DNA of 50,703 bases from Candidatus Eisenbacteria bacterium (GTDB taxonomy: Bacteria > Eisenbacteria > RBG-16-71-46 > SZUA-252): NCBI GenBank assembly GCA_005893275.1, contig VBOW01000025.1:1-50703 (forward strand), written 5' to 3'. The notes beneath the pieces were generated by a model, which did no database searches, was not told the origin of the DNA, and worked only from the letters and a program-made list of their open reading frames with translations. Position numbers and translations under genes: made by a program. Position 1 is the first letter of the stretch. Every line of letters starts with the position of its first letter. Positions 1 through 50,703 of this stretch are shown here, piece by piece.

Positions 1-1270
1 AGAGCCCCTGCGCGAGAGCCCAAAGAACCGACTCCCGTCCCGGGGCGGCGACAAGCTGCATCCCGACCGGGAGCGCGCCCACCTTGCCGACAGGCACGGC
101 GAGAACCGGCACCCCCGCCAGGTTGAACGGAGCGGTGAGGCGCGTCATCAAGGTCCCCAGCACCGCGCCCTCGCGATCTCCGATCACCGTGGCAGGAACG
201 GGCGACGTGGGGACCGCGAGCACCGCATCGGCCCCGAGTAGCCGCGTGAGGTACGCGGTCCAGTCGCGCTGCACGTCCCGGGCGCGGGCGTAGTCCACCC
301 CGCGGTGCTTGAAGCCGGTGCTCATGCGCTCCGCCACCGATGCGCCGAACCAGTCCGGATGCTCCTTGAGCTGCTCCTCGTGGAGCGCGGCCGCGTCGCA
401 GAAGAGGATCACCGTGTTCGCGTCCAACACGGCCTCCACGCCGGCGACCTCGACCGACTCCGTCTTCCCTAGCCGCGAGGCTGCCGCGCGCACAAGGTCC
501 GTGATCGCACCGTCGACATCGTCGAAAAAGAAGCTCCTCGGGAGAAGAATCTTCGGGCGTGCAATCGTGCGGCGGCGAAAATCGGAGATCGCTTCGAGCA
601 GGAGAAACGCGTCCTCGACCGAGCCCGCCATCGGACCCGCGTGATCGAGCGAGCGCGAAAGCGGCGTGACGCCGCCCAGGCTCACGAGCCCATACGTCGG
701 CTTGAGCCCGACCACCCCGCACAGGGCGGCCGGGATGCGGATCGATCCGCCCGTGTCGGTTCCCAGCGCCAGGACCGTGAGCCCCGCGGCGAGCGCTGCC
801 CCCGACCCACCGGACGACCCTCCCGGGATCCGTTCCGTATCGTGTGGGTTCCGCGTGGGACCGAAGTGGGGATTGTTGGTGCTGACGCCGAACGCCCATT
901 CGTGAACCGCGGTCTTCCCTAAGAGGACGGCCCCCGCCGCGCGGAGCCGACCCACCACCTCAGAATCGCCACGGGCCGGGGGCGGATGAAAACCAGGGTG
1001 CGCGCCCGCCGTCGTGACATGCCCCGCCACATCGAAGAGATCCTTGACCGCGATCGGAACGCCGTGGAGCGGGCCGCGGTCCAGGCCCTCGCGCAGCTCT
1101 CGCGTCGCTCTCGCGGCCGACTCCCGCGCCTCGGATGCGAAGACTTCGTAGAAGGCGTTGAGCCGCGGATTCTCTCGCTCGATCCGCTCGAGGAGATCCC
1201 CGGTCAGCTGCTCGGGCGTGAGGGAGCCGTCTCGGAATTTTCGGCCGGCCAAGGCGGCCGTGATCGCCAC
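1..1270 (-). CDS. Amidase (GatA/amidase-signature family), C-terminus beyond the window
   Basis: The reading frame runs off the left edge, so the last part is missing. Amidase-signature enzymes hydrolyse amides with a Ser-cis-Ser-Lys triad. The Lys region reads HGVPIAVKDLFDV, the Gly/Ser-rich nucleophile region reads PGGSSGGSGAAL followed by GTDTGGSIRIPA, and KPTYGLVS follows, all in family order. This could be a GatA subunit of the Glu-tRNA/Asp-tRNA amidotransferase or a stand-alone amidase; no gatB or gatC is visible here. The start is uncertain. GTG at 1270 has GGAG four bases upstream and begins VAITAALAGRKF; TTG at 1291 or 1309 is also in frame. The gene follows the OmpA-like lipoprotein on the same strand. 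Confidence 0.85.
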   Translation of the reverse strand, partial: MAITAALAGRKFRDGSLTPEQLTGDLLERIERENPRLNAFYEVFASEARESAARATRELREGLDRGPLHGVPIAVKDLFDVAGHVTTAGAHPGFHPPPARGDSEVVGRLRAAGAVLLGKTAVHEWAFGVSTNNPHFGPTRNPHDTERIPGGSSGGSGAALAAGLTVLALGTDTGGSIRIPAALCGVVGLKPTYGLVSLGGVTPLSRSLDHAGPMAGSVEDAFLLLEAISDFRRRTIARPKILLPRSFFFDDVDGAITDLVRAAASRLGKTESVEVAGVEAVLDANTVILFCDAAALHEEQLKEHPDWFGASVAERMSTGFKHRGVDYARARDVQRDWTAYLTRLLGADAVLAVPTSPVPATVIGDREGAVLGTLMTRLTAPFNLAGVPVLAVPVGKVGALPVGMQLVAAPGRESVLWALAQGL

Positions 1271-1317
1271 GCTGCTCCGTGTGCCCGTCAAGCTCCCGGG
1301 GGATCCCAACTCGGACC

Positions 1318-2001
1318 TCAGCGCGACGCCGCCTGACGCTTCGCTTGCTCCTGCAGATCGTCGCTCGCGTATATCGCGACCTCGACGCGGCGATTTCGCC
1401 GTCTGCCCGCGTCCGTCTCGTTGGTCGCGACCGGCTCGCGTTCCCCGCGTCCCCGGGCATCGACCCGGGTCCTGACTCCCCGGGATTCCAGGTAGCGGGC
1501 CGCCGACTCGGCGCGTCTCTGCGAGAGGTCCTGGTTGTAGGAGTCCGTCCCGACCGCGTCGGTGTGCCCCACGATCATCAGGTCCGTGTCGGGATACTTG
1601 TCGATGCTTCGTGCAAGCTCGTTCAAGTTGGCGCGGGCATTCCCCCGGACCACATCCGAGTCGAAATCGAACAAGAGCCCGGAGGCAAACGTGACCTGAA
1701 TCCCCTCCCCCACGCGCTCGACGACCGCTCCCGGGATGTTCTGCTTGAGCTCCCTCGCTTGCCGATCCATCCGATGCCCGATGATCGCCCCCGCCACTCC
1801 TCCCACCGCCGCTCCGATGATGGCGCCCCGCGCGGTCGACCCGGTCTGCTTGCCGATCACGGCGCCCGCAGCGCTCCCGGCCGCGGCGCCGATGATCGCG
1901 CCTTTTTGCTCCTTGCTCATCGAAGAGCACGCGGGCACCCCGGCCAGGATCAGCGCGGCAAGCAGGATCCGCGGGCCACTGGAAATCGAATGATGTCGCA
2001 T
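1318..2001 (-). CDS. OmpA-family lipoprotein with glycine-zipper segment
   Basis: A 227-residue envelope protein. The N-terminus has a lipoprotein signal peptide with a hydrophobic stretch (residues 11-22) and a V-P-A-C lipobox placing the lipidated cysteine at 25. Residues 35-80 hold Gly/Ala zipper repeats (GAIIGAAAGSAAGAVIG, then a second copy), which may insert in or span a membrane. Residues about 105-212 are an OmpA-like peptidoglycan-binding domain with FDFDSD, GHTDAVG and the NQDLSQRRAESAARYL helix that carries the peptidoglycan-contacting Asp and Arg. It resembles Pal/YiaD-type proteins. The start is ATG with a strong GGAGGAGA ribosome site. The tail is Lys/Arg/Gln-rich. The role is probably tethering outer membrane to cell wall; no tol genes are nearby. 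Confidence 0.9.
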   Translation of the reverse strand: MRHHSISSGPRILLAALILAGVPACSSMSKEQKGAIIGAAAGSAAGAVIGKQTGSTARGAIIGAAVGGVAGAIIGHRMDRQARELKQNIPGAVVERVGEGIQVTFASGLLFDFDSDVVRGNARANLNELARSIDKYPDTDLMIVGHTDAVGTDSYNQDLSQRRAESAARYLESRGVRTRVDARGRGEREPVATNETDAGRRRNRRVEVAIYASDDLQEQAKRQAASR

Positions 2002-2079
2002 GTTCTCCTCCCGTTCGTCCGTGCCTCTCCACCCCCGACAACATGCATGGTAAGCCAGATGCTAGACTCCCCGCCACCC

Positions 2080-4158
2080 ATGACCTTCCCCGGAATCATT
2101 CTCTATGCCCTGATTGCGCTCGTGCCGGCCGTTTTCTATCGTGGAACGACCGAGGTCTTCGAGTTTCCCAAGACCGAGCTCCTCGCAACGGGCGCCCTCA
2201 TCCTGAGCGGAATCTACGCGGCGGGCCAGGTCGCGCGCGCCCGGGCCGCGGGCGCTCGGGCATGGCTCGCGGCGCTGCCCGAGCGTGCCGTAGCCCGCGC
2301 CAGGCGCGATCCACTCGGCGCGGCGATCTCCCTTTTCCTCCTGTCCGCCGTTCTCTCGGCGGTCGTATCCATTCGTCGTGACGTGAGCCTCTTCGGGGCT
2401 CATGAGAGCGAGGCGGGCCTCAAGACGGCATTCGCTACGGCGGTGGTCTACTTCGCTTCCCGGTCGCTCGGCACCGACGCGCGGCACCTCGACCGGATCG
2501 CGGGCGCGGCGGCGGCGGCGCTCGCGATCGCGGTGTCGTACGCGCTCCTCCAGCTCATCGGGCTCGATCCCTTCGAGTGGACCCGCAGCGCGACGCTCGG
2601 CGGTCTTCGCCGCGCGCCGGGAACGCTCGGCCACGCGAATCACCTCGGCGCGTGGATCGCGATGACCCTTCCCCTCCTCGCGTGGCTCATCTCTCGGGGG
2701 AAATCGTGGAGCGGACGGCTCCCCTGGATCGTGCTCGGGGTCGCATCTCTCCCGGTTCTGGCCGCCACGCTGTCGCGGGGATCCTGGGTCGCGTGCGCCG
2801 CGGGGGGGGTGGCCTCCGCGGTCGTCGCCTGGGCGGCGCGCCGGAAAGGGGCCAAGGGGGGCCGATGGCGCCTCGTTTTCGTGGCGGTCGCGCTCGGGGC
2901 CGCCGCATTCATGGCGCCGCTCTTGACCCCGCTTCGCCCGGAGCTTCTCCTTCGTTTTCGCCAGATCACGGACGTGAGAGCCCCCTCGACCCAGTCGCGG
3001 GTTCACCTCTGGCGTGCGGGCATCCGGATGGCGGCGGATCATCCGGTCCTCGGCGTGGGCACGGACGCCTACCTCGCGGCCTTTCCCCGCTATCGCACTC
3101 CCGAGTACTGGCGGATCGAGTGGAACGGGCTTTCGGCCAAAGCCCATAACGAGCTGATTCAGATCGCGGCGACCCAGGGACTCCTGGGGCTCTTCGGGTG
3201 CTCTCTCGTGATCCTCCTCGCGGGCCGGGCCGTCCTGCGTGCCTCGCGTCACCCCGACGCGACGATCCGGTCGGGAGCGGCCGCGGCGGCGGGAACGCTC
3301 GTCGCCTTTGCCGTACAGGATCTCGCCAGCTTCACCGTGTCTTCGACGGGAGTCCTGGCGGCCGCGGTGGCGGGATGGGCGTCGGGAAACGCCGGGGTCC
3401 CGGCGCAGGATCCCTCGTCGCGGGACGCCCGAGGCGCGCCGGCCCATGCGATCGGTCTCGGTGCCGCCGCGGCTGTCTGGGCGTTCCTCGTGCTCTTTCC
3501 GTGGCTCGCAGACACCGCCGCGGCTCCCGGGATGCGGTTCCCGATGGCGTCGCCGGAACGCGCCGGGACTCTGCGCCGTGCCGCGTCCCTCGCGCCGTGG
3601 GACGGCCGCTACGCGACGGAGCTGGGCCGCACGCTCTTGGCTCAGGCCTTTGCCGTTCCGGACTCAACCCAGCGGCAGGAAGGGCTTGCGCTCGCCTGCG
3701 CGGCGCTGGAGCGCGCGGCCCAGATCGCGCCGCGAGAGGGAGAGCTTCACGCCCTCCTCGCGCGCACCATTGCGGCGCAAGCGCCTGCCTCCGACGACGG
3801 CCCCCACCTCGACCGCGTGCGCTCAGAATTCGCCAGAGCGATCGCGCTCGAGCCCGAGAACGCGAACGTGCTCGAGCTGGCCGCGCAGGGCTATCTCGAC
3901 CTGGGCCTCACGGGGGAGGCGCGCGCGGCGGCCCTGCGGTGCGCGGCGCTCTTCCCGGACTACGCCATGCCGATCTCGGATCTGGGAGTCGCCTCGCTCC
4001 TCGAGGGGCGGCCGGATGCGGCCGCAGATACCCTGACGCTTGCTCTTCAGCGGAACTGGCATGGAGAGGAAGGGGCGGCGATGGCCGCGAAGAGCAACTA
4101 CGTCGCGGCCCTGCGTGAGCTGAGATTGCGGGATCTCATGAAAGGGAAGAAGAGGTGA
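2080..4158 (+). CDS. O-antigen-ligase-like polytopic membrane protein with C-terminal TPR region
   Basis: A 692-residue protein with about ten hydrophobic segments up to roughly residue 500, then a soluble alpha-helical region (530-692) with TPR-like repeats. The central part matches the Wzy_C/O-antigen ligase family: LGHANHLGAWIAM (183-195), SRGSW (232-236), SRVHLWRAG (306-314) and HNELIQIAATQGLLG (356-370), the last on the usual large periplasmic loop. Such proteins transfer or polymerise undecaprenyl-linked glycans, or glycosylate proteins (PglL-like). The fused TPRs suggest partner binding. It is one of few plus-strand genes and diverges from the OmpA lipoprotein. ATG 2080 was chosen because the protein then begins at its first membrane helix; ATG 2047 (MVSQMLDSPPP) is an in-frame alternative. 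The substrate is unknown. Confidence 0.82.
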   Translation: MTFPGIILYALIALVPAVFYRGTTEVFEFPKTELLATGALILSGIYAAGQVARARAAGARAWLAALPERAVARARRDPLGAAISLFLLSAVLSAVVSIRRDVSLFGAHESEAGLKTAFATAVVYFASRSLGTDARHLDRIAGAAAAALAIAVSYALLQLIGLDPFEWTRSATLGGLRRAPGTLGHANHLGAWIAMTLPLLAWLISRGKSWSGRLPWIVLGVASLPVLAATLSRGSWVACAAGGVASAVVAWAARRKGAKGGRWRLVFVAVALGAAAFMAPLLTPLRPELLLRFRQITDVRAPSTQSRVHLWRAGIRMAADHPVLGVGTDAYLAAFPRYRTPEYWRIEWNGLSAKAHNELIQIAATQGLLGLFGCSLVILLAGRAVLRASRHPDATIRSGAAAAAGTLVAFAVQDLASFTVSSTGVLAAAVAGWASGNAGVPAQDPSSRDARGAPAHAIGLGAAAAVWAFLVLFPWLADTAAAPGMRFPMASPERAGTLRRAASLAPWDGRYATELGRTLLAQAFAVPDSTQRQEGLALACAALERAAQIAPREGELHALLARTIAAQAPASDDGPHLDRVRSEFARAIALEPENANVLELAAQGYLDLGLTGEARAAALRCAALFPDYAMPISDLGVASLLEGRPDAAADTLTLALQRNWHGEEGAAMAAKSNYVAALRELRLRDLMKGKKR

Positions 4159-4190
4159 GACCCACGCGGTCCGAGTCCCGCCACGGGAGG

Positions 4191-5219
4191 TCAGTGCACC
4201 GACGTGGATTCGGTCGTGTCCGAGTCGATGAGCTGGCGGATCCGTTCGCGGGAAAGCCCGAACTGCTCCCCCGCCTCGGCGAGGGTGTGCATCTTGTCAT
4301 CGTAGAACCCGTAGCGCAGACGAAGGATCGCCTCTTCACGCCCGGAGAGCCGCTTCAGAAGCTCGTCGAGGTGCTGGTTTCGCATTTGCATCTCGACCAT
4401 CTGGTCGATCGAAGGCTGCTGCTCGAGGGCCTCGCTGTCGATCAGGCCGTGGTACGCATCGCCACCCAAATCGACGTCGAGCGTGCGGATCGCGTGGATG
4501 AGCGTCCGCAGACGGTTCGCGCGCGTGCTCGGGAGCCCCAGCTCCCGGGCGATCTCGAGCACTTCGGGCCGGCGGTGGAGCTCCCTCTCGAGCCTGCGCT
4601 CCGTCGCGACGTACCGGCGCACCATCTGGAGGACGTGGATCGGGATCCGCACCGTTCGCGCCTGGTTCGCCACACCCCGCGCGAGCGCCTGCCGGATCCA
4701 CCAGGTCGCGTACGTGCTGAAATGGACGCCGCGGTCCACGTCGTACCGGTCCACGGCGGCGATGAGCCCGACGTTTCCCTCTTCGATGAGATCCAGGAAT
4801 TCCACCCCGCGGTTGCGATAGCTCCTCGCGATGGAAACGACGAGCCTGAGGTAGGCGAGGATGAGCGCCTTCCGCGCGTTTTCGTCCCCTCCGCGCATCG
4901 CGGTCCAGAGCTCCTGCTCGTTCTCCCGGCGGAGAAGGGGGTAGCGCTGGATCTCGGTCAGGTAGCGGCGTTCGATGTCGGTGATCGAGTGATCGACGCT
5001 GGGCACGGGATCGGGATCGGACCCCGGGTCCACGCTGTCTTCGGGAAAACGGACGCCCCGGAGGCGGGCCTCGGCGAGGAAGGTGTCGAACGCGACCGGG
5101 TCGAAGTCGGGCGCGTGGAGGAGCGTGTCGATCTCCTCCGCCTCGAGCGAGCCCCGTTCCAGGCCACGCCGCATCGCCGCGGTGAGATCCGCTACAAATC
5201 CGTCCATCTCCTCTCGCAT
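4191..5219 (-). CDS. Sigma-70 family RNA polymerase sigma factor (group 1/2, RpoD/RpoS-like)
   Basis: A 342-residue primary-type sigma factor. Residues 5-60 are acidic and helical and resemble region 1.1. Region 1.2 spans about 80-115. Region 2 (116-185) carries FLDLIEEGNVGLIAAVDRYD and FSTYATWWIRQAL, which bind and melt the -10 element. Region 3 is about 190-270 and region 4 about 285-332, with FGLSRERIRQ as the -35 recognition helix. Unusually, the protein stops soon after that helix (LIDSDTTESTSVH) and lacks the usual EAxALRKLR terminal helix. It lies downstream of acyP, and surE and pcm are a little further upstream, recalling surE-pcm-nlpD-rpoS. With no other sigma factor in view, housekeeping versus stationary-phase role cannot be settled. 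The AGAGGA motif sits very close to the start codon. Confidence 0.92.
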   Translation of the reverse strand: MREEMDGFVADLTAAMRRGLERGSLEAEEIDTLLHAPDFDPVAFDTFLAEARLRGVRFPEDSVDPGSDPDPVPSVDHSITDIERRYLTEIQRYPLLRRENEQELWTAMRGGDENARKALILAYLRLVVSIARSYRNRGVEFLDLIEEGNVGLIAAVDRYDVDRGVHFSTYATWWIRQALARGVANQARTVRIPIHVLQMVRRYVATERRLERELHRRPEVLEIARELGLPSTRANRLRTLIHAIRTLDVDLGGDAYHGLIDSEALEQQPSIDQMVEMQMRNQHLDELLKRLSGREEAILRLRYGFYDDKMHTLAEAGEQFGLSRERIRQLIDSDTTESTSVH

Positions 5220-5237
5220 ATTCCTCTCACATCCATC

Positions 5238-5525
5238 TCACATCGGTAGAATCGTGAACCGCGTCATCCCCCGCGGCTCGCCCCACTTCTCCGTGACGCG
5301 CTCCACCCGCGCGGCTGGGGGGCCCGTCCGCAACGCTAGCAAGAGTCGGTCCAGCAGTTCCCTTGGACCCTCCGCCTCGACCCGTACGGACCCGTCGCGG
5401 CAGTTCTTCACGGATCCCGAGATCCCCAGGTCCTGCGCCACCCCATAGACGAAGGCGCGAAACCCGACCCCTTGGACCCGCCCATGCATGTGAGCGACCA
5501 GGCGCCCATGGCTCGATTGCATCAT
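5238..5525 (-). CDS. acyP: Acylphosphatase
   Basis: A 95-residue cytosolic enzyme that hydrolyses carboxyl-phosphate bonds such as acetyl phosphate or 1,3-bisphosphoglycerate. The family signature GRVQGVGFRAFV contains the phosphate-binding loop and catalytic Arg, and the second motif SGSVKNCRDGSVRVEAEG contains the catalytic Asn. Length matches the family. Two adjacent ATG codons (5525 and 5522) start the frame and no strong ribosome site separates them. It sits 18 bases upstream of the sigma factor on the same strand, between it and tRNA-Pro(CGG), so it may share a transcript with both. Confidence 0.93.
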   Translation of the reverse strand: MMQSSHGRLVAHMHGRVQGVGFRAFVYGVAQDLGISGSVKNCRDGSVRVEAEGPRELLDRLLLALRTGPPAARVERVTEKWGEPRGMTRFTILPM

Positions 5526-5585
5526 GGGAAAAGGGTCGAGTCGAGCCCCATTGGACCCGGAGTCAGATGAGCAGTCACGTGGATA

Positions 5586-5659
5586 TCGGGGCGAGAGGAT
5601 TTGAACCTCCGACCCCCTGGTCCCGAACCAGGTGCTCTACCAGGCTGAGCCACGCCCCG
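5586..5659 (-). tRNA. tRNA-Pro(CGG)
   Basis: A complete cloverleaf on the minus strand. The acceptor stem pairs CGGGGCG with CGCCCCG, the D-arm is GCTC/GAGC, and the anticodon stem is CCTGG/CCAGG with loop TTCGGGA, giving anticodon CGG (reads CCG). The T-arm contains GGTTCAAATCC. The discriminator base is A and no CCA is encoded after it. It lies between pcm and acyP. Confidence 0.93.
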
Positions 5660-5734
5660 ACAAAGACTGCGTACACGCAGATCGAGGGACCGGGATTCCC
5701 TCGAGACGAGTCTACCAACGCGCCCTTCGGCGGG

Positions 5735-6400
5735 TCAACCCGGCTCCCCCGCGGACCAGCCCTCGCGTCCGATCAGAGGAACGAACGTGCAGGAACAGAG
5801 CACCTGCTCCTTGAGCCCTTCCTCCGCGCGGGTGACCCGAACGAGGCTCTGGTTCGAAGGGTCGCCGACGGGGACGATGCAGCATCCCCCGATCCGCATC
5901 TGCTCCTCGAGAAAGCTGGGGATCTTCGGCGCGCCCGCGGTCACGATCACGCGGTCGAAGGGGGCCATTTCGCGCCACCCCAGCGAGCCGTCGCCGATTC
6001 GGAAGACCACGTTCGTGTACCCCATGGCGGCGAGCCTCTCCCGGGCCGCGATCCCGATCTCGGGGATCCGTTCGATCGTGAAAACCCGGTCCGCCAATTC
6101 CGCCAGGATCGCGGTCTGATAGCCGGAGCCGGTGCCGATCTCGAGCACCTTCTCGTCCCCTTCGAGGCCGAGCGCCTGAGTCATGAGCGCGACCATGAAC
6201 GGCTGAGAGATCGTCTGCTCCTGTCCGATCGGGAGCGCGTGATCGCTGTAGGCGCGGCCGGCGAACGCCGGATCGACGAAGAGATGGCGCGGCACGGCGG
6301 CCATGATCCGGAGCACGCGCGGCTCGTGGATCCCCCGCGCCCTGAGCTGTTCCTCCACCATGCGCCGGCGCGCGACCGCGTAATCAGGTTGTCCCGGCAA
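5735..6400 (-). CDS. pcm: Protein-L-isoaspartate O-methyltransferase
   Basis: A 221-residue SAM-dependent enzyme that methylates L-isoaspartyl residues in aged proteins and so starts their repair. Family landmarks are clear: MVEEQLRARGI at the N-terminus, PRHLFVDPAFAGRAYSD, the substrate-binding GQEQTISQPFMVALMTQAL, and SAM motif I EIGTGSGYQTAIL. Later motifs include FDRVIVTAGAPKIP. The start overlaps the end of surE by 17 bases, implying translational coupling. The surE-pcm pairing is conserved widely in bacteria and fits stress survival and repair. The protein ends just upstream of tRNA-Pro(CGG). Confidence 0.95.
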   Translation of the reverse strand: MPGQPDYAVARRRMVEEQLRARGIHEPRVLRIMAAVPRHLFVDPAFAGRAYSDHALPIGQEQTISQPFMVALMTQALGLEGDEKVLEIGTGSGYQTAILAELADRVFTIERIPEIGIAARERLAAMGYTNVVFRIGDGSLGWREMAPFDRVIVTAGAPKIPSFLEEQMRIGGCCIVPVGDPSNQSLVRVTRAEEGLKEQVLCSCTFVPLIGREGWSAGEPG

Positions 6401-7142
6401 GCTTCAACCCCCACGACTCCATCTCGACGATGGCCTTGTAATCCGTCAGCTCGAGCATCAGCGGCGTCACCGACACGTACCCCTCGCTCACGGCGTTGAA
6501 ATCGCTCAGCTCGTCCTGTTCCCAGGTGGGATCCTCACCGCCGATCCAATAGTAGAGCTTCCCGCGCGGGTCGGTCTTCTCCACGATGACGTCGTGGTAC
6601 ACCCGCTTGCCGAGTCTTGTAACTCGGATCCCCTTCATGTCGGCGCGCGGAATAGGCGGGATGTTCACGCTGACGCACATTCCCGCGTGCATGCCGTGCT
6701 CGAGCAGCGACTTCACCAGCTCGTACGCCACCCTGCCCGCCGGCTCGAAGTCGGCGCTATCCCAGCTCGCGAGCGAGATCGCGACGGAGGGAATTCCCAG
6801 GAACGTTCCCTCGATGGCCGCCGCGACCGTTCCGGAATAGCTCGTGTCGTTCCCCATGTTCGGCCCGTGGTTGATGCCGGAGACCACGAGGTTCGGCTTC
6901 TGCTTGAGGAAGCCGTGCACGCCGAGGAGCACGCAATCGGTCGGGGTCCCGTCCACGCTCAGGATCCCCTCCTCGACCTTCTTGATCCGGAGGGGCCGAT
7001 GGAGCGTCAGCGCATGGCTCGCCGCGCTCTGCTCCCGGTCGGGGGCGATGACCGTGACGGTTCCGAGCGGCTGAAGCGATCGGGTGAGCGCGCGAAGGCC
7101 GTCGGCATGGATCCCGTCGTCGTTCGTGACGAGGATCTCCAT
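6384..7142 (-). CDS. surE: 5'/3'-nucleotidase SurE
   Basis: A 252-residue metal-dependent survival nucleotidase acting on nucleoside monophosphates and short polyphosphates. The N-terminus MEILVTNDDGIHADG carries the metal-binding Asp pair. SGINHGPNMGNDTSYSGTV provides the Asn/Ser active-site loop, and AAIEGTFLGIPSVAISL follows as in the family. ATG 7142 was chosen because residues upstream are unrelated to SurE and the codon forms a TGATG stop-start overlap with the glycosyltransferase gene. The frame overlaps pcm downstream by 17 bases. Gene order acyltransferase-GT2-surE-pcm suggests one transcript. Confidence 0.95.
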   Translation of the reverse strand: MEILVTNDDGIHADGLRALTRSLQPLGTVTVIAPDREQSAASHALTLHRPLRIKKVEEGILSVDGTPTDCVLLGVHGFLKQKPNLVVSGINHGPNMGNDTSYSGTVAAAIEGTFLGIPSVAISLASWDSADFEPAGRVAYELVKSLLEHGMHAGMCVSVNIPPIPRADMKGIRVTRLGKRVYHDVIVEKTDPRGKLYYWIGGEDPTWEQDELSDFNAVSEGYVSVTPLMLELTDYKAIVEMESWGLKLAGTT

Positions 7143-7804
7143 CAGCGGATCCAATGCCGTAGGACGAGCCGGACGAATCGGATGGTGTCGCGAAAAGGAT
7201 CGATGTGGCTTCCGGGGGCGTTGTAAAGCGTCGGGATGGGGGTCGACGTGATGTGGAACCCCTGACGGCCCGCGCCGATCAAGAACTCCGATTCGTAATC
7301 GAAGCGCTGGCTGATGGGCCGCACGGAGGCCAGGACCTCGGCGCGGATCGCGCGGTAGCCCGACTGGCTGTCCTGAATCTCCCTTCCGGCGAGGCGCGAC
7401 ACGAACCAGGTCGTGACCGTGTTGGTCGCCCGGCGGAGCCATGGCATTCCCGTCCGGTCCTTGTCCCGCGACCCGATCACGACGTCGGATCCATCGAGCC
7501 CCTGGAGCAGCTCCGCGGCGCAGGTAGGGTCATGCTGCCCATCCGCGTCCAGCGTGAGGACCGCCTCCGCTCCGCGGCGCAACGCCTCGTCGAATCCGGT
7601 TTGGAGCGCCGCGCCTTTTCCGCCGTTCACGTCGCGGCGGATCACCTCGGCGCCCGCGTCGCGGGCCCGGGCGGATGTGGCGTCGACGGAGCCGTCGTCC
7701 ACGACGAGAACCGTGAGATGGGGGATCGCGCGCTTCAATCCCCGCACCACCTCGGCAATGGTCGCCTCGGCGTCACGCGCGGGGATCACGGCCATCGCGT
7801 TCAC
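7142..7804 (-). CDS. Family 2 glycosyltransferase (polyprenyl-phosphate sugar transferase-like)
   Basis: A 220-residue GT-A fold enzyme. It shows the nucleotide-sugar-binding VIPARDAEATI and VVDDGSVDAT motifs, and the metal-binding segment LTLDADGQHDP. GSRDKDRTGMPWLRR and DSQSGYRAIRAEV are typical of dolichol/undecaprenyl-phosphate mannosyl- or glucosyltransferase-like GT2 proteins. No C-terminal transmembrane domain follows, so it resembles the short soluble DPM1 type. The sugar donor cannot be told. GTG 7804 overlaps the stop of the upstream acyltransferase (TAGTG); ATG 7795 is an alternative. The stop overlaps the surE start (TGATG). Such coupling with a lipid acyltransferase hints at a lipid-linked sugar in the envelope. 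Confidence 0.87.
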   Translation of the reverse strand: MNAMAVIPARDAEATIAEVVRGLKRAIPHLTVLVVDDGSVDATSARARDAGAEVIRRDVNGGKGAALQTGFDEALRRGAEAVLTLDADGQHDPTCAAELLQGLDGSDVVIGSRDKDRTGMPWLRRATNTVTTWFVSRLAGREIQDSQSGYRAIRAEVLASVRPISQRFDYESEFLIGAGRQGFHITSTPIPTLYNAPGSHIDPFRDTIRFVRLVLRHWIR

Positions 7805-8649
7805 TATCCGGCCGCGCCGAAGCTCCGCGCGCCGCGCCATTCGAACCACTGCGTCGGATGCGCGCGAACGTGGGCGTCGAAAAATCGCTGGATCCTGGCC
7901 AGCCCCTGCGAAAGCTCGAGCCCGCCCTTCCCCGGATCGAGCGAAAACGGGGCGTCGAACTCGATCTCCAGCGCCCCATCCGCGGCGAACCTGGAAACCC
8001 CGGGAATCACGAGCGCCCCCGCGCGGCGCGCGAGGAGGAGCGGGCCACGGTCGATGGGCACGATGCCGTCGGTCCCCGGCTTCCGTCGCGGGCGGTCGAC
8101 CAAGGCGGCGATCCACCCGCCGGTCTTGAGGGTCCGGAGCGCGGTCATGACCGGGTGGCTCGAGCAGAGCGTGCGCACGCCTCCGCGCGCCCGTTGCTCC
8201 ACGAAGAAACGGTTTACCGCCGCCAGCCGGTGGGGCGCGGCAAGCGCCTCGACCCCGCCCAACTCCGCGGCGAGCCATCGAAGCGCGCGCTCCCACGGGC
8301 CGAAGTGACCGCTCACCAGCACGGTTCCCGTTCCCGAACGCCGCGCGGTGCGGAGCGCCGCGCGCGCCGGCTCGGAGAGGCGTACGCCCCTGCCATCCTC
8401 CCTCGGCTCGTGCGCGAGGAAGTCACCGACCGCCCGGGCGAATGCACGGTACGTTTGACGCGCGTCCGGAGGCGGGCCGTGCCGTTCTGCCTCGCTCCAG
8501 ATCCACGCGAGATTTCGGCTCACGGCGCGCGCCCGGCGCGGATGCGCGAGCACGTAGAGGTCGGAGATCAGGTGGGCGAGCGGATCGACCGCGCGCTGCG
8601 GAAGCCGGCGGACCAGGAAGGAGGCCAGGCTATAGCCCAGGTCGGTCAC
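7804..8649 (-). CDS. LpxL/HtrB-like lysophospholipid acyltransferase
   Basis: A 281-residue inner-membrane-associated acyltransferase of the lipid A late-acylation (LpxL/LpxM/HtrB) family. The catalytic HX4E motif is present in VSGHFGPWERAL. Other family features are ARAVGDFLAHE before it, and later RPRRKPGTDGIVPIDRGPLLLARRAGALVIPG, where LpxL proteins bind the acyl donor. Family members are typically about 300 residues. GTG 8649 with GAGGG upstream was chosen. Longer in-frame starts are spurious because they translate the 3' half of tRNA-Pro(GGG). Likely job: adding a secondary acyl chain to lipid A or a related lipid. The next gene starts inside its stop codon. Confidence 0.85.
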   Translation of the reverse strand: MTDLGYSLASFLVRRLPQRAVDPLAHLISDLYVLAHPRRARAVSRNLAWIWSEAERHGPPPDARQTYRAFARAVGDFLAHEPREDGRGVRLSEPARAALRTARRSGTGTVLVSGHFGPWERALRWLAAELGGVEALAAPHRLAAVNRFFVEQRARGGVRTLCSSHPVMTALRTLKTGGWIAALVDRPRRKPGTDGIVPIDRGPLLLARRAGALVIPGVSRFAADGALEIEFDAPFSLDPGKGGLELSQGLARIQRFFDAHVRAHPTQWFEWRGARSFGAAG

Positions 8650-8729
8650 GGATCGCCCTCGGATTCGGGGTCCAACGAGAACGCCCCGGGTTTCGGGGCC
8701 GCGGGGCGGGAACCAACAGATCCATTCAA

Positions 8730-8806
8730 TGGTCGGGGCGACAGGATTTGAACCTGCGACCACCTCCACCCCAAGGAGGTGCGCTACCGGGCTGCGCTAC
8801 GCCCCG
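8730..8806 (-). tRNA. tRNA-Pro(GGG)
   Basis: A complete cloverleaf on the minus strand. The acceptor stem is CGGGGCG/CGCCCCG, the D-arm is GCGC/GCGC, and the anticodon stem is CCTCC/GGAGG with loop TTGGGGT, giving anticodon GGG (reads CCC and CCU). The T-arm is GCAGG/CCTGT with TTCAAAT. Discriminator A is followed by an encoded CCA. It lies between the MerR gene and the LpxL-like gene, within 80 bases of the latter's start. Confidence 0.94.
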
Positions 8807-8913
8807 ACCTCAGGGGTTGATGGAGTTCGAGACGGGGGCATCCTACACGAATCGGCGCTCCTCGGACAAGGCGATTCGGAACGCCCGCCTCCCCGTCGGG
8901 ACGACTCGGCGCC

Positions 8914-9300
8914 CTACTTCCTCGCGCGGGCGCGCGAGCCGTTCACGTCGCGATGCAGGATGGTGAGGAGCCCCTCCAGGTCGCGCCTCAGCGCCCGGAG
9001 CATCTCCTCGCGGTCCGTGCGGGTGAAGCTCAGCTCGATCTGCTCGCGGCTCCCTCGATCATCCAGCAGCTTCCTGCGCGCCCCGGCGATCGTGAAGCGC
9101 TGGTCATAGAGAAGCTGCTTCACCTGAAAGAGCGTCTCCACCTCGCGCTTCCGGTACATGCGCGCCCCGCCCCGGCCCTTCTTGGGCCGGAGCATCTTGA
9201 ATTGGGTTTCCCAGTACCGGAGCACATGAGGCTTCACGCCGATCATGTCGCTGACCTCGCTGATGGAGTAGTAGAGCCGTCCGGTCGGAATCGATTTCAC
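8914..9300 (-). CDS. MerR-family transcriptional regulator
   Basis: A 128-residue DNA-binding protein. The N-terminal winged helix-turn-helix is clear: YYSISEVSDMIGVKPHVLRYWE is the recognition part, followed by the wing GRGGARMYRKREVETL. A dimerising helix follows (FQVKQLLYDQRFTIAGARRKL) and then a short charged tail. No effector domain or cysteine metal-binding site is visible, so the inducer is unknown. Start GTG 9300 is supported by an excellent GAGGAGGT ribosome site six bases upstream. It begins four bases after the gpsA stop, so it is the last gene of the der-plsY-gpsA-merR run. Short MerR-like proteins of this type are common next to such genes in FCB-group genomes. Confidence 0.9.
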   Translation of the reverse strand: MKSIPTGRLYYSISEVSDMIGVKPHVLRYWETQFKMLRPKKGRGGARMYRKREVETLFQVKQLLYDQRFTIAGARRKLLDDRGSREQIELSFTRTDREEMLRALRRDLEGLLTILHRDVNGSRARARK

Positions 9301-9304
9301 GCGG

Positions 9305-10333
9305 TCACCTCCTCGTCAGTGCTCGTGGTTCCGATTTGAGGTCCCGAGTCAGCAATTCCCGAATCGCCGCTTTGGCGCTCTTCCCATCGTAAAGAATCGC
9401 GCGGACCTGCTCCGCAATGGGAAGCTCCACGCCGTGCCGCCGGGCAAGGTCCACCGCGGCATGGGCCGTCCCCACTCCCTCCACGACCATCTTCGTCGCG
9501 GCGAGCGCCTCCTCGAGCTTCATTCCCTTTCCGATCGCTTCTCCCAGGCGTCGGTTCCGGCTGTGCCGGCTCATCGCGGTCGCGATCAGATCTCCCATCC
9601 CGGCGAGCCCCGAGAAAGTGCCCGGGCGCGCCCCGAGCGCCTCGCCGAGCCGCGCGATCTCGACGAGGCCGCGCGTGAGAAGAGCCCCCTTCGTGGAGTC
9701 GCCGAAGCCCAGGCCGTCGCAGATTCCGGCGGCGATCGCGACCACGTTCTTGAGCGCGGCCGCGATCTCGACCCCGACCACGTCGTCGTTCGTGTAGACC
9801 CGGAACCGTTCGGTCGAAAACACATCCTGGACCAGCGCGGCCGTGCCGGCGTCGCTCGAGGCCGCCACCACCGCCGTGGGCACCTGGCGCGATACCTCCT
9901 CGGCATGGCTCGGGCCCGCGAGGACCACGATGCTCCGGTGGAGATTCTGGGGCAGCACCTGGGCGAGCACCTCGCTCATTCGCAGGAGCGTCTTGGGCTC
10001 GAGCCCCTTGCTCCCCACCACGATCGCCCGCGCGTTCGCAACCTTGGGGCCCGCCCCCGCGAGGAGCGCGGTGGCGACCTCGCGCATCGCGCGCGATGGG
10101 GTGGCGAGCACGATGATGTCGGCCCCGTCCACCGCTTCTTGCGTGGAGGTCGTGATCGCCACGCCGCCCGGGATCGGGACCCCGGGGAGAAAGGTTGCGT
10201 TCTCGCGGGTGAGCCGCATCCGCTCGGCTTCCTCCGCTTCGTAGACCCAAAGACGCACCTCGTGCCCCTTGGAATCGAGAAGGATCGCAAGCGTTGTTCC
10301 CCAGCCCCCGCCCCCGAGCGTTCCGATCCTCAC
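9305..10333 (-). CDS. gpsA: Glycerol-3-phosphate dehydrogenase [NAD(P)+]
   Basis: A 342-residue cytosolic enzyme that reduces dihydroxyacetone phosphate to sn-glycerol 3-phosphate, the backbone for phospholipids. The N-terminal Rossmann motif is RIGTLGGGGWGTTLAILL. The catalytic region has LAGPSHAEEVSRQVPTAVV, and the substrate-binding part has AALKNVVAIAAGICDGLGFGDSTKGAL with its conserved Lys, and SRHSRNRRLGEAIGKG. Start GTG 10333 overlaps the plsY stop by four bases (GTGA). Its product feeds PlsY directly, so the coupled pair makes metabolic sense. Confidence 0.96.
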   Translation of the reverse strand: MRIGTLGGGGWGTTLAILLDSKGHEVRLWVYEAEEAERMRLTRENATFLPGVPIPGGVAITTSTQEAVDGADIIVLATPSRAMREVATALLAGAGPKVANARAIVVGSKGLEPKTLLRMSEVLAQVLPQNLHRSIVVLAGPSHAEEVSRQVPTAVVAASSDAGTAALVQDVFSTERFRVYTNDDVVGVEIAAALKNVVAIAAGICDGLGFGDSTKGALLTRGLVEIARLGEALGARPGTFSGLAGMGDLIATAMSRHSRNRRLGEAIGKGMKLEEALAATKMVVEGVGTAHAAVDLARRHGVELPIAEQVRAILYDGKSAKAAIRELLTRDLKSEPRALTRR

Positions 10334-10965
10334 GAGACCCTCCCCTGCTTCCTATCCAAGATTGGCGGCTCGGTTCCCGAGAGGAGCCGCTCGATATTGG
10401 CCTTGTGGCGCACGATTACGAGGAGCGCCACCACCGCCGCGATCACGCTGAGCAGCACGCGGTGGGGGTCGCCCCGGAGAAGGAGCAGGACGAGGAACGG
10501 ATACGCGAGCGCGGCGCCGATCGAGCCCACCGAAACCCTACGCGTAAGGAGCACGAGCAGGATCCAGAGCCCGAGGGCGAGGAGCGTGGGGGTGGGAGCG
10601 ATCGCGAGAAAGACGCCGAGGCTCGCCGCGACACCGCGCCCGCCCCGGAAGCCGAGCCAGGGGGAAAACACGTGCCCCACGATCGCCGCCATGCCGCCCG
10701 CGATCTTCGCCACGAGGAGCGTATCCGGCGAGGCATCCCCGCCCGCGGCGCGGACCAGGAGGACCGGAATCAGCGCCGCGAGGAAGCCCTTCGCCGCGTC
10801 GAGCGCGAACACGAGGATTCCCCAGCGGGCCCCGAGAACGCGGTACGCGTTGGTCGCTCCGACATTCCGGCTGCCCGCCGTTCGCAGGTCGACGCCGCGG
10901 GCGCGACCGATCCAGAGGCCGGACGGAAGGCCGCCGAGGAGAAACCCGATCAGAGTGGAGGTCAC
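10330..10965 (-). CDS. plsY: Glycerol-3-phosphate acyltransferase PlsY
   Basis: A 211-residue polytopic inner-membrane enzyme that transfers an acyl group from acyl phosphate to glycerol 3-phosphate, the first step of phospholipid synthesis. It shows the three PlsY loops: GSRNVGATNAYRVLG near the N-terminus, AIVGHVFSPWLGFRGGRGVAASLG in the middle, and RVSVGSIGAALAYP later. Several hydrophobic segments separate them. Start GTG 10965 lies 46 bases after der. It overlaps gpsA by four bases. Acyl phosphate normally comes from PlsX, which is not in the window. Confidence 0.96.
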   Translation of the reverse strand: MTSTLIGFLLGGLPSGLWIGRARGVDLRTAGSRNVGATNAYRVLGARWGILVFALDAAKGFLAALIPVLLVRAAGGDASPDTLLVAKIAGGMAAIVGHVFSPWLGFRGGRGVAASLGVFLAIAPTPTLLALGLWILLVLLTRRVSVGSIGAALAYPFLVLLLLRGDPHRVLLSVIAAVVALLVIVRHKANIERLLSGTEPPILDRKQGRVS

Positions 10966-11011
10966 GAGGAGTGGTATCGGCGTCTCCGCGCTACGGCGGG
11001 GGAAGGCCCGC

Positions 11012-12325
11012 CTATTGGCTCCGCTTCCAGTCGAGCACGATCGGAATCCCCTGGAAGCCGAAACGCTCCCTCAAACCACGCTCCAGGTAACTTACATAAT
11101 TCTTGATCCGATATCGAGGATTGTTCACATACAAAGCGAAGGTGGGCGGTTTGGTGGAGGTCTGCGCCGCGTAATAGAACTTGAGGTGCTTTCCGGCCGG
11201 CGTGGCGGGCGGCCGGACGCGGTTCAGGATGTCGTGCACCGCCTTGTTGAGCTCGGGCGTGGGGATCAATCGAGAGTACTCGCGGTAGACCCGTTCGGAG
11301 GCGGGGAGAATCTTCGCGACGCCCGCGCCCGTCTTCGCAGACACGTAGAGGCGTGGGGCGTGCTCCAGGAAGGGGTACATCCGCGTGAATTCCTCCTCGA
11401 TCGCCTCCCTCGTGGCGGACGGGTCCGAGACGAGATCCCACTTGTTGAAGACCACGACGATCGCTTTCGTACGCTCTTCCGCGAGCGACGCGAGGCGTGC
11501 CTCCTGCTTGGCCGGCTCCCGGGAGACATCCACCACCAGGACCACGATGTCGGCCCTGGAAATCGCGCGCAGCGCGCGGGTTATGCCGTAAAACTCGACG
11601 GGATCGTGCACTTTGGATTCGCGCCGCATGCCGGCCGTATCGACGAGCACATAGGTCCGGGAACCGTGCCGGATCGTGGTGTCGACGGCGTCCCGCGTGG
11701 TGCCTGGCGCCTCGTCCACGACCATCCGCTCCTGGCCCACGAGCCGATTCACGAGCGAGGATTTCCCGACGTTGGGACGGCCCACCACGGCGATTCGGAC
11801 CGCGTCCGGATCGAGCGCCGCGGGCTCCGCTCCCGGCAGGGCCGAGGTGATGAGATCGAGGAGGTCCCCGGACATGCGACCGTGGAGCGCCGAGACGGGA
11901 ACCGGATCGCCCAACCCCAGGGCATAGTACTCGGCCAGCTCCGCCTGGGGCCGGGAGGTGTCCACCTTGTTCACGACGAGCACCGCCGGCCGTCCGCGCT
12001 TGCGGATGCGATCGGCAACCTCGAGGTCCAGCGGCGTGACGCCCTCCTTCCAGTCCAGCACGAGGAGGGTGAGGTCCGCTTCATCGATCGCGTATTCCGT
12101 CTGCCTCATGATCTGACGTTGAATGGGCTGCGCGCTCAGGGGATCGATCCCGCCGGTATCCACGAGCAGAAACGTCCGGCCGTTCCACGTCGCCTCGGCG
12201 TAATGGCGATCCCGCGTCAAGCCGGGAAGCTCGTCGACGATGGCCTGGCGCTGACCCAGAATTCGGTTGAAGAGGGTGGATTTCCCGACGTTCGGGCGGC
12301 CTACGACGGCGACGATCGGCAGCAT
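11012..12325 (-). CDS. der: Ribosome biogenesis GTPase Der (EngA)
   Basis: A 437-residue tandem GTPase needed for 50S subunit maturation. The first G domain has GRPNVGKSTLFNRI, DTGGI and NKVD. The second has GRPNVGKSSLVNRL, DTAGM and NKWD. A KH-like C-terminal domain ends in FGFQGIPIVLDWKRSQ. Length matches the family. ATG 12325 starts directly at the first G domain; an in-frame GTG at 12331 is possible. The DUF512 radical-SAM gene ends eight bases upstream, and that pairing with der is common in bacteria. Confidence 0.96.
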   Translation of the reverse strand: MLPIVAVVGRPNVGKSTLFNRILGQRQAIVDELPGLTRDRHYAEATWNGRTFLLVDTGGIDPLSAQPIQRQIMRQTEYAIDEADLTLLVLDWKEGVTPLDLEVADRIRKRGRPAVLVVNKVDTSRPQAELAEYYALGLGDPVPVSALHGRMSGDLLDLITSALPGAEPAALDPDAVRIAVVGRPNVGKSSLVNRLVGQERMVVDEAPGTTRDAVDTTIRHGSRTYVLVDTAGMRRESKVHDPVEFYGITRALRAISRADIVVLVVDVSREPAKQEARLASLAEERTKAIVVVFNKWDLVSDPSATREAIEEEFTRMYPFLEHAPRLYVSAKTGAGVAKILPASERVYREYSRLIPTPELNKAVHDILNRVRPPATPAGKHLKFYYAAQTSTKPPTFALYVNNPRYRIKNYVSYLERGLRERFGFQGIPIVLDWKRSQ

Positions 12326-12333
12326 GGCCACGC

Positions 12334-13614
12334 TCAAGCGCGTGACGAATCGAAGCCGATCTGGATCGGAATTCCGAGCGCCTTTCCCAGATCGCTCCGG
12401 GTGCGATCGTCGAGGAAAAGCTCCTCTTCCTTGAGGCAGTTGGGAGGGAGAAGCACCCGGTCGAAGGGACCCCTCGCTTCGAGGGCGCGCTGGATGTCCG
12501 CGCCCACGAGGAGCCCGCTCACGGTCACGGTGTCGCCGAAGTATTCGTTCCGCACGACGCAGAGGGAGGCGTCGACCGAGGCGGGACGGCGCTCCTCGAG
12601 GAGGCGCTCCATCGTCGGCGCGGCGCTCGCGCCGGTCACGATCGCGACCCGCTCGCGCCTTCCGTTTCGCGCACGAACCGTGTCCTTGCCGGAGAGCCAC
12701 CGGTCCATCGTCTGGCGGAGCATGCCGATCCCGTTTTCGAGCTGCGGGAACCCTTCATAGGCGGCCGCCGGGGGCACCTCTTCCCCCGCCAGCGTGTACA
12801 TCTCGTCCGCGGCGAATACGACCCTTGTCTTCATGCGGCGCACGAAATCCTTCTGGAATCGGTGCACCTCCCGGAGCGCGGCGACGGCATCCTCGCGGGT
12901 GAAGACCCGGAGCTGCGGGAGCCGCTCGCGGTGCTTCGTGAGCCCCACCGGCACGACCGCGATCGTCGCCACTCCCGGGTGGCGGCCGGCGAGCTCCACG
13001 ATCGATTTCGTGAGGACCGCCCCGTCATTCAGGCCCGGGCAGATCACGAGCTGCGTGTGGATCTCGATCCCGGCGGCGCAAAGCCGGTCGATCTGCTCGA
13101 GAATCTTCCCCGACTTGGGATTCTTCATCATGCGCACCCGCACCTCGGGATCGGTCGCGTGCACGGAGACATACAGGGGCGAGAGCCTCTCGTCGATGAT
13201 CCGCTGGAACTCGATCTCCGAGAGGTTCGTGAGTGTGATGAAGTTGCCGTGGACGAACGAGAACACATAGTCATCGTCCTTGATCAAGAGCTCGCGGCGG
13301 ACACCCTTCGGATGTTGGTAGACGAAGCAGAAAACACAGTTGTTGTGGCAGCGTTTCGGCTGCCGCGCCTCGAACTCGGCGCCGAAGGGAACGCCGTACT
13401 CCCGCCTGCCTTCGACATCGCGCGTCGCGCCGTCCTTCGCGAGGATTCGGATGCGCAGAAATTCCTCGGAAGACTGGGCGGCGAAGTCGATTTCGTCGTG
13501 CAACGGCACGTCGTTGATCGCCACGATGCGCTCGCCGCGGCGGATGCCGAGCCGGAAGGCCAGGCCGTTTGGATCGACGGCGGCGACGGTGAAAGGATCA
13601 CTGAGACCGATCAC
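12334..13614 (-). CDS. DUF512 protein with PDZ and radical-SAM-like domains
   Basis: A 426-residue protein of the conserved PDZ/radical-SAM/DUF512 family. Residues 1-70 form a PDZ-like domain with LGIRRGERIVAINDVPL. Cysteines at 89, 93 and 96 (CHNNCVFC) form a CX3CX2C cluster typical of radical-SAM [4Fe-4S] enzymes. HATDPEVRVRMM and QLVICPGLNDG belong to the core barrel. The C-terminal DUF512 half includes GLTKHRERLP. The reaction is unknown; association with der suggests a translation or ribosome-linked job, but this is inference. Start GTG 13614 has GAGGAA upstream. Confidence 0.88.
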   Translation of the reverse strand: MIGLSDPFTVAAVDPNGLAFRLGIRRGERIVAINDVPLHDEIDFAAQSSEEFLRIRILAKDGATRDVEGRREYGVPFGAEFEARQPKRCHNNCVFCFVYQHPKGVRRELLIKDDDYVFSFVHGNFITLTNLSEIEFQRIIDERLSPLYVSVHATDPEVRVRMMKNPKSGKILEQIDRLCAAGIEIHTQLVICPGLNDGAVLTKSIVELAGRHPGVATIAVVPVGLTKHRERLPQLRVFTREDAVAALREVHRFQKDFVRRMKTRVVFAADEMYTLAGEEVPPAAAYEGFPQLENGIGMLRQTMDRWLSGKDTVRARNGRRERVAIVTGASAAPTMERLLEERRPASVDASLCVVRNEYFGDTVTVSGLLVGADIQRALEARGPFDRVLLPPNCLKEEELFLDDRTRSDLGKALGIPIQIGFDSSRA

Positions 13615-13648
13615 GGGGGTTCCTCGGAAGAAAAGACACGATGGGAAT

Positions 13649-13680
13649 AAGGCCGAGTGATTCTAAGCACTTCCGGCCTT
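13649..13680 (-). terminator. Inverted repeat, probable terminator or processing hairpin after tRNA-Gly
   Basis: Arms AAGGCCGGAAGTG and CACTCGGCCTT (minus strand) pair around a short loop CTTAGAAT, with a two-base bulge. It lies between tRNA-Gly(CCC) and the DUF512 gene, both on the minus strand. Only a weak T-containing tail (ATTCCC) follows, so it is not a textbook intrinsic terminator. Confidence 0.5.
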
Positions 13681-13741
13681 CCAATCAAGTGTCGCCTGAA
13701 TGCCGGAGCGGCCCGGCCGGCCCGAGCGCCGAGAAAGAACA

Positions 13742-13816
<75 letters not shown>

Positions 13817-13842
13817 TCACACGGTGTTGGCCCGGTCCCAGG

Positions 13843-14835
13843 CTAGGGCCTGTCCACCGCAGGGTCAAGCCGATCTTCGATTTCGCGGGTCGCGCGACCG
13901 AGATCCCCTGATGCGTTGAGCTCGATCCACCGTACCCCCCGCGTGTTTCGAAACCAGGTCTCCTGGCGCTTCGCGAGCTGGCGCGTCCTGAGCGCGATCG
14001 CGGCACGCGCTTCCTCGAGCGTCATCGCCCCCTTTATATGTGCGAGGAGCTCCCGGTATCCGAGCGTCCGCGGACCCGGCGTGCTCTCGGGCAAAGCGGA
14101 TTCCAGGAGCCGCTTCGCCTCCTCGAGGAATCCGCGCTCGAGCTGCCGGTCGAGGCGGGCCGCGATCCGATCGCGCAGCGCGGGCCGCGGCCAGCGGAGC
14201 CCGAAGAGGAGCGCGGGAAGCGGCGCGCGCGCCTTCTCCCGCCGCAGCGCGCTGATCGGTCGGCCCGTCAGCTCGTAGACTTCGAGCGCACGCACGACGC
14301 GCACCGGATCTCCGGGAAGGATTCCCGCCAGCGCATCGGGATCGACCCGCCGCAAATCCTCGCGGAGCGAGTCGAGCCCCTCCTCGCGGATCCGCCGCGT
14401 GAGGCGCTCGCGGATCGCGTCGTCGCGCGCCGGCCCTTCGAACAGCCCCTCGAGCAGGGCGCGGATGTAGAGCCCGGAACCCCCCGCAACGATCGGGAGC
14501 TTCCCCCGGGATTCGATGTCCCGGATGGCCGCGCGGGCCTCGCGGCCGTAGCGCCCCGCGCTATAGGTCTCGGCGGGATCGAGGAACGCGACGAAGTGAT
14601 GCGCGACCCGAGACCGATCCTCCGGGGTCGGCGCCTCGGTGCCGATCTCGAGGCCGCGATAGATCTGCCGGGAGTCGGCGCCGACGATCTCCCCCCCGAG
14701 CCGCTCCGCGAGGCGCATCGCCACGTCGCTCTTGCCCGACGCGGTCGCGCCGACCAGCACGATGCGACGCGGGCTCGGTGTCTCGCTACCGGCGCCCGAA
14801 GCGACGGTCCAGCTCCTCCATCGGGACGCGGACAT
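13843..14835 (-). CDS. miaA: tRNA dimethylallyltransferase MiaA
   Basis: A 330-residue enzyme that prenylates A37 of tRNAs reading U-starting codons. The P-loop is GATASGKS, followed by ADSRQIYRGLEIGT. Other family segments are VGGSGLYIRALLEGL, the conserved RVVRALEVYELTGRPIS and, near the C-terminus, TLGYRELLAHIKG and RTRQLAKRQETWFRN. ATG 14835 makes the frame overlap mutL by 50 bases. No ATG, GTG or TTG start lies nearer the P-loop without cutting into it, so the overlap is probably real. The mutL-miaA order is known from proteobacteria too. Confidence 0.94.
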   Translation of the reverse strand: MSASRWRSWTVASGAGSETPSPRRIVLVGATASGKSDVAMRLAERLGGEIVGADSRQIYRGLEIGTEAPTPEDRSRVAHHFVAFLDPAETYSAGRYGREARAAIRDIESRGKLPIVAGGSGLYIRALLEGLFEGPARDDAIRERLTRRIREEGLDSLREDLRRVDPDALAGILPGDPVRVVRALEVYELTGRPISALRREKARAPLPALLFGLRWPRPALRDRIAARLDRQLERGFLEEAKRLLESALPESTPGPRTLGYRELLAHIKGAMTLEEARAAIALRTRQLAKRQETWFRNTRGVRWIELNASGDLGRATREIEDRLDPAVDRP

Positions 14836-16549
14836 AGGTGGGGCGCCCGTGCGGATCGCCGTGAGGAAGGCTCGTGGCGAAGAGTCGGTCGAAGAGAGCG
14901 CGCCGCTCGATCGGGCTCAGGATCTGTCCGCTCCTCACCGCGGCGTGGCAGGCGAAGGACTTCGCGATGTGCTCCTCGGGCGGCTCTCCGCCCTCCCCGA
15001 GGGTGTCCACCGAGCCAAGCACGGCCTTCAGGGAGTCGATCGCGGCCTCCTCGGGTATGGAGGCGGGTACGCCGCGCACGGCGACCTGCCGCTCGCCGAA
15101 GAGGGACGCCTCGTATCCGAGCCTTCGCAGGTGCGGCTCCATCATGAGCAGCGCATCCAGCTCGGCGGGCGTGAGGTCCACCACCCTCGGAAACAGGAGC
15201 ACCTGGCTCGTGCCGGTCCCGCCATAGAGGTAGGCGCGCGCTTCCTCGTAGAGAATCCGTTCGTGGGCTGCGTGCTGATCGACGATGACGAGCCCTCCTC
15301 GGATCGGCGCGAGCAGGTAGCGCTCATGGAGCTGCCAGATGGGTATCTCGGGCTCCCCGAGGCTTTCCTGGACGTCCCCCCCTTCTCGCTCCTGGGCCGC
15401 GGGGACGGGGGGCGCATAGAGCGCGAGCATGAGCGAGCCCTCGCCCTCCATCCCGGCGGCCCACGCGTCGCCCGTCTCCGGGCGGACCGCGTACGCCCGC
15501 GCCCCTTCCGGCCCCGGCTCCGCGACCGATCCCGCATCCGGCAGCGCGATCCCGGCGGGCACGTACCGGCGCATCGCGGCCTCGACCGCGCGGCGGACCA
15601 CCTGAAACACGCGCGCCTCGTCGCGGAAGCGAACCTCCCGTTTCGTCGGGTGGACGTTCGAATCGACCATCGATGGATCGATCTCGATCAAGACGAGCGC
15701 GAGCGGATACCGCTCCCCCGGCAGGAGATTTCCGTATCCTTGGCGCAGGGCGGCGCCCAGGGTGGCGGAAGAGACCACCCGGCCGTTCACGGCGAACGTC
15801 TGATGGTCGCGCGAGGCGCGGGCTTGCTCGGGGGCGCCGAGCACGCCGCTCACGTGAATCCCCCCCGCCTCGTGATCGAACGCGGCCGAGCCCTCCTCCG
15901 GGCCTTTCCCATAGAGCACATGCCAGCGCTCGAGCAGATCGCCGGATTCGGGAAGATCCGTGTCCTCCCGTCCTTCGACGGAGAATCTCCAATGGATCCG
16001 GGGGTACGTGAGGGCGTAATTCCACACCACGCGGCTCAGCACGCGGATCTCCGCCTCGCGCGATTTAAGAAACCGAAGCCGCGCCGGCGTGTTGAAAAAG
16101 AGGTCCTCCACGATCACGGTCGTTCCCACCGCGCGGCCGACGCCCGAGACCTGAATCACGGCGCCGCCCAAAGCCTCTACCTGGGTTCCCGTCAGATCCT
16201 CGCTCGAGCGGGTGGAGAGCGCGAAGCGCGATACCTCGGCGATGCTCGCGAGCGCTTCCCCCCGAAAGCCGAGCGATCGGATGCGCGCGAGATCGTCCGC
16301 GGATTCGATCTTGCTCGTCGCGTGGCGGCGGAGCGCCAAGAGGGCATCCTCGCGCGACATCCCCGCGCCGTCGTCCTGCACGCGGATCAATCGCTCGGGG
16401 TGCGAGGCGACATGGATCGCGACGAGCGTGCTGCCGGCGTCCAGCGCGTTCTCGATCAACTCCTTCGCGACCGCGGCGGGGCGGTCAACGACCTCGCCGG
16501 CGCGAATTTTTCCTACGACCGAAGGGTCGAGGATGCGGATGGGCGGCAT
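14786..16549 (-). CDS. mutL: DNA mismatch repair protein MutL
   Basis: A 587-residue GHKL ATPase that couples MutS mismatch recognition to strand incision. ATPase motifs are present: ELIENALDAGS, QDDGAGMSREDALLAL and FRGEALASIAEVSRF. The C-terminal domain has DQHAAHERILYEE, matching the DQHAx2Ex4E endonuclease motif, so this MutL probably nicks DNA itself as in organisms without MutH. The start ATG is 3 bases after the M24 peptidase stop. miaA starts inside its 3' end. mutS is in the same window at 24437-27046. Confidence 0.96.
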   Translation of the reverse strand: MPPIRILDPSVVGKIRAGEVVDRPAAVAKELIENALDAGSTLVAIHVASHPERLIRVQDDGAGMSREDALLALRRHATSKIESADDLARIRSLGFRGEALASIAEVSRFALSTRSSEDLTGTQVEALGGAVIQVSGVGRAVGTTVIVEDLFFNTPARLRFLKSREAEIRVLSRVVWNYALTYPRIHWRFSVEGREDTDLPESGDLLERWHVLYGKGPEEGSAAFDHEAGGIHVSGVLGAPEQARASRDHQTFAVNGRVVSSATLGAALRQGYGNLLPGERYPLALVLIEIDPSMVDSNVHPTKREVRFRDEARVFQVVRRAVEAAMRRYVPAGIALPDAGSVAEPGPEGARAYAVRPETGDAWAAGMEGEGSLMLALYAPPVPAAQEREGGDVQESLGEPEIPIWQLHERYLLAPIRGGLVIVDQHAAHERILYEEARAYLYGGTGTSQVLLFPRVVDLTPAELDALLMMEPHLRRLGYEASLFGERQVAVRGVPASIPEEAAIDSLKAVLGSVDTLGEGGEPPEEHIAKSFACHAAVRSGQILSPIERRALFDRLFATSLPHGDPHGRPTYVRVPMEELDRRFGRR

Positions 16550-16552
16550 CGA

Positions 16553-17767
16553 TTACCGGAGGGTGAGGATCGGAAGCTTGCGCGGGAACCGCGACAGAAA
16601 CTCGGCGCCTCGAGGTCCCACCACCACATCCTCCTCGAGGGAAACGAGCCCGTGGTCCGGGAGATGGATGCTGGGCTCGAGGGTGTAGACGCTTCCCTCA
16701 CGCACGGTTTCGTAGGGAGCCTTTCCATAGCGCTCCCACCGAGGGCCCAGAACCCCGCCTCCGTCGTGAACCGCGCGCCCCAGGTGATGTCCCAAGGCAT
16801 GCGCGTATTCCGGGTAGCCGAGGGAGGCGAGGTGATCGCGTACTTTCTTGTCGACCTCCCATCCCGCGACGCCCGGGAGGAGCGCTTTCGCGGCCAGCTC
16901 GATCGATTCGACGATCGCCGCATAGGCGCGGAGGACCGCGTCGGGTGCTACACCCTCCCCGTCTGCGGCCGCATACCAGACCCGCTGGAGGTCGGAGCAA
17001 TAGCCGTCCCGCGCGATGCCGAAATCCACGTGGATCACGCTGCCCTTCCGGATGGCTTCGTCACCGGGGCGCACGTGACCCACCGGGGACTTGGCGCCGG
17101 CAGTCACGGTCGGGCAATGACGCCGGGACCACGCGGTCGGGCAACCGGCGCGATCCGCCTCGCCGTGAAAGCGCTCCGCGATCTGGCGCTCGGTCATTCC
17201 GACGCAGAACTCGCGCGAGACCCGGTCGAACATCTGCTCCGTTTCCGTCACCGCGCGCGCGATCAGCGTGCGCTCCCCGGAGAGTTTCACCCCGCGCAGG
17301 AGGGCGAGGAAGCGCTCGGCGGATTGCAGCCGCGCGGCGTACGGCGTCCCCGCGAGCGTTTCCCGGAGGTGATCGTGGAGACCCGCGGTCAGGCCGTCCG
17401 CGAGCGCATCGTCTTGAGAGACGTTGATCCCGATCGACCGCGGATCCACCTGGCCCAGGAGCTCCACGAGCGCGGCGCGCGCGCCTTCCTTGTAGGTCCT
17501 GACCTCATCGAAGAGACCCGACTGGCCGAGGTCGGGGGCGTCGAACGTGGCCACAAGGGCGAAGGCGCGGTTCGGTGTGATGAGGAAGTAGCTATTCCAG
17601 GTGAATTCCTGGTCCAAGAAGAATCGAAGATTGGGGTCCGGGCGCTCCTGCGATTCACGGACGGCGATGAGCCACGCCTCGAGGGAAGAGTCGCGCAGGA
17701 ATTCCTGCGCTTGGGCGAGCTTTTGGGCGCCCAGGGAGCGGACATCCGTTTCGGCGGAGACGCGCAT
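16553..17767 (-). CDS. M24-family metallopeptidase (Xaa-Pro aminopeptidase-like)
   Basis: A 404-residue pita-bread-fold peptidase. The metal ligands are visible: two Asp in HVDFGIARDGYCSDLQR (around residues 245-260), His in HALGHHLG (around 325), Glu in YTLEPSI (around 360) and Glu in LEEDVVV (around 377). The N-terminal half resembles the creatinase-like domain of prolidases and Xaa-Pro aminopeptidases. It is soluble with no signal peptide. Likely role: release of N-terminal residues next to proline, or dipeptide cleavage; substrate uncertain. It is followed by mutL after 3 bases. Confidence 0.9.
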   Translation of the reverse strand: MRVSAETDVRSLGAQKLAQAQEFLRDSSLEAWLIAVRESQERPDPNLRFFLDQEFTWNSYFLITPNRAFALVATFDAPDLGQSGLFDEVRTYKEGARAALVELLGQVDPRSIGINVSQDDALADGLTAGLHDHLRETLAGTPYAARLQSAERFLALLRGVKLSGERTLIARAVTETEQMFDRVSREFCVGMTERQIAERFHGEADRAGCPTAWSRRHCPTVTAGAKSPVGHVRPGDEAIRKGSVIHVDFGIARDGYCSDLQRVWYAAADGEGVAPDAVLRAYAAIVESIELAAKALLPGVAGWEVDKKVRDHLASLGYPEYAHALGHHLGRAVHDGGGVLGPRWERYGKAPYETVREGSVYTLEPSIHLPDHGLVSLEEDVVVGPRGAEFLSRFPRKLPILTLR

Positions 17768-17808
17768 GATGGAAACATATCCCGGCGCGCCGGGAACGGC
17801 AACGAAAA

Positions 17809-20118
17809 CTAGGCGCCCGAGCGGACGAGCGAGAGAAGCTCCCCTCCGGTCGCGATCTCATCGGGGAAGGAATACTGACGTCCCGTGAGCTGCACATCCG
17901 ACGGATCGGGCAGGGCGCGCACGCTCGGAAGGTGACCCAGAAGCGCCTCGAGTCGTTTGAGAAGAACGCCGCTCTCCTTGTCGCTCGCCGGGGAAAGCAC
18001 CGCGAACCTCCCATCCGTGATCCGCGCGATCGCGTCCACTTCGCGCACGTTCTTTCGAAGCGCCTGGGCGAACTCCTTCTGGAACGCCTCGCCCCAGGTG
18101 GGCCCGTGCCGATCGAGGAGCCGCTCGTACTCGCAAATCGTGCAGATCGTGAGCAGGAACCGCTCGCGGTATCGCTCGGCGCGCTTCACTTCCTCCTGCA
18201 CGCGGTGCTCGAAGCCCCCCGCCGCCAGGAGACCGGTCAGCGGGTCCGCGACCGTCCGTTCGGTCCTGGCCTCCGCGCGGCGCGCGTTCTCGATCGCCAG
18301 GGAGACGTAGAGCGCGAGCTTCCGGAGGCTCTGGATGTCGAGCCGGCTCAGCCCCGGCGCCGGCTCGCCCCCGCGCCGGGCCGCGGGCAGAAGGACGCCG
18401 AGCACGCCCGCGACCTCCTCGTCGATCCGGACCGGTATGAATGCGTAGGCTGCGACGCCGTGCTCCTCCATGATGCCTCGCAGCTCATCGGGAGCCAGAC
18501 CCGAGGAGCTGAGCTCCCGCCTCGATTCGACGGCCCGCCGCGCCAGGGTCGACTCGAATTCAAGCGCGCGCTGTCGCTCGGGCTCGAGCCCCTCGAAGGC
18601 ACTCCGGAACAGGAAGCCGCCTCCCTCTCCTCGGATCCGCACCGTGTTGAGGCCGGTCGGGAACAGGGAGCGCAGGGCGCCCAAGACCTCGCTCAGGAGC
18701 GATTCCACGTCGTGGGAGAGCATGACGCGGGCGGCGATGTCCGCGAGATTCCCCAGGAGCGCGCTCCGGTGGCTCAGCTCCGATTCGTCCGCCTGACCCT
18801 CGATCGATCGCGCGAGGAACTCGGCCACCCGCGCGGTGAGCCGCTCGAACTCCTCCTGGTCCGCCGCTGCGCTGCCGACGCACTCGAACGCGAGCAGCCC
18901 GAGCGGGCGCGAGCCCATGAGCGGCGCGAGCACGAGATTGGGAAGCGGCTCGCTTGCGTCCGACTCGAACGACCGCCCGGGCCGGGCGGTGAGGAAATAG
19001 GACCTGTGCTCCGCGAAGGCTCTCGCGAGGAGGCCATGGTGGAGGGGCAGCTCTCCCTCTTGACCGTAGCGCCCCGCCGAGGAGACCGTGCGAAAGCGAT
19101 CGAGCGACTCGTCGGCGAGGTGAACCTGGACGGCATCGGCGGCCAGGAGCTCCGCGAGCCTCCCGGCCACCATGCGGAGCCGCTCGGTCAGGTCGAGCCC
19201 CTTGCGGCTGAAGGCGATTTCGATCTCACGCCGCGCGCGAAGCTCGAGGGCGTCCCGCTCGCGCCTCGCGACACGGATCGCCCGGTCCAGGATTCCTGAA
19301 ATCTGATCCGCGATCTCAACCAGGCGCGCGAGATCTTCGTCCTGGAACGCCGTGCCCGCCTTATCGCTGGAGACGTTCAGCACGCCGATCGTCCGGCCGT
19401 CGACCTTGAGCGGAGCGCACATGGCGGCCACGATCTGGGAGCGCTGGCGTCCGTCGCGAAAGCGCGGATCGGTGACCCGGTCGTTGATGATGAGAGGCTT
19501 TCCGTCGAGTGCGACTTTTCCGGCGACCCCTTCCCCGAGCCGCTGCCGTGAGGTGCGCACGATCTCAGGGGTGAGGCCGTCGGCGAAGGCGATCCGGAGC
19601 TCGTGCGCTTCCTCGTCCACGACCATGATCGATCCCGAATCGGCGCCCGACTGCTCGACCGCGAGGGCGAGCACTTCGCGAAAGAGGAGCTGGCGGTCCT
19701 CGGAAAGGGCGAGCGCGGCGCGGATGCGGTTCAGCCGCGAGCCGCTCGTCGCCTCGTCGTATTGGTTTTCCCAAAGCTCGATGGGGTTCGTATCCTCGGC
19801 GGGTTTCTCCGCCGGCGCGGGCGGCAAGCCCTGCGAGAGATTGTCCAGGGTGACAAAGATCTGCTCGGAGATGCCCGCGCGCGCAAGCGCCGCCGCGCTG
19901 GGAGAGGCGAGCGAAGGAAGAGCGACCCGATCGGGTTTGAGCGCGAGGAGGTCGAGCGGTTCGGTCGAGCGCGGTATCTGGAGCACCTCCGCGATCTTCA
20001 AGGACAACGCCTCGGGATCGGGGTGCGCGACCAGCACGATTTCCACGTTGGGATCGTGCCGGGCCACCGAGATGAGGTCGACCCGTTCGTCAGGCAAATC
20101 CAAGAAAGCGAGCTTCAT
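17809..20118 (-). CDS. Multi-GAF sensor protein with degenerate GGDEF domain
   Basis: A 769-residue cytoplasmic protein. Residues 1-95 look like a small Rossmann-type module (KLAFLDLPDERVDLISV, VEIVLVAHPD). A GAF domain follows at about 137-280, with GEGVAGKVALDGKPLIINDRV as a typical segment. Two more GAF-like domains occupy about 300-450 and 470-630. The C-terminal 110 residues are GGDEF-like (DPLTGLL is intact), but the signature reads ITDGRFAV instead of GGDEF, so diguanylate cyclase activity is unlikely. It may be a c-di-GMP-independent scaffold or a ligand sensor. ATG 20118 was chosen because it begins the Rossmann-like strand; an upstream in-frame extension exists but has no recognisable fold. 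Confidence 0.82.
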   Translation of the reverse strand: MKLAFLDLPDERVDLISVARHDPNVEIVLVAHPDPEALSLKIAEVLQIPRSTEPLDLLALKPDRVALPSLASPSAAALARAGISEQIFVTLDNLSQGLPPAPAEKPAEDTNPIELWENQYDEATSGSRLNRIRAALALSEDRQLLFREVLALAVEQSGADSGSIMVVDEEAHELRIAFADGLTPEIVRTSRQRLGEGVAGKVALDGKPLIINDRVTDPRFRDGRQRSQIVAAMCAPLKVDGRTIGVLNVSSDKAGTAFQDEDLARLVEIADQISGILDRAIRVARRERDALELRARREIEIAFSRKGLDLTERLRMVAGRLAELLAADAVQVHLADESLDRFRTVSSAGRYGQEGELPLHHGLLARAFAEHRSYFLTARPGRSFESDASEPLPNLVLAPLMGSRPLGLLAFECVGSAAADQEEFERLTARVAEFLARSIEGQADESELSHRSALLGNLADIAARVMLSHDVESLLSEVLGALRSLFPTGLNTVRIRGEGGGFLFRSAFEGLEPERQRALEFESTLARRAVESRRELSSSGLAPDELRGIMEEHGVAAYAFIPVRIDEEVAGVLGVLLPAARRGGEPAPGLSRLDIQSLRKLALYVSLAIENARRAEARTERTVADPLTGLLAAGGFEHRVQEEVKRAERYRERFLLTICTICEYERLLDRHGPTWGEAFQKEFAQALRKNVREVDAIARITDGRFAVLSPASDKESGVLLKRLEALLGHLPSVRALPDPSDVQLTGRQYSFPDEIATGGELLSLVRSGA

Positions 20119-20248
20119 GACACCCCTGCGTGGCCGGCCAGCCCAAGAGAGCCTTTGATCCGGCCGGGGAAAGCGCAAGGATCGTACCACTGGACGAGGG
20201 TCGCCGTCCGGGGATTGGGAATGCCGTGATTGTGGGAGTTAGCGGAGA

Positions 20249-20300
20249 TTTTCGGGGCGCGAGGCGCGCCCCCGTCCGGCGCGCGCCTCGCGCCGGAAAA
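20249..20300. repeat. Long GC-rich inverted repeat between two minus-strand genes
   Basis: The arms read TTTTCGGGGCGCGAGGCGCG on one side and the near reverse complement GCGCGCCTCGCGCCGGAAAA on the other, around a short CCCCGTCC loop region. The T-tract is on the 5' side and the A-tract on the 3' side of either strand, so this is the opposite of an intrinsic terminator. It lies in the 203-base gap between the beta-propeller gene and the GAF/GGDEF gene. Confidence 0.7.
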
Positions 20301-20321
20301 AAATCATGCAATTCGCACGAC

Positions 20322-22505
20322 TCACCGCGTGACCGCGAGAATCTTTCCGACCGAGACGTTTCGCTGCGAGTCGGAGGCTCGGACGGTGATCGCGTGCTCT
20401 CCCGGCGCCAGATCGACCACGTCGAAACGGAACTTTTCCTGCAAGGAATCGAAAATCGAATCCTCCGGAAAGATCTGCTTCCAGTCCGACCCGTCGACCG
20501 AGTATTCGATTTTTGCGATCCTGCTGTCAGCGTCGATCGCGATCCCAGAAACGGCGACGGTGCTCCTCCCTCTCACGCCTCCCTCGCGGGTCACCGTGCG
20601 CAGGCCTTCGACGCGAGGAGGAATATTGTCGATCAGGAAGGGAGCGCTGACCCGTTCCGTTTTCATCGCGGTCCCGTCCGGGTTGTCCGGCGAATCGCTC
20701 GCCTCCAGCTTGAGCCTGTACGTACCGTTCGCGAAGGACTCCGCGTCCCAGCTGAACGCGCGATCGTCCATCTCGCTCGAGAGCGATTTCCAGGCGGTCT
20801 CATCGTCGGCCTTGATGTAGAGCTTGTAGCGAAGATTGTCGCCGTTCGGATCGGCCGCTTCCCATGAGGCGCTTCGGATGCCGCGCGCCCAGGCGGCGCT
20901 CGCGTCGGAGACCGGACGCGGGCCGGCGCGCGGGAGTGAGAACTCGAGCTTGATCCCGTTCGCGAACGACTGCGAGATCTGCGGCGGGCGGTACTCGGGA
21001 CCTCCCTCGAAAAAGGGATTCTCCGGGCCGTACAGGGTGACGTTTGCGATCGATGGGGGCAGGTTGCGTTGGAGATAGGCGACCTCGACGGTCGACACTG
21101 TCGGTCGATCCCCCGACCCGCGGCGGAACCGGAGCCGGTACTGGAGGAACCTCGCGGGTGGGCTCTCGATCTTGACGTAGCCCTTGATCGGCACCTCGCG
21201 CGACCAGCCGCTCCACCCGTCGTCGGGCGTCTTGCTGAACCCGCTTCGGCTCGACCAATGCACCTCCCCGCCCCCCGATACGGCGACCCTCGCTTCCCCC
21301 CAGGATGCCACGGAGCGAAGGTCATGCGCTTCCGAGATATACGTCCCCTCGGCGCCCGGCCCGGACCCGAGCGAGTAAAGCAGGCCCGCGTTTCCCGCCG
21401 AGGCGTACGCCTCCTTGTCGGCGCGGACCAGCCCCAGGAGCTGCTTCGATTCGGTCGCGCCCAAGAGCGCGAATTTTCGATCCAGTCCGACCCGGAAGAG
21501 CGCGGCGGGATTTCCCGTCGTGAACCACACCGATCGCGCGTCCCCGGGGGCCAACGCATAGACGTAATCGCACGGCGGAGCGTAGAGGAGCCGCGCGGAG
21601 CCATCCGACTGCACGATGTACACGCCGCACTTGCTCCCTCCGGAGGGGGTGACCTCGATTCCGAGGGATGATCCCCCCGTCGAGGAGCCTCCGCCCCCCG
21701 CGCCGCCGCCCCCCGCGCCGCCGCTGCCCGAGCCGGAGCCGCTCTGCCCGCGATTGGTCCCAACCGCGATCGAGCCGTCCTCGAGGACCGCGATCGCCCG
21801 CAGCTCTTCCGCGCCCGAATCGTAGATCACCCGTGGGGATCCCCCCGGATCGATCCGGATCAGGAGCCCCTTGGAGGATGTTCCCGCGAGGAGGTCGCCG
21901 TCCTTCGCCCACGCGAGCGCGAGGACATTGGCATCGCGTGTATCGGCGAGGAGATACCCCTTGCCCGGGCCGGATATCTTGTAGATGCGCCCTCGGCTGC
22001 CCGTTCCTGCGTACAGGGTCCCGTTCTTTCCCAGGAGAAGCGTCCAGACCGACTGCTCCCCCGTCTCGAAGTAGCGGGAGGTGTCCCCGCGCGCCGAAAC
22101 GCGGTAGATCACCCCGCCCGGCGACGAGCCCGCGTACACGTTGTCGTTCGCGTCGATCACCATGGACATGATCTCGGAGGATCCCGTGTCCCAAACGAGC
22201 TGCGCGGGGCGGCCGCGGGACCAGCGGTAGATGCGACCCTCGTCCCCCGTCCCAAAGTAGATTTGGCCTTTCGAATCGCGCGCGAGACACCAGATCTGGG
22301 CGACGTCGGGCAGGTTGGACACCACCGAATCCCACGCGGCGCCGAGCTCCACCTGCCCCTCGCTCGTTACCGTAACCCCCGCCACGTCGCCGGAGAGAAA
22401 GTCATCGACCGTATCCTGAGTCCACAGGGAGGTCCTCACCGCCCACGCGTGCGAAGCACCGAAGAGGGCAAGGGCAGTCAGCACCACCGAGAATCGCCGC
22501 CTCAT
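20322..22505 (-). CDS. Secreted beta-propeller protein with C-terminal Ig-like domains
   Basis: A 727-residue protein with an N-terminal signal peptide (RRRFSVVLTALALFGASHAWA). Residues about 55-430 form repeated propeller blades with GQIYFGTGDEGRIYRW, DNVYAGSSPGGVIYRV and GTLYAGTGSRGRIYKI, similar to two-component-regulator-type or NHL-like propellers. A Gly/Ser-rich linker interrupts the propeller. The C-terminal part has beta-sandwich segments such as KIEYSVDGSDWKQIF and APGEHAITVRASD, like Ig/Y_Y_Y domains. It is likely periplasmic or surface-exposed; no enzymatic motif was seen. The start is uncertain: ATG 22505 begins the signal peptide, ATG 22532 (MKGVTIPLP) and TTG 22511 are in frame, and an AAAGGAG ribosome site lies inside the longer version. 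It follows the S55 gene by 44 bases, suggesting a functional pair. Confidence 0.75.
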   Translation of the reverse strand: MRRRFSVVLTALALFGASHAWAVRTSLWTQDTVDDFLSGDVAGVTVTSEGQVELGAAWDSVVSNLPDVAQIWCLARDSKGQIYFGTGDEGRIYRWSRGRPAQLVWDTGSSEIMSMVIDANDNVYAGSSPGGVIYRVSARGDTSRYFETGEQSVWTLLLGKNGTLYAGTGSRGRIYKISGPGKGYLLADTRDANVLALAWAKDGDLLAGTSSKGLLIRIDPGGSPRVIYDSGAEELRAIAVLEDGSIAVGTNRGQSGSGSGSGGAGGGGAGGGGSSTGGSSLGIEVTPSGGSKCGVYIVQSDGSARLLYAPPCDYVYALAPGDARSVWFTTGNPAALFRVGLDRKFALLGATESKQLLGLVRADKEAYASAGNAGLLYSLGSGPGAEGTYISEAHDLRSVASWGEARVAVSGGGEVHWSSRSGFSKTPDDGWSGWSREVPIKGYVKIESPPARFLQYRLRFRRGSGDRPTVSTVEVAYLQRNLPPSIANVTLYGPENPFFEGGPEYRPPQISQSFANGIKLEFSLPRAGPRPVSDASAAWARGIRSASWEAADPNGDNLRYKLYIKADDETAWKSLSSEMDDRAFSWDAESFANGTYRLKLEASDSPDNPDGTAMKTERVSAPFLIDNIPPRVEGLRTVTREGGVRGRSTVAVSGIAIDADSRIAKIEYSVDGSDWKQIFPEDSIFDSLQEKFRFDVVDLAPGEHAITVRASDSQRNVSVGKILAVTR

Positions 22506-22549
22506 GGGCAATGGAATGGTCACTCCTTTCATCGAAGCCCCGTGCGGCG

Positions 22550-24397
22550 TCATCGCACCCGATACGGGAGCACCGTGACCGTCTTCTGCTCGCAGCCGTT
22601 CATGACCCGGCCCATCTCCACCGGAACCTCCACGAGGGTCGCCCCCTTGACGGGGGCCCCGTCCCCGGACTTGGCCCCGGCGCCGAGCACGTCCAGGATC
22701 GAGGACGGGGCCTGGGATATCTCTCCGCCGTGAACGCTGACCCCACGAACCTCCCGGTAGAGTTGCACGAAGATCTGATCGCCGCGGCGCTCGCGGCTCA
22801 GGAGGCTCAGGAGGTGGTCCAGATTCTGCGGCTCGAACGTCTCGGGCGCGCGGTCGCGCTCCCACTTGTCGGTCTCGGGGCCATTGCACACCCTGACCGT
22901 GAGATCTCCCTGCGGGGTCCCAGGGGGAATCCGGACGGTGACCCGACGCGTTTCGGGCGCATGCCGGGCCGGGCGGATGGAAAGCTCCACCTGGACCGAT
23001 TCACCCGGCGCGGCCATCGTGGGCTCCACCCGGAAGGACGTGAGGGTGGCCTGGTCGAGCCCGTCCTCCACGGAAATATCCGCCCGCAAGGAATCCAGCT
23101 GCACCGGCTCGAATCGATTGATCAAGAGCAGGAGCAGGGTCTGCGAGACGTCGTCTCCCGCGCCCGCGAGAGGGGCGGGGGCCACGATCGCGTTGCCGCG
23201 CTTGAGCAGGCGGGTCCCGCCGTTCAACCAGTAGGTCAGGTCGTAGCGCGTGGTCGAAAGGCCCACGTCGAAGAGCGCCTCGGAAATCGAGCTGACGATC
23301 GTGGCTGCGGCGAGCCCGGGCGTCAGGGAGCGGCTCCGCGCGATCTCGAATTGATACCGACGCTCGAGGCTCTGCGGTCCCCGGATCGAGACGGTCACCG
23401 GAATCATGGACGGGGCGCTGCCGAGCTGCCCCGCGATCCCGACGCTTCGATCGGCGACCAGGGTGCCGCACGTGCGCGTCGCCGATCCTACCTTCGTCGA
23501 GATCTGCTGGCTTGCGAACACCGTGTGGATCGTGGCGGCGGTCAGCGGAAGCTGCACTCGCCCCAGCGCAAAGAAAGGATGCCCGAACGCGAGGACGCGG
23601 TTTCCCTCGCGGTAGGTCGCCGTACCAATTGCGGTCGCGCTCATGTCCCCGCGCACAAGCTCCACCCCTACGGCGGAGCCGGGCACGATCGAGTCGCATG
23701 AGCCGACGTCCTGGGCGCCGCCACCGGGAGCCGAGACAAACCCGTGCTCCTTGAGCCAAGGATCGAGGTAGCGGATCGCCTCGGGGGTGAATCCCGACAG
23801 CGCGAGCGGGGTCGCGATGGGGTGCGCCTCGCCGGGGAGCGGCGATGCCCCGCCCGGGGGCAGATCGAGCCCACCGTATCGCGCGTCGGAAGGCTCGAGC
23901 TTCTCCTCGGGCATGGGGCGAAGCGAGTTGAGCATCTCCCCGATCGGCGTGATGCCCGCGACCGGATCCTTGGTGAAGGCCCACGTATACGAGACGGCGC
24001 CGATGAGCCTCCCGCCGACATAAACGGGGCTTCCGCTCATTCCCGCGATGATCCCGGTCCTCTCGAGGAATTCGCCGTGCGCCCGAGCCAGGATGAGGTC
24101 GGCTCCCGGGCGGTTCCCCTTGAGGACCCCGAGAATCGTCATCGGAAAGCTGTCGACCGAGGTTCCCCGGAACACGCTCAGGCCGTAGCCGGTCATACCT
24201 GCGCGCACGGAATCGGTGGGAAGTGGGGAGAGCATCGCCTTCGCCGCCGGGAGGGGGGCCGCGAAGCATGGGCTTCCGGCGCGGCCGGCGATCAGGAGGA
24301 GCGCGATGGTCGTAAACAGGCCGAGCCGGGGAGCCGTCCCGAAACGGAAGCCCCTCGGTCGTGAACGGCGGGAAGCTATTCGCGGAAGGCGGGTCAT
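22550..24397 (-). CDS. Secreted S55 (SpoIVB-type) peptidase-domain protein
   Basis: A 615-residue protein with a basic N-terminus and signal-like hydrophobic stretch (25-47). Residues 110-155 match the nucleophile end of the SpoIVB S55 domain: LERTGIIAGMSGSPVYVGG, then LIGAVSYTW and DPVAGITPIGEML. The AFGHPF segment around 270-274 resembles the SpoIVB catalytic His motif, but here it follows the Ser motif, whereas in SpoIVB His comes first. Residues about 300-615 are beta-rich. B. subtilis SpoIVB cleaves SpoIVFA to activate sigma-K; no sporulation gene is seen here, so this is an adopted family. ATG 24397 has AGGAGA just upstream. mutS starts upstream on the same strand and ends 39 bases before it; the propeller gene is downstream. 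Confidence 0.8.
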   Translation of the reverse strand: MTRLPRIASRRSRPRGFRFGTAPRLGLFTTIALLLIAGRAGSPCFAAPLPAAKAMLSPLPTDSVRAGMTGYGLSVFRGTSVDSFPMTILGVLKGNRPGADLILARAHGEFLERTGIIAGMSGSPVYVGGRLIGAVSYTWAFTKDPVAGITPIGEMLNSLRPMPEEKLEPSDARYGGLDLPPGGASPLPGEAHPIATPLALSGFTPEAIRYLDPWLKEHGFVSAPGGGAQDVGSCDSIVPGSAVGVELVRGDMSATAIGTATYREGNRVLAFGHPFFALGRVQLPLTAATIHTVFASQQISTKVGSATRTCGTLVADRSVGIAGQLGSAPSMIPVTVSIRGPQSLERRYQFEIARSRSLTPGLAAATIVSSISEALFDVGLSTTRYDLTYWLNGGTRLLKRGNAIVAPAPLAGAGDDVSQTLLLLLINRFEPVQLDSLRADISVEDGLDQATLTSFRVEPTMAAPGESVQVELSIRPARHAPETRRVTVRIPPGTPQGDLTVRVCNGPETDKWERDRAPETFEPQNLDHLLSLLSRERRGDQIFVQLYREVRGVSVHGGEISQAPSSILDVLGAGAKSGDGAPVKGATLVEVPVEMGRVMNGCEQKTVTVLPYRVR

Positions 24398-24436
24398 GTC
24401 TCCTGGAGGGAAGGATACGGATTCGGCCGGGGCCCG

Positions 24437-27046
24437 TCAATGCTCCCGGGACTTCTGCGCCCGATCGCGGAGCCGGGCCAGCTCGTTCAGGGCGTCGAGA
24501 GGCGTCATCGACTCCACCGCGACGCGCGCCAGCTCTCGCGCCAGCGCGGCTTCGAAGCGCGGCGCCACCCTGGAAGGCGCGCGGGCTTCCTCGACCCGCT
24601 CCTTCTCCGCCGCATCCGTCGCTGCCGGCTCTTCTGGCGCGCGATCCCCCGCCTCGAGCCTCGCGAGGATCTCCCGCGCCCGGCTCAACACGCCCTCGGG
24701 GAGCCCCGCGAGCTTCGCCACGTGGATCCCGTAGGAGCGGTCGGCGCGCCCGGGCGCCAGGGCATGGAGGAAGACGATCTCGTGCCCGCGCTCCTCGACG
24801 CGCACCGTGCGGTTCTTGAGGCGCGGGAGCCTCGACTCGAGATCGGTCAGCTCGTGGTAGTGGGTGGCGAAAAGCGTCCGGGGTCTGGCGCCGGGGCCGT
24901 CGTGGAGCGTTTCGGTCACCGCCCAGGCCAGGCTCAGCCCGTCGTAGGTGCTCGTGCCGCGCCCCACCTCGTCGAGCAGCACCAGGCTTCGGTCGCTTGC
25001 CTGGCGCAGGATCGTCGCCGTCTCCTGCATCTCCACGAAGAAGGTGGAAGCCCCCCGCGCGATCTGATCCGAGGCGCCGACGCGCGTGAAGATCCGGTCC
25101 ACGAGGCCGATCCTGGCCTCGGCGCAGGGTACGAACGAGCCGATGTGCGCGAGGTAGACGGCGAGGCCGACTTGCCGGAGGAAGGTGGACTTCCCGGCCA
25201 TGTTGGGCCCGGTGATGAGCCAGATCTGTTCTTGTTCGGGATCGAGCGCGACGTCGTTCGGCTGGAAGGCGCCGGGCTCGAGCGAACGCTCCACCATGGG
25301 ATGACGCGAAGCGATCAGGCGGAGGCCGCGGTCTTCGGCGAGCGAGGGCCGCACCCATCGCTCGCGGGCCGCGCAGTCTCCCAGGGCGAGATGGAGATCC
25401 AGCGCCGCGAGGACGCGGGCCGCGGACTGGATCCGCGGCATCTCGCGGGTGGCGAGATCGCGCAGCTTTTGAAAGTGTTCGGCCTCGAGCCGGTGGCTCT
25501 CGATGCTCGATGCCTCGATCCGCTCCTCCATCCGCGTGAGATCGGGGGTGACGAATCGTTCCGCGCCCGCCAGGGTCTGGCGCCGGACGTAGTCCGGAGG
25601 AACGCGTCCGAGCTGGGAGCGGGTGACCTCGAGGTAATACCCGAACACGCGGTTGAAGCCAACCTTGAGATTGTGGATCCCGGTCCGCGCACGCTCGCTC
25701 GCCTCGAGCGCCAATACCTGCGCGCGGGAGGTGGACGCCTCCCGGCGCCGCTCGTCGAGCACGGGATCGTATCCCTCACGGATGATTCCTCCCTGGGTCG
25801 CGGCGAGGGGAAGCTCGTCCGCCAAAGCGCGGCCGAGCTCCGAGGCCGGCGCGGAGAGGTCCGGGAGCGCCGCGCGCCACGCCTCCGTCACGGGGTTCCG
25901 GTGCGACTCGAGCGTCTTCGCCACGTCCGGGAGCCGGAGCAACGCGTCCCGAAGCGTTCCGAGGTCGCGCGGCGTGGCGCGGCCGGAACCGAGGAGCCCG
26001 AGGGCGCGCTCCAGGTCCGGCATCCGGTGAAGCCGCTCGCGGATCTCGGCGCGAAGACGTGGCGTGAGAGCGAAGAGCTCGGTTCGGTCAAGGCGCGCGC
26101 TCAGAACCTCAAGCTCGGCGCACGGAGCGCGAAGGAGCGCCCGGAGCGCCCGCCCCCCCATCGCCGTCTCGGTCCTGTCGAGGAGATGGAGCAGCGTATG
26201 CTCGGGACCGGCCTGGGATTCCAGGATCTCCAAGTTCCGCAACGTGACCTCGTCCACCACGAGCGACGGTCCCTCACGGAGCGCGAGGACCGTCCCGATC
26301 TGAGGCAGGTCCGATTTCTTGAGGGAGCGGAGGTAGTCGAGAAGCGCGCCGGCGGCTCCGAATCCAAGCCCGGGGTCGCCGAGCCCGAACGAATCCAAGC
26401 TCCGGACCTGGAATTTCCGCTCGAGGGCTTGACGCCCCGCGCGCGCGTCGAACCGTACGGCGTCCCAGCGGGTCACGTGGGCGCGGGGGGCGATCTTCGG
26501 GAGGCCGAGGTCGGCTGGGACCCCGTCGGGGCAAAGGATCTCGCGCGAAGGATATTCGAGGAGAAGCGCCGCCAGGTCCTCGCTCGCGACCTCCCCCACC
26601 CGGAACTCTCCGGTGGAGACCTCGGCCACCGAGACCCCGATCCGTTCCGCGCCCGGGTGAAGGGCCACGATGTAATTGCTGTCGACCGCGTTGAGGATTC
26701 CGCTTCGGGTGATGGTTCCCGGCGTGAGAACCTCGATGACCTGCCGATCCACGAGGCCGCGCGCTTCGGACGCCGGCTCCATCTGCTCCGCGATCGCCAC
26801 CGAATGCCCCTCCTGCACGAGGGTGCGAAGGTATCCATCGACCGCATGGTGCGGCACCCCCGCCAGCGGGATCGAATCATCCTTCTTCTTGTCGCGGCTC
26901 GTGAGCGCGATTCCGAGGACTCGCGAGGCGACGAGCGCGTCCTCTCCAAACGTCTCGTAGAAATCCCCCATCCGGAAAAAAAGGATCGTTCCGGGATGCT
27001 CGGCCTTGAGCCGCCGGTACTGATCGAGCATCGGGGTCGTTTCCAT
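24437..27046 (-). CDS. mutS: DNA mismatch repair protein MutS
   Basis: An 869-residue mismatch sensor. The N-terminal mismatch-binding domain starts METTPMLDQYRRLK and has the DFYETF segment at 28-33, with the stacking Phe and Glu of the FxE motif. The ATPase at the C-terminal end has Walker A GPNMAGKST (around residue 614), DEVGRGTSTYDG and the later FATHYHEL signature. ATG 27046 was chosen because the homologous region begins there and longer frames enter the SPOR gene. The SPOR-protein gene ends 11 bases upstream. Works with the MutL at 14786-16549, though not in one operon. Confidence 0.97.
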   Translation of the reverse strand: METTPMLDQYRRLKAEHPGTILFFRMGDFYETFGEDALVASRVLGIALTSRDKKKDDSIPLAGVPHHAVDGYLRTLVQEGHSVAIAEQMEPASEARGLVDRQVIEVLTPGTITRSGILNAVDSNYIVALHPGAERIGVSVAEVSTGEFRVGEVASEDLAALLLEYPSREILCPDGVPADLGLPKIAPRAHVTRWDAVRFDARAGRQALERKFQVRSLDSFGLGDPGLGFGAAGALLDYLRSLKKSDLPQIGTVLALREGPSLVVDEVTLRNLEILESQAGPEHTLLHLLDRTETAMGGRALRALLRAPCAELEVLSARLDRTELFALTPRLRAEIRERLHRMPDLERALGLLGSGRATPRDLGTLRDALLRLPDVAKTLESHRNPVTEAWRAALPDLSAPASELGRALADELPLAATQGGIIREGYDPVLDERRREASTSRAQVLALEASERARTGIHNLKVGFNRVFGYYLEVTRSQLGRVPPDYVRRQTLAGAERFVTPDLTRMEERIEASSIESHRLEAEHFQKLRDLATREMPRIQSAARVLAALDLHLALGDCAARERWVRPSLAEDRGLRLIASRHPMVERSLEPGAFQPNDVALDPEQEQIWLITGPNMAGKSTFLRQVGLAVYLAHIGSFVPCAEARIGLVDRIFTRVGASDQIARGASTFFVEMQETATILRQASDRSLVLLDEVGRGTSTYDGLSLAWAVTETLHDGPGARPRTLFATHYHELTDLESRLPRLKNRTVRVEERGHEIVFLHALAPGRADRSYGIHVAKLAGLPEGVLSRAREILARLEAGDRAPEEPAATDAAEKERVEEARAPSRVAPRFEAALARELARVAVESMTPLDALNELARLRDRAQKSREH

Positions 27047-27057
27047 GGACCCCGTCG

Positions 27058-28158
27058 TCAGCGCGGCACGATGGTGTAGGAGAAGCCGCGCTCGCGGCGG
27101 AGCCTCTCCCCGAGCGCCCGCGCTTCGTCGCGCGTCGCGTACGCCCCCGCGCGGACGCGGTAGATGGGAGTCGCTTCGCGCCCTTCCAGCACGGCGACGT
27201 CGCCGACGCCGGCGAGTCTCAGGTCCTTCCCGAGAGCCTCGGCCAGCTCGCGCCGCGCGAAGGCGCCGACCTGGATCGCATATCCGCCCCCGATCGGCAG
27301 CCCGAGCATCGGCGGCCCGGCCGAGCGAATCCCGCGGTCGCGCGCCCGGGTTGCCTCGTAGGAGTCGGGGAATCGCTGCGCGACCTGGCGGAACACGGCG
27401 GCCGCGTCGGCGCCCCGCCCCATGGTTTCGAGCGAGATCCCCATCGCGTAGAGCGCTTGGGGCGCATAATCTCCGCGCGGATACCGCGCGAGGATCACCT
27501 TGAGCGCCTCCACGGCCTCCCGCGGCCTGCTCGCGCGGAGCGCGGCTTCGGCCACGGCGAAGTAGTAGGGTTCCTCCTCGCTGCTTCCGTCCAGATCCTG
27601 TTTGGCCGATTTGAAGTGCTGCAGAGCTCCCGCCGCGTCCCCGCGGCCGAGCTGGGAGAGCCCGCGCCAAATGAGACCGTCCCGTCCGAGAGGATCGCGC
27701 TCGACCCCCGGGGAGAAAATACTGAGGAGGTTTTCCGCCTCCCGGTAGTCCCCTTGCGCATACTGGCTCTTGGCGAGGGCCAAGGCCGCCGCGCGCCTGT
27801 GGGGTCCGCGCGGATAGTTGTTGAGATATTCATCGAGCAGGCGATCCACCGTGCCGGCGTCCTCCGCGATCGAGGCGGAAAGAAAGGCCGCGGCCTCGCC
27901 CAGGGCGCGGGGAAGCAGGGCGGGATCCACCCCTTTGAGGAGCGCGCGGGCCTCCTCGACCCGGCCGCGGTCCACCGCGCGTTGGGCGTCCGTGACCCGC
28001 CGCTCTTCCGCGAGGGCGCGCGACCCGCCGCGGACAGGCGCGGGTCTCTTGAAGCGCTCCCCGGCGGGGGGACGCTCGGCGAGGAGCGACGCCGTCATCG
28101 CCACGAGGCATATCCCCGCTACGGCGAAGGGCAGGAAGGTCCTCGGCCCGTGTTTCAT
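27058..28158 (-). CDS. TPR-repeat protein with C-terminal SPOR domain
   Basis: A 366-residue inner-membrane-anchored protein. A short cytoplasmic stretch is followed by one hydrophobic segment (PFAVAGICLVAMTASLL). The middle (about 60-270) has TPR repeats with the typical A/G/Y pattern (LAKSQYAQGDYREAENLL, ALYAMGISLETMGR). The last 75 residues resemble a SPOR domain (GYAIQVGAFARRELAEALGKDL and YRVRAGAYATRDEARAL), which binds denuded peptidoglycan at division sites. It may be a cell-wall or division-associated scaffold. ATG 28158 overlaps the lapB stop by four bases (ATGA), so coupling with lapA-lapB is likely. Confidence 0.85.
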   Translation of the reverse strand: MKHGPRTFLPFAVAGICLVAMTASLLAERPPAGERFKRPAPVRGGSRALAEERRVTDAQRAVDRGRVEEARALLKGVDPALLPRALGEAAAFLSASIAEDAGTVDRLLDEYLNNYPRGPHRRAAALALAKSQYAQGDYREAENLLSIFSPGVERDPLGRDGLIWRGLSQLGRGDAAGALQHFKSAKQDLDGSSEEEPYYFAVAEAALRASRPREAVEALKVILARYPRGDYAPQALYAMGISLETMGRGADAAAVFRQVAQRFPDSYEATRARDRGIRSAGPPMLGLPIGGGYAIQVGAFARRELAEALGKDLRLAGVGDVAVLEGREATPIYRVRAGAYATRDEARALGERLRRERGFSYTIVPR

Positions 28159-29294
28159 GCGACGGTCGACCACGCGGAGCACGCGGGGCACCGGGTCCAG
28201 TACTCATCGGAGGCGGTGCCGCAGGCAGGGCACGAAAAGCGTTCGGTGCTTTGAAACCGCTTCAAGAGCGCTTCCACTTCGTCGAGGGCGTGGCTCAGGT
28301 CGCCTCGCCGGCGGTGCACGTCGACGAGAAGCAACCTCGCCGACAGAGACTCGGGCTCGATCTCGAGCGCCTCGCCGAGAGCGCGGCTCGCCTCGAGGAG
28401 ATCGCCCTTCTTGATGTGCATCCGAGCGAGCGCGACCATGATCCTCGCATCCCGAGGATTGCGCGCGAGCATCTCTTCGTAGGTCTGCGCCATTTCGCTG
28501 AATCGTCCGCGCTCGAAATACGCGGTCTCCAGGCGCTCGAGCACGAGGTTGGCTCGTTCCGGGTGCGTCCGGGCAAGTCCTTTCCAGAGGACGACCGCGC
28601 GCTCCGGGCGGGCGCGATCGTAGTAGATATCGCCGAGCCGGAGCAGGGCGGCGGGATGGTTTCGCTCGAGGCGGAGCGCGCCCCGGAGATGCTTCTCCGC
28701 CTCCCGGATCTTTCCGGCGCGCAAATAGCTCTCCCCGATGGCGGAGCGGTAGCTGGCGAGCGCCTCGTTGGCGCGTTCGCCGTTCGCCCGGGCAAGCTCC
28801 GAGCGCACCTCGAAGGCGCCCTCCCAGTCCCGGGCCGCCTCGTGGGCGCGAAGCAGGATCCTGAGCGCGCGTCCGTCCTTTGGGTCAAGCTCGAGGAGCG
28901 TCTCCGCCTCCTCCACCGCCTCCTCCGGTCGGCGGAGCGCGATGAGATCCAACACGAGCCCCTCACGCGCCGCCCGCTGCTGGGCCAAAGTCTGCCCAGG
29001 CCGCACCGTCAGCTCACGGTGGATGTGGAAGGCGCGGCCCGCCTCGCCCCGCTCCCGGAGCAAGTTCCCCAGGTGGATGTAGGCGTCCGCGTTGTCGGTG
29101 TCGATTCGAACCGTCTCGGTAAAGGCGAGGAGCGCCTCGTCGCGGTCCCCGCGGAGGAGGGCGTCCATCGCGTGCCGGTACGGCGTGTCCGGCCCCGCGC
29201 GGTCCACGGTGAACCCTCCGGAAAGGGTCCACGCGGCCCAGCCCACCAGCGCCAACACCCCGCCCCCCAAGACGAAGGCGTAGAGGGCCGGCAT
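28155..29294 (-). CDS. lapB: LapB-like TPR protein with C-terminal zinc ribbon (YciM family)
   Basis: A 379-residue membrane-anchored protein. The N-terminus has one hydrophobic helix (LYAFVLGGGVLALVGWAAW). Many TPR units follow (AYIHLGNLLRERGEAGRAF, AALLRLGDIYYDRARPERAV). The end carries two CPAC knuckles (CPACGTASDEYWTRCPAC), matching the rubredoxin-like zinc site of LapB. In E. coli, LapB (YciM) works with FtsH to degrade LpxC and so limits lipopolysaccharide synthesis; whether the same holds here is inference. ATG 29294 overlaps the lapA stop (TGATG). The TPR/SPOR gene overlaps its stop. Confidence 0.88.
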   Translation of the reverse strand: MPALYAFVLGGGVLALVGWAAWTLSGGFTVDRAGPDTPYRHAMDALLRGDRDEALLAFTETVRIDTDNADAYIHLGNLLRERGEAGRAFHIHRELTVRPGQTLAQQRAAREGLVLDLIALRRPEEAVEEAETLLELDPKDGRALRILLRAHEAARDWEGAFEVRSELARANGERANEALASYRSAIGESYLRAGKIREAEKHLRGALRLERNHPAALLRLGDIYYDRARPERAVVLWKGLARTHPERANLVLERLETAYFERGRFSEMAQTYEEMLARNPRDARIMVALARMHIKKGDLLEASRALGEALEIEPESLSARLLLVDVHRRRGDLSHALDEVEALLKRFQSTERFSCPACGTASDEYWTRCPACSAWSTVA

Positions 29295-29620
29295 CAGTCC
29301 TCGCCGCCTTGCTTCTCGTCGATCCTCAGGTCCTCCAGAGGAAGGTTGCGCAGGGAACGAAGCTCTTCCTTCAGGCTCTGGTTTTCTCGCGCGAGGCGGC
29401 CCATCGCCGCCCGGCCCTTCAGGTAGTGAATCGACGTCAGGATGAACGCGAGAAACATCCCCAGGGCGAAGGCGGCGAAGAGGATCACGGTGAGAGGGAG
29501 GTCTACGTAGGTCGCGCCGGGGAGCCTGATTTCCGTGACGCGCCCGTTCACGTTCAGAACCGCAAAGCCCACAACGACAATCATGACTAGAAGCCAGGCG
29601 AGATTCTTGAGAATCCACAT
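29294..29620 (-). CDS. lapA: LapA-like DUF1049 membrane protein
   Basis: A 108-residue protein with two hydrophobic helices (LKNLAWLLVMIVVVGFAVLN and VILFAAFALGMFLAFILTSI) around a short loop, then a cytoplasmic coiled-coil-like tail with RLARENQSLKEELRSLRNL. This is the LapA (YciS) layout. In E. coli LapA sits beside LapB and assembles lipopolysaccharide regulation machinery. ATG 29620 follows a strong GGGAGGGGA ribosome site; an in-frame upstream extension is unneeded. The gap after mtaB is 68 bases. Confidence 0.85.
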   Translation of the reverse strand: MWILKNLAWLLVMIVVVGFAVLNVNGRVTEIRLPGATYVDLPLTVILFAAFALGMFLAFILTSIHYLKGRAAMGRLARENQSLKEELRSLRNLPLEDLRIDEKQGGED

Positions 29621-29688
29621 GAGCGTCCCCTCCCGGGATGGGGCGGTTTCGGATTCCGGCGCGAGGATATCGGCCTCCGGCGGGAGGG

Positions 29689-31029
29689 TCAACCCGTTGC
29701 TGCGATCGATCCCACGAGGCGCCCGCCCGACACCCCCTCGACGCGGGCGAGATGGATCCCATCCCGCCGGTCGGGATCACGATCGAGCTCGACCGGAACG
29801 TACACGTCGCTCATCGCGATCGGCCCGCGGGTTCCGCGCCCCGATTCCATCACGACGGGAACGGTCGAGTCGATGAGGGAGCGCCGAAACGCATCCGACT
29901 TGGCCTCCCCCAGGGCGCGGAGCCTCTCGGCGCGCTCCCGGGCCCCCGCCTCGGGCACTCCGGCCCCCAGGCGCGCGGCCACGGTCCCCGGGCGCGGCGA
30001 ATAGCGGAACACGTGAAGGAAGGTGATCGGCGATCCCTCGAGGAAATCGTAGGTCTCCTGAAACTGGGCCTCGCCCTCGCCCGGAAAGCCCACGATCACG
30101 TCGGCTCCGATTCCGACGGGCCCGCGTGCCGAGACCCCCGACACGAGCGCCGCGTACTCCTCCCGGGTGTAGCCGCGCCTCATCGCGCGCAAGATTCGGT
30201 TCGAGCCGCTCTGGAGCGGCACGTGAAGATGCCGGCAGAGCCGTGGCTCGCTGCCGATGAGCCCGGCGAGGACCGGATCCACCTTGTTGGGCTCTATCGA
30301 CGAGAGGCGGACCCGATGGCGTGCGCCCAAGCCGAGGAGCGCCTGGACGAGCCCGGCGAGCGCGCCCGTCCCGCCGAGGTCGCGGCCGTAGCCGCCCAGA
30401 TCCGCGCCGGTGAGCACGATCTCGCTGAATCCAGTCTCAAGAAGCCTGCGCGCGCGCTCTAGGACCTCCCCCGGCGGCAGGCTGCGGCTTCGCCCGCGCA
30501 CATAGGGGACGATGCAATACGTGCAGAAGGAGTCGCAGCCGTCCTGGATCTTGAGAAGAGCGCGCGAGCGTCCGACGAGCAAGGGCGCGGCGGTCTTGAA
30601 GTCGCGGATGGCGCGTGCGGCGCCCACGCGGACCCAGGGCGTTTCTCCCGCCGCCGCCCGCATGACTGACTCCGCGTCATCCCGCTCGGCGGAGCCCAGG
30701 ACCGCGGTCACCCCCGGGAGCGCCCGCAGCTCCTCGGGAGCACGTTGTGCGTAGCAACCGGTCACGACGATCCTCGCCTTCGGCCGGGTGCGGTGAAGCC
30801 GCCGGACGAGCTGGCGCGCCTCCTGATCGGCCCGCGCGGTGACCGTGCACGTGTTCACGAAGACGACGTCCGCGTCCGCCGATCCGGCGGGGACTTCGGC
30901 AAACCCCGAATCCAAGATTCGCGCCCGGAGCGCCGCGGTGTCGTACTGATTCAGGCGGCACCCCAGCGTCCAAAAAGAGACCCGAGGGGTCTTCGACGAC
31001 CCCTCGGGCGATAGCGCGACGTCGGTCAT
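29689..31029 (-). CDS. mtaB: tRNA t6A37 C2-methylthiotransferase MtaB
   Basis: A 446-residue radical-SAM enzyme that methylthiolates t6A37 to ms2t6A37 in tRNAs reading ANN codons. Three N-terminal cysteines of the second iron-sulphur cluster appear in TLGCRLNQYD, VNTCTVTARAD and VTGCYAQ. The radical-SAM CX3CX2C motif reads CDSFCTYCIVPYVRGRSRS. A C-terminal TRAM-like domain binds tRNA. It starts 6 bases after the rpsA stop, so it is likely cotranscribed with the ribosomal protein. Confidence 0.95.
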   Translation of the reverse strand: MTDVALSPEGSSKTPRVSFWTLGCRLNQYDTAALRARILDSGFAEVPAGSADADVVFVNTCTVTARADQEARQLVRRLHRTRPKARIVVTGCYAQRAPEELRALPGVTAVLGSAERDDAESVMRAAAGETPWVRVGAARAIRDFKTAAPLLVGRSRALLKIQDGCDSFCTYCIVPYVRGRSRSLPPGEVLERARRLLETGFSEIVLTGADLGGYGRDLGGTGALAGLVQALLGLGARHRVRLSSIEPNKVDPVLAGLIGSEPRLCRHLHVPLQSGSNRILRAMRRGYTREEYAALVSGVSARGPVGIGADVIVGFPGEGEAQFQETYDFLEGSPITFLHVFRYSPRPGTVAARLGAGVPEAGARERAERLRALGEAKSDAFRRSLIDSTVPVVMESGRGTRGPIAMSDVYVPVELDRDPDRRDGIHLARVEGVSGGRLVGSIAATG

Positions 31030-31035
31030 ATCACG

Positions 31036-32904
31036 TCAAAAATCGGTTGCCGCGTCCCCGGTCTCCTCGGCCTCGACCGTGACGGGTTCCTCGGTCGAGG
31101 ACTCCGCGGACGGACTCGGCTTGAACTTGGTCTGGAACTCGGCCTGGACCGGCTGAGGTTGGTCGGCCAGCCACGCGCGCACGCTGAGAATGATCCGATG
31201 CGCCTGCGTGTCCACGCGCGTGACCTTGAGGTTCAGGTCATCCCCCATCGTGAAGCTGTCCGCCGGCTTCTTGAGCCCCTCCACTCCCAGCTGGGAGAGC
31301 GGGATGAAGCCCTCGAGCCCTTCCTCCAAGTCCACGATCACGCCGCGGTCCAGGAGGCGGACCACCTTCCCCTTCACGATCAGGTCCGGGATGTATTTTT
31401 CGGCGAGGGTGGGCCACGGATCTTCGCTCACCTGCTTCAAGCCCAGGGAAATCCTCCGGGCATCCTTGTCGATCGAGAGGACCACCACGTCGACCTTGTC
31501 CCCTTTCTTCAATACTTCGCTGGGGTGCACGACGCGTCGGGTCCAGGACATGTCGCTGATGTGCACGAGACCGTCGATCCCCTCCTCGATCTCGACGAAG
31601 GCGCCGAAATTCGTCAGGTTCCGGACCTTTCCGGCGAGCTTGGTGCCGATCGGGAACCGCTGGTCGAGGGTGAGCCACGGATCCGGCTCGGTCTGCTTCA
31701 GGCCGAGCGAGATCTTCTCGTTCTCCTTGTCGATCTTGAGAATGACCGCCTCGATTTGATCGCCGATCGCGACGACCTTCGAAGGATGTCGCACGTGGCG
31801 TGTCCAGGACATCTCCGAGATATGGACGAGCCCCTCGATTCCCTTCTCCAGCTCCACGAAGGCGCCGTAGTCGGTGATCGAGACCACCTTCCCCTTGACC
31901 TTCTGGGCGACCTGATAGCGCTTTTCGACGTCCTCCCACGGGTAGGGCGTGAGCTGTTTCATGCCGAGCGAGATCCGTTCTTTCTCCGGATCGAACGAGA
32001 GGACCTTCACCTTCACCTTCTCGCCGATCGAGACCAGCTCGGACGGGTGGCTCACGCGTCCCCAGGACATGTCGGTGATGTGCAGCAGGCCGTCGATGCC
32101 TCCCAAGTCCACGAAGGCGCCGAAATCGGTGATGTTCTTCACCACACCCTCACGAACCTGGTCCTTCGCCAGCTCCTGGATGATTTCGCTCTTTTGCTTG
32201 GCTCGATGCTCCTCGAGGACGGCGCGCCGGGAGACGACGATGTTCCGGCGCCTCTTGTTGAGCTTGATGATCTTGAACTCCATTCCCTGACCGATCAGGG
32301 AGTCCACGTTCTGAACCTGCCGGAGCGCGATCTGCGACCCGGGAAGGAACGCCTCGACCCCGTAGAGATCGACCACGACGCCGCCCTTGATCTTCCGCAC
32401 CAGCTTGCCTTCCACGAGCTGCCCTTGATCCGCGGCGGTTTTCACGCGGTCCCACACCTTGACGAAGTCGGCCCGCTGCTTCGAGAGCACCACGAGGCCG
32501 TCCTGATTCTCAGTTTTCTCGAGGAAGACCTCGATCTCGTCCCCGACCTTCACTCCTTCGAGATCCGGAAACTCTTCGACAGGAATGACGCCTTCGGACT
32601 TGAACCCGACGTCCACCGTGACTTCCTTGTCGTCGATCTTGAGGACGCGGCCGCGGACGATTTCGCCTTCTTCCAGGTCCTTGAGCGAGTCCTCGTAGAG
32701 CTGGAGCCATTGCCCCATCATGCTCGCGGAGTCCTCGTCGGTATCGAGCTCCTGGGTGCCGACGGCGGTGATCGCGCCCTCGTCTCCGCCTTCGTCGTGG
32801 ATGAGCCTCGTCTGCGGTTTGCGCTTACGGGGCTTCGTCTCGACCTCGGCGTCGTCCGCCGACTCGTCCTTTACGTCCACATCCTCTTCATGACGTCGAA
32901 CCAT
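31036..32904 (-). CDS. rpsA: 30S ribosomal protein S1
   Basis: A 622-residue mRNA-binding ribosomal protein with six S1 (OB-fold) repeats. Typical repeat cores are TDFGAFVDLGGIDGLLHITD, TDYGAFVELEKGIEGLVHIS and TNFGAFVEIEEGIDGLVHIS. An acidic and Lys-rich N-terminal tail of about 65 residues precedes repeat 1, and a short acidic C-terminal tail ends the protein. Length exceeds the E. coli S1 (557). ATG 32904 with AGGGGGA upstream was chosen; a TTG at 32970 overlapping the ispH stop is an alternative. It ends the aromatic/cmk/ispH run, as in the known cmk-rpsA linkage. Confidence 0.96.
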   Translation of the reverse strand: MVRRHEEDVDVKDESADDAEVETKPRKRKPQTRLIHDEGGDEGAITAVGTQELDTDEDSASMMGQWLQLYEDSLKDLEEGEIVRGRVLKIDDKEVTVDVGFKSEGVIPVEEFPDLEGVKVGDEIEVFLEKTENQDGLVVLSKQRADFVKVWDRVKTAADQGQLVEGKLVRKIKGGVVVDLYGVEAFLPGSQIALRQVQNVDSLIGQGMEFKIIKLNKRRRNIVVSRRAVLEEHRAKQKSEIIQELAKDQVREGVVKNITDFGAFVDLGGIDGLLHITDMSWGRVSHPSELVSIGEKVKVKVLSFDPEKERISLGMKQLTPYPWEDVEKRYQVAQKVKGKVVSITDYGAFVELEKGIEGLVHISEMSWTRHVRHPSKVVAIGDQIEAVILKIDKENEKISLGLKQTEPDPWLTLDQRFPIGTKLAGKVRNLTNFGAFVEIEEGIDGLVHISDMSWTRRVVHPSEVLKKGDKVDVVVLSIDKDARRISLGLKQVSEDPWPTLAEKYIPDLIVKGKVVRLLDRGVIVDLEEGLEGFIPLSQLGVEGLKKPADSFTMGDDLNLKVTRVDTQAHRIILSVRAWLADQPQPVQAEFQTKFKPSPSAESSTEEPVTVEAEETGDAATDF

Positions 32905-32966
32905 TCGTTGGTGTTCCCCCTTGCCTCTTCTATGAAATTCGGCCGTGAAGGCCGGTGGTGCCTGAT

Positions 32967-33824
32967 TCAAGCCCCCGCGGGGCTCGGCTCGATGCGGGTG
33001 ATCCGGTCCACAACGTCGGCGATGACCTCATCGGGCGTCGATGCCCCCGCCGAGACGCCGACCCGGGACAATCCCTGGAACCAATCCTCCTGGATTTCGT
33101 CCGCGGACTCGATCTGGAGCACCCGCGGATTCACCTTGCGGCAGACCTCCGCGAGCTGGGCCGTGTTCGCGCTCTGACGTCCGCCCACGATCACCATCGC
33201 TTCAACTTCCGACGAAAGCTCGATGGCAGTCTTCTGCATCGAGGTCGTCGCCCCGCAAAGCGTGTTGAACACGCGTACTTCCTTGCCGCGCTTCAGAAGC
33301 GCGCCCACGATTTCCTGGACGTGCCCGATCGAATGGGTTGTCTGGAACACCACCCCCATTCTCGGGATGAACTTGAGCGCCTCCGCCTCGGCGATGGTGT
33401 TGATCACGATCGCCCGATTCTCCGTATACGCCACGACGCCGATCACTTCCGGATGATTTTTGTCCCCGATCATGACGACCTTGTAGCCGTCGGCGATGAG
33501 CTTGGCCGCATATTGCTGCGCCTTGGTAACGAACGGACACGTGGTATCCACAACCTTGAGGCCCCGCTCCGCCGCGTCCCGCTTCAGCTCCGGGCCCACG
33601 CCGTGGGACCGGATGATGACGGTGTCCTCGGGGTCCACGCTCTCGAGATCCCCCACCACCTCGAGCCCGCGCTTGCGAAACGAGCTCACGACCTGTGGAT
33701 TGTGGATCAGGGATCCGAGCGATTTGACGCGGGATCCCGCCGCATCCATGGTGTCGTTCGCCATCTTGATCGCACGTTTCACCCCGAAGCAGAAACCGGC
33801 GTTATCCGCGACGATCACGTCCAT
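32967..33824 (-). CDS. ispH: 4-hydroxy-3-methylbut-2-enyl diphosphate reductase IspH
   Basis: A 285-residue iron-sulphur enzyme making IPP and DMAPP, the last step of the MEP isoprenoid pathway. The three cluster cysteines lie in NAGFCFGVKRAI (C12), VDTTCPFVTKAQ and FNTLCGATTSMQ. VYTENRAIV and QTTHSIGHVQEIV fall where the family's substrate loops do. ATG 33824 has AGGAG seven bases upstream. Its start overlaps the cmk-plsC fusion by 23 bases. Placement between cmk and rpsA is known in other bacteria. Confidence 0.96.
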   Translation of the reverse strand: MDVIVADNAGFCFGVKRAIKMANDTMDAAGSRVKSLGSLIHNPQVVSSFRKRGLEVVGDLESVDPEDTVIIRSHGVGPELKRDAAERGLKVVDTTCPFVTKAQQYAAKLIADGYKVVMIGDKNHPEVIGVVAYTENRAIVINTIAEAEALKFIPRMGVVFQTTHSIGHVQEIVGALLKRGKEVRVFNTLCGATTSMQKTAIELSSEVEAMVIVGGRQSANTAQLAEVCRKVNPRVLQIESADEIQEDWFQGLSRVGVSAGASTPDEVIADVVDRITRIEPSPAGA

Positions 33825-35103
33825 GTCGTTTCTCCTGGTCCGCGCGCAGCGCCCCGATCATGTCCATGACGTGCCGGGCGAAGTCGCGCACTTCCTCCCG
33901 CTCGGGATGACCCGAACGGGGGGGCATCACGGGCGAGCCGAATGTGATCCGGATCGGAACCTGCCGCTTGATCGAGCGGCGGATTTGATTTGAGCCTGTG
34001 ACGCACGCGGGCAAAACCGGGGACCGTGTAACCGCCGAGAGACGTCCCACCCCGGCCCGGGGGGGTAACAGCGTACCGCTCTTGTTCCGCGTCCCTTCCG
34101 GAAAGATCAGGACGGCGCCTCCCGCGGAGAGCACCTCCTCTGCCCCGCGGAGCCCGCTGCGGGCCTGCGGCCCCCGTTGAATTGGGATGGCATTATACGA
34201 CCGGAGGAGGGCTCCGAACAGAGGATTATGGAATAATTCCGCCTTCGCCACGAAGTGGACCGGCCTTGGGATGGAGGAGCCGACCAAGGGCGGGTCCCAA
34301 AAGGAGATGTGGTTGCACGCCACGATCAGCGGGCCCTTACGTGGAATTCGCTCCAGCCCCTCCACGTGGAAGTCGAGGAAGACCCGCGCGAAGGCCTGCG
34401 CGAATCCAGCCCCGAACCGATAGACGAGGCTCGCCCGCTCCGGGCGCGCGCGCGCCAGCTCGGCCCAGCGGCTGGCCAGCGCGATCTGCTCCTCGGGGCC
34501 GATGCAGGTGGTCTCGAGGAGGATCGCGTCGGGAGCCCGCACGAGCGGGCTCGCCACGCGCTCGGTGTCCCGCCGGTCCCGCTCGCGGATCGCCTCGACG
34601 ATGGCGTTCTGGTCGGGGCTCTGCCCCTTCGCCCGAAGCTCGAGGAAGCGCCGCTCGGCCCGCGCTTCGGCGCTTGCCGAGATGAAGATCTTGAGATCCG
34701 CGTCCGGGAAGACCACGGTCCCGATGTCCCGCCCTTCCATCACGAGCCCGGGGTCCGCCCGGAACGAGCGCTGGAGCGAGACCAGCTTTTGGCGAAGCCG
34801 GGGATGGAGCGCCACCCGCGACGCGGCTTCGCCGGCCTCCGTGGTCCGGATCGTATCCTCGATCGACACGCCGTCCACGAGCATCCCGTCGGTGCTCGGC
34901 TGAAACCGCGCCCGACCGACCATCTCGACGAGCGCCGCCTCGTCCTCGAGGGAGATCCCGTGCCGGAGGGCGAGCAGCGCGACGCTCCGATACATTGCTC
35001 CGGAATCCACGTGCACGAGGCCCAGATGCCTCGCGACCCCGCGGGCGGTCGTGCTCTTCCCCGCCCCCGCGGGTCCGTCGATCGCCAGCACGAAGGGTTT
35101 CAA
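33802..35103 (-). CDS. Fused cytidylate kinase / 1-acylglycerol-3-phosphate acyltransferase
   Basis: A 433-residue two-domain protein. Residues 1-220 are Cmk, which phosphorylates CMP and dCMP: P-loop GPAGAGKSTTARG, DSGAMYR and MEGRDIGTVVFPDADLKIF are all intact. Residues about 235-425 are PlsC-like: the HX4D motif NHISFWD (His265, Asp270) and FPEGTRNKSG (334 on) are intact, so it may make phosphatidic acid. No stop or ribosome site separates the domains, and the linker is short. Start TTG 35103 overlaps the aroA stop by four bases (TTGA). Separate adjacent cmk and plsC genes are known, so fusion is a plausible derivative. Both activities are inferred. Confidence 0.9.
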   Translation of the reverse strand: MKPFVLAIDGPAGAGKSTTARGVARHLGLVHVDSGAMYRSVALLALRHGISLEDEAALVEMVGRARFQPSTDGMLVDGVSIEDTIRTTEAGEAASRVALHPRLRQKLVSLQRSFRADPGLVMEGRDIGTVVFPDADLKIFISASAEARAERRFLELRAKGQSPDQNAIVEAIRERDRRDTERVASPLVRAPDAILLETTCIGPEEQIALASRWAELARARPERASLVYRFGAGFAQAFARVFLDFHVEGLERIPRKGPLIVACNHISFWDPPLVGSSIPRPVHFVAKAELFHNPLFGALLRSYNAIPIQRGPQARSGLRGAEEVLSAGGAVLIFPEGTRNKSGTLLPPRAGVGRLSAVTRSPVLPACVTGSNQIRRSIKRQVPIRITFGSPVMPPRSGHPEREEVRDFARHVMDMIGALRADQEKRHGRDRRG

Positions 35104-36383
35104 CGCACGAGGCTCCGCAGCCGGCTCAGAAATCCCGGATCGGAGACGCGCGAGGACTCGGCGCCCAGCAGGGTGACTCCTTCCCGCGCCACGAGCCCTG
35201 CGACGAGAAATGCCATCGCGATGCGGTGGTCCCCGGCCGCATCGACGGTGCCGCCGCGGAAGCGCCCTCCCCTTCCATGGATCGTCCAGCCATCCGGGTG
35301 CACATCCACGTCGACCCCGATCGCTTGAAGGCCGGCGGCGACCGCGCCGATCCGGTCCGATTCCTTGACCCGGAGCTCTTCCGCGCCCCGCACGACGGTC
35401 TTTCCTTCCGCGAAGGCCGCGAGAATGGCCACGAGGGGCAGCTCGTCGATCAATCCCGGCGCGCCGTCGGGAGCGAGACGCACCCCGCGGAGCGCGCCGG
35501 AGCGCACGCGCAGGTCGGCCACCGGCTCCTCCGAGGCGAGACGCTCGTTTCCGCGTTCCACTCGCGCCCCGATCCGCGCGAGGTGATCCAGGAAGGCGGT
35601 CCGCGTCGGATTGACGCCGACGCTCCGGATCGTGACGTCCGATCCGCGCACGATGGCCGCGGCGGCCAGAAGGAACGCCGCCGCGGAGAAATCCCCGGGG
35701 ACCTCGATCTCGGTCGCGTGGAGCGAGGCAGGACCACGGACGCGCGCGGCGCCCCCGTCCCGCTCGACGGGGGCGCCGAAGAGCGGCAGCATGCGCTCGG
35801 TGTGGTCCCGTGTCGGAGTCGATTCGCGCACCGAGGTCACACCGTGCGCCTGCACGCCGGCGAGGAGCACGGCGCTCTTGACCTGCGAGCTTGGGACCGC
35901 GGTCAGAACGGCGGCGCCTTGAAGCATCCGGCCGCGCACGACGACCGGCGGATATCGGTCCCCTTGCCTCGCGGTGAGCTCGGCGCCCAGGGCCCGCAGC
36001 GGCTCGATCACCCGCGCGACGGGGCGTCTCCGCAGGGAGGAATCGCCGGTCAGGATCGAGAGAAAGGGCTGGGCGGCGAGAACTCCGGTCGCAAGCCTCA
36101 GCGCCGTCCCGGAGTTTCGAGCGTCGAGAACCCGGTCGCTCTCGCGGAGCTCTCCCCCGCGGATCAGGACACCCTCCTTGGCCGAGGCGGTGACGCGGGC
36201 GCCGAGCTGCCGCGCGATTCCGAGCGCGGCGGCGGCGTCCGCCCCCGGGTTCGCCCCGCGAATCCGCGTCACGCCGGGCGCCAGCGCTCCGAGGAGGATG
36301 CCCCGCTGCGTGATTGATTTATCCCCGGGAACCCGGGTCTCGCCGCGGAGCGGGCCCCGCGGCACGATGCGGGCCCGGGTCAC
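35100..36383 (-). CDS. aroA: 3-phosphoshikimate 1-carboxyvinyltransferase (EPSP synthase)
   Basis: A 427-residue enzyme joining shikimate 3-phosphate and phosphoenolpyruvate in the shikimate pathway. Motifs: VPGDKSITQRGILLG with the substrate-binding Lys (the usual SHR reads TQR), NSGTALRLATG, VPSSQVKSAVLLAG, DELPLVAILAAFAEG and ELRVKESDR. The NSGT and TQR variants suggest a class II-like enzyme, often less sensitive to glyphosate; that is inference. GTG 36383 overlaps the tyrA stop (GTGA). Order pheA-hisC-tyrA-aroA-cmk matches the aromatic supraoperon. Confidence 0.95.
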   Translation of the reverse strand: MTRARIVPRGPLRGETRVPGDKSITQRGILLGALAPGVTRIRGANPGADAAAALGIARQLGARVTASAKEGVLIRGGELRESDRVLDARNSGTALRLATGVLAAQPFLSILTGDSSLRRRPVARVIEPLRALGAELTARQGDRYPPVVVRGRMLQGAAVLTAVPSSQVKSAVLLAGVQAHGVTSVRESTPTRDHTERMLPLFGAPVERDGGAARVRGPASLHATEIEVPGDFSAAAFLLAAAAIVRGSDVTIRSVGVNPTRTAFLDHLARIGARVERGNERLASEEPVADLRVRSGALRGVRLAPDGAPGLIDELPLVAILAAFAEGKTVVRGAEELRVKESDRIGAVAAGLQAIGVDVDVHPDGWTIHGRGGRFRGGTVDAAGDHRIAMAFLVAGLVAREGVTLLGAESSRVSDPGFLSRLRSLVR

Positions 36384-37234
36384 GGAGCGATCTCCCTGCG
36401 AAACTCGCGCGCCTCCTCGAGGAGCGTCCGGAGCCCGGGGTCCTTGCGCTCGATGGCGTGCCGCAATCCACGAATCTCCCGCTCGAGAAGCTCGAGGGCG
36501 GGCGTGAGCTTCTCCGCGTTCAAGGTGAGGATCTCGAACCAGAGATCGGCCGGAGACCCGGCGAGTCTGGACATGTCCTTGAGCCCCGGACCCGCGCCCT
36601 GGGCGAGCATGCCGGTCAGGTTCCCCGTCCGGCGGAGCGTCCTCACGAGCGCCGTCGAGACCACTTGGGGGAGGTGGCTCGTGAGCGCGACGAGCGCGTC
36701 GTGGATCGCCGGGGCCATCGCGGACGGGCGCGCTCCGATCGAAGCCCAGAGCGCGCCCACGCCTTCGGCCGGAGATCCCGGATCGAGCGGCGCCCCGACG
36801 AGGACCGGCGCTCCCCGGTAAAGATCCGCGCGCGCCGCCCGGATCCCCCCCTGCTCCGAGCCCCGCAGAGGGTGCGAGCCCACGAACCGCCGCCTTCGGT
36901 CAGGCTTGGCCGAGACCGCGGTCAGCACGGGAAGCATCACGCTCGAGAGGTCGGTGAGGACCGCGTCGCGCGGCATCGCATCCGCCAGGCTCGGCACGAT
37001 CGCCACCGCGACCCGAGGCGGGACGGCGGTGACCACGATCTCTGTATCGGGATCCGGTCTTCCGGAATCGGGCAAGAGCGCGTCCACCGCCCCGCGTTCG
37101 CGCGCCAGGCGCGCGGTCTCGGGATCGGGGTCGTAGCCCAGCACCCGCGGCGGATCGTTCCCCGCGCGGAGCGCCAAGCCGAGCGATCCCCCGATCAGCC
37201 CAAGCCCGTGAATCGCGATGACCCGCGGCGTCAC
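36380..37234 (-). CDS. tyrA: Prephenate dehydrogenase
   Basis: A 284-residue NAD(P)-dependent enzyme that oxidatively decarboxylates prephenate (or arogenate) towards tyrosine. The nucleotide-binding motif is GLGLIGGSLGLAL, and the catalytic region has GSHPLRGSEQGG, equivalent to HPMAGxE. The second half is the helical dimerisation domain (ALTSHLPQVVSTAL). No chorismate mutase or ACT domain is attached. GTG 37234 was chosen because it overlaps the hisC stop by four bases (GTGA) and precedes the Rossmann strand. Confidence 0.93.
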   Translation of the reverse strand: MTPRVIAIHGLGLIGGSLGLALRAGNDPPRVLGYDPDPETARLARERGAVDALLPDSGRPDPDTEIVVTAVPPRVAVAIVPSLADAMPRDAVLTDLSSVMLPVLTAVSAKPDRRRRFVGSHPLRGSEQGGIRAARADLYRGAPVLVGAPLDPGSPAEGVGALWASIGARPSAMAPAIHDALVALTSHLPQVVSTALVRTLRRTGNLTGMLAQGAGPGLKDMSRLAGSPADLWFEILTLNAEKLTPALELLEREIRGLRHAIERKDPGLRTLLEEAREFRREIAP

Positions 37235-38331
37235 AGGATCCGGCGCAGTCCGTCGAGGAGCCTCTCCAGCTCGGCCCGGGTCCCGGCGCTGATCCGCGCG
37301 TACTCGGGCGGGAGCCCGAACGAAGTCACGGGGCGGACGATGATCCCCAGGCGCTCGAGCTTGCGCGCGGCCTCGACGGCGGAGCCGGGGAAGCGGGCGA
37401 GGACGAAATTCGCCCACGTCGGCGTGAGCGTGAGGCCGAGCCCGGGAAGCTCCGAGAAGAGGAGCTTCTTCCCCGCCTCGTTCACCGCGCGGCTGCGCTC
37501 CACCTGGGCCCTGTCCCGCAAGCTGGCGCGCGCGGCGGCCTGGCCGACGCTCGTCGCGTTGAAGGGAAGCCTCACCCGGTGGACGAGCGACGTCAGCTCC
37601 GGAGAAAAAAAGCCGTATCCGACCCGAAGTCCCGCGAGCGCATAGATCTTCGAAAACGTCCGGAGCACCGCGACCCGCTTCCCCTTCCGCAAGTAATCCA
37701 GCCCGTTCGGATACTCGGGATCGGTGACGTATTCGAAGTACGCTTCGTCCAGAATCGTGAGAACGTGATCCGGCACTCGATCGAAATAGCGGTCGAGGGC
37801 GCGCCGGGGAACCATCGTGCCCGTCGGGTTGTCGGGGTTGGAGAAATAGACGAGCCTCGTGCGCTCGTTGACCGCGGCGAGCATGGCGTCCGGGTCGTGG
37901 AAGAGCTCGCGCCCCGGCACGCGGACGAGCTTTCCCCCGGCCACGCGGACGGCGATCGCGAACATGACGAACGCGGGGTCCGACATCACGGCCTCGTCCC
38001 CCGGGCCGAGATGAATGCGGCAGAGGACGTCGATGAGATCGTTCGAGCCCGATCCGACCGCGATCTGTTCGATGGGGATGCCCCAGAATTCGGAGAGCGC
38101 CTCTCGCAGGTAATAGGAGCTGCCGTCCGGGTAGCGGTTCACGCCGCGGATCGCCTCGGCCATCGCTTCGATCGCGAGCGGCGAGGGGCCGAGCGGATTT
38201 TCGTTTGAGGCGAGCTTGATGGCGCCGGAGATATGGAGCTCGCGCTCCAGCTCCTCGACGGGCTTGCCGGGGACGTAGGGCTCAAGGGAGCGAACTTCAG
38301 GCCGGACCGGTTCCATCGCGCGGATCGACAT
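37231..38331 (-). CDS. hisC: Histidinol-phosphate / aromatic aminotransferase
   Basis: A 366-residue PLP-dependent class I aminotransferase of the HisC family. LASNENPLGPS starts the substrate arm, YFSNPDNPTGTM and LDEAYFEYV hold the PLP-stacking residues, and RTFSKIYALAGLRVGYGF contains the Schiff-base Lys. Located between pheA and tyrA, it probably transaminates phenylpyruvate, 4-hydroxyphenylpyruvate or prephenate, as in the HisHb members of the aromatic supraoperon, and may also serve histidine. ATG 38331 has AGAGGA six bases upstream. Confidence 0.93.
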   Translation of the reverse strand: MSIRAMEPVRPEVRSLEPYVPGKPVEELERELHISGAIKLASNENPLGPSPLAIEAMAEAIRGVNRYPDGSSYYLREALSEFWGIPIEQIAVGSGSNDLIDVLCRIHLGPGDEAVMSDPAFVMFAIAVRVAGGKLVRVPGRELFHDPDAMLAAVNERTRLVYFSNPDNPTGTMVPRRALDRYFDRVPDHVLTILDEAYFEYVTDPEYPNGLDYLRKGKRVAVLRTFSKIYALAGLRVGYGFFSPELTSLVHRVRLPFNATSVGQAAARASLRDRAQVERSRAVNEAGKKLLFSELPGLGLTLTPTWANFVLARFPGSAVEAARKLERLGIIVRPVTSFGLPPEYARISAGTRAELERLLDGLRRIL

Positions 38332-38376
38332 CAGTGTCCTCTCGAGCTTCAGGGGATCGCCTGGGGCAGTGTATCA

Positions 38377-39444
38377 CTAGGGGACTGGATCCGCCGCCGG
38401 GAAGCTCCCGAGGATGCGGTGAAGAAGCGTCGCCGGGCGAATCTCGTCCAACGCGGCGCGAAGCGGCTCCTCGAGCCGGTGACCCGAGAGCTCGAGGAGG
38501 AACAGGTGCTCCCCGGGCCGCCATCGATGGGTCCGCGATTCGATCCAGCCGACGTTGACGTCGTGCGAGGCGAGGCAACGCAGCACTTCGAGAAGGCGCC
38601 CGGGCCGGTTCTCCAGGGAGAGAAGGAGCGCGGTCTTGTCCCTGCCGCTCGGCTTCGATTCCCCGGCACCGAGCACGAGAAATCGGCGGGGCCTGCGGGG
38701 GGCATCTTCGGCCGCGGCATCGAAAACCGGCAGGTGAACGGTCTCCGCGACGATCGGCGGGGCGATGCAAAGCGCTTCCGGATCGAGGGCCGCGCGTCTC
38801 CCCGCCTCGCCGCTTCCCGCGACCGGCTCGATCTCGGTCCCGGAAGGGAGCGAGGCGCGCCAGCGCTGACAGAGGGATAACGCGGCCGGATGCGCATAGA
38901 GGCGCTTGGGCGCCGCCGCGTGGCCCAGCGCCTGGTAACCGGCCCGGTCCACGAACTCCGCGACGATCCGGGCTTCGGCCGTGAGAAAGAGGTCGAATGC
39001 GTCGAAGGCGGGATCTTCCGGATCCCCCTCCAGGGCGAAAACGCCGTACTCGAGACGCTCCGACTCGATCCGTTCCAGGAGCTGCTGCGCCGCCGCGAGC
39101 GGCTCGTACGAGGACGACTTCCCGAACCGGCGCGTGGCCGCTTGGTGCGCGAAGCCGCCCGGCTGACCGAGGTAGCCGATACGAAAATCCCCCTGGATCG
39201 CGCGCGACGCGGACACGACCTCGCGAAAGATCGCCTGGAGCCCGGCCAGCGGAAATTGGCCGCGCTCCTCGCCCGCCAACCGCTCAAAGAGCTCCCTCTC
39301 GCGCGCCGGGTCAAGGGCGGATTCCCCCTCCACGCGCTTTCGTTCCCCGATCGCGGCCACGACTTCGGCCCGCTCGGCCAGGAGCCGTATCAGCTCGCGA
39401 TCGATGCGATCGATCCGCGAACGCAGATCCCCGAGATCAGGCAT
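38377..39444 (-). CDS. pheA: Chorismate mutase fused to a prephenate dehydratase-like domain with ACT (P-protein-like)
   Basis: A 355-residue protein with P-protein layout. Residues 1-84 are an AroQ-type chorismate mutase with intact LRSRIDRIDRELIRLLAER, IGERKR and DPARERELFERL. Residues 87-258 align with prephenate dehydratase but lack its hallmarks: the PIENS/T region reads FALEGDPED, SHPQxxxQC reads AHPAALSLC, and the catalytic TRF motif reads RRF. Residues 271-345 are an ACT domain (ENRPGRLLEVL). Chorismate mutase activity is likely; dehydratase activity is doubtful. ATG 39444 overlaps the rluB end by eight bases. Neighbours hisC, tyrA and aroA support an aromatic role. Confidence 0.88.
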   Translation of the reverse strand: MPDLGDLRSRIDRIDRELIRLLAERAEVVAAIGERKRVEGESALDPARERELFERLAGEERGQFPLAGLQAIFREVVSASRAIQGDFRIGYLGQPGGFAHQAATRRFGKSSSYEPLAAAQQLLERIESERLEYGVFALEGDPEDPAFDAFDLFLTAEARIVAEFVDRAGYQALGHAAAPKRLYAHPAALSLCQRWRASLPSGTEIEPVAGSGEAGRRAALDPEALCIAPPIVAETVHLPVFDAAAEDAPRRPRRFLVLGAGESKPSGRDKTALLLSLENRPGRLLEVLRCLASHDVNVGWIESRTHRWRPGEHLFLLELSGHRLEEPLRAALDEIRPATLLHRILGSFPAADPVP

Positions 39445-40165
39445 GGGACGCCGTCCTGGCCGCGCGCTCGAGCGCGCGGATCTCCGTCCTGGTAAGCGGG
39501 CGTGTTCTGCCCGAAGGGAGGGTCTCGAGCCGGATCGGCCCGAACTGAACGCGCAGGAGGCGGCGGACGTGGAGGCCGGCGGCGCGCGCGAGCAGCCTCA
39601 CCTCGCGTTTCTTTCCTTCGAGGATTTCGACCAGGAGCTTTCCCTGCCCGCGCTCGGCCCCCTCGAGCAGCACACGGCTCGGGACCACCTCCTCCCCTTC
39701 GACGATCGCCCCCTCGCGAAGGCGGCGCATCGTGGGCACGCCGGGCACCGGAACGACCCAAATTCGATAGACTCGCGTGAGCCCGGTCCTGGGATGGAGG
39801 AGCGCCTCCGCAAGCACGCCGTCGTTCGTCAGAAGCAGGAGCCCCTCCGAATGGAGGTCGAGCCGGCCCACCGCGTGGAGCCCGCGCGCGACCCCGCCGA
39901 GGAGCTCGAAGACGGTGGGGCGGCCGCCTTGGCTCCGACGGCTGACCAGGACGCCCGCCGGCTTGTGATAGGCGAGATAGCGGAAGTCGTCGTGCCAGCG
40001 AAGAAGCTTCCCGTCGAGGGTGACGCGATCGCGCTCCGGATCGATGCTCGGGCCCATCCCGGACGGCGGCGCGCCGTTCACGCGGACGCGTCCCTCCCGG
40101 ATCCAGCGGTCCGCCTCGCGCCGGGACCCCGCCCCGGCGCGGGCGAGAAATTGATTAAGCCGCAC
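39437..40165 (-). CDS. rluB: Pseudouridine synthase (RluB/RsuA family)
   Basis: A 242-residue rRNA-modifying enzyme. An S4 RNA-binding domain (residues 1-45) is followed by the catalytic domain with GRLDLHSEGLLLLTNDG, catalytic Asp at 103, and KPAGVLVSRR. The C-terminus carries KKREVRLLARAAGL and RVQFGPIRLETLPSG, typical of RluB. It probably modifies the 23S decoding-adjacent helix. GTG 40165 starts MRLNQFLARAG; the scpB stop is 12 bases upstream. trpS-scpA-scpB-rluB is a widely conserved run. Confidence 0.93.
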   Translation of the reverse strand: MRLNQFLARAGAGSRREADRWIREGRVRVNGAPPSGMGPSIDPERDRVTLDGKLLRWHDDFRYLAYHKPAGVLVSRRSQGGRPTVFELLGGVARGLHAVGRLDLHSEGLLLLTNDGVLAEALLHPRTGLTRVYRIWVVPVPGVPTMRRLREGAIVEGEEVVPSRVLLEGAERGQGKLLVEILEGKKREVRLLARAAGLHVRRLLRVQFGPIRLETLPSGRTRPLTRTEIRALERAARTASHA

Positions 40166-40177
40166 CGTTCCCGGCCG

Positions 40178-40801
40178 TCACACCTCGACCTCGGATTTCG
40201 TCGCCTGCTCCTCCGTCGTGGCCGCTCCGGCTGAAACCGCCTCCCCCTGCTCGGGCTGCTGTTCGCGCTCCTCGAGCAGCGGGGCGACCTCCTTCAGCTC
40301 GGGAAGGTCCGAGAGGTCGTTGATCCCCATGTAGGAGAGAAACTCCGGCGTCGTGGTGTAAAGCAGCGGCCGTCCGACCCCTTTCGAACGGCCTTTGATC
40401 GTGACGAGATTCCGCTCGAGAAGCGTGTGAAGCACCCCGGCGGTATCCACCCCGCGTATCGAGTCGATCTCCACTTTGGTGATCGGCTGGCGGTAGGCGA
40501 CGATCGCGAGCGACTCCAGAGCCGGCTTGCTCAACCGGATCTTTCGCCTGGAGCGGAGCATCCGCTCGACCCAGGGGGAGCACTCCTTCCGCGAGAGAAT
40601 CTGGAACCCGCCCGCGATCTCATGGAGGATGATTCCGCGTTCCCCGCGTTCGTAGGCCTCGGCCATTTCCGCGAGGAGCGCCCGGACTTCCTGGACGCTC
40701 CGGTCCCCGAGCACCTCGGTCAAGACCTGGAGCCCGACGGGCACGTCGCTCGCGAAGAGCACGGCCTCGAGGATTTGTTTCGCGGTCGGCATGTCGGTCA
40801 T
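40178..40801 (-). CDS. scpB: Segregation and condensation protein B
   Basis: A 207-residue kleisin-interacting protein (tandem winged helices) of the SMC-ScpAB chromosome condensin. Family segments are AKQILEAVLFASD, ERGERGIILHEIAGGFQI, LSKPALESLAIVAYRQP and RSKGVGRPLLYTTTPEFL. The tail is acidic and Glu/Gln-rich. ATG 40801 overlaps the scpA stop by four bases (ATGA); longer in-frame starts lie within scpA. Confidence 0.95.
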   Translation of the reverse strand: MTDMPTAKQILEAVLFASDVPVGLQVLTEVLGDRSVQEVRALLAEMAEAYERGERGIILHEIAGGFQILSRKECSPWVERMLRSRRKIRLSKPALESLAIVAYRQPITKVEIDSIRGVDTAGVLHTLLERNLVTIKGRSKGVGRPLLYTTTPEFLSYMGINDLSDLPELKEVAPLLEEREQQPEQGEAVSAGAATTEEQATKSEVEV

Positions 40802-41619
40802 CCCTCCTCGACAACGATCCGTCGACGGGGTTTCTCCTCCCGCCACGCGATCCAGATCGGTCCGAATAGCTGCTCCTGCGCCACGGTGATCCGTTCCTGT
40901 TTCAGGAGCTCGAGCAATCCCAAAAAGGCCGTGATCTTCTCCAAGCGCGTCAGAAAATGGGAGAGCACTTCCTCAAACAACGCCCGCTTCCTCCGACCCA
41001 GGGAATCGCGAATCACCGCGATCGCCTCCTCCAGGCTGATCGGCTCCGCCGTGATCGTGTGGATGATCGGGGGGGCCTGCCGGTGGAGAACGTTCTTGAG
41101 AGCGTCCAGGAGCCGGTAGAGGCTCACCGGCTGCAGCTCTCCGTCCTGGGGATCCTCGAGCTGCGACGGCGCGCCCCGATCGAAGAGCAGCCGCCGGTCG
41201 CTCTCGAGCTGCTCCAGGTCACGCGCCGCTTCCTTGAAGCGCCGATATTCCAAGAGCTGCCGCATGAGACCTTCGCGCGGATCCTCCTCTTCCTCGTCCG
41301 CGATCGCCGGCGGTAGGAGCATCCGCGCTTTGATGCGCATGAGCGTCGCGGCCATGACGAGGAACTCCCCGGCGACCTCGAGATCCAGCTCCCGCATGAG
41401 CTCCAGAGTCTCCAGATACTCCCGGGTGATGCGGGCGATGGGAATGTCGGAGATCTCGATCTCCTCGCGCTGGATCAAATGGAGCAGGAGATCGAGCGGA
41501 CCTTCGAACGCGGGGAGCTGAACCCGGATCAGGCTCGCGGGCGACGCGACGCCCTCCTCCGTGGCCCCGGGGGCGCGCGCGGCAACGGCGGCCGGGTCGT
41601 TTTTCCGGAATTCGGTCAT
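40798..41619 (-). CDS. scpA: Segregation and condensation protein A
   Basis: A 273-residue kleisin subunit of the SMC condensin. The N-terminal motif FEGPLDLLLHLIQREEIEI is classic ScpA, followed by EYLETLELMRELDLEVAGEFLVMAATLMRIKARMLLP. The C-terminus has the winged-helix region that closes the SMC ring (LFEEVLSHFLTRLEKITAFLGLLELLKQ). ATG 41619 overlaps the trpS stop by four bases (ATGA). It starts close to the family start, so longer frames were rejected. Confidence 0.96.
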   Translation of the reverse strand: MTEFRKNDPAAVAARAPGATEEGVASPASLIRVQLPAFEGPLDLLLHLIQREEIEISDIPIARITREYLETLELMRELDLEVAGEFLVMAATLMRIKARMLLPPAIADEEEEDPREGLMRQLLEYRRFKEAARDLEQLESDRRLLFDRGAPSQLEDPQDGELQPVSLYRLLDALKNVLHRQAPPIIHTITAEPISLEEAIAVIRDSLGRRKRALFEEVLSHFLTRLEKITAFLGLLELLKQERITVAQEQLFGPIWIAWREEKPRRRIVVEEG

Positions 41620-42626
41620 GGAAGCTTCATGGCCTCGCGTACCTCCCTCATGGTCTCCTGCGCGATTTTCCTCGCGCGCTCCTCCCCCATTTTCAACGCC
41701 TCCCGAACCCGTTCGGGGCGCGCTTCCAGCTCGCGGCGCCTCTCCCGGAACGGACGAAGCTGCTCGGCCAGGATCGCAGCCAGGTCCTTCTTGTTCGCGA
41801 CGCACCCCAGCCGGCCCGCGCGGCAGTCGGCTGCGATCTGGGGCGCGTTCGCGGCGTTGAACGCCTGATGGTAAGCGAAGACGACGCATCCTTCCGGATG
41901 GCCGGGATCGTTCGCGCGGATCTTCTTCGGATCGGTGTAGGCGGTCCTCACCTTGGCCGCGATCGTCTCCGGAGAATCCGAAAGATAGATCGCGTTGTCC
42001 AGCGACTTGCTCATCCGCCGGCCGTCGAGCCCGGGGACGCGCGCGAACTGGGTCAGCTTCGGCGCCGGAATCGGGAAGACCTCGCCGTAGAGGCTGTTGA
42101 ATTTGCGCGCGATCTCGCGCGTCATCTCGATGTGGGGCACCTGGTCCTCTCCTACCGGAACGAGGTTGGCTTTGTAGAGCAGAATGTCGGCCGCCTGAAG
42201 CACCGGGTATCCCAAGTGGCCGTAGCTCACCGTTTCTTCCAGGTGGAGGTCCCGAACCTGCTCTTTCACCGTCGGATTCCTCTCGAGGCGGCTCGTCGTC
42301 ACCAGCATCGAGAAAAGCAGGTGTAGCTCCGCGTGCTCCTTGACGTGCGATTGGATGAAAACCGGGCTCTTCTCCGGATCGATTCCGGCCGCGAGCCAGT
42401 CGGTCACCATCTCGAGCGTGTTCGGCCCGATCTCCTCGACGTGCTCGTAGTCGGTCGTCAGGGCGTGCCAGTCGGCCACCATGTGGAGGTTCTCGCAGGT
42501 GCCCTGCAGCTCCACCCAGTTCTGGAGCGCCCCCAGGTAATTTCCCAGGTGGAGCCTCCCCGTGGGGCGCATCCCGCTCAGGATGCGCGGCTTCTTGCCG
42601 CTTCCGGCGGCCTTGGGTTCGATCAG
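41616..42626 (-). CDS. trpS: Tryptophanyl-tRNA synthetase
   Basis: A 336-residue class I aminoacyl-tRNA synthetase charging tRNA-Trp. HIGH-type motif GRLHLGNYLGAL and KMSKS-type motif RRMSKSLDN are present, with LQAADILLYKANLVPVGEDQ in between. The length is usual for the family. The start is odd: the frame upstream of KKPRILSGMRPTG has no ATG, GTG or TTG. CTG at 42626, preceded by AGGGGGAG and overlapping the M50 protease stop (CTGA), is the best candidate; the adjacent ATC is another. A later start at the internal Met would remove conserved residues. Translational coupling to the M50 gene probably supports initiation. Confidence 0.93.
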   Translation of the reverse strand: MIEPKAAGSGKKPRILSGMRPTGRLHLGNYLGALQNWVELQGTCENLHMVADWHALTTDYEHVEEIGPNTLEMVTDWLAAGIDPEKSPVFIQSHVKEHAELHLLFSMLVTTSRLERNPTVKEQVRDLHLEETVSYGHLGYPVLQAADILLYKANLVPVGEDQVPHIEMTREIARKFNSLYGEVFPIPAPKLTQFARVPGLDGRRMSKSLDNAIYLSDSPETIAAKVRTAYTDPKKIRANDPGHPEGCVVFAYHQAFNAANAPQIAADCRAGRLGCVANKKDLAAILAEQLRPFRERRRELEARPERVREALKMGEERARKIAQETMREVREAMKLP

Positions 42627-43261
42627 AGCACTCCCCCTGTGAAGAATCCTCCGAGAATGTAGACGAACGGCGTGACGATGTAGCTGAAGAGGTTCACCCC
42701 GGTCGTCATTCCGAGCACGACGATGCCCAGGAGCACGAACGGCCCCACCCGGTCGAACTCGCGATACCGCTCGGCCCACTCGCGGCTCAAGAGCCCCGTC
42801 AGAATCCGGGATCCGTCCAGCGGGAAGATCGGGATCAGGTTGAACGCCGCGAGCCCGAGATTGACGACGACGCTTCCTTCGGCCATGTAGAGCAGGAGCC
42901 TCTCCATCGTGCCGGCCATGTGGACCGGCGCGGCGAATCGGACGATCGTTCCGAAAAGGAACGCCAGAATCAGGTTCGAGATCGGCCCGGCGAGCGCGAT
43001 CCACATCATGTCCCGGCGGGGGTGCCCGAGGTAGCGCTCGTCGACGGGGACCGGCTTCGCCCAGCCGATCCTCTGCGTCAGGACGAACACGATTGTCCCG
43101 GTCACGTCCAGGTGCGCGATCGGGTTGAGCGTCAGGCGCCCCAGCAACCTCGCCGTCGGGTCGCCGAGACGGGTGGCAACGTAGGCGTGGCTGTATTCGT
43201 GAAAGGTGAGGGCGAAGAGAAGCGGCGGAATCATCAGGAGGATGCCCGTTACATCGCCCAC
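42623..43261 (-). CDS. M50-family (site-2-protease-like) membrane metalloprotease
   Basis: A 212-residue protein with four or five transmembrane segments. The zinc-binding HEYSH motif is at residues 21-25 in the first hydrophobic segment, and NLIPIFPLDGSRI (141-153) supplies the metal-binding Asp149. No PDZ domain is present, so it is the short YwhC/SpoIVFB-like class rather than RseP. The target is unknown. It starts with GTG. It lies upstream of trpS, an arrangement seen in other bacteria, and its stop overlaps the putative trpS start. Confidence 0.88.
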   Translation of the reverse strand: MGDVTGILLMIPPLLFALTFHEYSHAYVATRLGDPTARLLGRLTLNPIAHLDVTGTIVFVLTQRIGWAKPVPVDERYLGHPRRDMMWIALAGPISNLILAFLFGTIVRFAAPVHMAGTMERLLLYMAEGSVVVNLGLAAFNLIPIFPLDGSRILTGLLSREWAERYREFDRVGPFVLLGIVVLGMTTGVNLFSYIVTPFVYILGGFFTGGVL

Positions 43262-43304
43262 CGACCCTCCTCCCTCCCCTGCCCGCCTCGGCCGGCGAGG
43301 TTCG

Positions 43305-44711
43305 TTAGAGCTTGGACTCGCTCTTCACGGGCGTGACGGTCGCCTCGCAAGAGTGAGCGAACCAGCGCTCCGCGGCCGCCCGGACGCTCTCGGGATTCAA
43401 CTTGAGCAGCGACTCCTCGAACCGGCGGGGAAAATCGTAGCCCTCGCCCGCCACCTCGAACTGGGACATCGAGCGCGCGCGTACGAGCGGGTCGTTTTGG
43501 TTCGCGAAGGTGCCGTTCTGGACCCGTTTCAGCTGCGCGATCCATTCCCCTTCGTCGAGCGGCTGAGTTCTCAGGCGGCTCATGACCGCCGCGACCGTGT
43601 CACGGGCCGCTCCGAGCTTGCTCGGCGCGGATCCGAGGTAGACGGCGATGGAGGAGCGTCTCGGGTAGGGCGCATAGATCACACCGACCGTGGCGGCGAG
43701 CCCCCTCTGCGGCAGCCAGAACGCGATCGGAGAGCGATCCCCCGAAGCGAGATAGGACTCGATGATCTTGAACGCAGGATAGTCGGGGTCCCCGTAGCCG
43801 GGGGCGGCGTAGCCGTAGGTGAGGCATGAGGCGAGAATATCCCGCTCCGCGGTCATGCTCGTGTCCGCGGCGAGAGGGATGGGATCCCCCGCGACCGGCC
43901 GGAGCGCCGCCCCGCGCGGCACCGCGGCGAAGGCTTTCTCGAGGCGCGCCATCACCTTCTTGCCGTCGAAGTTCCCCACGAAGCAAACCGCCATGTTCCC
44001 GCCGACGAAGTACCGCTGATATTGGGCGAGGACATCCCTTCGGCGGCAGTCGGCGATTCCGGAGACCGTCCCCGCCACCGGGCGCGCCAGAGGGCTGCCC
44101 CGGTACATGGCCCCGAGATACATCGAGTAGGCCGCCTTGATCGGGCTCTCCCCTTCCCCGGCCGCCACCGTCAGCGCTCGCTGTCGTGAAGCATCCACCG
44201 CGGTGTCCGGGAAGGAAGGCTCCAGCACGCACTCGGCCAGGAGATCGATCGCCGCGTCCACCTGCTCGCGTTTCGTGGTGATCGCGATCTGACCCAGGTC
44301 GGGTCCCGCCCCGGATTCAAGGCTCGCGTCGGCCGCGAGGAGCCTCAGGGCGAACTCCGCCGGCGGGTGCTTCTGCGTACCGGCCACGATCGACTTGATC
44401 AGCACCTGGGAGCGGCCCGCCTCCTCATCGGTTTCGTAGATCGAGCCCATCCGGAGGGCGACCGCCCCGGCCACCCGCTCGCTCGTCCGTTCCTCCTGAA
44501 CGAGGATCGTGAGCCCATTCTTCAGCACCTTCTTCTGCACGGGCGCGCCGGGGTCGTAGATGGGGACCCGCGCGGGCGGCTTCGCCTGGGGAACGGCGCG
44601 ATCGTCCTGGCTTCGCGCCGATCCCGGCAGGAGAAGGAGGATCGCTGCGACCGTGGCCAGGAGCGGCCGAAATCCTTTAATCGACTGGAACTTACGGTGT
44701 TGAGCAGGCAT
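43305..44711 (-). CDS. Secreted M16-like protein lacking the zinc-binding motif
   Basis: A 468-residue exported protein (signal peptide 1-34, hydrophobic core LLATVAAILLLL). Two M16 peptidase repeats are recognisable: KKVLKNGLTILVQEERTSE starts the first, and RYFVGGNMAVCFVGNFD and ESYLASGDRSPIAFWLPQRG lie in the later domains. The inverted zinc motif HxxEH, expected around residues 102-106 after EEAGR, reads QVLIK, so the domain is probably catalytically dead. In M16 pairs one subunit is often inactive and supports a catalytic partner, as with PqqL-type or mitochondrial beta/alpha pairs; no active partner is visible nearby. It diverges from the small secreted gene. Confidence 0.85.
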   Translation of the reverse strand: MPAQHRKFQSIKGFRPLLATVAAILLLLPGSARSQDDRAVPQAKPPARVPIYDPGAPVQKKVLKNGLTILVQEERTSERVAGAVALRMGSIYETDEEAGRSQVLIKSIVAGTQKHPPAEFALRLLAADASLESGAGPDLGQIAITTKREQVDAAIDLLAECVLEPSFPDTAVDASRQRALTVAAGEGESPIKAAYSMYLGAMYRGSPLARPVAGTVSGIADCRRRDVLAQYQRYFVGGNMAVCFVGNFDGKKVMARLEKAFAAVPRGAALRPVAGDPIPLAADTSMTAERDILASCLTYGYAAPGYGDPDYPAFKIIESYLASGDRSPIAFWLPQRGLAATVGVIYAPYPRRSSIAVYLGSAPSKLGAARDTVAAVMSRLRTQPLDEGEWIAQLKRVQNGTFANQNDPLVRARSMSQFEVAGEGYDFPRRFEESLLKLNPESVRAAAERWFAHSCEATVTPVKSESKL

Positions 44712-44824
44712 GGGACCAGCCTATCAGAGGGGTGTGGCCGCGTCAATGAATTGGGCGGCATTCCGCGCGATGCGAACTGAATGAAAGGTGAAGTTTCTCG
44801 CCGTTTCGTCCGATTCATTAACCA

Positions 44825-44845
44825 GGAACCGCTCGGGGCGGTTCC
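44825..44845. repeat. Perfect 8-bp inverted repeat upstream of the small secreted gene
   Basis: Arms GGAACCGC and GCGGTTCC flank a TCGGG loop. It lies 19 bases before the ATG at 44864, in the gap between divergent genes. It could be a leader hairpin or an operator; no known regulator is implied. Confidence 0.5.
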
Positions 44846-44863
44846 GAATCGGAGAAACGCGAC

Positions 44864-45340
44864 ATGCAGTATCCGAGTTCCACCGCGAAGGGGCGGAAAG
44901 GAACCGCCGTTCTTCCGGCGTTCGCCCTGACGCTTTTGCTTACCGCAACGACCCCCGGCTTGGGGAGCGGCGAGGACGGTGCCGGGCTCAGGGGCCTGGT
45001 GCGCGAATTCAACTCCATCTGCGCCGACCTCCAAACCGCACGCTGCGATCTGAAAATGGGGATCCTCGGCGAGTCGTCCTTCGGCGACCGGATCCTGGAG
45101 CTCTTCGTTCGCGCGGACAGCATCACCACGCTTCTCGATGGTCGCTCGCCGGCGCCCCGGCAGATCGGGCCGGCATTCGCCCTCGAGTGGGGCTTGAAGT
45201 ACCTGAGGGAGTCGTTACGGGAGAACTACGAGGGGATTGTCGAGGGGAACGGATACCGTTTCGTCACGGCCGACCTCGCGCTCAAGGCGGCGGAGGCGTG
45301 GCAGGGGCGGCTCCTCCAGCCGGCCTTCTCCCTACGGTAG
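44864..45340 (+). CDS. Small secreted protein of unknown function
   Basis: A 158-residue protein. The N-terminus has a signal peptide (LPAFALTLLLTATTPGLGSG). The mature part is mostly helical, with two cysteines (ICADLQTARCDLKMG) that could form a disulphide, and ends in AWQGRLLQPAFSLR. I do not recognise the family. GGAG lies nine bases before the ATG, and an inverted repeat (44825-44845) lies just upstream. It converges on tRNA-Ala(GGC). The signal peptide, a plausible ribosome site and the lack of a competing gene support it being real. Confidence 0.6.
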   Translation: MQYPSSTAKGRKGTAVLPAFALTLLLTATTPGLGSGEDGAGLRGLVREFNSICADLQTARCDLKMGILGESSFGDRILELFVRADSITTLLDGRSPAPRQIGPAFALEWGLKYLRESLRENYEGIVEGNGYRFVTADLALKAAEAWQGRLLQPAFSLR

Positions 45341-45345
45341 AAGGC
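45323..45345. terminator. Short hairpin between the secreted gene and tRNA-Ala
   Basis: Arms GCCTTCT and AGAAGGC flank a nine-base loop, overlapping the stop codon of the plus-strand gene and lying just after the 3' end of the minus-strand tRNA. No T-run follows on either strand. It could help end transcription from both sides. Confidence 0.4.
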
Positions 45346-45348
45346 AAG

Positions 45349-45421
45349 TGGAGCTGGCGGGGATCGAACCCGCTACCTCTTGACTGCCAGTCAAGCGCTC
45401 TCCCAATTGAGCTACAGCCCC
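45349..45421 (-). tRNA. tRNA-Ala(GGC)
   Basis: A complete cloverleaf on the minus strand. The acceptor is GGGGCTG/CAGCTCC with one G-T pair, the D-arm is GCTC/GAGC, and the anticodon stem is CTTGA/TCAAG with loop CTGGCAG, giving anticodon GGC (reads GCC and GCU). The T-arm is GCGGG/CCCGC with TTCGATC. Discriminator A; no CCA is encoded. Confidence 0.94.
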
Positions 45422-45547
45422 ATCCTTTTGTCGCCGAGCCAACAAAGCTAATGGCAGAGGCCGATCCCGTCAATTGGGTTCCGGACACGGAGAGTCCATG
45501 CGGATGCTGATGTTGACCCGAGATCCCGCGGAAGCGAGACTTCCAGC

Positions 45548-46987
45548 GTGAACGATCCCCACCCGTTTACCGAGCGGAACTACCACTTCAGCGGCGTCGG
45601 CGGGAGCGGGATGGCCCCCATGGCCCAGCTCACGGCGCTGCTCGGCGCCCGCGTCACCGGGTCCGACCGGAATTTCGACCGCGGCCTCACGCTCCCCGTG
45701 TTCGACGCCCTTGCCGAGGCGGGCGTCACCCTCGTGCCCCAGGACGGCTCCGGCGTGGTGCCAGGCCTGGACGCGCTCATCCACTCCAGTGCGGTGGAGC
45801 AGAGCAATCCCGATTTTGCCCGCGCCCAAGCGCTCGGGATCACGCGGATCAGGCGCGGGTCGTTTCTCGCAAAGCTGGCGGCGGAGCGCCGGGCGATCGC
45901 GATCGCGGGCACGAGCGGCAAGTCCACCGTGACCGCGATGGTCGCCCACATCCTCGTGGACGCGGGTTTTGATCCCTCGTTTCTGGGCGGCGGGGCCGCC
46001 GCGAGCCTGGACGGGGCCTTCCCACCGGGAAGCCTTCGCGTGGGCGGGAGCGATTGGTTTGTCGTCGAAACCGACGAAAGCGACGGCAGCGTCGCCGAAT
46101 TCTCCCCCGCGATCGCGACCCTCACCAATCTGACGCGCGACCACAAGGAAATGGATGTCACGACCGGGCTCTTCGCTCGCCTTCTGGAGCAGACCCGCGA
46201 GCGGGCGGTCCTCCACGTCGGCGATCCCGCGCTCGCCGCGGTTCCACGCCCAGACCGCCTCCCCTTCCTCACCGTCGCGGTCGAAGGGGATCCGGTCTGG
46301 ATCCACGCGGATCTGGTGGCGCGCTCCGTGCGGCTCGAGCCGGGCGCCGTGTGGTTCGAGATCGGCGGCACGGAGATCAATGTTCCTTTCCCAGGAATCC
46401 TCACCGTCCAGAACGCGGCCCTCGCGATCGCGACCGCCCACGCGGCGGGGATCTCGGTCGGGCGTGCCGCGCGGTCTCTCGAAAGCTTCGCCGGAGTCCG
46501 GCGGAGACTGGAGCGGATCGGCTCCGCGGACGGAATCGAAGTCTTCGACGACTTCGCGCACAACCCGGTGAAGATCCGCATGGCGATCGAGGCGCTTCGG
46601 CCGCGGGGGGCGCTATGGATCTTCTATCAACCCCACGGGTACGGCCCCACCCGCTTTTTCCGGGACGAGCTGATCGAGACATTCCGGGAGGCTCTGCGCC
46701 CCGAGGACCGTCTCCTCCTCGCGCCCATCTACGACGCCGGCGGCACCGCGGATCGCACGATTCGCTCCGAGCACATCGCGGATCCCCTGGCGGACGCTGG
46801 AATCTCCGCGAGGGTGGTCTCCACACGCGACGAGGCGGCCCGCCAGATCGTCGCCGGAACGAGGCGGGGCGACCGGGTCGTCGTCATGGGCGCCCGGGAC
46901 GACACGCTCCCCTCCTTTGCGCGTGCCATCCAAGTCGCGCTTGCGGCGCGCACCGGCGAGCCTGCGGCCGGACGCACCCAGCGCTAG
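45548..46987 (+). CDS. MurC-like Mur ligase
   Basis: A 479-residue ATP-dependent ligase of the Mur family. The N-terminal domain has HFSGVGGSGMAPMAQL and VTGSDR, as in MurC. The central domain has the P-loop GTSGKST (121-127; MurC normally GTHGKTT), then FVVETDESDGSV and LTNLTRDHKEMD. The C-terminal domain has VRRRLERIG and DDFAHNPVKI (MurC normally DDYAHHPTEI), and YQPHGYGPTRFF. It may add L-Ala to UDP-MurNAc, or act on another substrate, since several signature residues differ and no mur/fts genes are nearby. GTG 45548 is the start used; no strong ribosome site is seen. Confidence 0.83.
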   Translation: MNDPHPFTERNYHFSGVGGSGMAPMAQLTALLGARVTGSDRNFDRGLTLPVFDALAEAGVTLVPQDGSGVVPGLDALIHSSAVEQSNPDFARAQALGITRIRRGSFLAKLAAERRAIAIAGTSGKSTVTAMVAHILVDAGFDPSFLGGGAAASLDGAFPPGSLRVGGSDWFVVETDESDGSVAEFSPAIATLTNLTRDHKEMDVTTGLFARLLEQTRERAVLHVGDPALAAVPRPDRLPFLTVAVEGDPVWIHADLVARSVRLEPGAVWFEIGGTEINVPFPGILTVQNAALAIATAHAAGISVGRAARSLESFAGVRRRLERIGSADGIEVFDDFAHNPVKIRMAIEALRPRGALWIFYQPHGYGPTRFFRDELIETFREALRPEDRLLLAPIYDAGGTADRTIRSEHIADPLADAGISARVVSTRDEAARQIVAGTRRGDRVVVMGARDDTLPSFARAIQVALAARTGEPAAGRTQR

Positions 46988-46996
46988 GCGACGCCT

Positions 46997-48547
46997 CTAG
47001 CCCACGAGCTCCGCGATCGATTTTGCCTGGAGGAAGAGTCCGAGGTAATCCCGGCCCCCGGCCTTGGAGTCGGTGCCGCTCATGTTGAAGCCGCCGAAGG
47101 GATGGATTCCGACCAGGGCGCCGGTGCACTTCCGGTTCAAATAGAGATTGCCGACGTGAAGCCGCCGCTTCGCCTCGAGAAGGAGGGCGCGGTCGCGTCC
47201 GTAGTAGGCGCCGGTCAGCCCGTAGATCGTTCCGTTCGCGATCTCGACCTCCTCCTCGAAGGAGCGCGCTTTGAGCACGGCGAGCACCGGCCCGAAGATT
47301 TCCTCCTGGGCGATCCGGGCTTGGGGCTTCACGTCCGCGAAGACCGTGGGCTTGAGGAAATATCCCGGGCCGGAGTGCTTCGCTCCGCCGGTGATCAGGC
47401 GGCCCTCGCCTTTTCCCAGCTCCATGTACTCGAGGATCTTCTTTTCGGCCGAGGCGCTGACCACCGGTCCGAGGTAGTTCTCCCGTTTCTCGGTGGGACC
47501 GACCGTCATCGTTGCCACTTGAGCCTTGAGCCGCTCCAGGAATTCGTCGTAGAGCCGCTCGTGAACGATCGCGCGCGAGCACGCCGAGCACTTTTGGCCC
47601 TGAAAGCCGAACGCCCCCGCATAGACGCCCTTCACGCCGGCTTCCAGGTCCGAGTCCTCGTGCAGGATCGTGAAATCCTTTCCCCCCATTTCGAGGATCG
47701 CGCGCTTGATCCAGATTTGCCCTTGCCGCACTTTGGCCGCGCGCTCAGTGATCCCGACCCCGACCTCCTTGGAGCCGGTGAACGCCACGAATCGGACGCG
47801 CGGATGCTCTACGAGCGCATCCCCGATGCTTCCCCCCGGGCCGGGAAGAAAATTGAGAACACCGGCGGGGACCCCCGCCTCCTCCAGAATCTCGAATAGT
47901 TTCCACGCGACGAGCGGTGAGTCGCTGCTCGGTTTCAAGACGGCGGTGTTCCCCGTGACGATCGTCGCGGCGGTCATGCCCATCGCGATCGCGCAGGGAA
48001 AATTCCAGGGTGGGATCACGACGCCGACGCCGAGCGGGATGTAGACGAGCTCGTTATTCTCGCCGGGGTTCGGCGTGAGCGGCTGCGGGCCGCCCCATCG
48101 CATCATCTCGCGCGCATAGAACTCGCAAAAATCAATCGCCTCGGCGGTGTCGCCGTCCGCCTCGGTCCAATTCTTCCCCACCTCGAGCACCATCGTGGCG
48201 TTCATGTCGTGGCGGCGCCGGCGCAGCAGTCCCGCCGCGCGCAGCAGCACGTTGGCGCGCTCCTCGGAGGGCATCCAGCGCCACGACTCGAACGCCTTCT
48301 CCGCGGCTAGGACCGCGTCGTTCACGTGCTCGACCGTCGCCTTCGAGAAATTGCCCACGCATTCGGACGGATTCGCGGGGTTCTTGCTCTGGAACGTCTC
48401 TTTCGTCGTGATCCGTTTTCCGCCGATCACGAGCGGGTAGGTGGCCCCGAACTTGGATCGGACCTGCCCGAGCGCCTCGCGCATCCCCGTCTCCACGTCG
48501 GAACGGGAATAGTCAAGCATGGCAGCGCTGTGAAACTCCGGGAGCAT
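46997..48547 (-). CDS. pruA: L-glutamate gamma-semialdehyde (1-pyrroline-5-carboxylate) dehydrogenase
   Basis: A 516-residue NAD-dependent aldehyde dehydrogenase, last step of proline degradation to glutamate. VIPPWNFPCAIAMGM is the NAD-binding segment, AFTGSKEVG follows, LEMGGKD holds the general-base Glu, and GFQGQKCSACSR (around residue 319) has the catalytic Cys. PTVFADV and QEEIFGPVLAV match too. The length and N-terminal region match the stand-alone PruA/RocA class rather than the fused PutA; no proline dehydrogenase is in the window. ATG 48547 follows AAGGAG. It converges with the MurC-like gene, with a 9-base gap, and diverges from the next gene. Confidence 0.94.
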   Translation of the reverse strand: MLPEFHSAAMLDYSRSDVETGMREALGQVRSKFGATYPLVIGGKRITTKETFQSKNPANPSECVGNFSKATVEHVNDAVLAAEKAFESWRWMPSEERANVLLRAAGLLRRRRHDMNATMVLEVGKNWTEADGDTAEAIDFCEFYAREMMRWGGPQPLTPNPGENNELVYIPLGVGVVIPPWNFPCAIAMGMTAATIVTGNTAVLKPSSDSPLVAWKLFEILEEAGVPAGVLNFLPGPGGSIGDALVEHPRVRFVAFTGSKEVGVGITERAAKVRQGQIWIKRAILEMGGKDFTILHEDSDLEAGVKGVYAGAFGFQGQKCSACSRAIVHERLYDEFLERLKAQVATMTVGPTEKRENYLGPVVSASAEKKILEYMELGKGEGRLITGGAKHSGPGYFLKPTVFADVKPQARIAQEEIFGPVLAVLKARSFEEEVEIANGTIYGLTGAYYGRDRALLLEAKRRLHVGNLYLNRKCTGALVGIHPFGGFNMSGTDSKAGGRDYLGLFLQAKSIAELVG

Positions 48548-48581
48548 GCACTTCTCCTTCCGGGGATGAGATCGATCGGCC

Positions 48582-48587
48582 TATACT
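48582..48587 (+). promoter_or_regulatory. Candidate -10 element TATACT for the downstream membrane gene
   Basis: TATACT ends 10 bases before the ATG at 48598, in the 50-base divergent gap with pruA. The -35 region is weak (TTCCGG at 18-base spacing). If used, the transcript would be nearly leaderless. Confidence 0.35.
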
Positions 48588-48597
48588 CCGCCGCGTC

Positions 48598-49346
48598 ATG
48601 ATACGCGCCTCGGCGGCCGCTGTCATCCCGGCCCTGCTGCTCCCCTGGCTCCTGATCCCACTCAAGAATCCGCTCCTCTTCGCGATCCTACCGGTCGCTC
48701 CGCTCGCTCTCGTCTACGCGCGGGCCGTCGCCCGAGGGAGACCCCGCGCCGCGGCAACGCTCGCGCTCGCGTGGGCCGCCGCGCTCACGGTTTCCACGGT
48801 CGCCGCGGCCGCGCATTCGCCCGAGTCCGCGACGCGCGGCATCTGGCGCGCGGGCGCCTACCGGGAGGAAATGCTGCAATGGATCGCGACAGGGGCGGGC
48901 TCCGAAGGGGACATCTCGCGCTTTCTGCCGCGCGTGCTCGTCGAGTACGGTCTGGTTTTCCTGCTGTCGGCGATTTCCGGCGGGGTGGTGCGCTGATCCT
49001 GGGATCGCTCCTGCTCGGCTACATGAACGGGTACGTGGGGTGGGTGGTCGCCCACGCGGATCCCGAGATCGCGAAGATCCAGGCCGCGATCATCGCGTGG
49101 CCGCCTTGGCCGATCGCCCGGGTGATCTCCTTCGTCTTCGCGGGGACCGCCGCCGCGGCGTGGGGCTTTCCACGGCTCTTCGACCGGGGCGCTCCTCGTG
49201 CCGCGGTGAAGCCGCTCCTCATTGCGTCACTGGTATTTCTCGCGATCGACATCGGCCTCAAGTGGCTCTTGGCGCCGGAGTGGCGCGGTCTCCTTCGCGC
49301 GCTGCTCGGCGCGAGCGCTGGAATCGAGGCGGGAGGGAGCGGCTGA
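48598..49346 (+). pseudogene. Polytopic membrane protein split by a probable frameshift
   Basis: One frame from ATG 48598 encodes 132 residues with membrane segments (VIPALLLPWLLIPL, LLFAILPVAPLALVYA, LVFLLSAISGG) and stops at 48996. The next frame continues the same character without an obvious start codon (GALILGSLLLGYMNGYVGW, then ARVISFVFAGTAAAAWGF and LLIASLVFLAIDIGLKWLL) and stops at 49346. Adding one G to the GGGG run near 48987 would join them into a single protein of about 249 residues reading through ISGG to GALILG. It could be a sequencing error, a genuine mutation or programmed frameshifting. The family was not recognised. It converges on the Ig/PKD gene. Confidence 0.6.
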
Positions 49347-49366
49347 GCCCGAAGGCCCAGCCGCTC
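49337..49366. terminator. Bidirectional terminator-like hairpin between convergent genes
   Basis: Arms GAGCGGCTG and CAGCCGCTC flank an inner GCC/GGC stem with a CGAA loop, overlapping the stop of the plus-strand membrane gene. The minus-strand Ig/PKD gene ends 15 bases further on. There is no T-run, so it is likely a factor-assisted or bidirectional stop. Confidence 0.55.
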
Positions 49367-49381
49367 GTGAAGCAGACCGAG

Positions 49382-50703
49382 CTATTTGAGTATGGTGAGT
49401 GAGCCCGAGCCCTGCGTCGACGGCGTCTCGACGCGATAGAAATACTTCCCCGACGAGAGCGTATGCCCGTCCGATGCGCGGCCGTCGAAGCGGACGTCGT
49501 GATCTCCCGCGGGGTAACTCCCCTCGTCGAGCACGGTCCGCACGAGGCGGCCGTTGAAGTCGTAGATACGGATCCTCAGATATCCAGGCTCCGCCGTGCT
49601 CACGCTGATGATCGCCTCGGGGTTCATGGGATTAGGACGAACCCGCCGGACCACGTTTTGCTCCGGCCAGAGATCCCCGTCGACGGTCGCTTGCACCGAT
49701 CCCCCGCCGAGAAGGTTGGCCGACAGCACCAGGTTGAGCGGCCCTCGCTTGTCGACGTGCGCGAAAAGCGCGCGGAGATCCTCCTTCGCGAACTCCATGT
49801 GGATTTCTTCCACGTTGTTTCGGTCGCGGTCGCCGCCGAGCGTCGTCCTCTCCGGAATCGGATAGATACAGGCGACGGTTCCCGTGCCCTCCGGCGCCGT
49901 GAGCTTCAGGGTCGAAAGATCGACCGAGCTGATTTCGAAGGATTCAGCCACGGGCTCGAGATAAACCGCCTCGCGCGGCTTGCCGGTCGCGAGCTTGATC
50001 GGGCCCGGATCCGTGAACGCCCGCGCCTGATACAAGGTGGCCACGTCCGCGGCCGTGGTGTCGGTGGAGGCGAGAGCGCCGTCGCTCGCCGCGAGCGTTA
50101 CCCGATAGTGCCCCACCGCGGGGTAGGCATGCGATACGGCCGCTCCGACTCCCTGGGAGTCGTCGCCGAAGGTCCACGCGAAGGTAAGCGCGTCGCCGTC
50201 GGGGTCGGAGGAACCGGAAGCGCTCATCGCGACCGACATCCCCACGAGGCCCGAGTACGGCCCGCCCGCCGAGGCGACCGGGGCGCGATTCACCGCGCCG
50301 ACCGTGACCTGAACCGGAACGTCGACCGACCGAGCCGGGTCGAGCGCGTCGCGCGCCCCCAGAGTAAGCGTATGTCTGCCCGCGGCGTCATAGCTTGCGG
50401 CCACGTGGAGAAGCCCAGTGCCGCTGCCCTGGTCGGTGAAGGTCACCGTGAGCGAGAGGGGCGCGCCCGAACCCAGAAAGGCCAGCGTCGGCGCCGGCAG
50501 GCCGCACTCCTGATCGGGATCGGAGGCGTGGACCAAGAGATCGGCCGCGCTCCCTTCATCCATCGCGAGCGCGTACCCGCCCCCGGGTACGCTCCAGACG
50601 GGGGTCCGATTCACGTCGGTCACGCTGACGGTGAAGCTCTCGTTGTCGGAAAGGGCGCCGTCGCTCACCGCGACGCTCGCGGGGTAGCTCCCCGAAGCGC
50701 AGT
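49382..50703 (-). CDS. Secreted Ig/PKD-domain protein with C-terminal sorting-like domain (N-terminus beyond the window)
   Basis: The reading frame is open to the right edge, so only the C-terminal ~440 residues are seen. Repeated beta-sandwich domains include a cadherin-like unit (SDNESFTVSVTDVNRTPVW) and a PKD domain (GGPYSGLVG, SSDPDGDALTFAWTFGD, HAYPAVGHYRVTLAASDG). The last ~85 residues (NPMNPEAIISV, LRIRIYDFNGRLVRTV, SSGKYFYRVET) resemble the FlgD-like/type IX-type C-terminal domain that targets proteins for export in FCB-group bacteria. No por genes are in the window, so its export route is unproven. Likely a surface adhesin or exported enzyme subunit. Confidence 0.82.
   Translation of the reverse strand, partial: CASGSYPASVAVSDGALSDNESFTVSVTDVNRTPVWSVPGGGYALAMDEGSAADLLVHASDPDQECGLPAPTLAFLGSGAPLSLTVTFTDQGSGTGLLHVAASYDAAGRHTLTLGARDALDPARSVDVPVQVTVGAVNRAPVASAGGPYSGLVGMSVAMSASGSSDPDGDALTFAWTFGDDSQGVGAAVSHAYPAVGHYRVTLAASDGALASTDTTAADVATLYQARAFTDPGPIKLATGKPREAVYLEPVAESFEISSVDLSTLKLTAPEGTGTVACIYPIPERTTLGGDRDRNNVEEIHMEFAKEDLRALFAHVDKRGPLNLVLSANLLGGGSVQATVDGDLWPEQNVVRRVRPNPMNPEAIISVSTAEPGYLRIRIYDFNGRLVRTVLDEGSYPAGDHDVRFDGRASDGHTLSSGKYFYRVETPSTQGSGSLTILK

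Follow-up and report, generated by a model that had tools for sequence, protein, structure and literature searches.

What does a prephenate dehydratase (PDT) domain contribute when the residues of its active site are missing? This question is raised by a pheA-like gene of Candidatus Eisenbacteria, located at positions 38377-39444 (minus strand) of the window, i.e. the whole stretch of 50,703 nucleotides analysed here. Its open reading frame codes for 355 amino acids; the plus-strand frame is interrupted by an internal stop. The gene sits in a supraoperon with the order scpA-scpB-rluB-pheA-hisC-tyrA-aroA-cmk-ispH-rpsA, all members of which lie on the minus strand. Upstream are found scpA (40798-41889 as ORF extent, the real start being probably internal), scpB (40178-40846) and a conserved neighbour coding for an RluB/RsuA-type pseudouridine synthase (39437-40165), whose end is overlapped by 8 bases by the ATG of the pheA-like gene. 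Downstream follow genes for a HisC-type aminotransferase (37231-38331; above the TIGR01141 cut-off, with a presumed role as aromatic aminotransferase), prephenate/arogenate dehydrogenase TyrA (36380-37234, GTG start likely at 37234), EPSP synthase AroA (35100-36383), cytidylate kinase fused to a PlsC-type acyltransferase (33802-35103), IspH/LytB (32967-33824) and RpsA with its S1 repeats (31036-32970). The kinase-acyltransferase fusion is one ORF of 433 amino acids; a single ORF is also present in two related genomes (G004 and G001), and apparently two ORFs in two others (G014 and G026). A tryptophanyl/tyrosyl-type tRNA synthetase gene (41616-43004) lies ahead of the scpA-scpB-rluB-pheA run, a position conserved in G001, G004, G008 and G026.

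The protein combines three domains. Pfam detects CM_2 at residues 7-84 (E 3.6e-20, 72 bits), PDT at residues 89-260 (E 7.7e-20, 71.9 bits, cut-off 25.2) and, weakly, ACT at residues 272-333 (E 9e-5, 22.6 bits, below the cut-off of 27). We delimit them as an AroQ-type chorismate mutase (CM) domain (residues 4-84, 39193-39435), a PDT fold without catalytic residues (residues 88-258, 38671-39183) and an ACT domain (residues 270-349, 38398-38637), all encoded on the minus strand. The first-pass annotation, made from the sequence alone, held both the CM and the ACT parts to be intact. This is true for CM, as all eight catalytic positions of E. coli PheA (R11, R28, K39, D48, R51, E52, S84 and Q88) are kept. 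The ACT region aligns (HHalign) and models as an ACT fold; its motifs are changed, with GRLL and ESRT replacing GALV and ESRP, and the ESRP position reads ENRA or EPKS in relatives. Since the ACT ligand motif is altered, regulation of the protein by an amino acid can only be presumed.

For the PDT domain, an alignment was constructed from the window's protein, E. coli PheA (taken from NC_000913.3) and 18 homologues of related genomes, including 13 canonical relatives. At the positions of E. coli N160, Q215 and T278 the protein carries G140 (codon 39025-39027), L191 (38872-38874) and R253 (38686-38688; all minus strand), respectively. The corresponding motifs are changed from VVPIENT to VFALEGD, from YSHPQPFQQC to YAHPAALSLC and from NFTRF to RPRRF. 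In a profile-profile alignment of 270 columns (probability 100%), R253 again falls on the catalytic threonine, so that, within the limits of sequence evidence, misalignment can be dismissed; this and the multiple alignment together ruled it out as a cause of the lost residues. Loss of the PIENS/T and SHPQ...QC motifs and of the TRF threonine, as asserted at first pass, is thus borne out in all three cases. The TRF triad has been described as critical for substrate binding and catalysis (PMC10845154), and the threonine is required for PDT activity, which is abolished by the T223A exchange in EqPdt (PMC11980547).

The changes are shared by homologues in related genomes. Counterparts of the gene occupy the same slot after rluB in five further genomes of the same class: G004 (contig 72), G014 (contig 8), G020 (running off its contig), G026 and G031. 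All copies directly follow scpA-scpB-rluB, and they precede hisC or aroA where the contig continues; in G022, the same slot holds a contig-end CM fragment. N160 is lost in all six members of this clade and Q215 in five of the six. The catalytic threonine is replaced by arginine in all five full-length members, as opposed to threonine in 13 of 13 canonical relatives. PDT domains of these five proteins are only 26-67% identical to one another, so arginine at this position in every one of them is more than chance. A phylogenetic tree separates the clade from the canonical PheA proteins, eight from the same class and five from other lineages, by a branch with full support (100/100). Because it is common to six genomes of one class, the loss of the PDT active site is, as judged from sequences, an old and maintained change. 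A search of GTDB contigs for named relatives returned none with the protein as query, and only a canonical PDT of Kiritimatiellae with a two-sequence alignment as query.

Domains of the window's genome (G000) and of G004, which represent two genera, were compared. Identity amounts to 67% for PDT, 70% for ACT and 54% for CM. Values of dN are 0.26, 0.23 and 0.38 and those of dS 1.01, 0.97 and 0.72, respectively; the resulting dN/dS, a rough figure from a simple Nei-Gojobori calculation for this single pair, is about 0.26 in the PDT domain and well below 1 in every domain. CM is thus the fastest-changing domain, which is unexpected if CM were the sole function. An AlphaFold model, built from six sequences only, is confident in the PDT-ACT part (pLDDT about 90) and poor in the CM part. 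In a Foldseek search, the predicted model matched two PDTs with bound L-Phe, 6vh5 and 2qmx, at a TM-score of 0.84 (on target). The PDT-ACT fold is therefore predicted to be intact. A pseudogene, considered as another candidate, was ruled out by the intact ORFs, the dN/dS values and the losses common to the clade.

If the domain is dead, where does phenylalanine come from? The window's genome (2.88 Mb, 95 contigs, 99.65% complete) contains one PDT and one CM_2 domain, both within the protein described here. No second PDT was found at this completeness, where assembly gaps could hide one, and no other AroQ CM. Neither was there a candidate for cyclohexadienyl dehydratase (PheC), sought as a stand-alone enzyme of SBP_bac_3 fold. 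The sole SBP_bac_3 protein is encoded beside ABC permease and ATPase genes and has its closest resemblance to amino-acid-binding proteins, so it was taken for a transporter part and not for cyclohexadienyl dehydratase. For the phenylacetate route (indolepyruvate ferredoxin oxidoreductase), the genome gave only matches below cut-off. Chorismate synthase, two DAHP synthases and one prephenate dehydrogenase (TyrA) are present. On the evidence of gene content, the tyrosine route appears complete, and no phenylalanine route is visible. Prephenate is converted to phenylpyruvate also without enzyme, above all in acid. Phenylalanine auxotrophy with import, or such uncatalysed conversion, is most likely in this organism, as far as its genes can tell.

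The expectation that phenylalanine would need another dehydratase fits some of the relatives better than the window's own genome. On contigs other than that of the clade member, G004 and G014 each encode a complete canonical CM-PDT, and G022 has a canonical PDT-ACT with partial CM at a contig edge. In the window's genome, where a second pheA or cyclohexadienyl dehydratase was looked for in vain, as well as in G026 (98% complete, gaps possible) and G020, no other PDT is seen and chorismate synthase is kept. Further, six genomes of the same family (G001, G002, G005, G006, G007 and G008) have an empty slot after rluB, and rluB itself remains together with hisC, tyrA or aroA; most of these genomes are devoid of AroQ CM or PDT. 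Gene by gene, the lineage seems to be losing the branch that leads to phenylalanine and tyrosine, and against this background it is believable that the window's organism is a phenylalanine auxotroph. In G001 (L083, contig 100) and G008 (L084, contig 72), hisC-tyrA lie beside rluB and the pheA-like gene is missing. No AroQ CM was found in G001 (91% complete) or G008 (78% complete), and TyrA is there apparently a dehydrogenase without a source of substrate. The only AroQ CM of G005 is fused to DAHP synthase (L087, 2790-3809, minus strand).

We consider it probable that the protein, with its ACT domain, functions as CM alone and supplies tyrosine synthesis, that its PDT fold persists as a scaffold or sensor, and that phenylalanine is imported or formed non-enzymatically. 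At first pass, too, the gene was taken for a pheA of the supraoperon whose PDT domain is dead and whose fold survives in a regulated CM; conservation, synteny and genome content give this view good support. The gene would go back to a fusion of aroQ and pheA within the operon, and the dehydratase would have been lost before the present carrier families diverged. The protein would now act as chorismate mutase only, and its prephenate would pass to TyrA and the HisC-type aminotransferase in the tyrosine branch. The pseudo-PDT-ACT part may hold the dimer together as a scaffold and act as an allosteric sensor, perhaps one of changed specificity for an aromatic amino acid. Where a relative has a second, canonical PheA, that enzyme would make its phenylalanine; the organism of the window would import phenylalanine or rely on phenylpyruvate arising slowly from prephenate without catalysis.

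Alternatively, the PDT domain might have gained a new activity or ligand, with conserved Arg253-Arg254 binding an anionic substrate or effector, either in a reaction like that of prephenate decarboxylase or as a sensor of prephenate or chorismate. Columns invariant over the five full-length clade proteins include R253, P249, L154 and L258, letters unusual for canonical PDTs, and the domain is strongly conserved between genera. PDT-fold proteins with other activities are also known; one is GqqA acylase (PMC8192741), another is BacA. The latter is a prephenate decarboxylase (PMC9147277). However, many other PDT positions vary freely inside the clade, no genes of a specialised pathway are found nearby and the operon is a housekeeping one, so that we regard this alternative as unlikely. 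There is likewise some slight probability that the pseudo-PDT constitutes a new module with Arg253-Arg254 as anion site, in which case CM might be gated by a domain binding prephenate, chorismate or tyrosine, or prephenate might undergo a new reaction.

It is rather improbable that a rearranged active site still lets the protein dehydrate prephenate (or arogenate). The predicted retention of the fold would be consistent with such activity, as would the three genomes (G000, G026 and G020) that retain chorismate synthase and show no other PDT; yet absence of a PDT is unsurprising where most relatives in the family have lost phenylalanine/tyrosine genes altogether. Moreover, all three catalytic residues are gone, the TRF threonine was essential where tested (PMC11980547), and canonical PheA coexists with the clade member in G004 and G014. 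That the gene is a functionless relic of a family losing this branch, as the six genomes with an empty slot might suggest, is very improbable: the reading frame is open in six genomes, the CM residues are intact, dN/dS stays well under 1 for each domain and arginine is fixed at the threonine position.

The most economical reading is hence that of a variant of the known CM-PDT fusion, probably a functionally single, ACT-bearing CM of a tyrosine operon; there is a small chance that the PDT fold has acquired a new function. Because the Pfam PDT match exceeds its cut-off, automatic annotation can name such a protein prephenate dehydratase and thereby credit a genome with phenylalanine synthesis that it probably lacks. 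The protein would represent a natural case of a bifunctional enzyme that lost one active site and kept both its fold and its regulator; dead and intact homologues coexist within one genome (G004, G014), and an apparent alphaproteobacterial parallel occupies the same operon position.

Among known systems, the P-protein (AroQ-PheA, as in E. coli) has the same CM with its catalytic residues and the same PDT fold. The window's protein differs from it in the missing PDT catalytic residues and altered ESRP, and with the E. coli-type model it reaches 70 bits, the cut-off being 577. Prephenate decarboxylases such as BacA are PDT-family proteins without PDT chemistry. BacA, set beside our protein by description, acts on prephenate and is encoded in an antibiotic gene cluster (PMC9147277), whereas the operon studied here holds no such cluster; with its 204 amino acids, BacA cannot have the CM-PDT-ACT architecture. 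Our literature search for dead PDT domains found no paper devoted to them. For the enteric lineage, an aroQ-pheA is recorded of which the pheA domain became a pseudogene and AroQ was kept (PMC1173090, Table 6, event 16). That case is termed a pseudogene, in contrast to the conserved clade under purifying selection described here.

The alphaproteobacterial proteins of NCBIfam PRK06034, annotated as "hypothetical protein" or "chorismate mutase", resemble ours in having a CM domain followed by a C-terminal part and in being encoded directly upstream of hisC. They are about 290 amino acids long, and their C-terminus is not recognised as PDT, without Pfam PDT or ACT match. The window's protein scores 52.0 bits with the PRK06034 model (NF004698), below the cut-off of 349. 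A Methylobacterium bullatum protein reaches 451 bits with PRK06034 (cut-off 413) and is encoded upstream of hisC and tyrA in an organism with a separate canonical PDT; the gene of an Azospirillum member also lies upstream of hisC. CMs of this type, with a C-terminus possibly derived from PDT, are located in L131 (about 3845-4708), L133 (2998-3894) and L134 (2998-3870). Aligned with the start of PDT, the PRK06034 C-terminus shows a weak trace of similarity (39 columns, 31% identity, pairwise E 1.4e-4, probability 52%). If this trace reflects homology, the PRK06034 proteins would have gone further down the same path in an unrelated group, a likely parallel to the loss of dehydratase described here.
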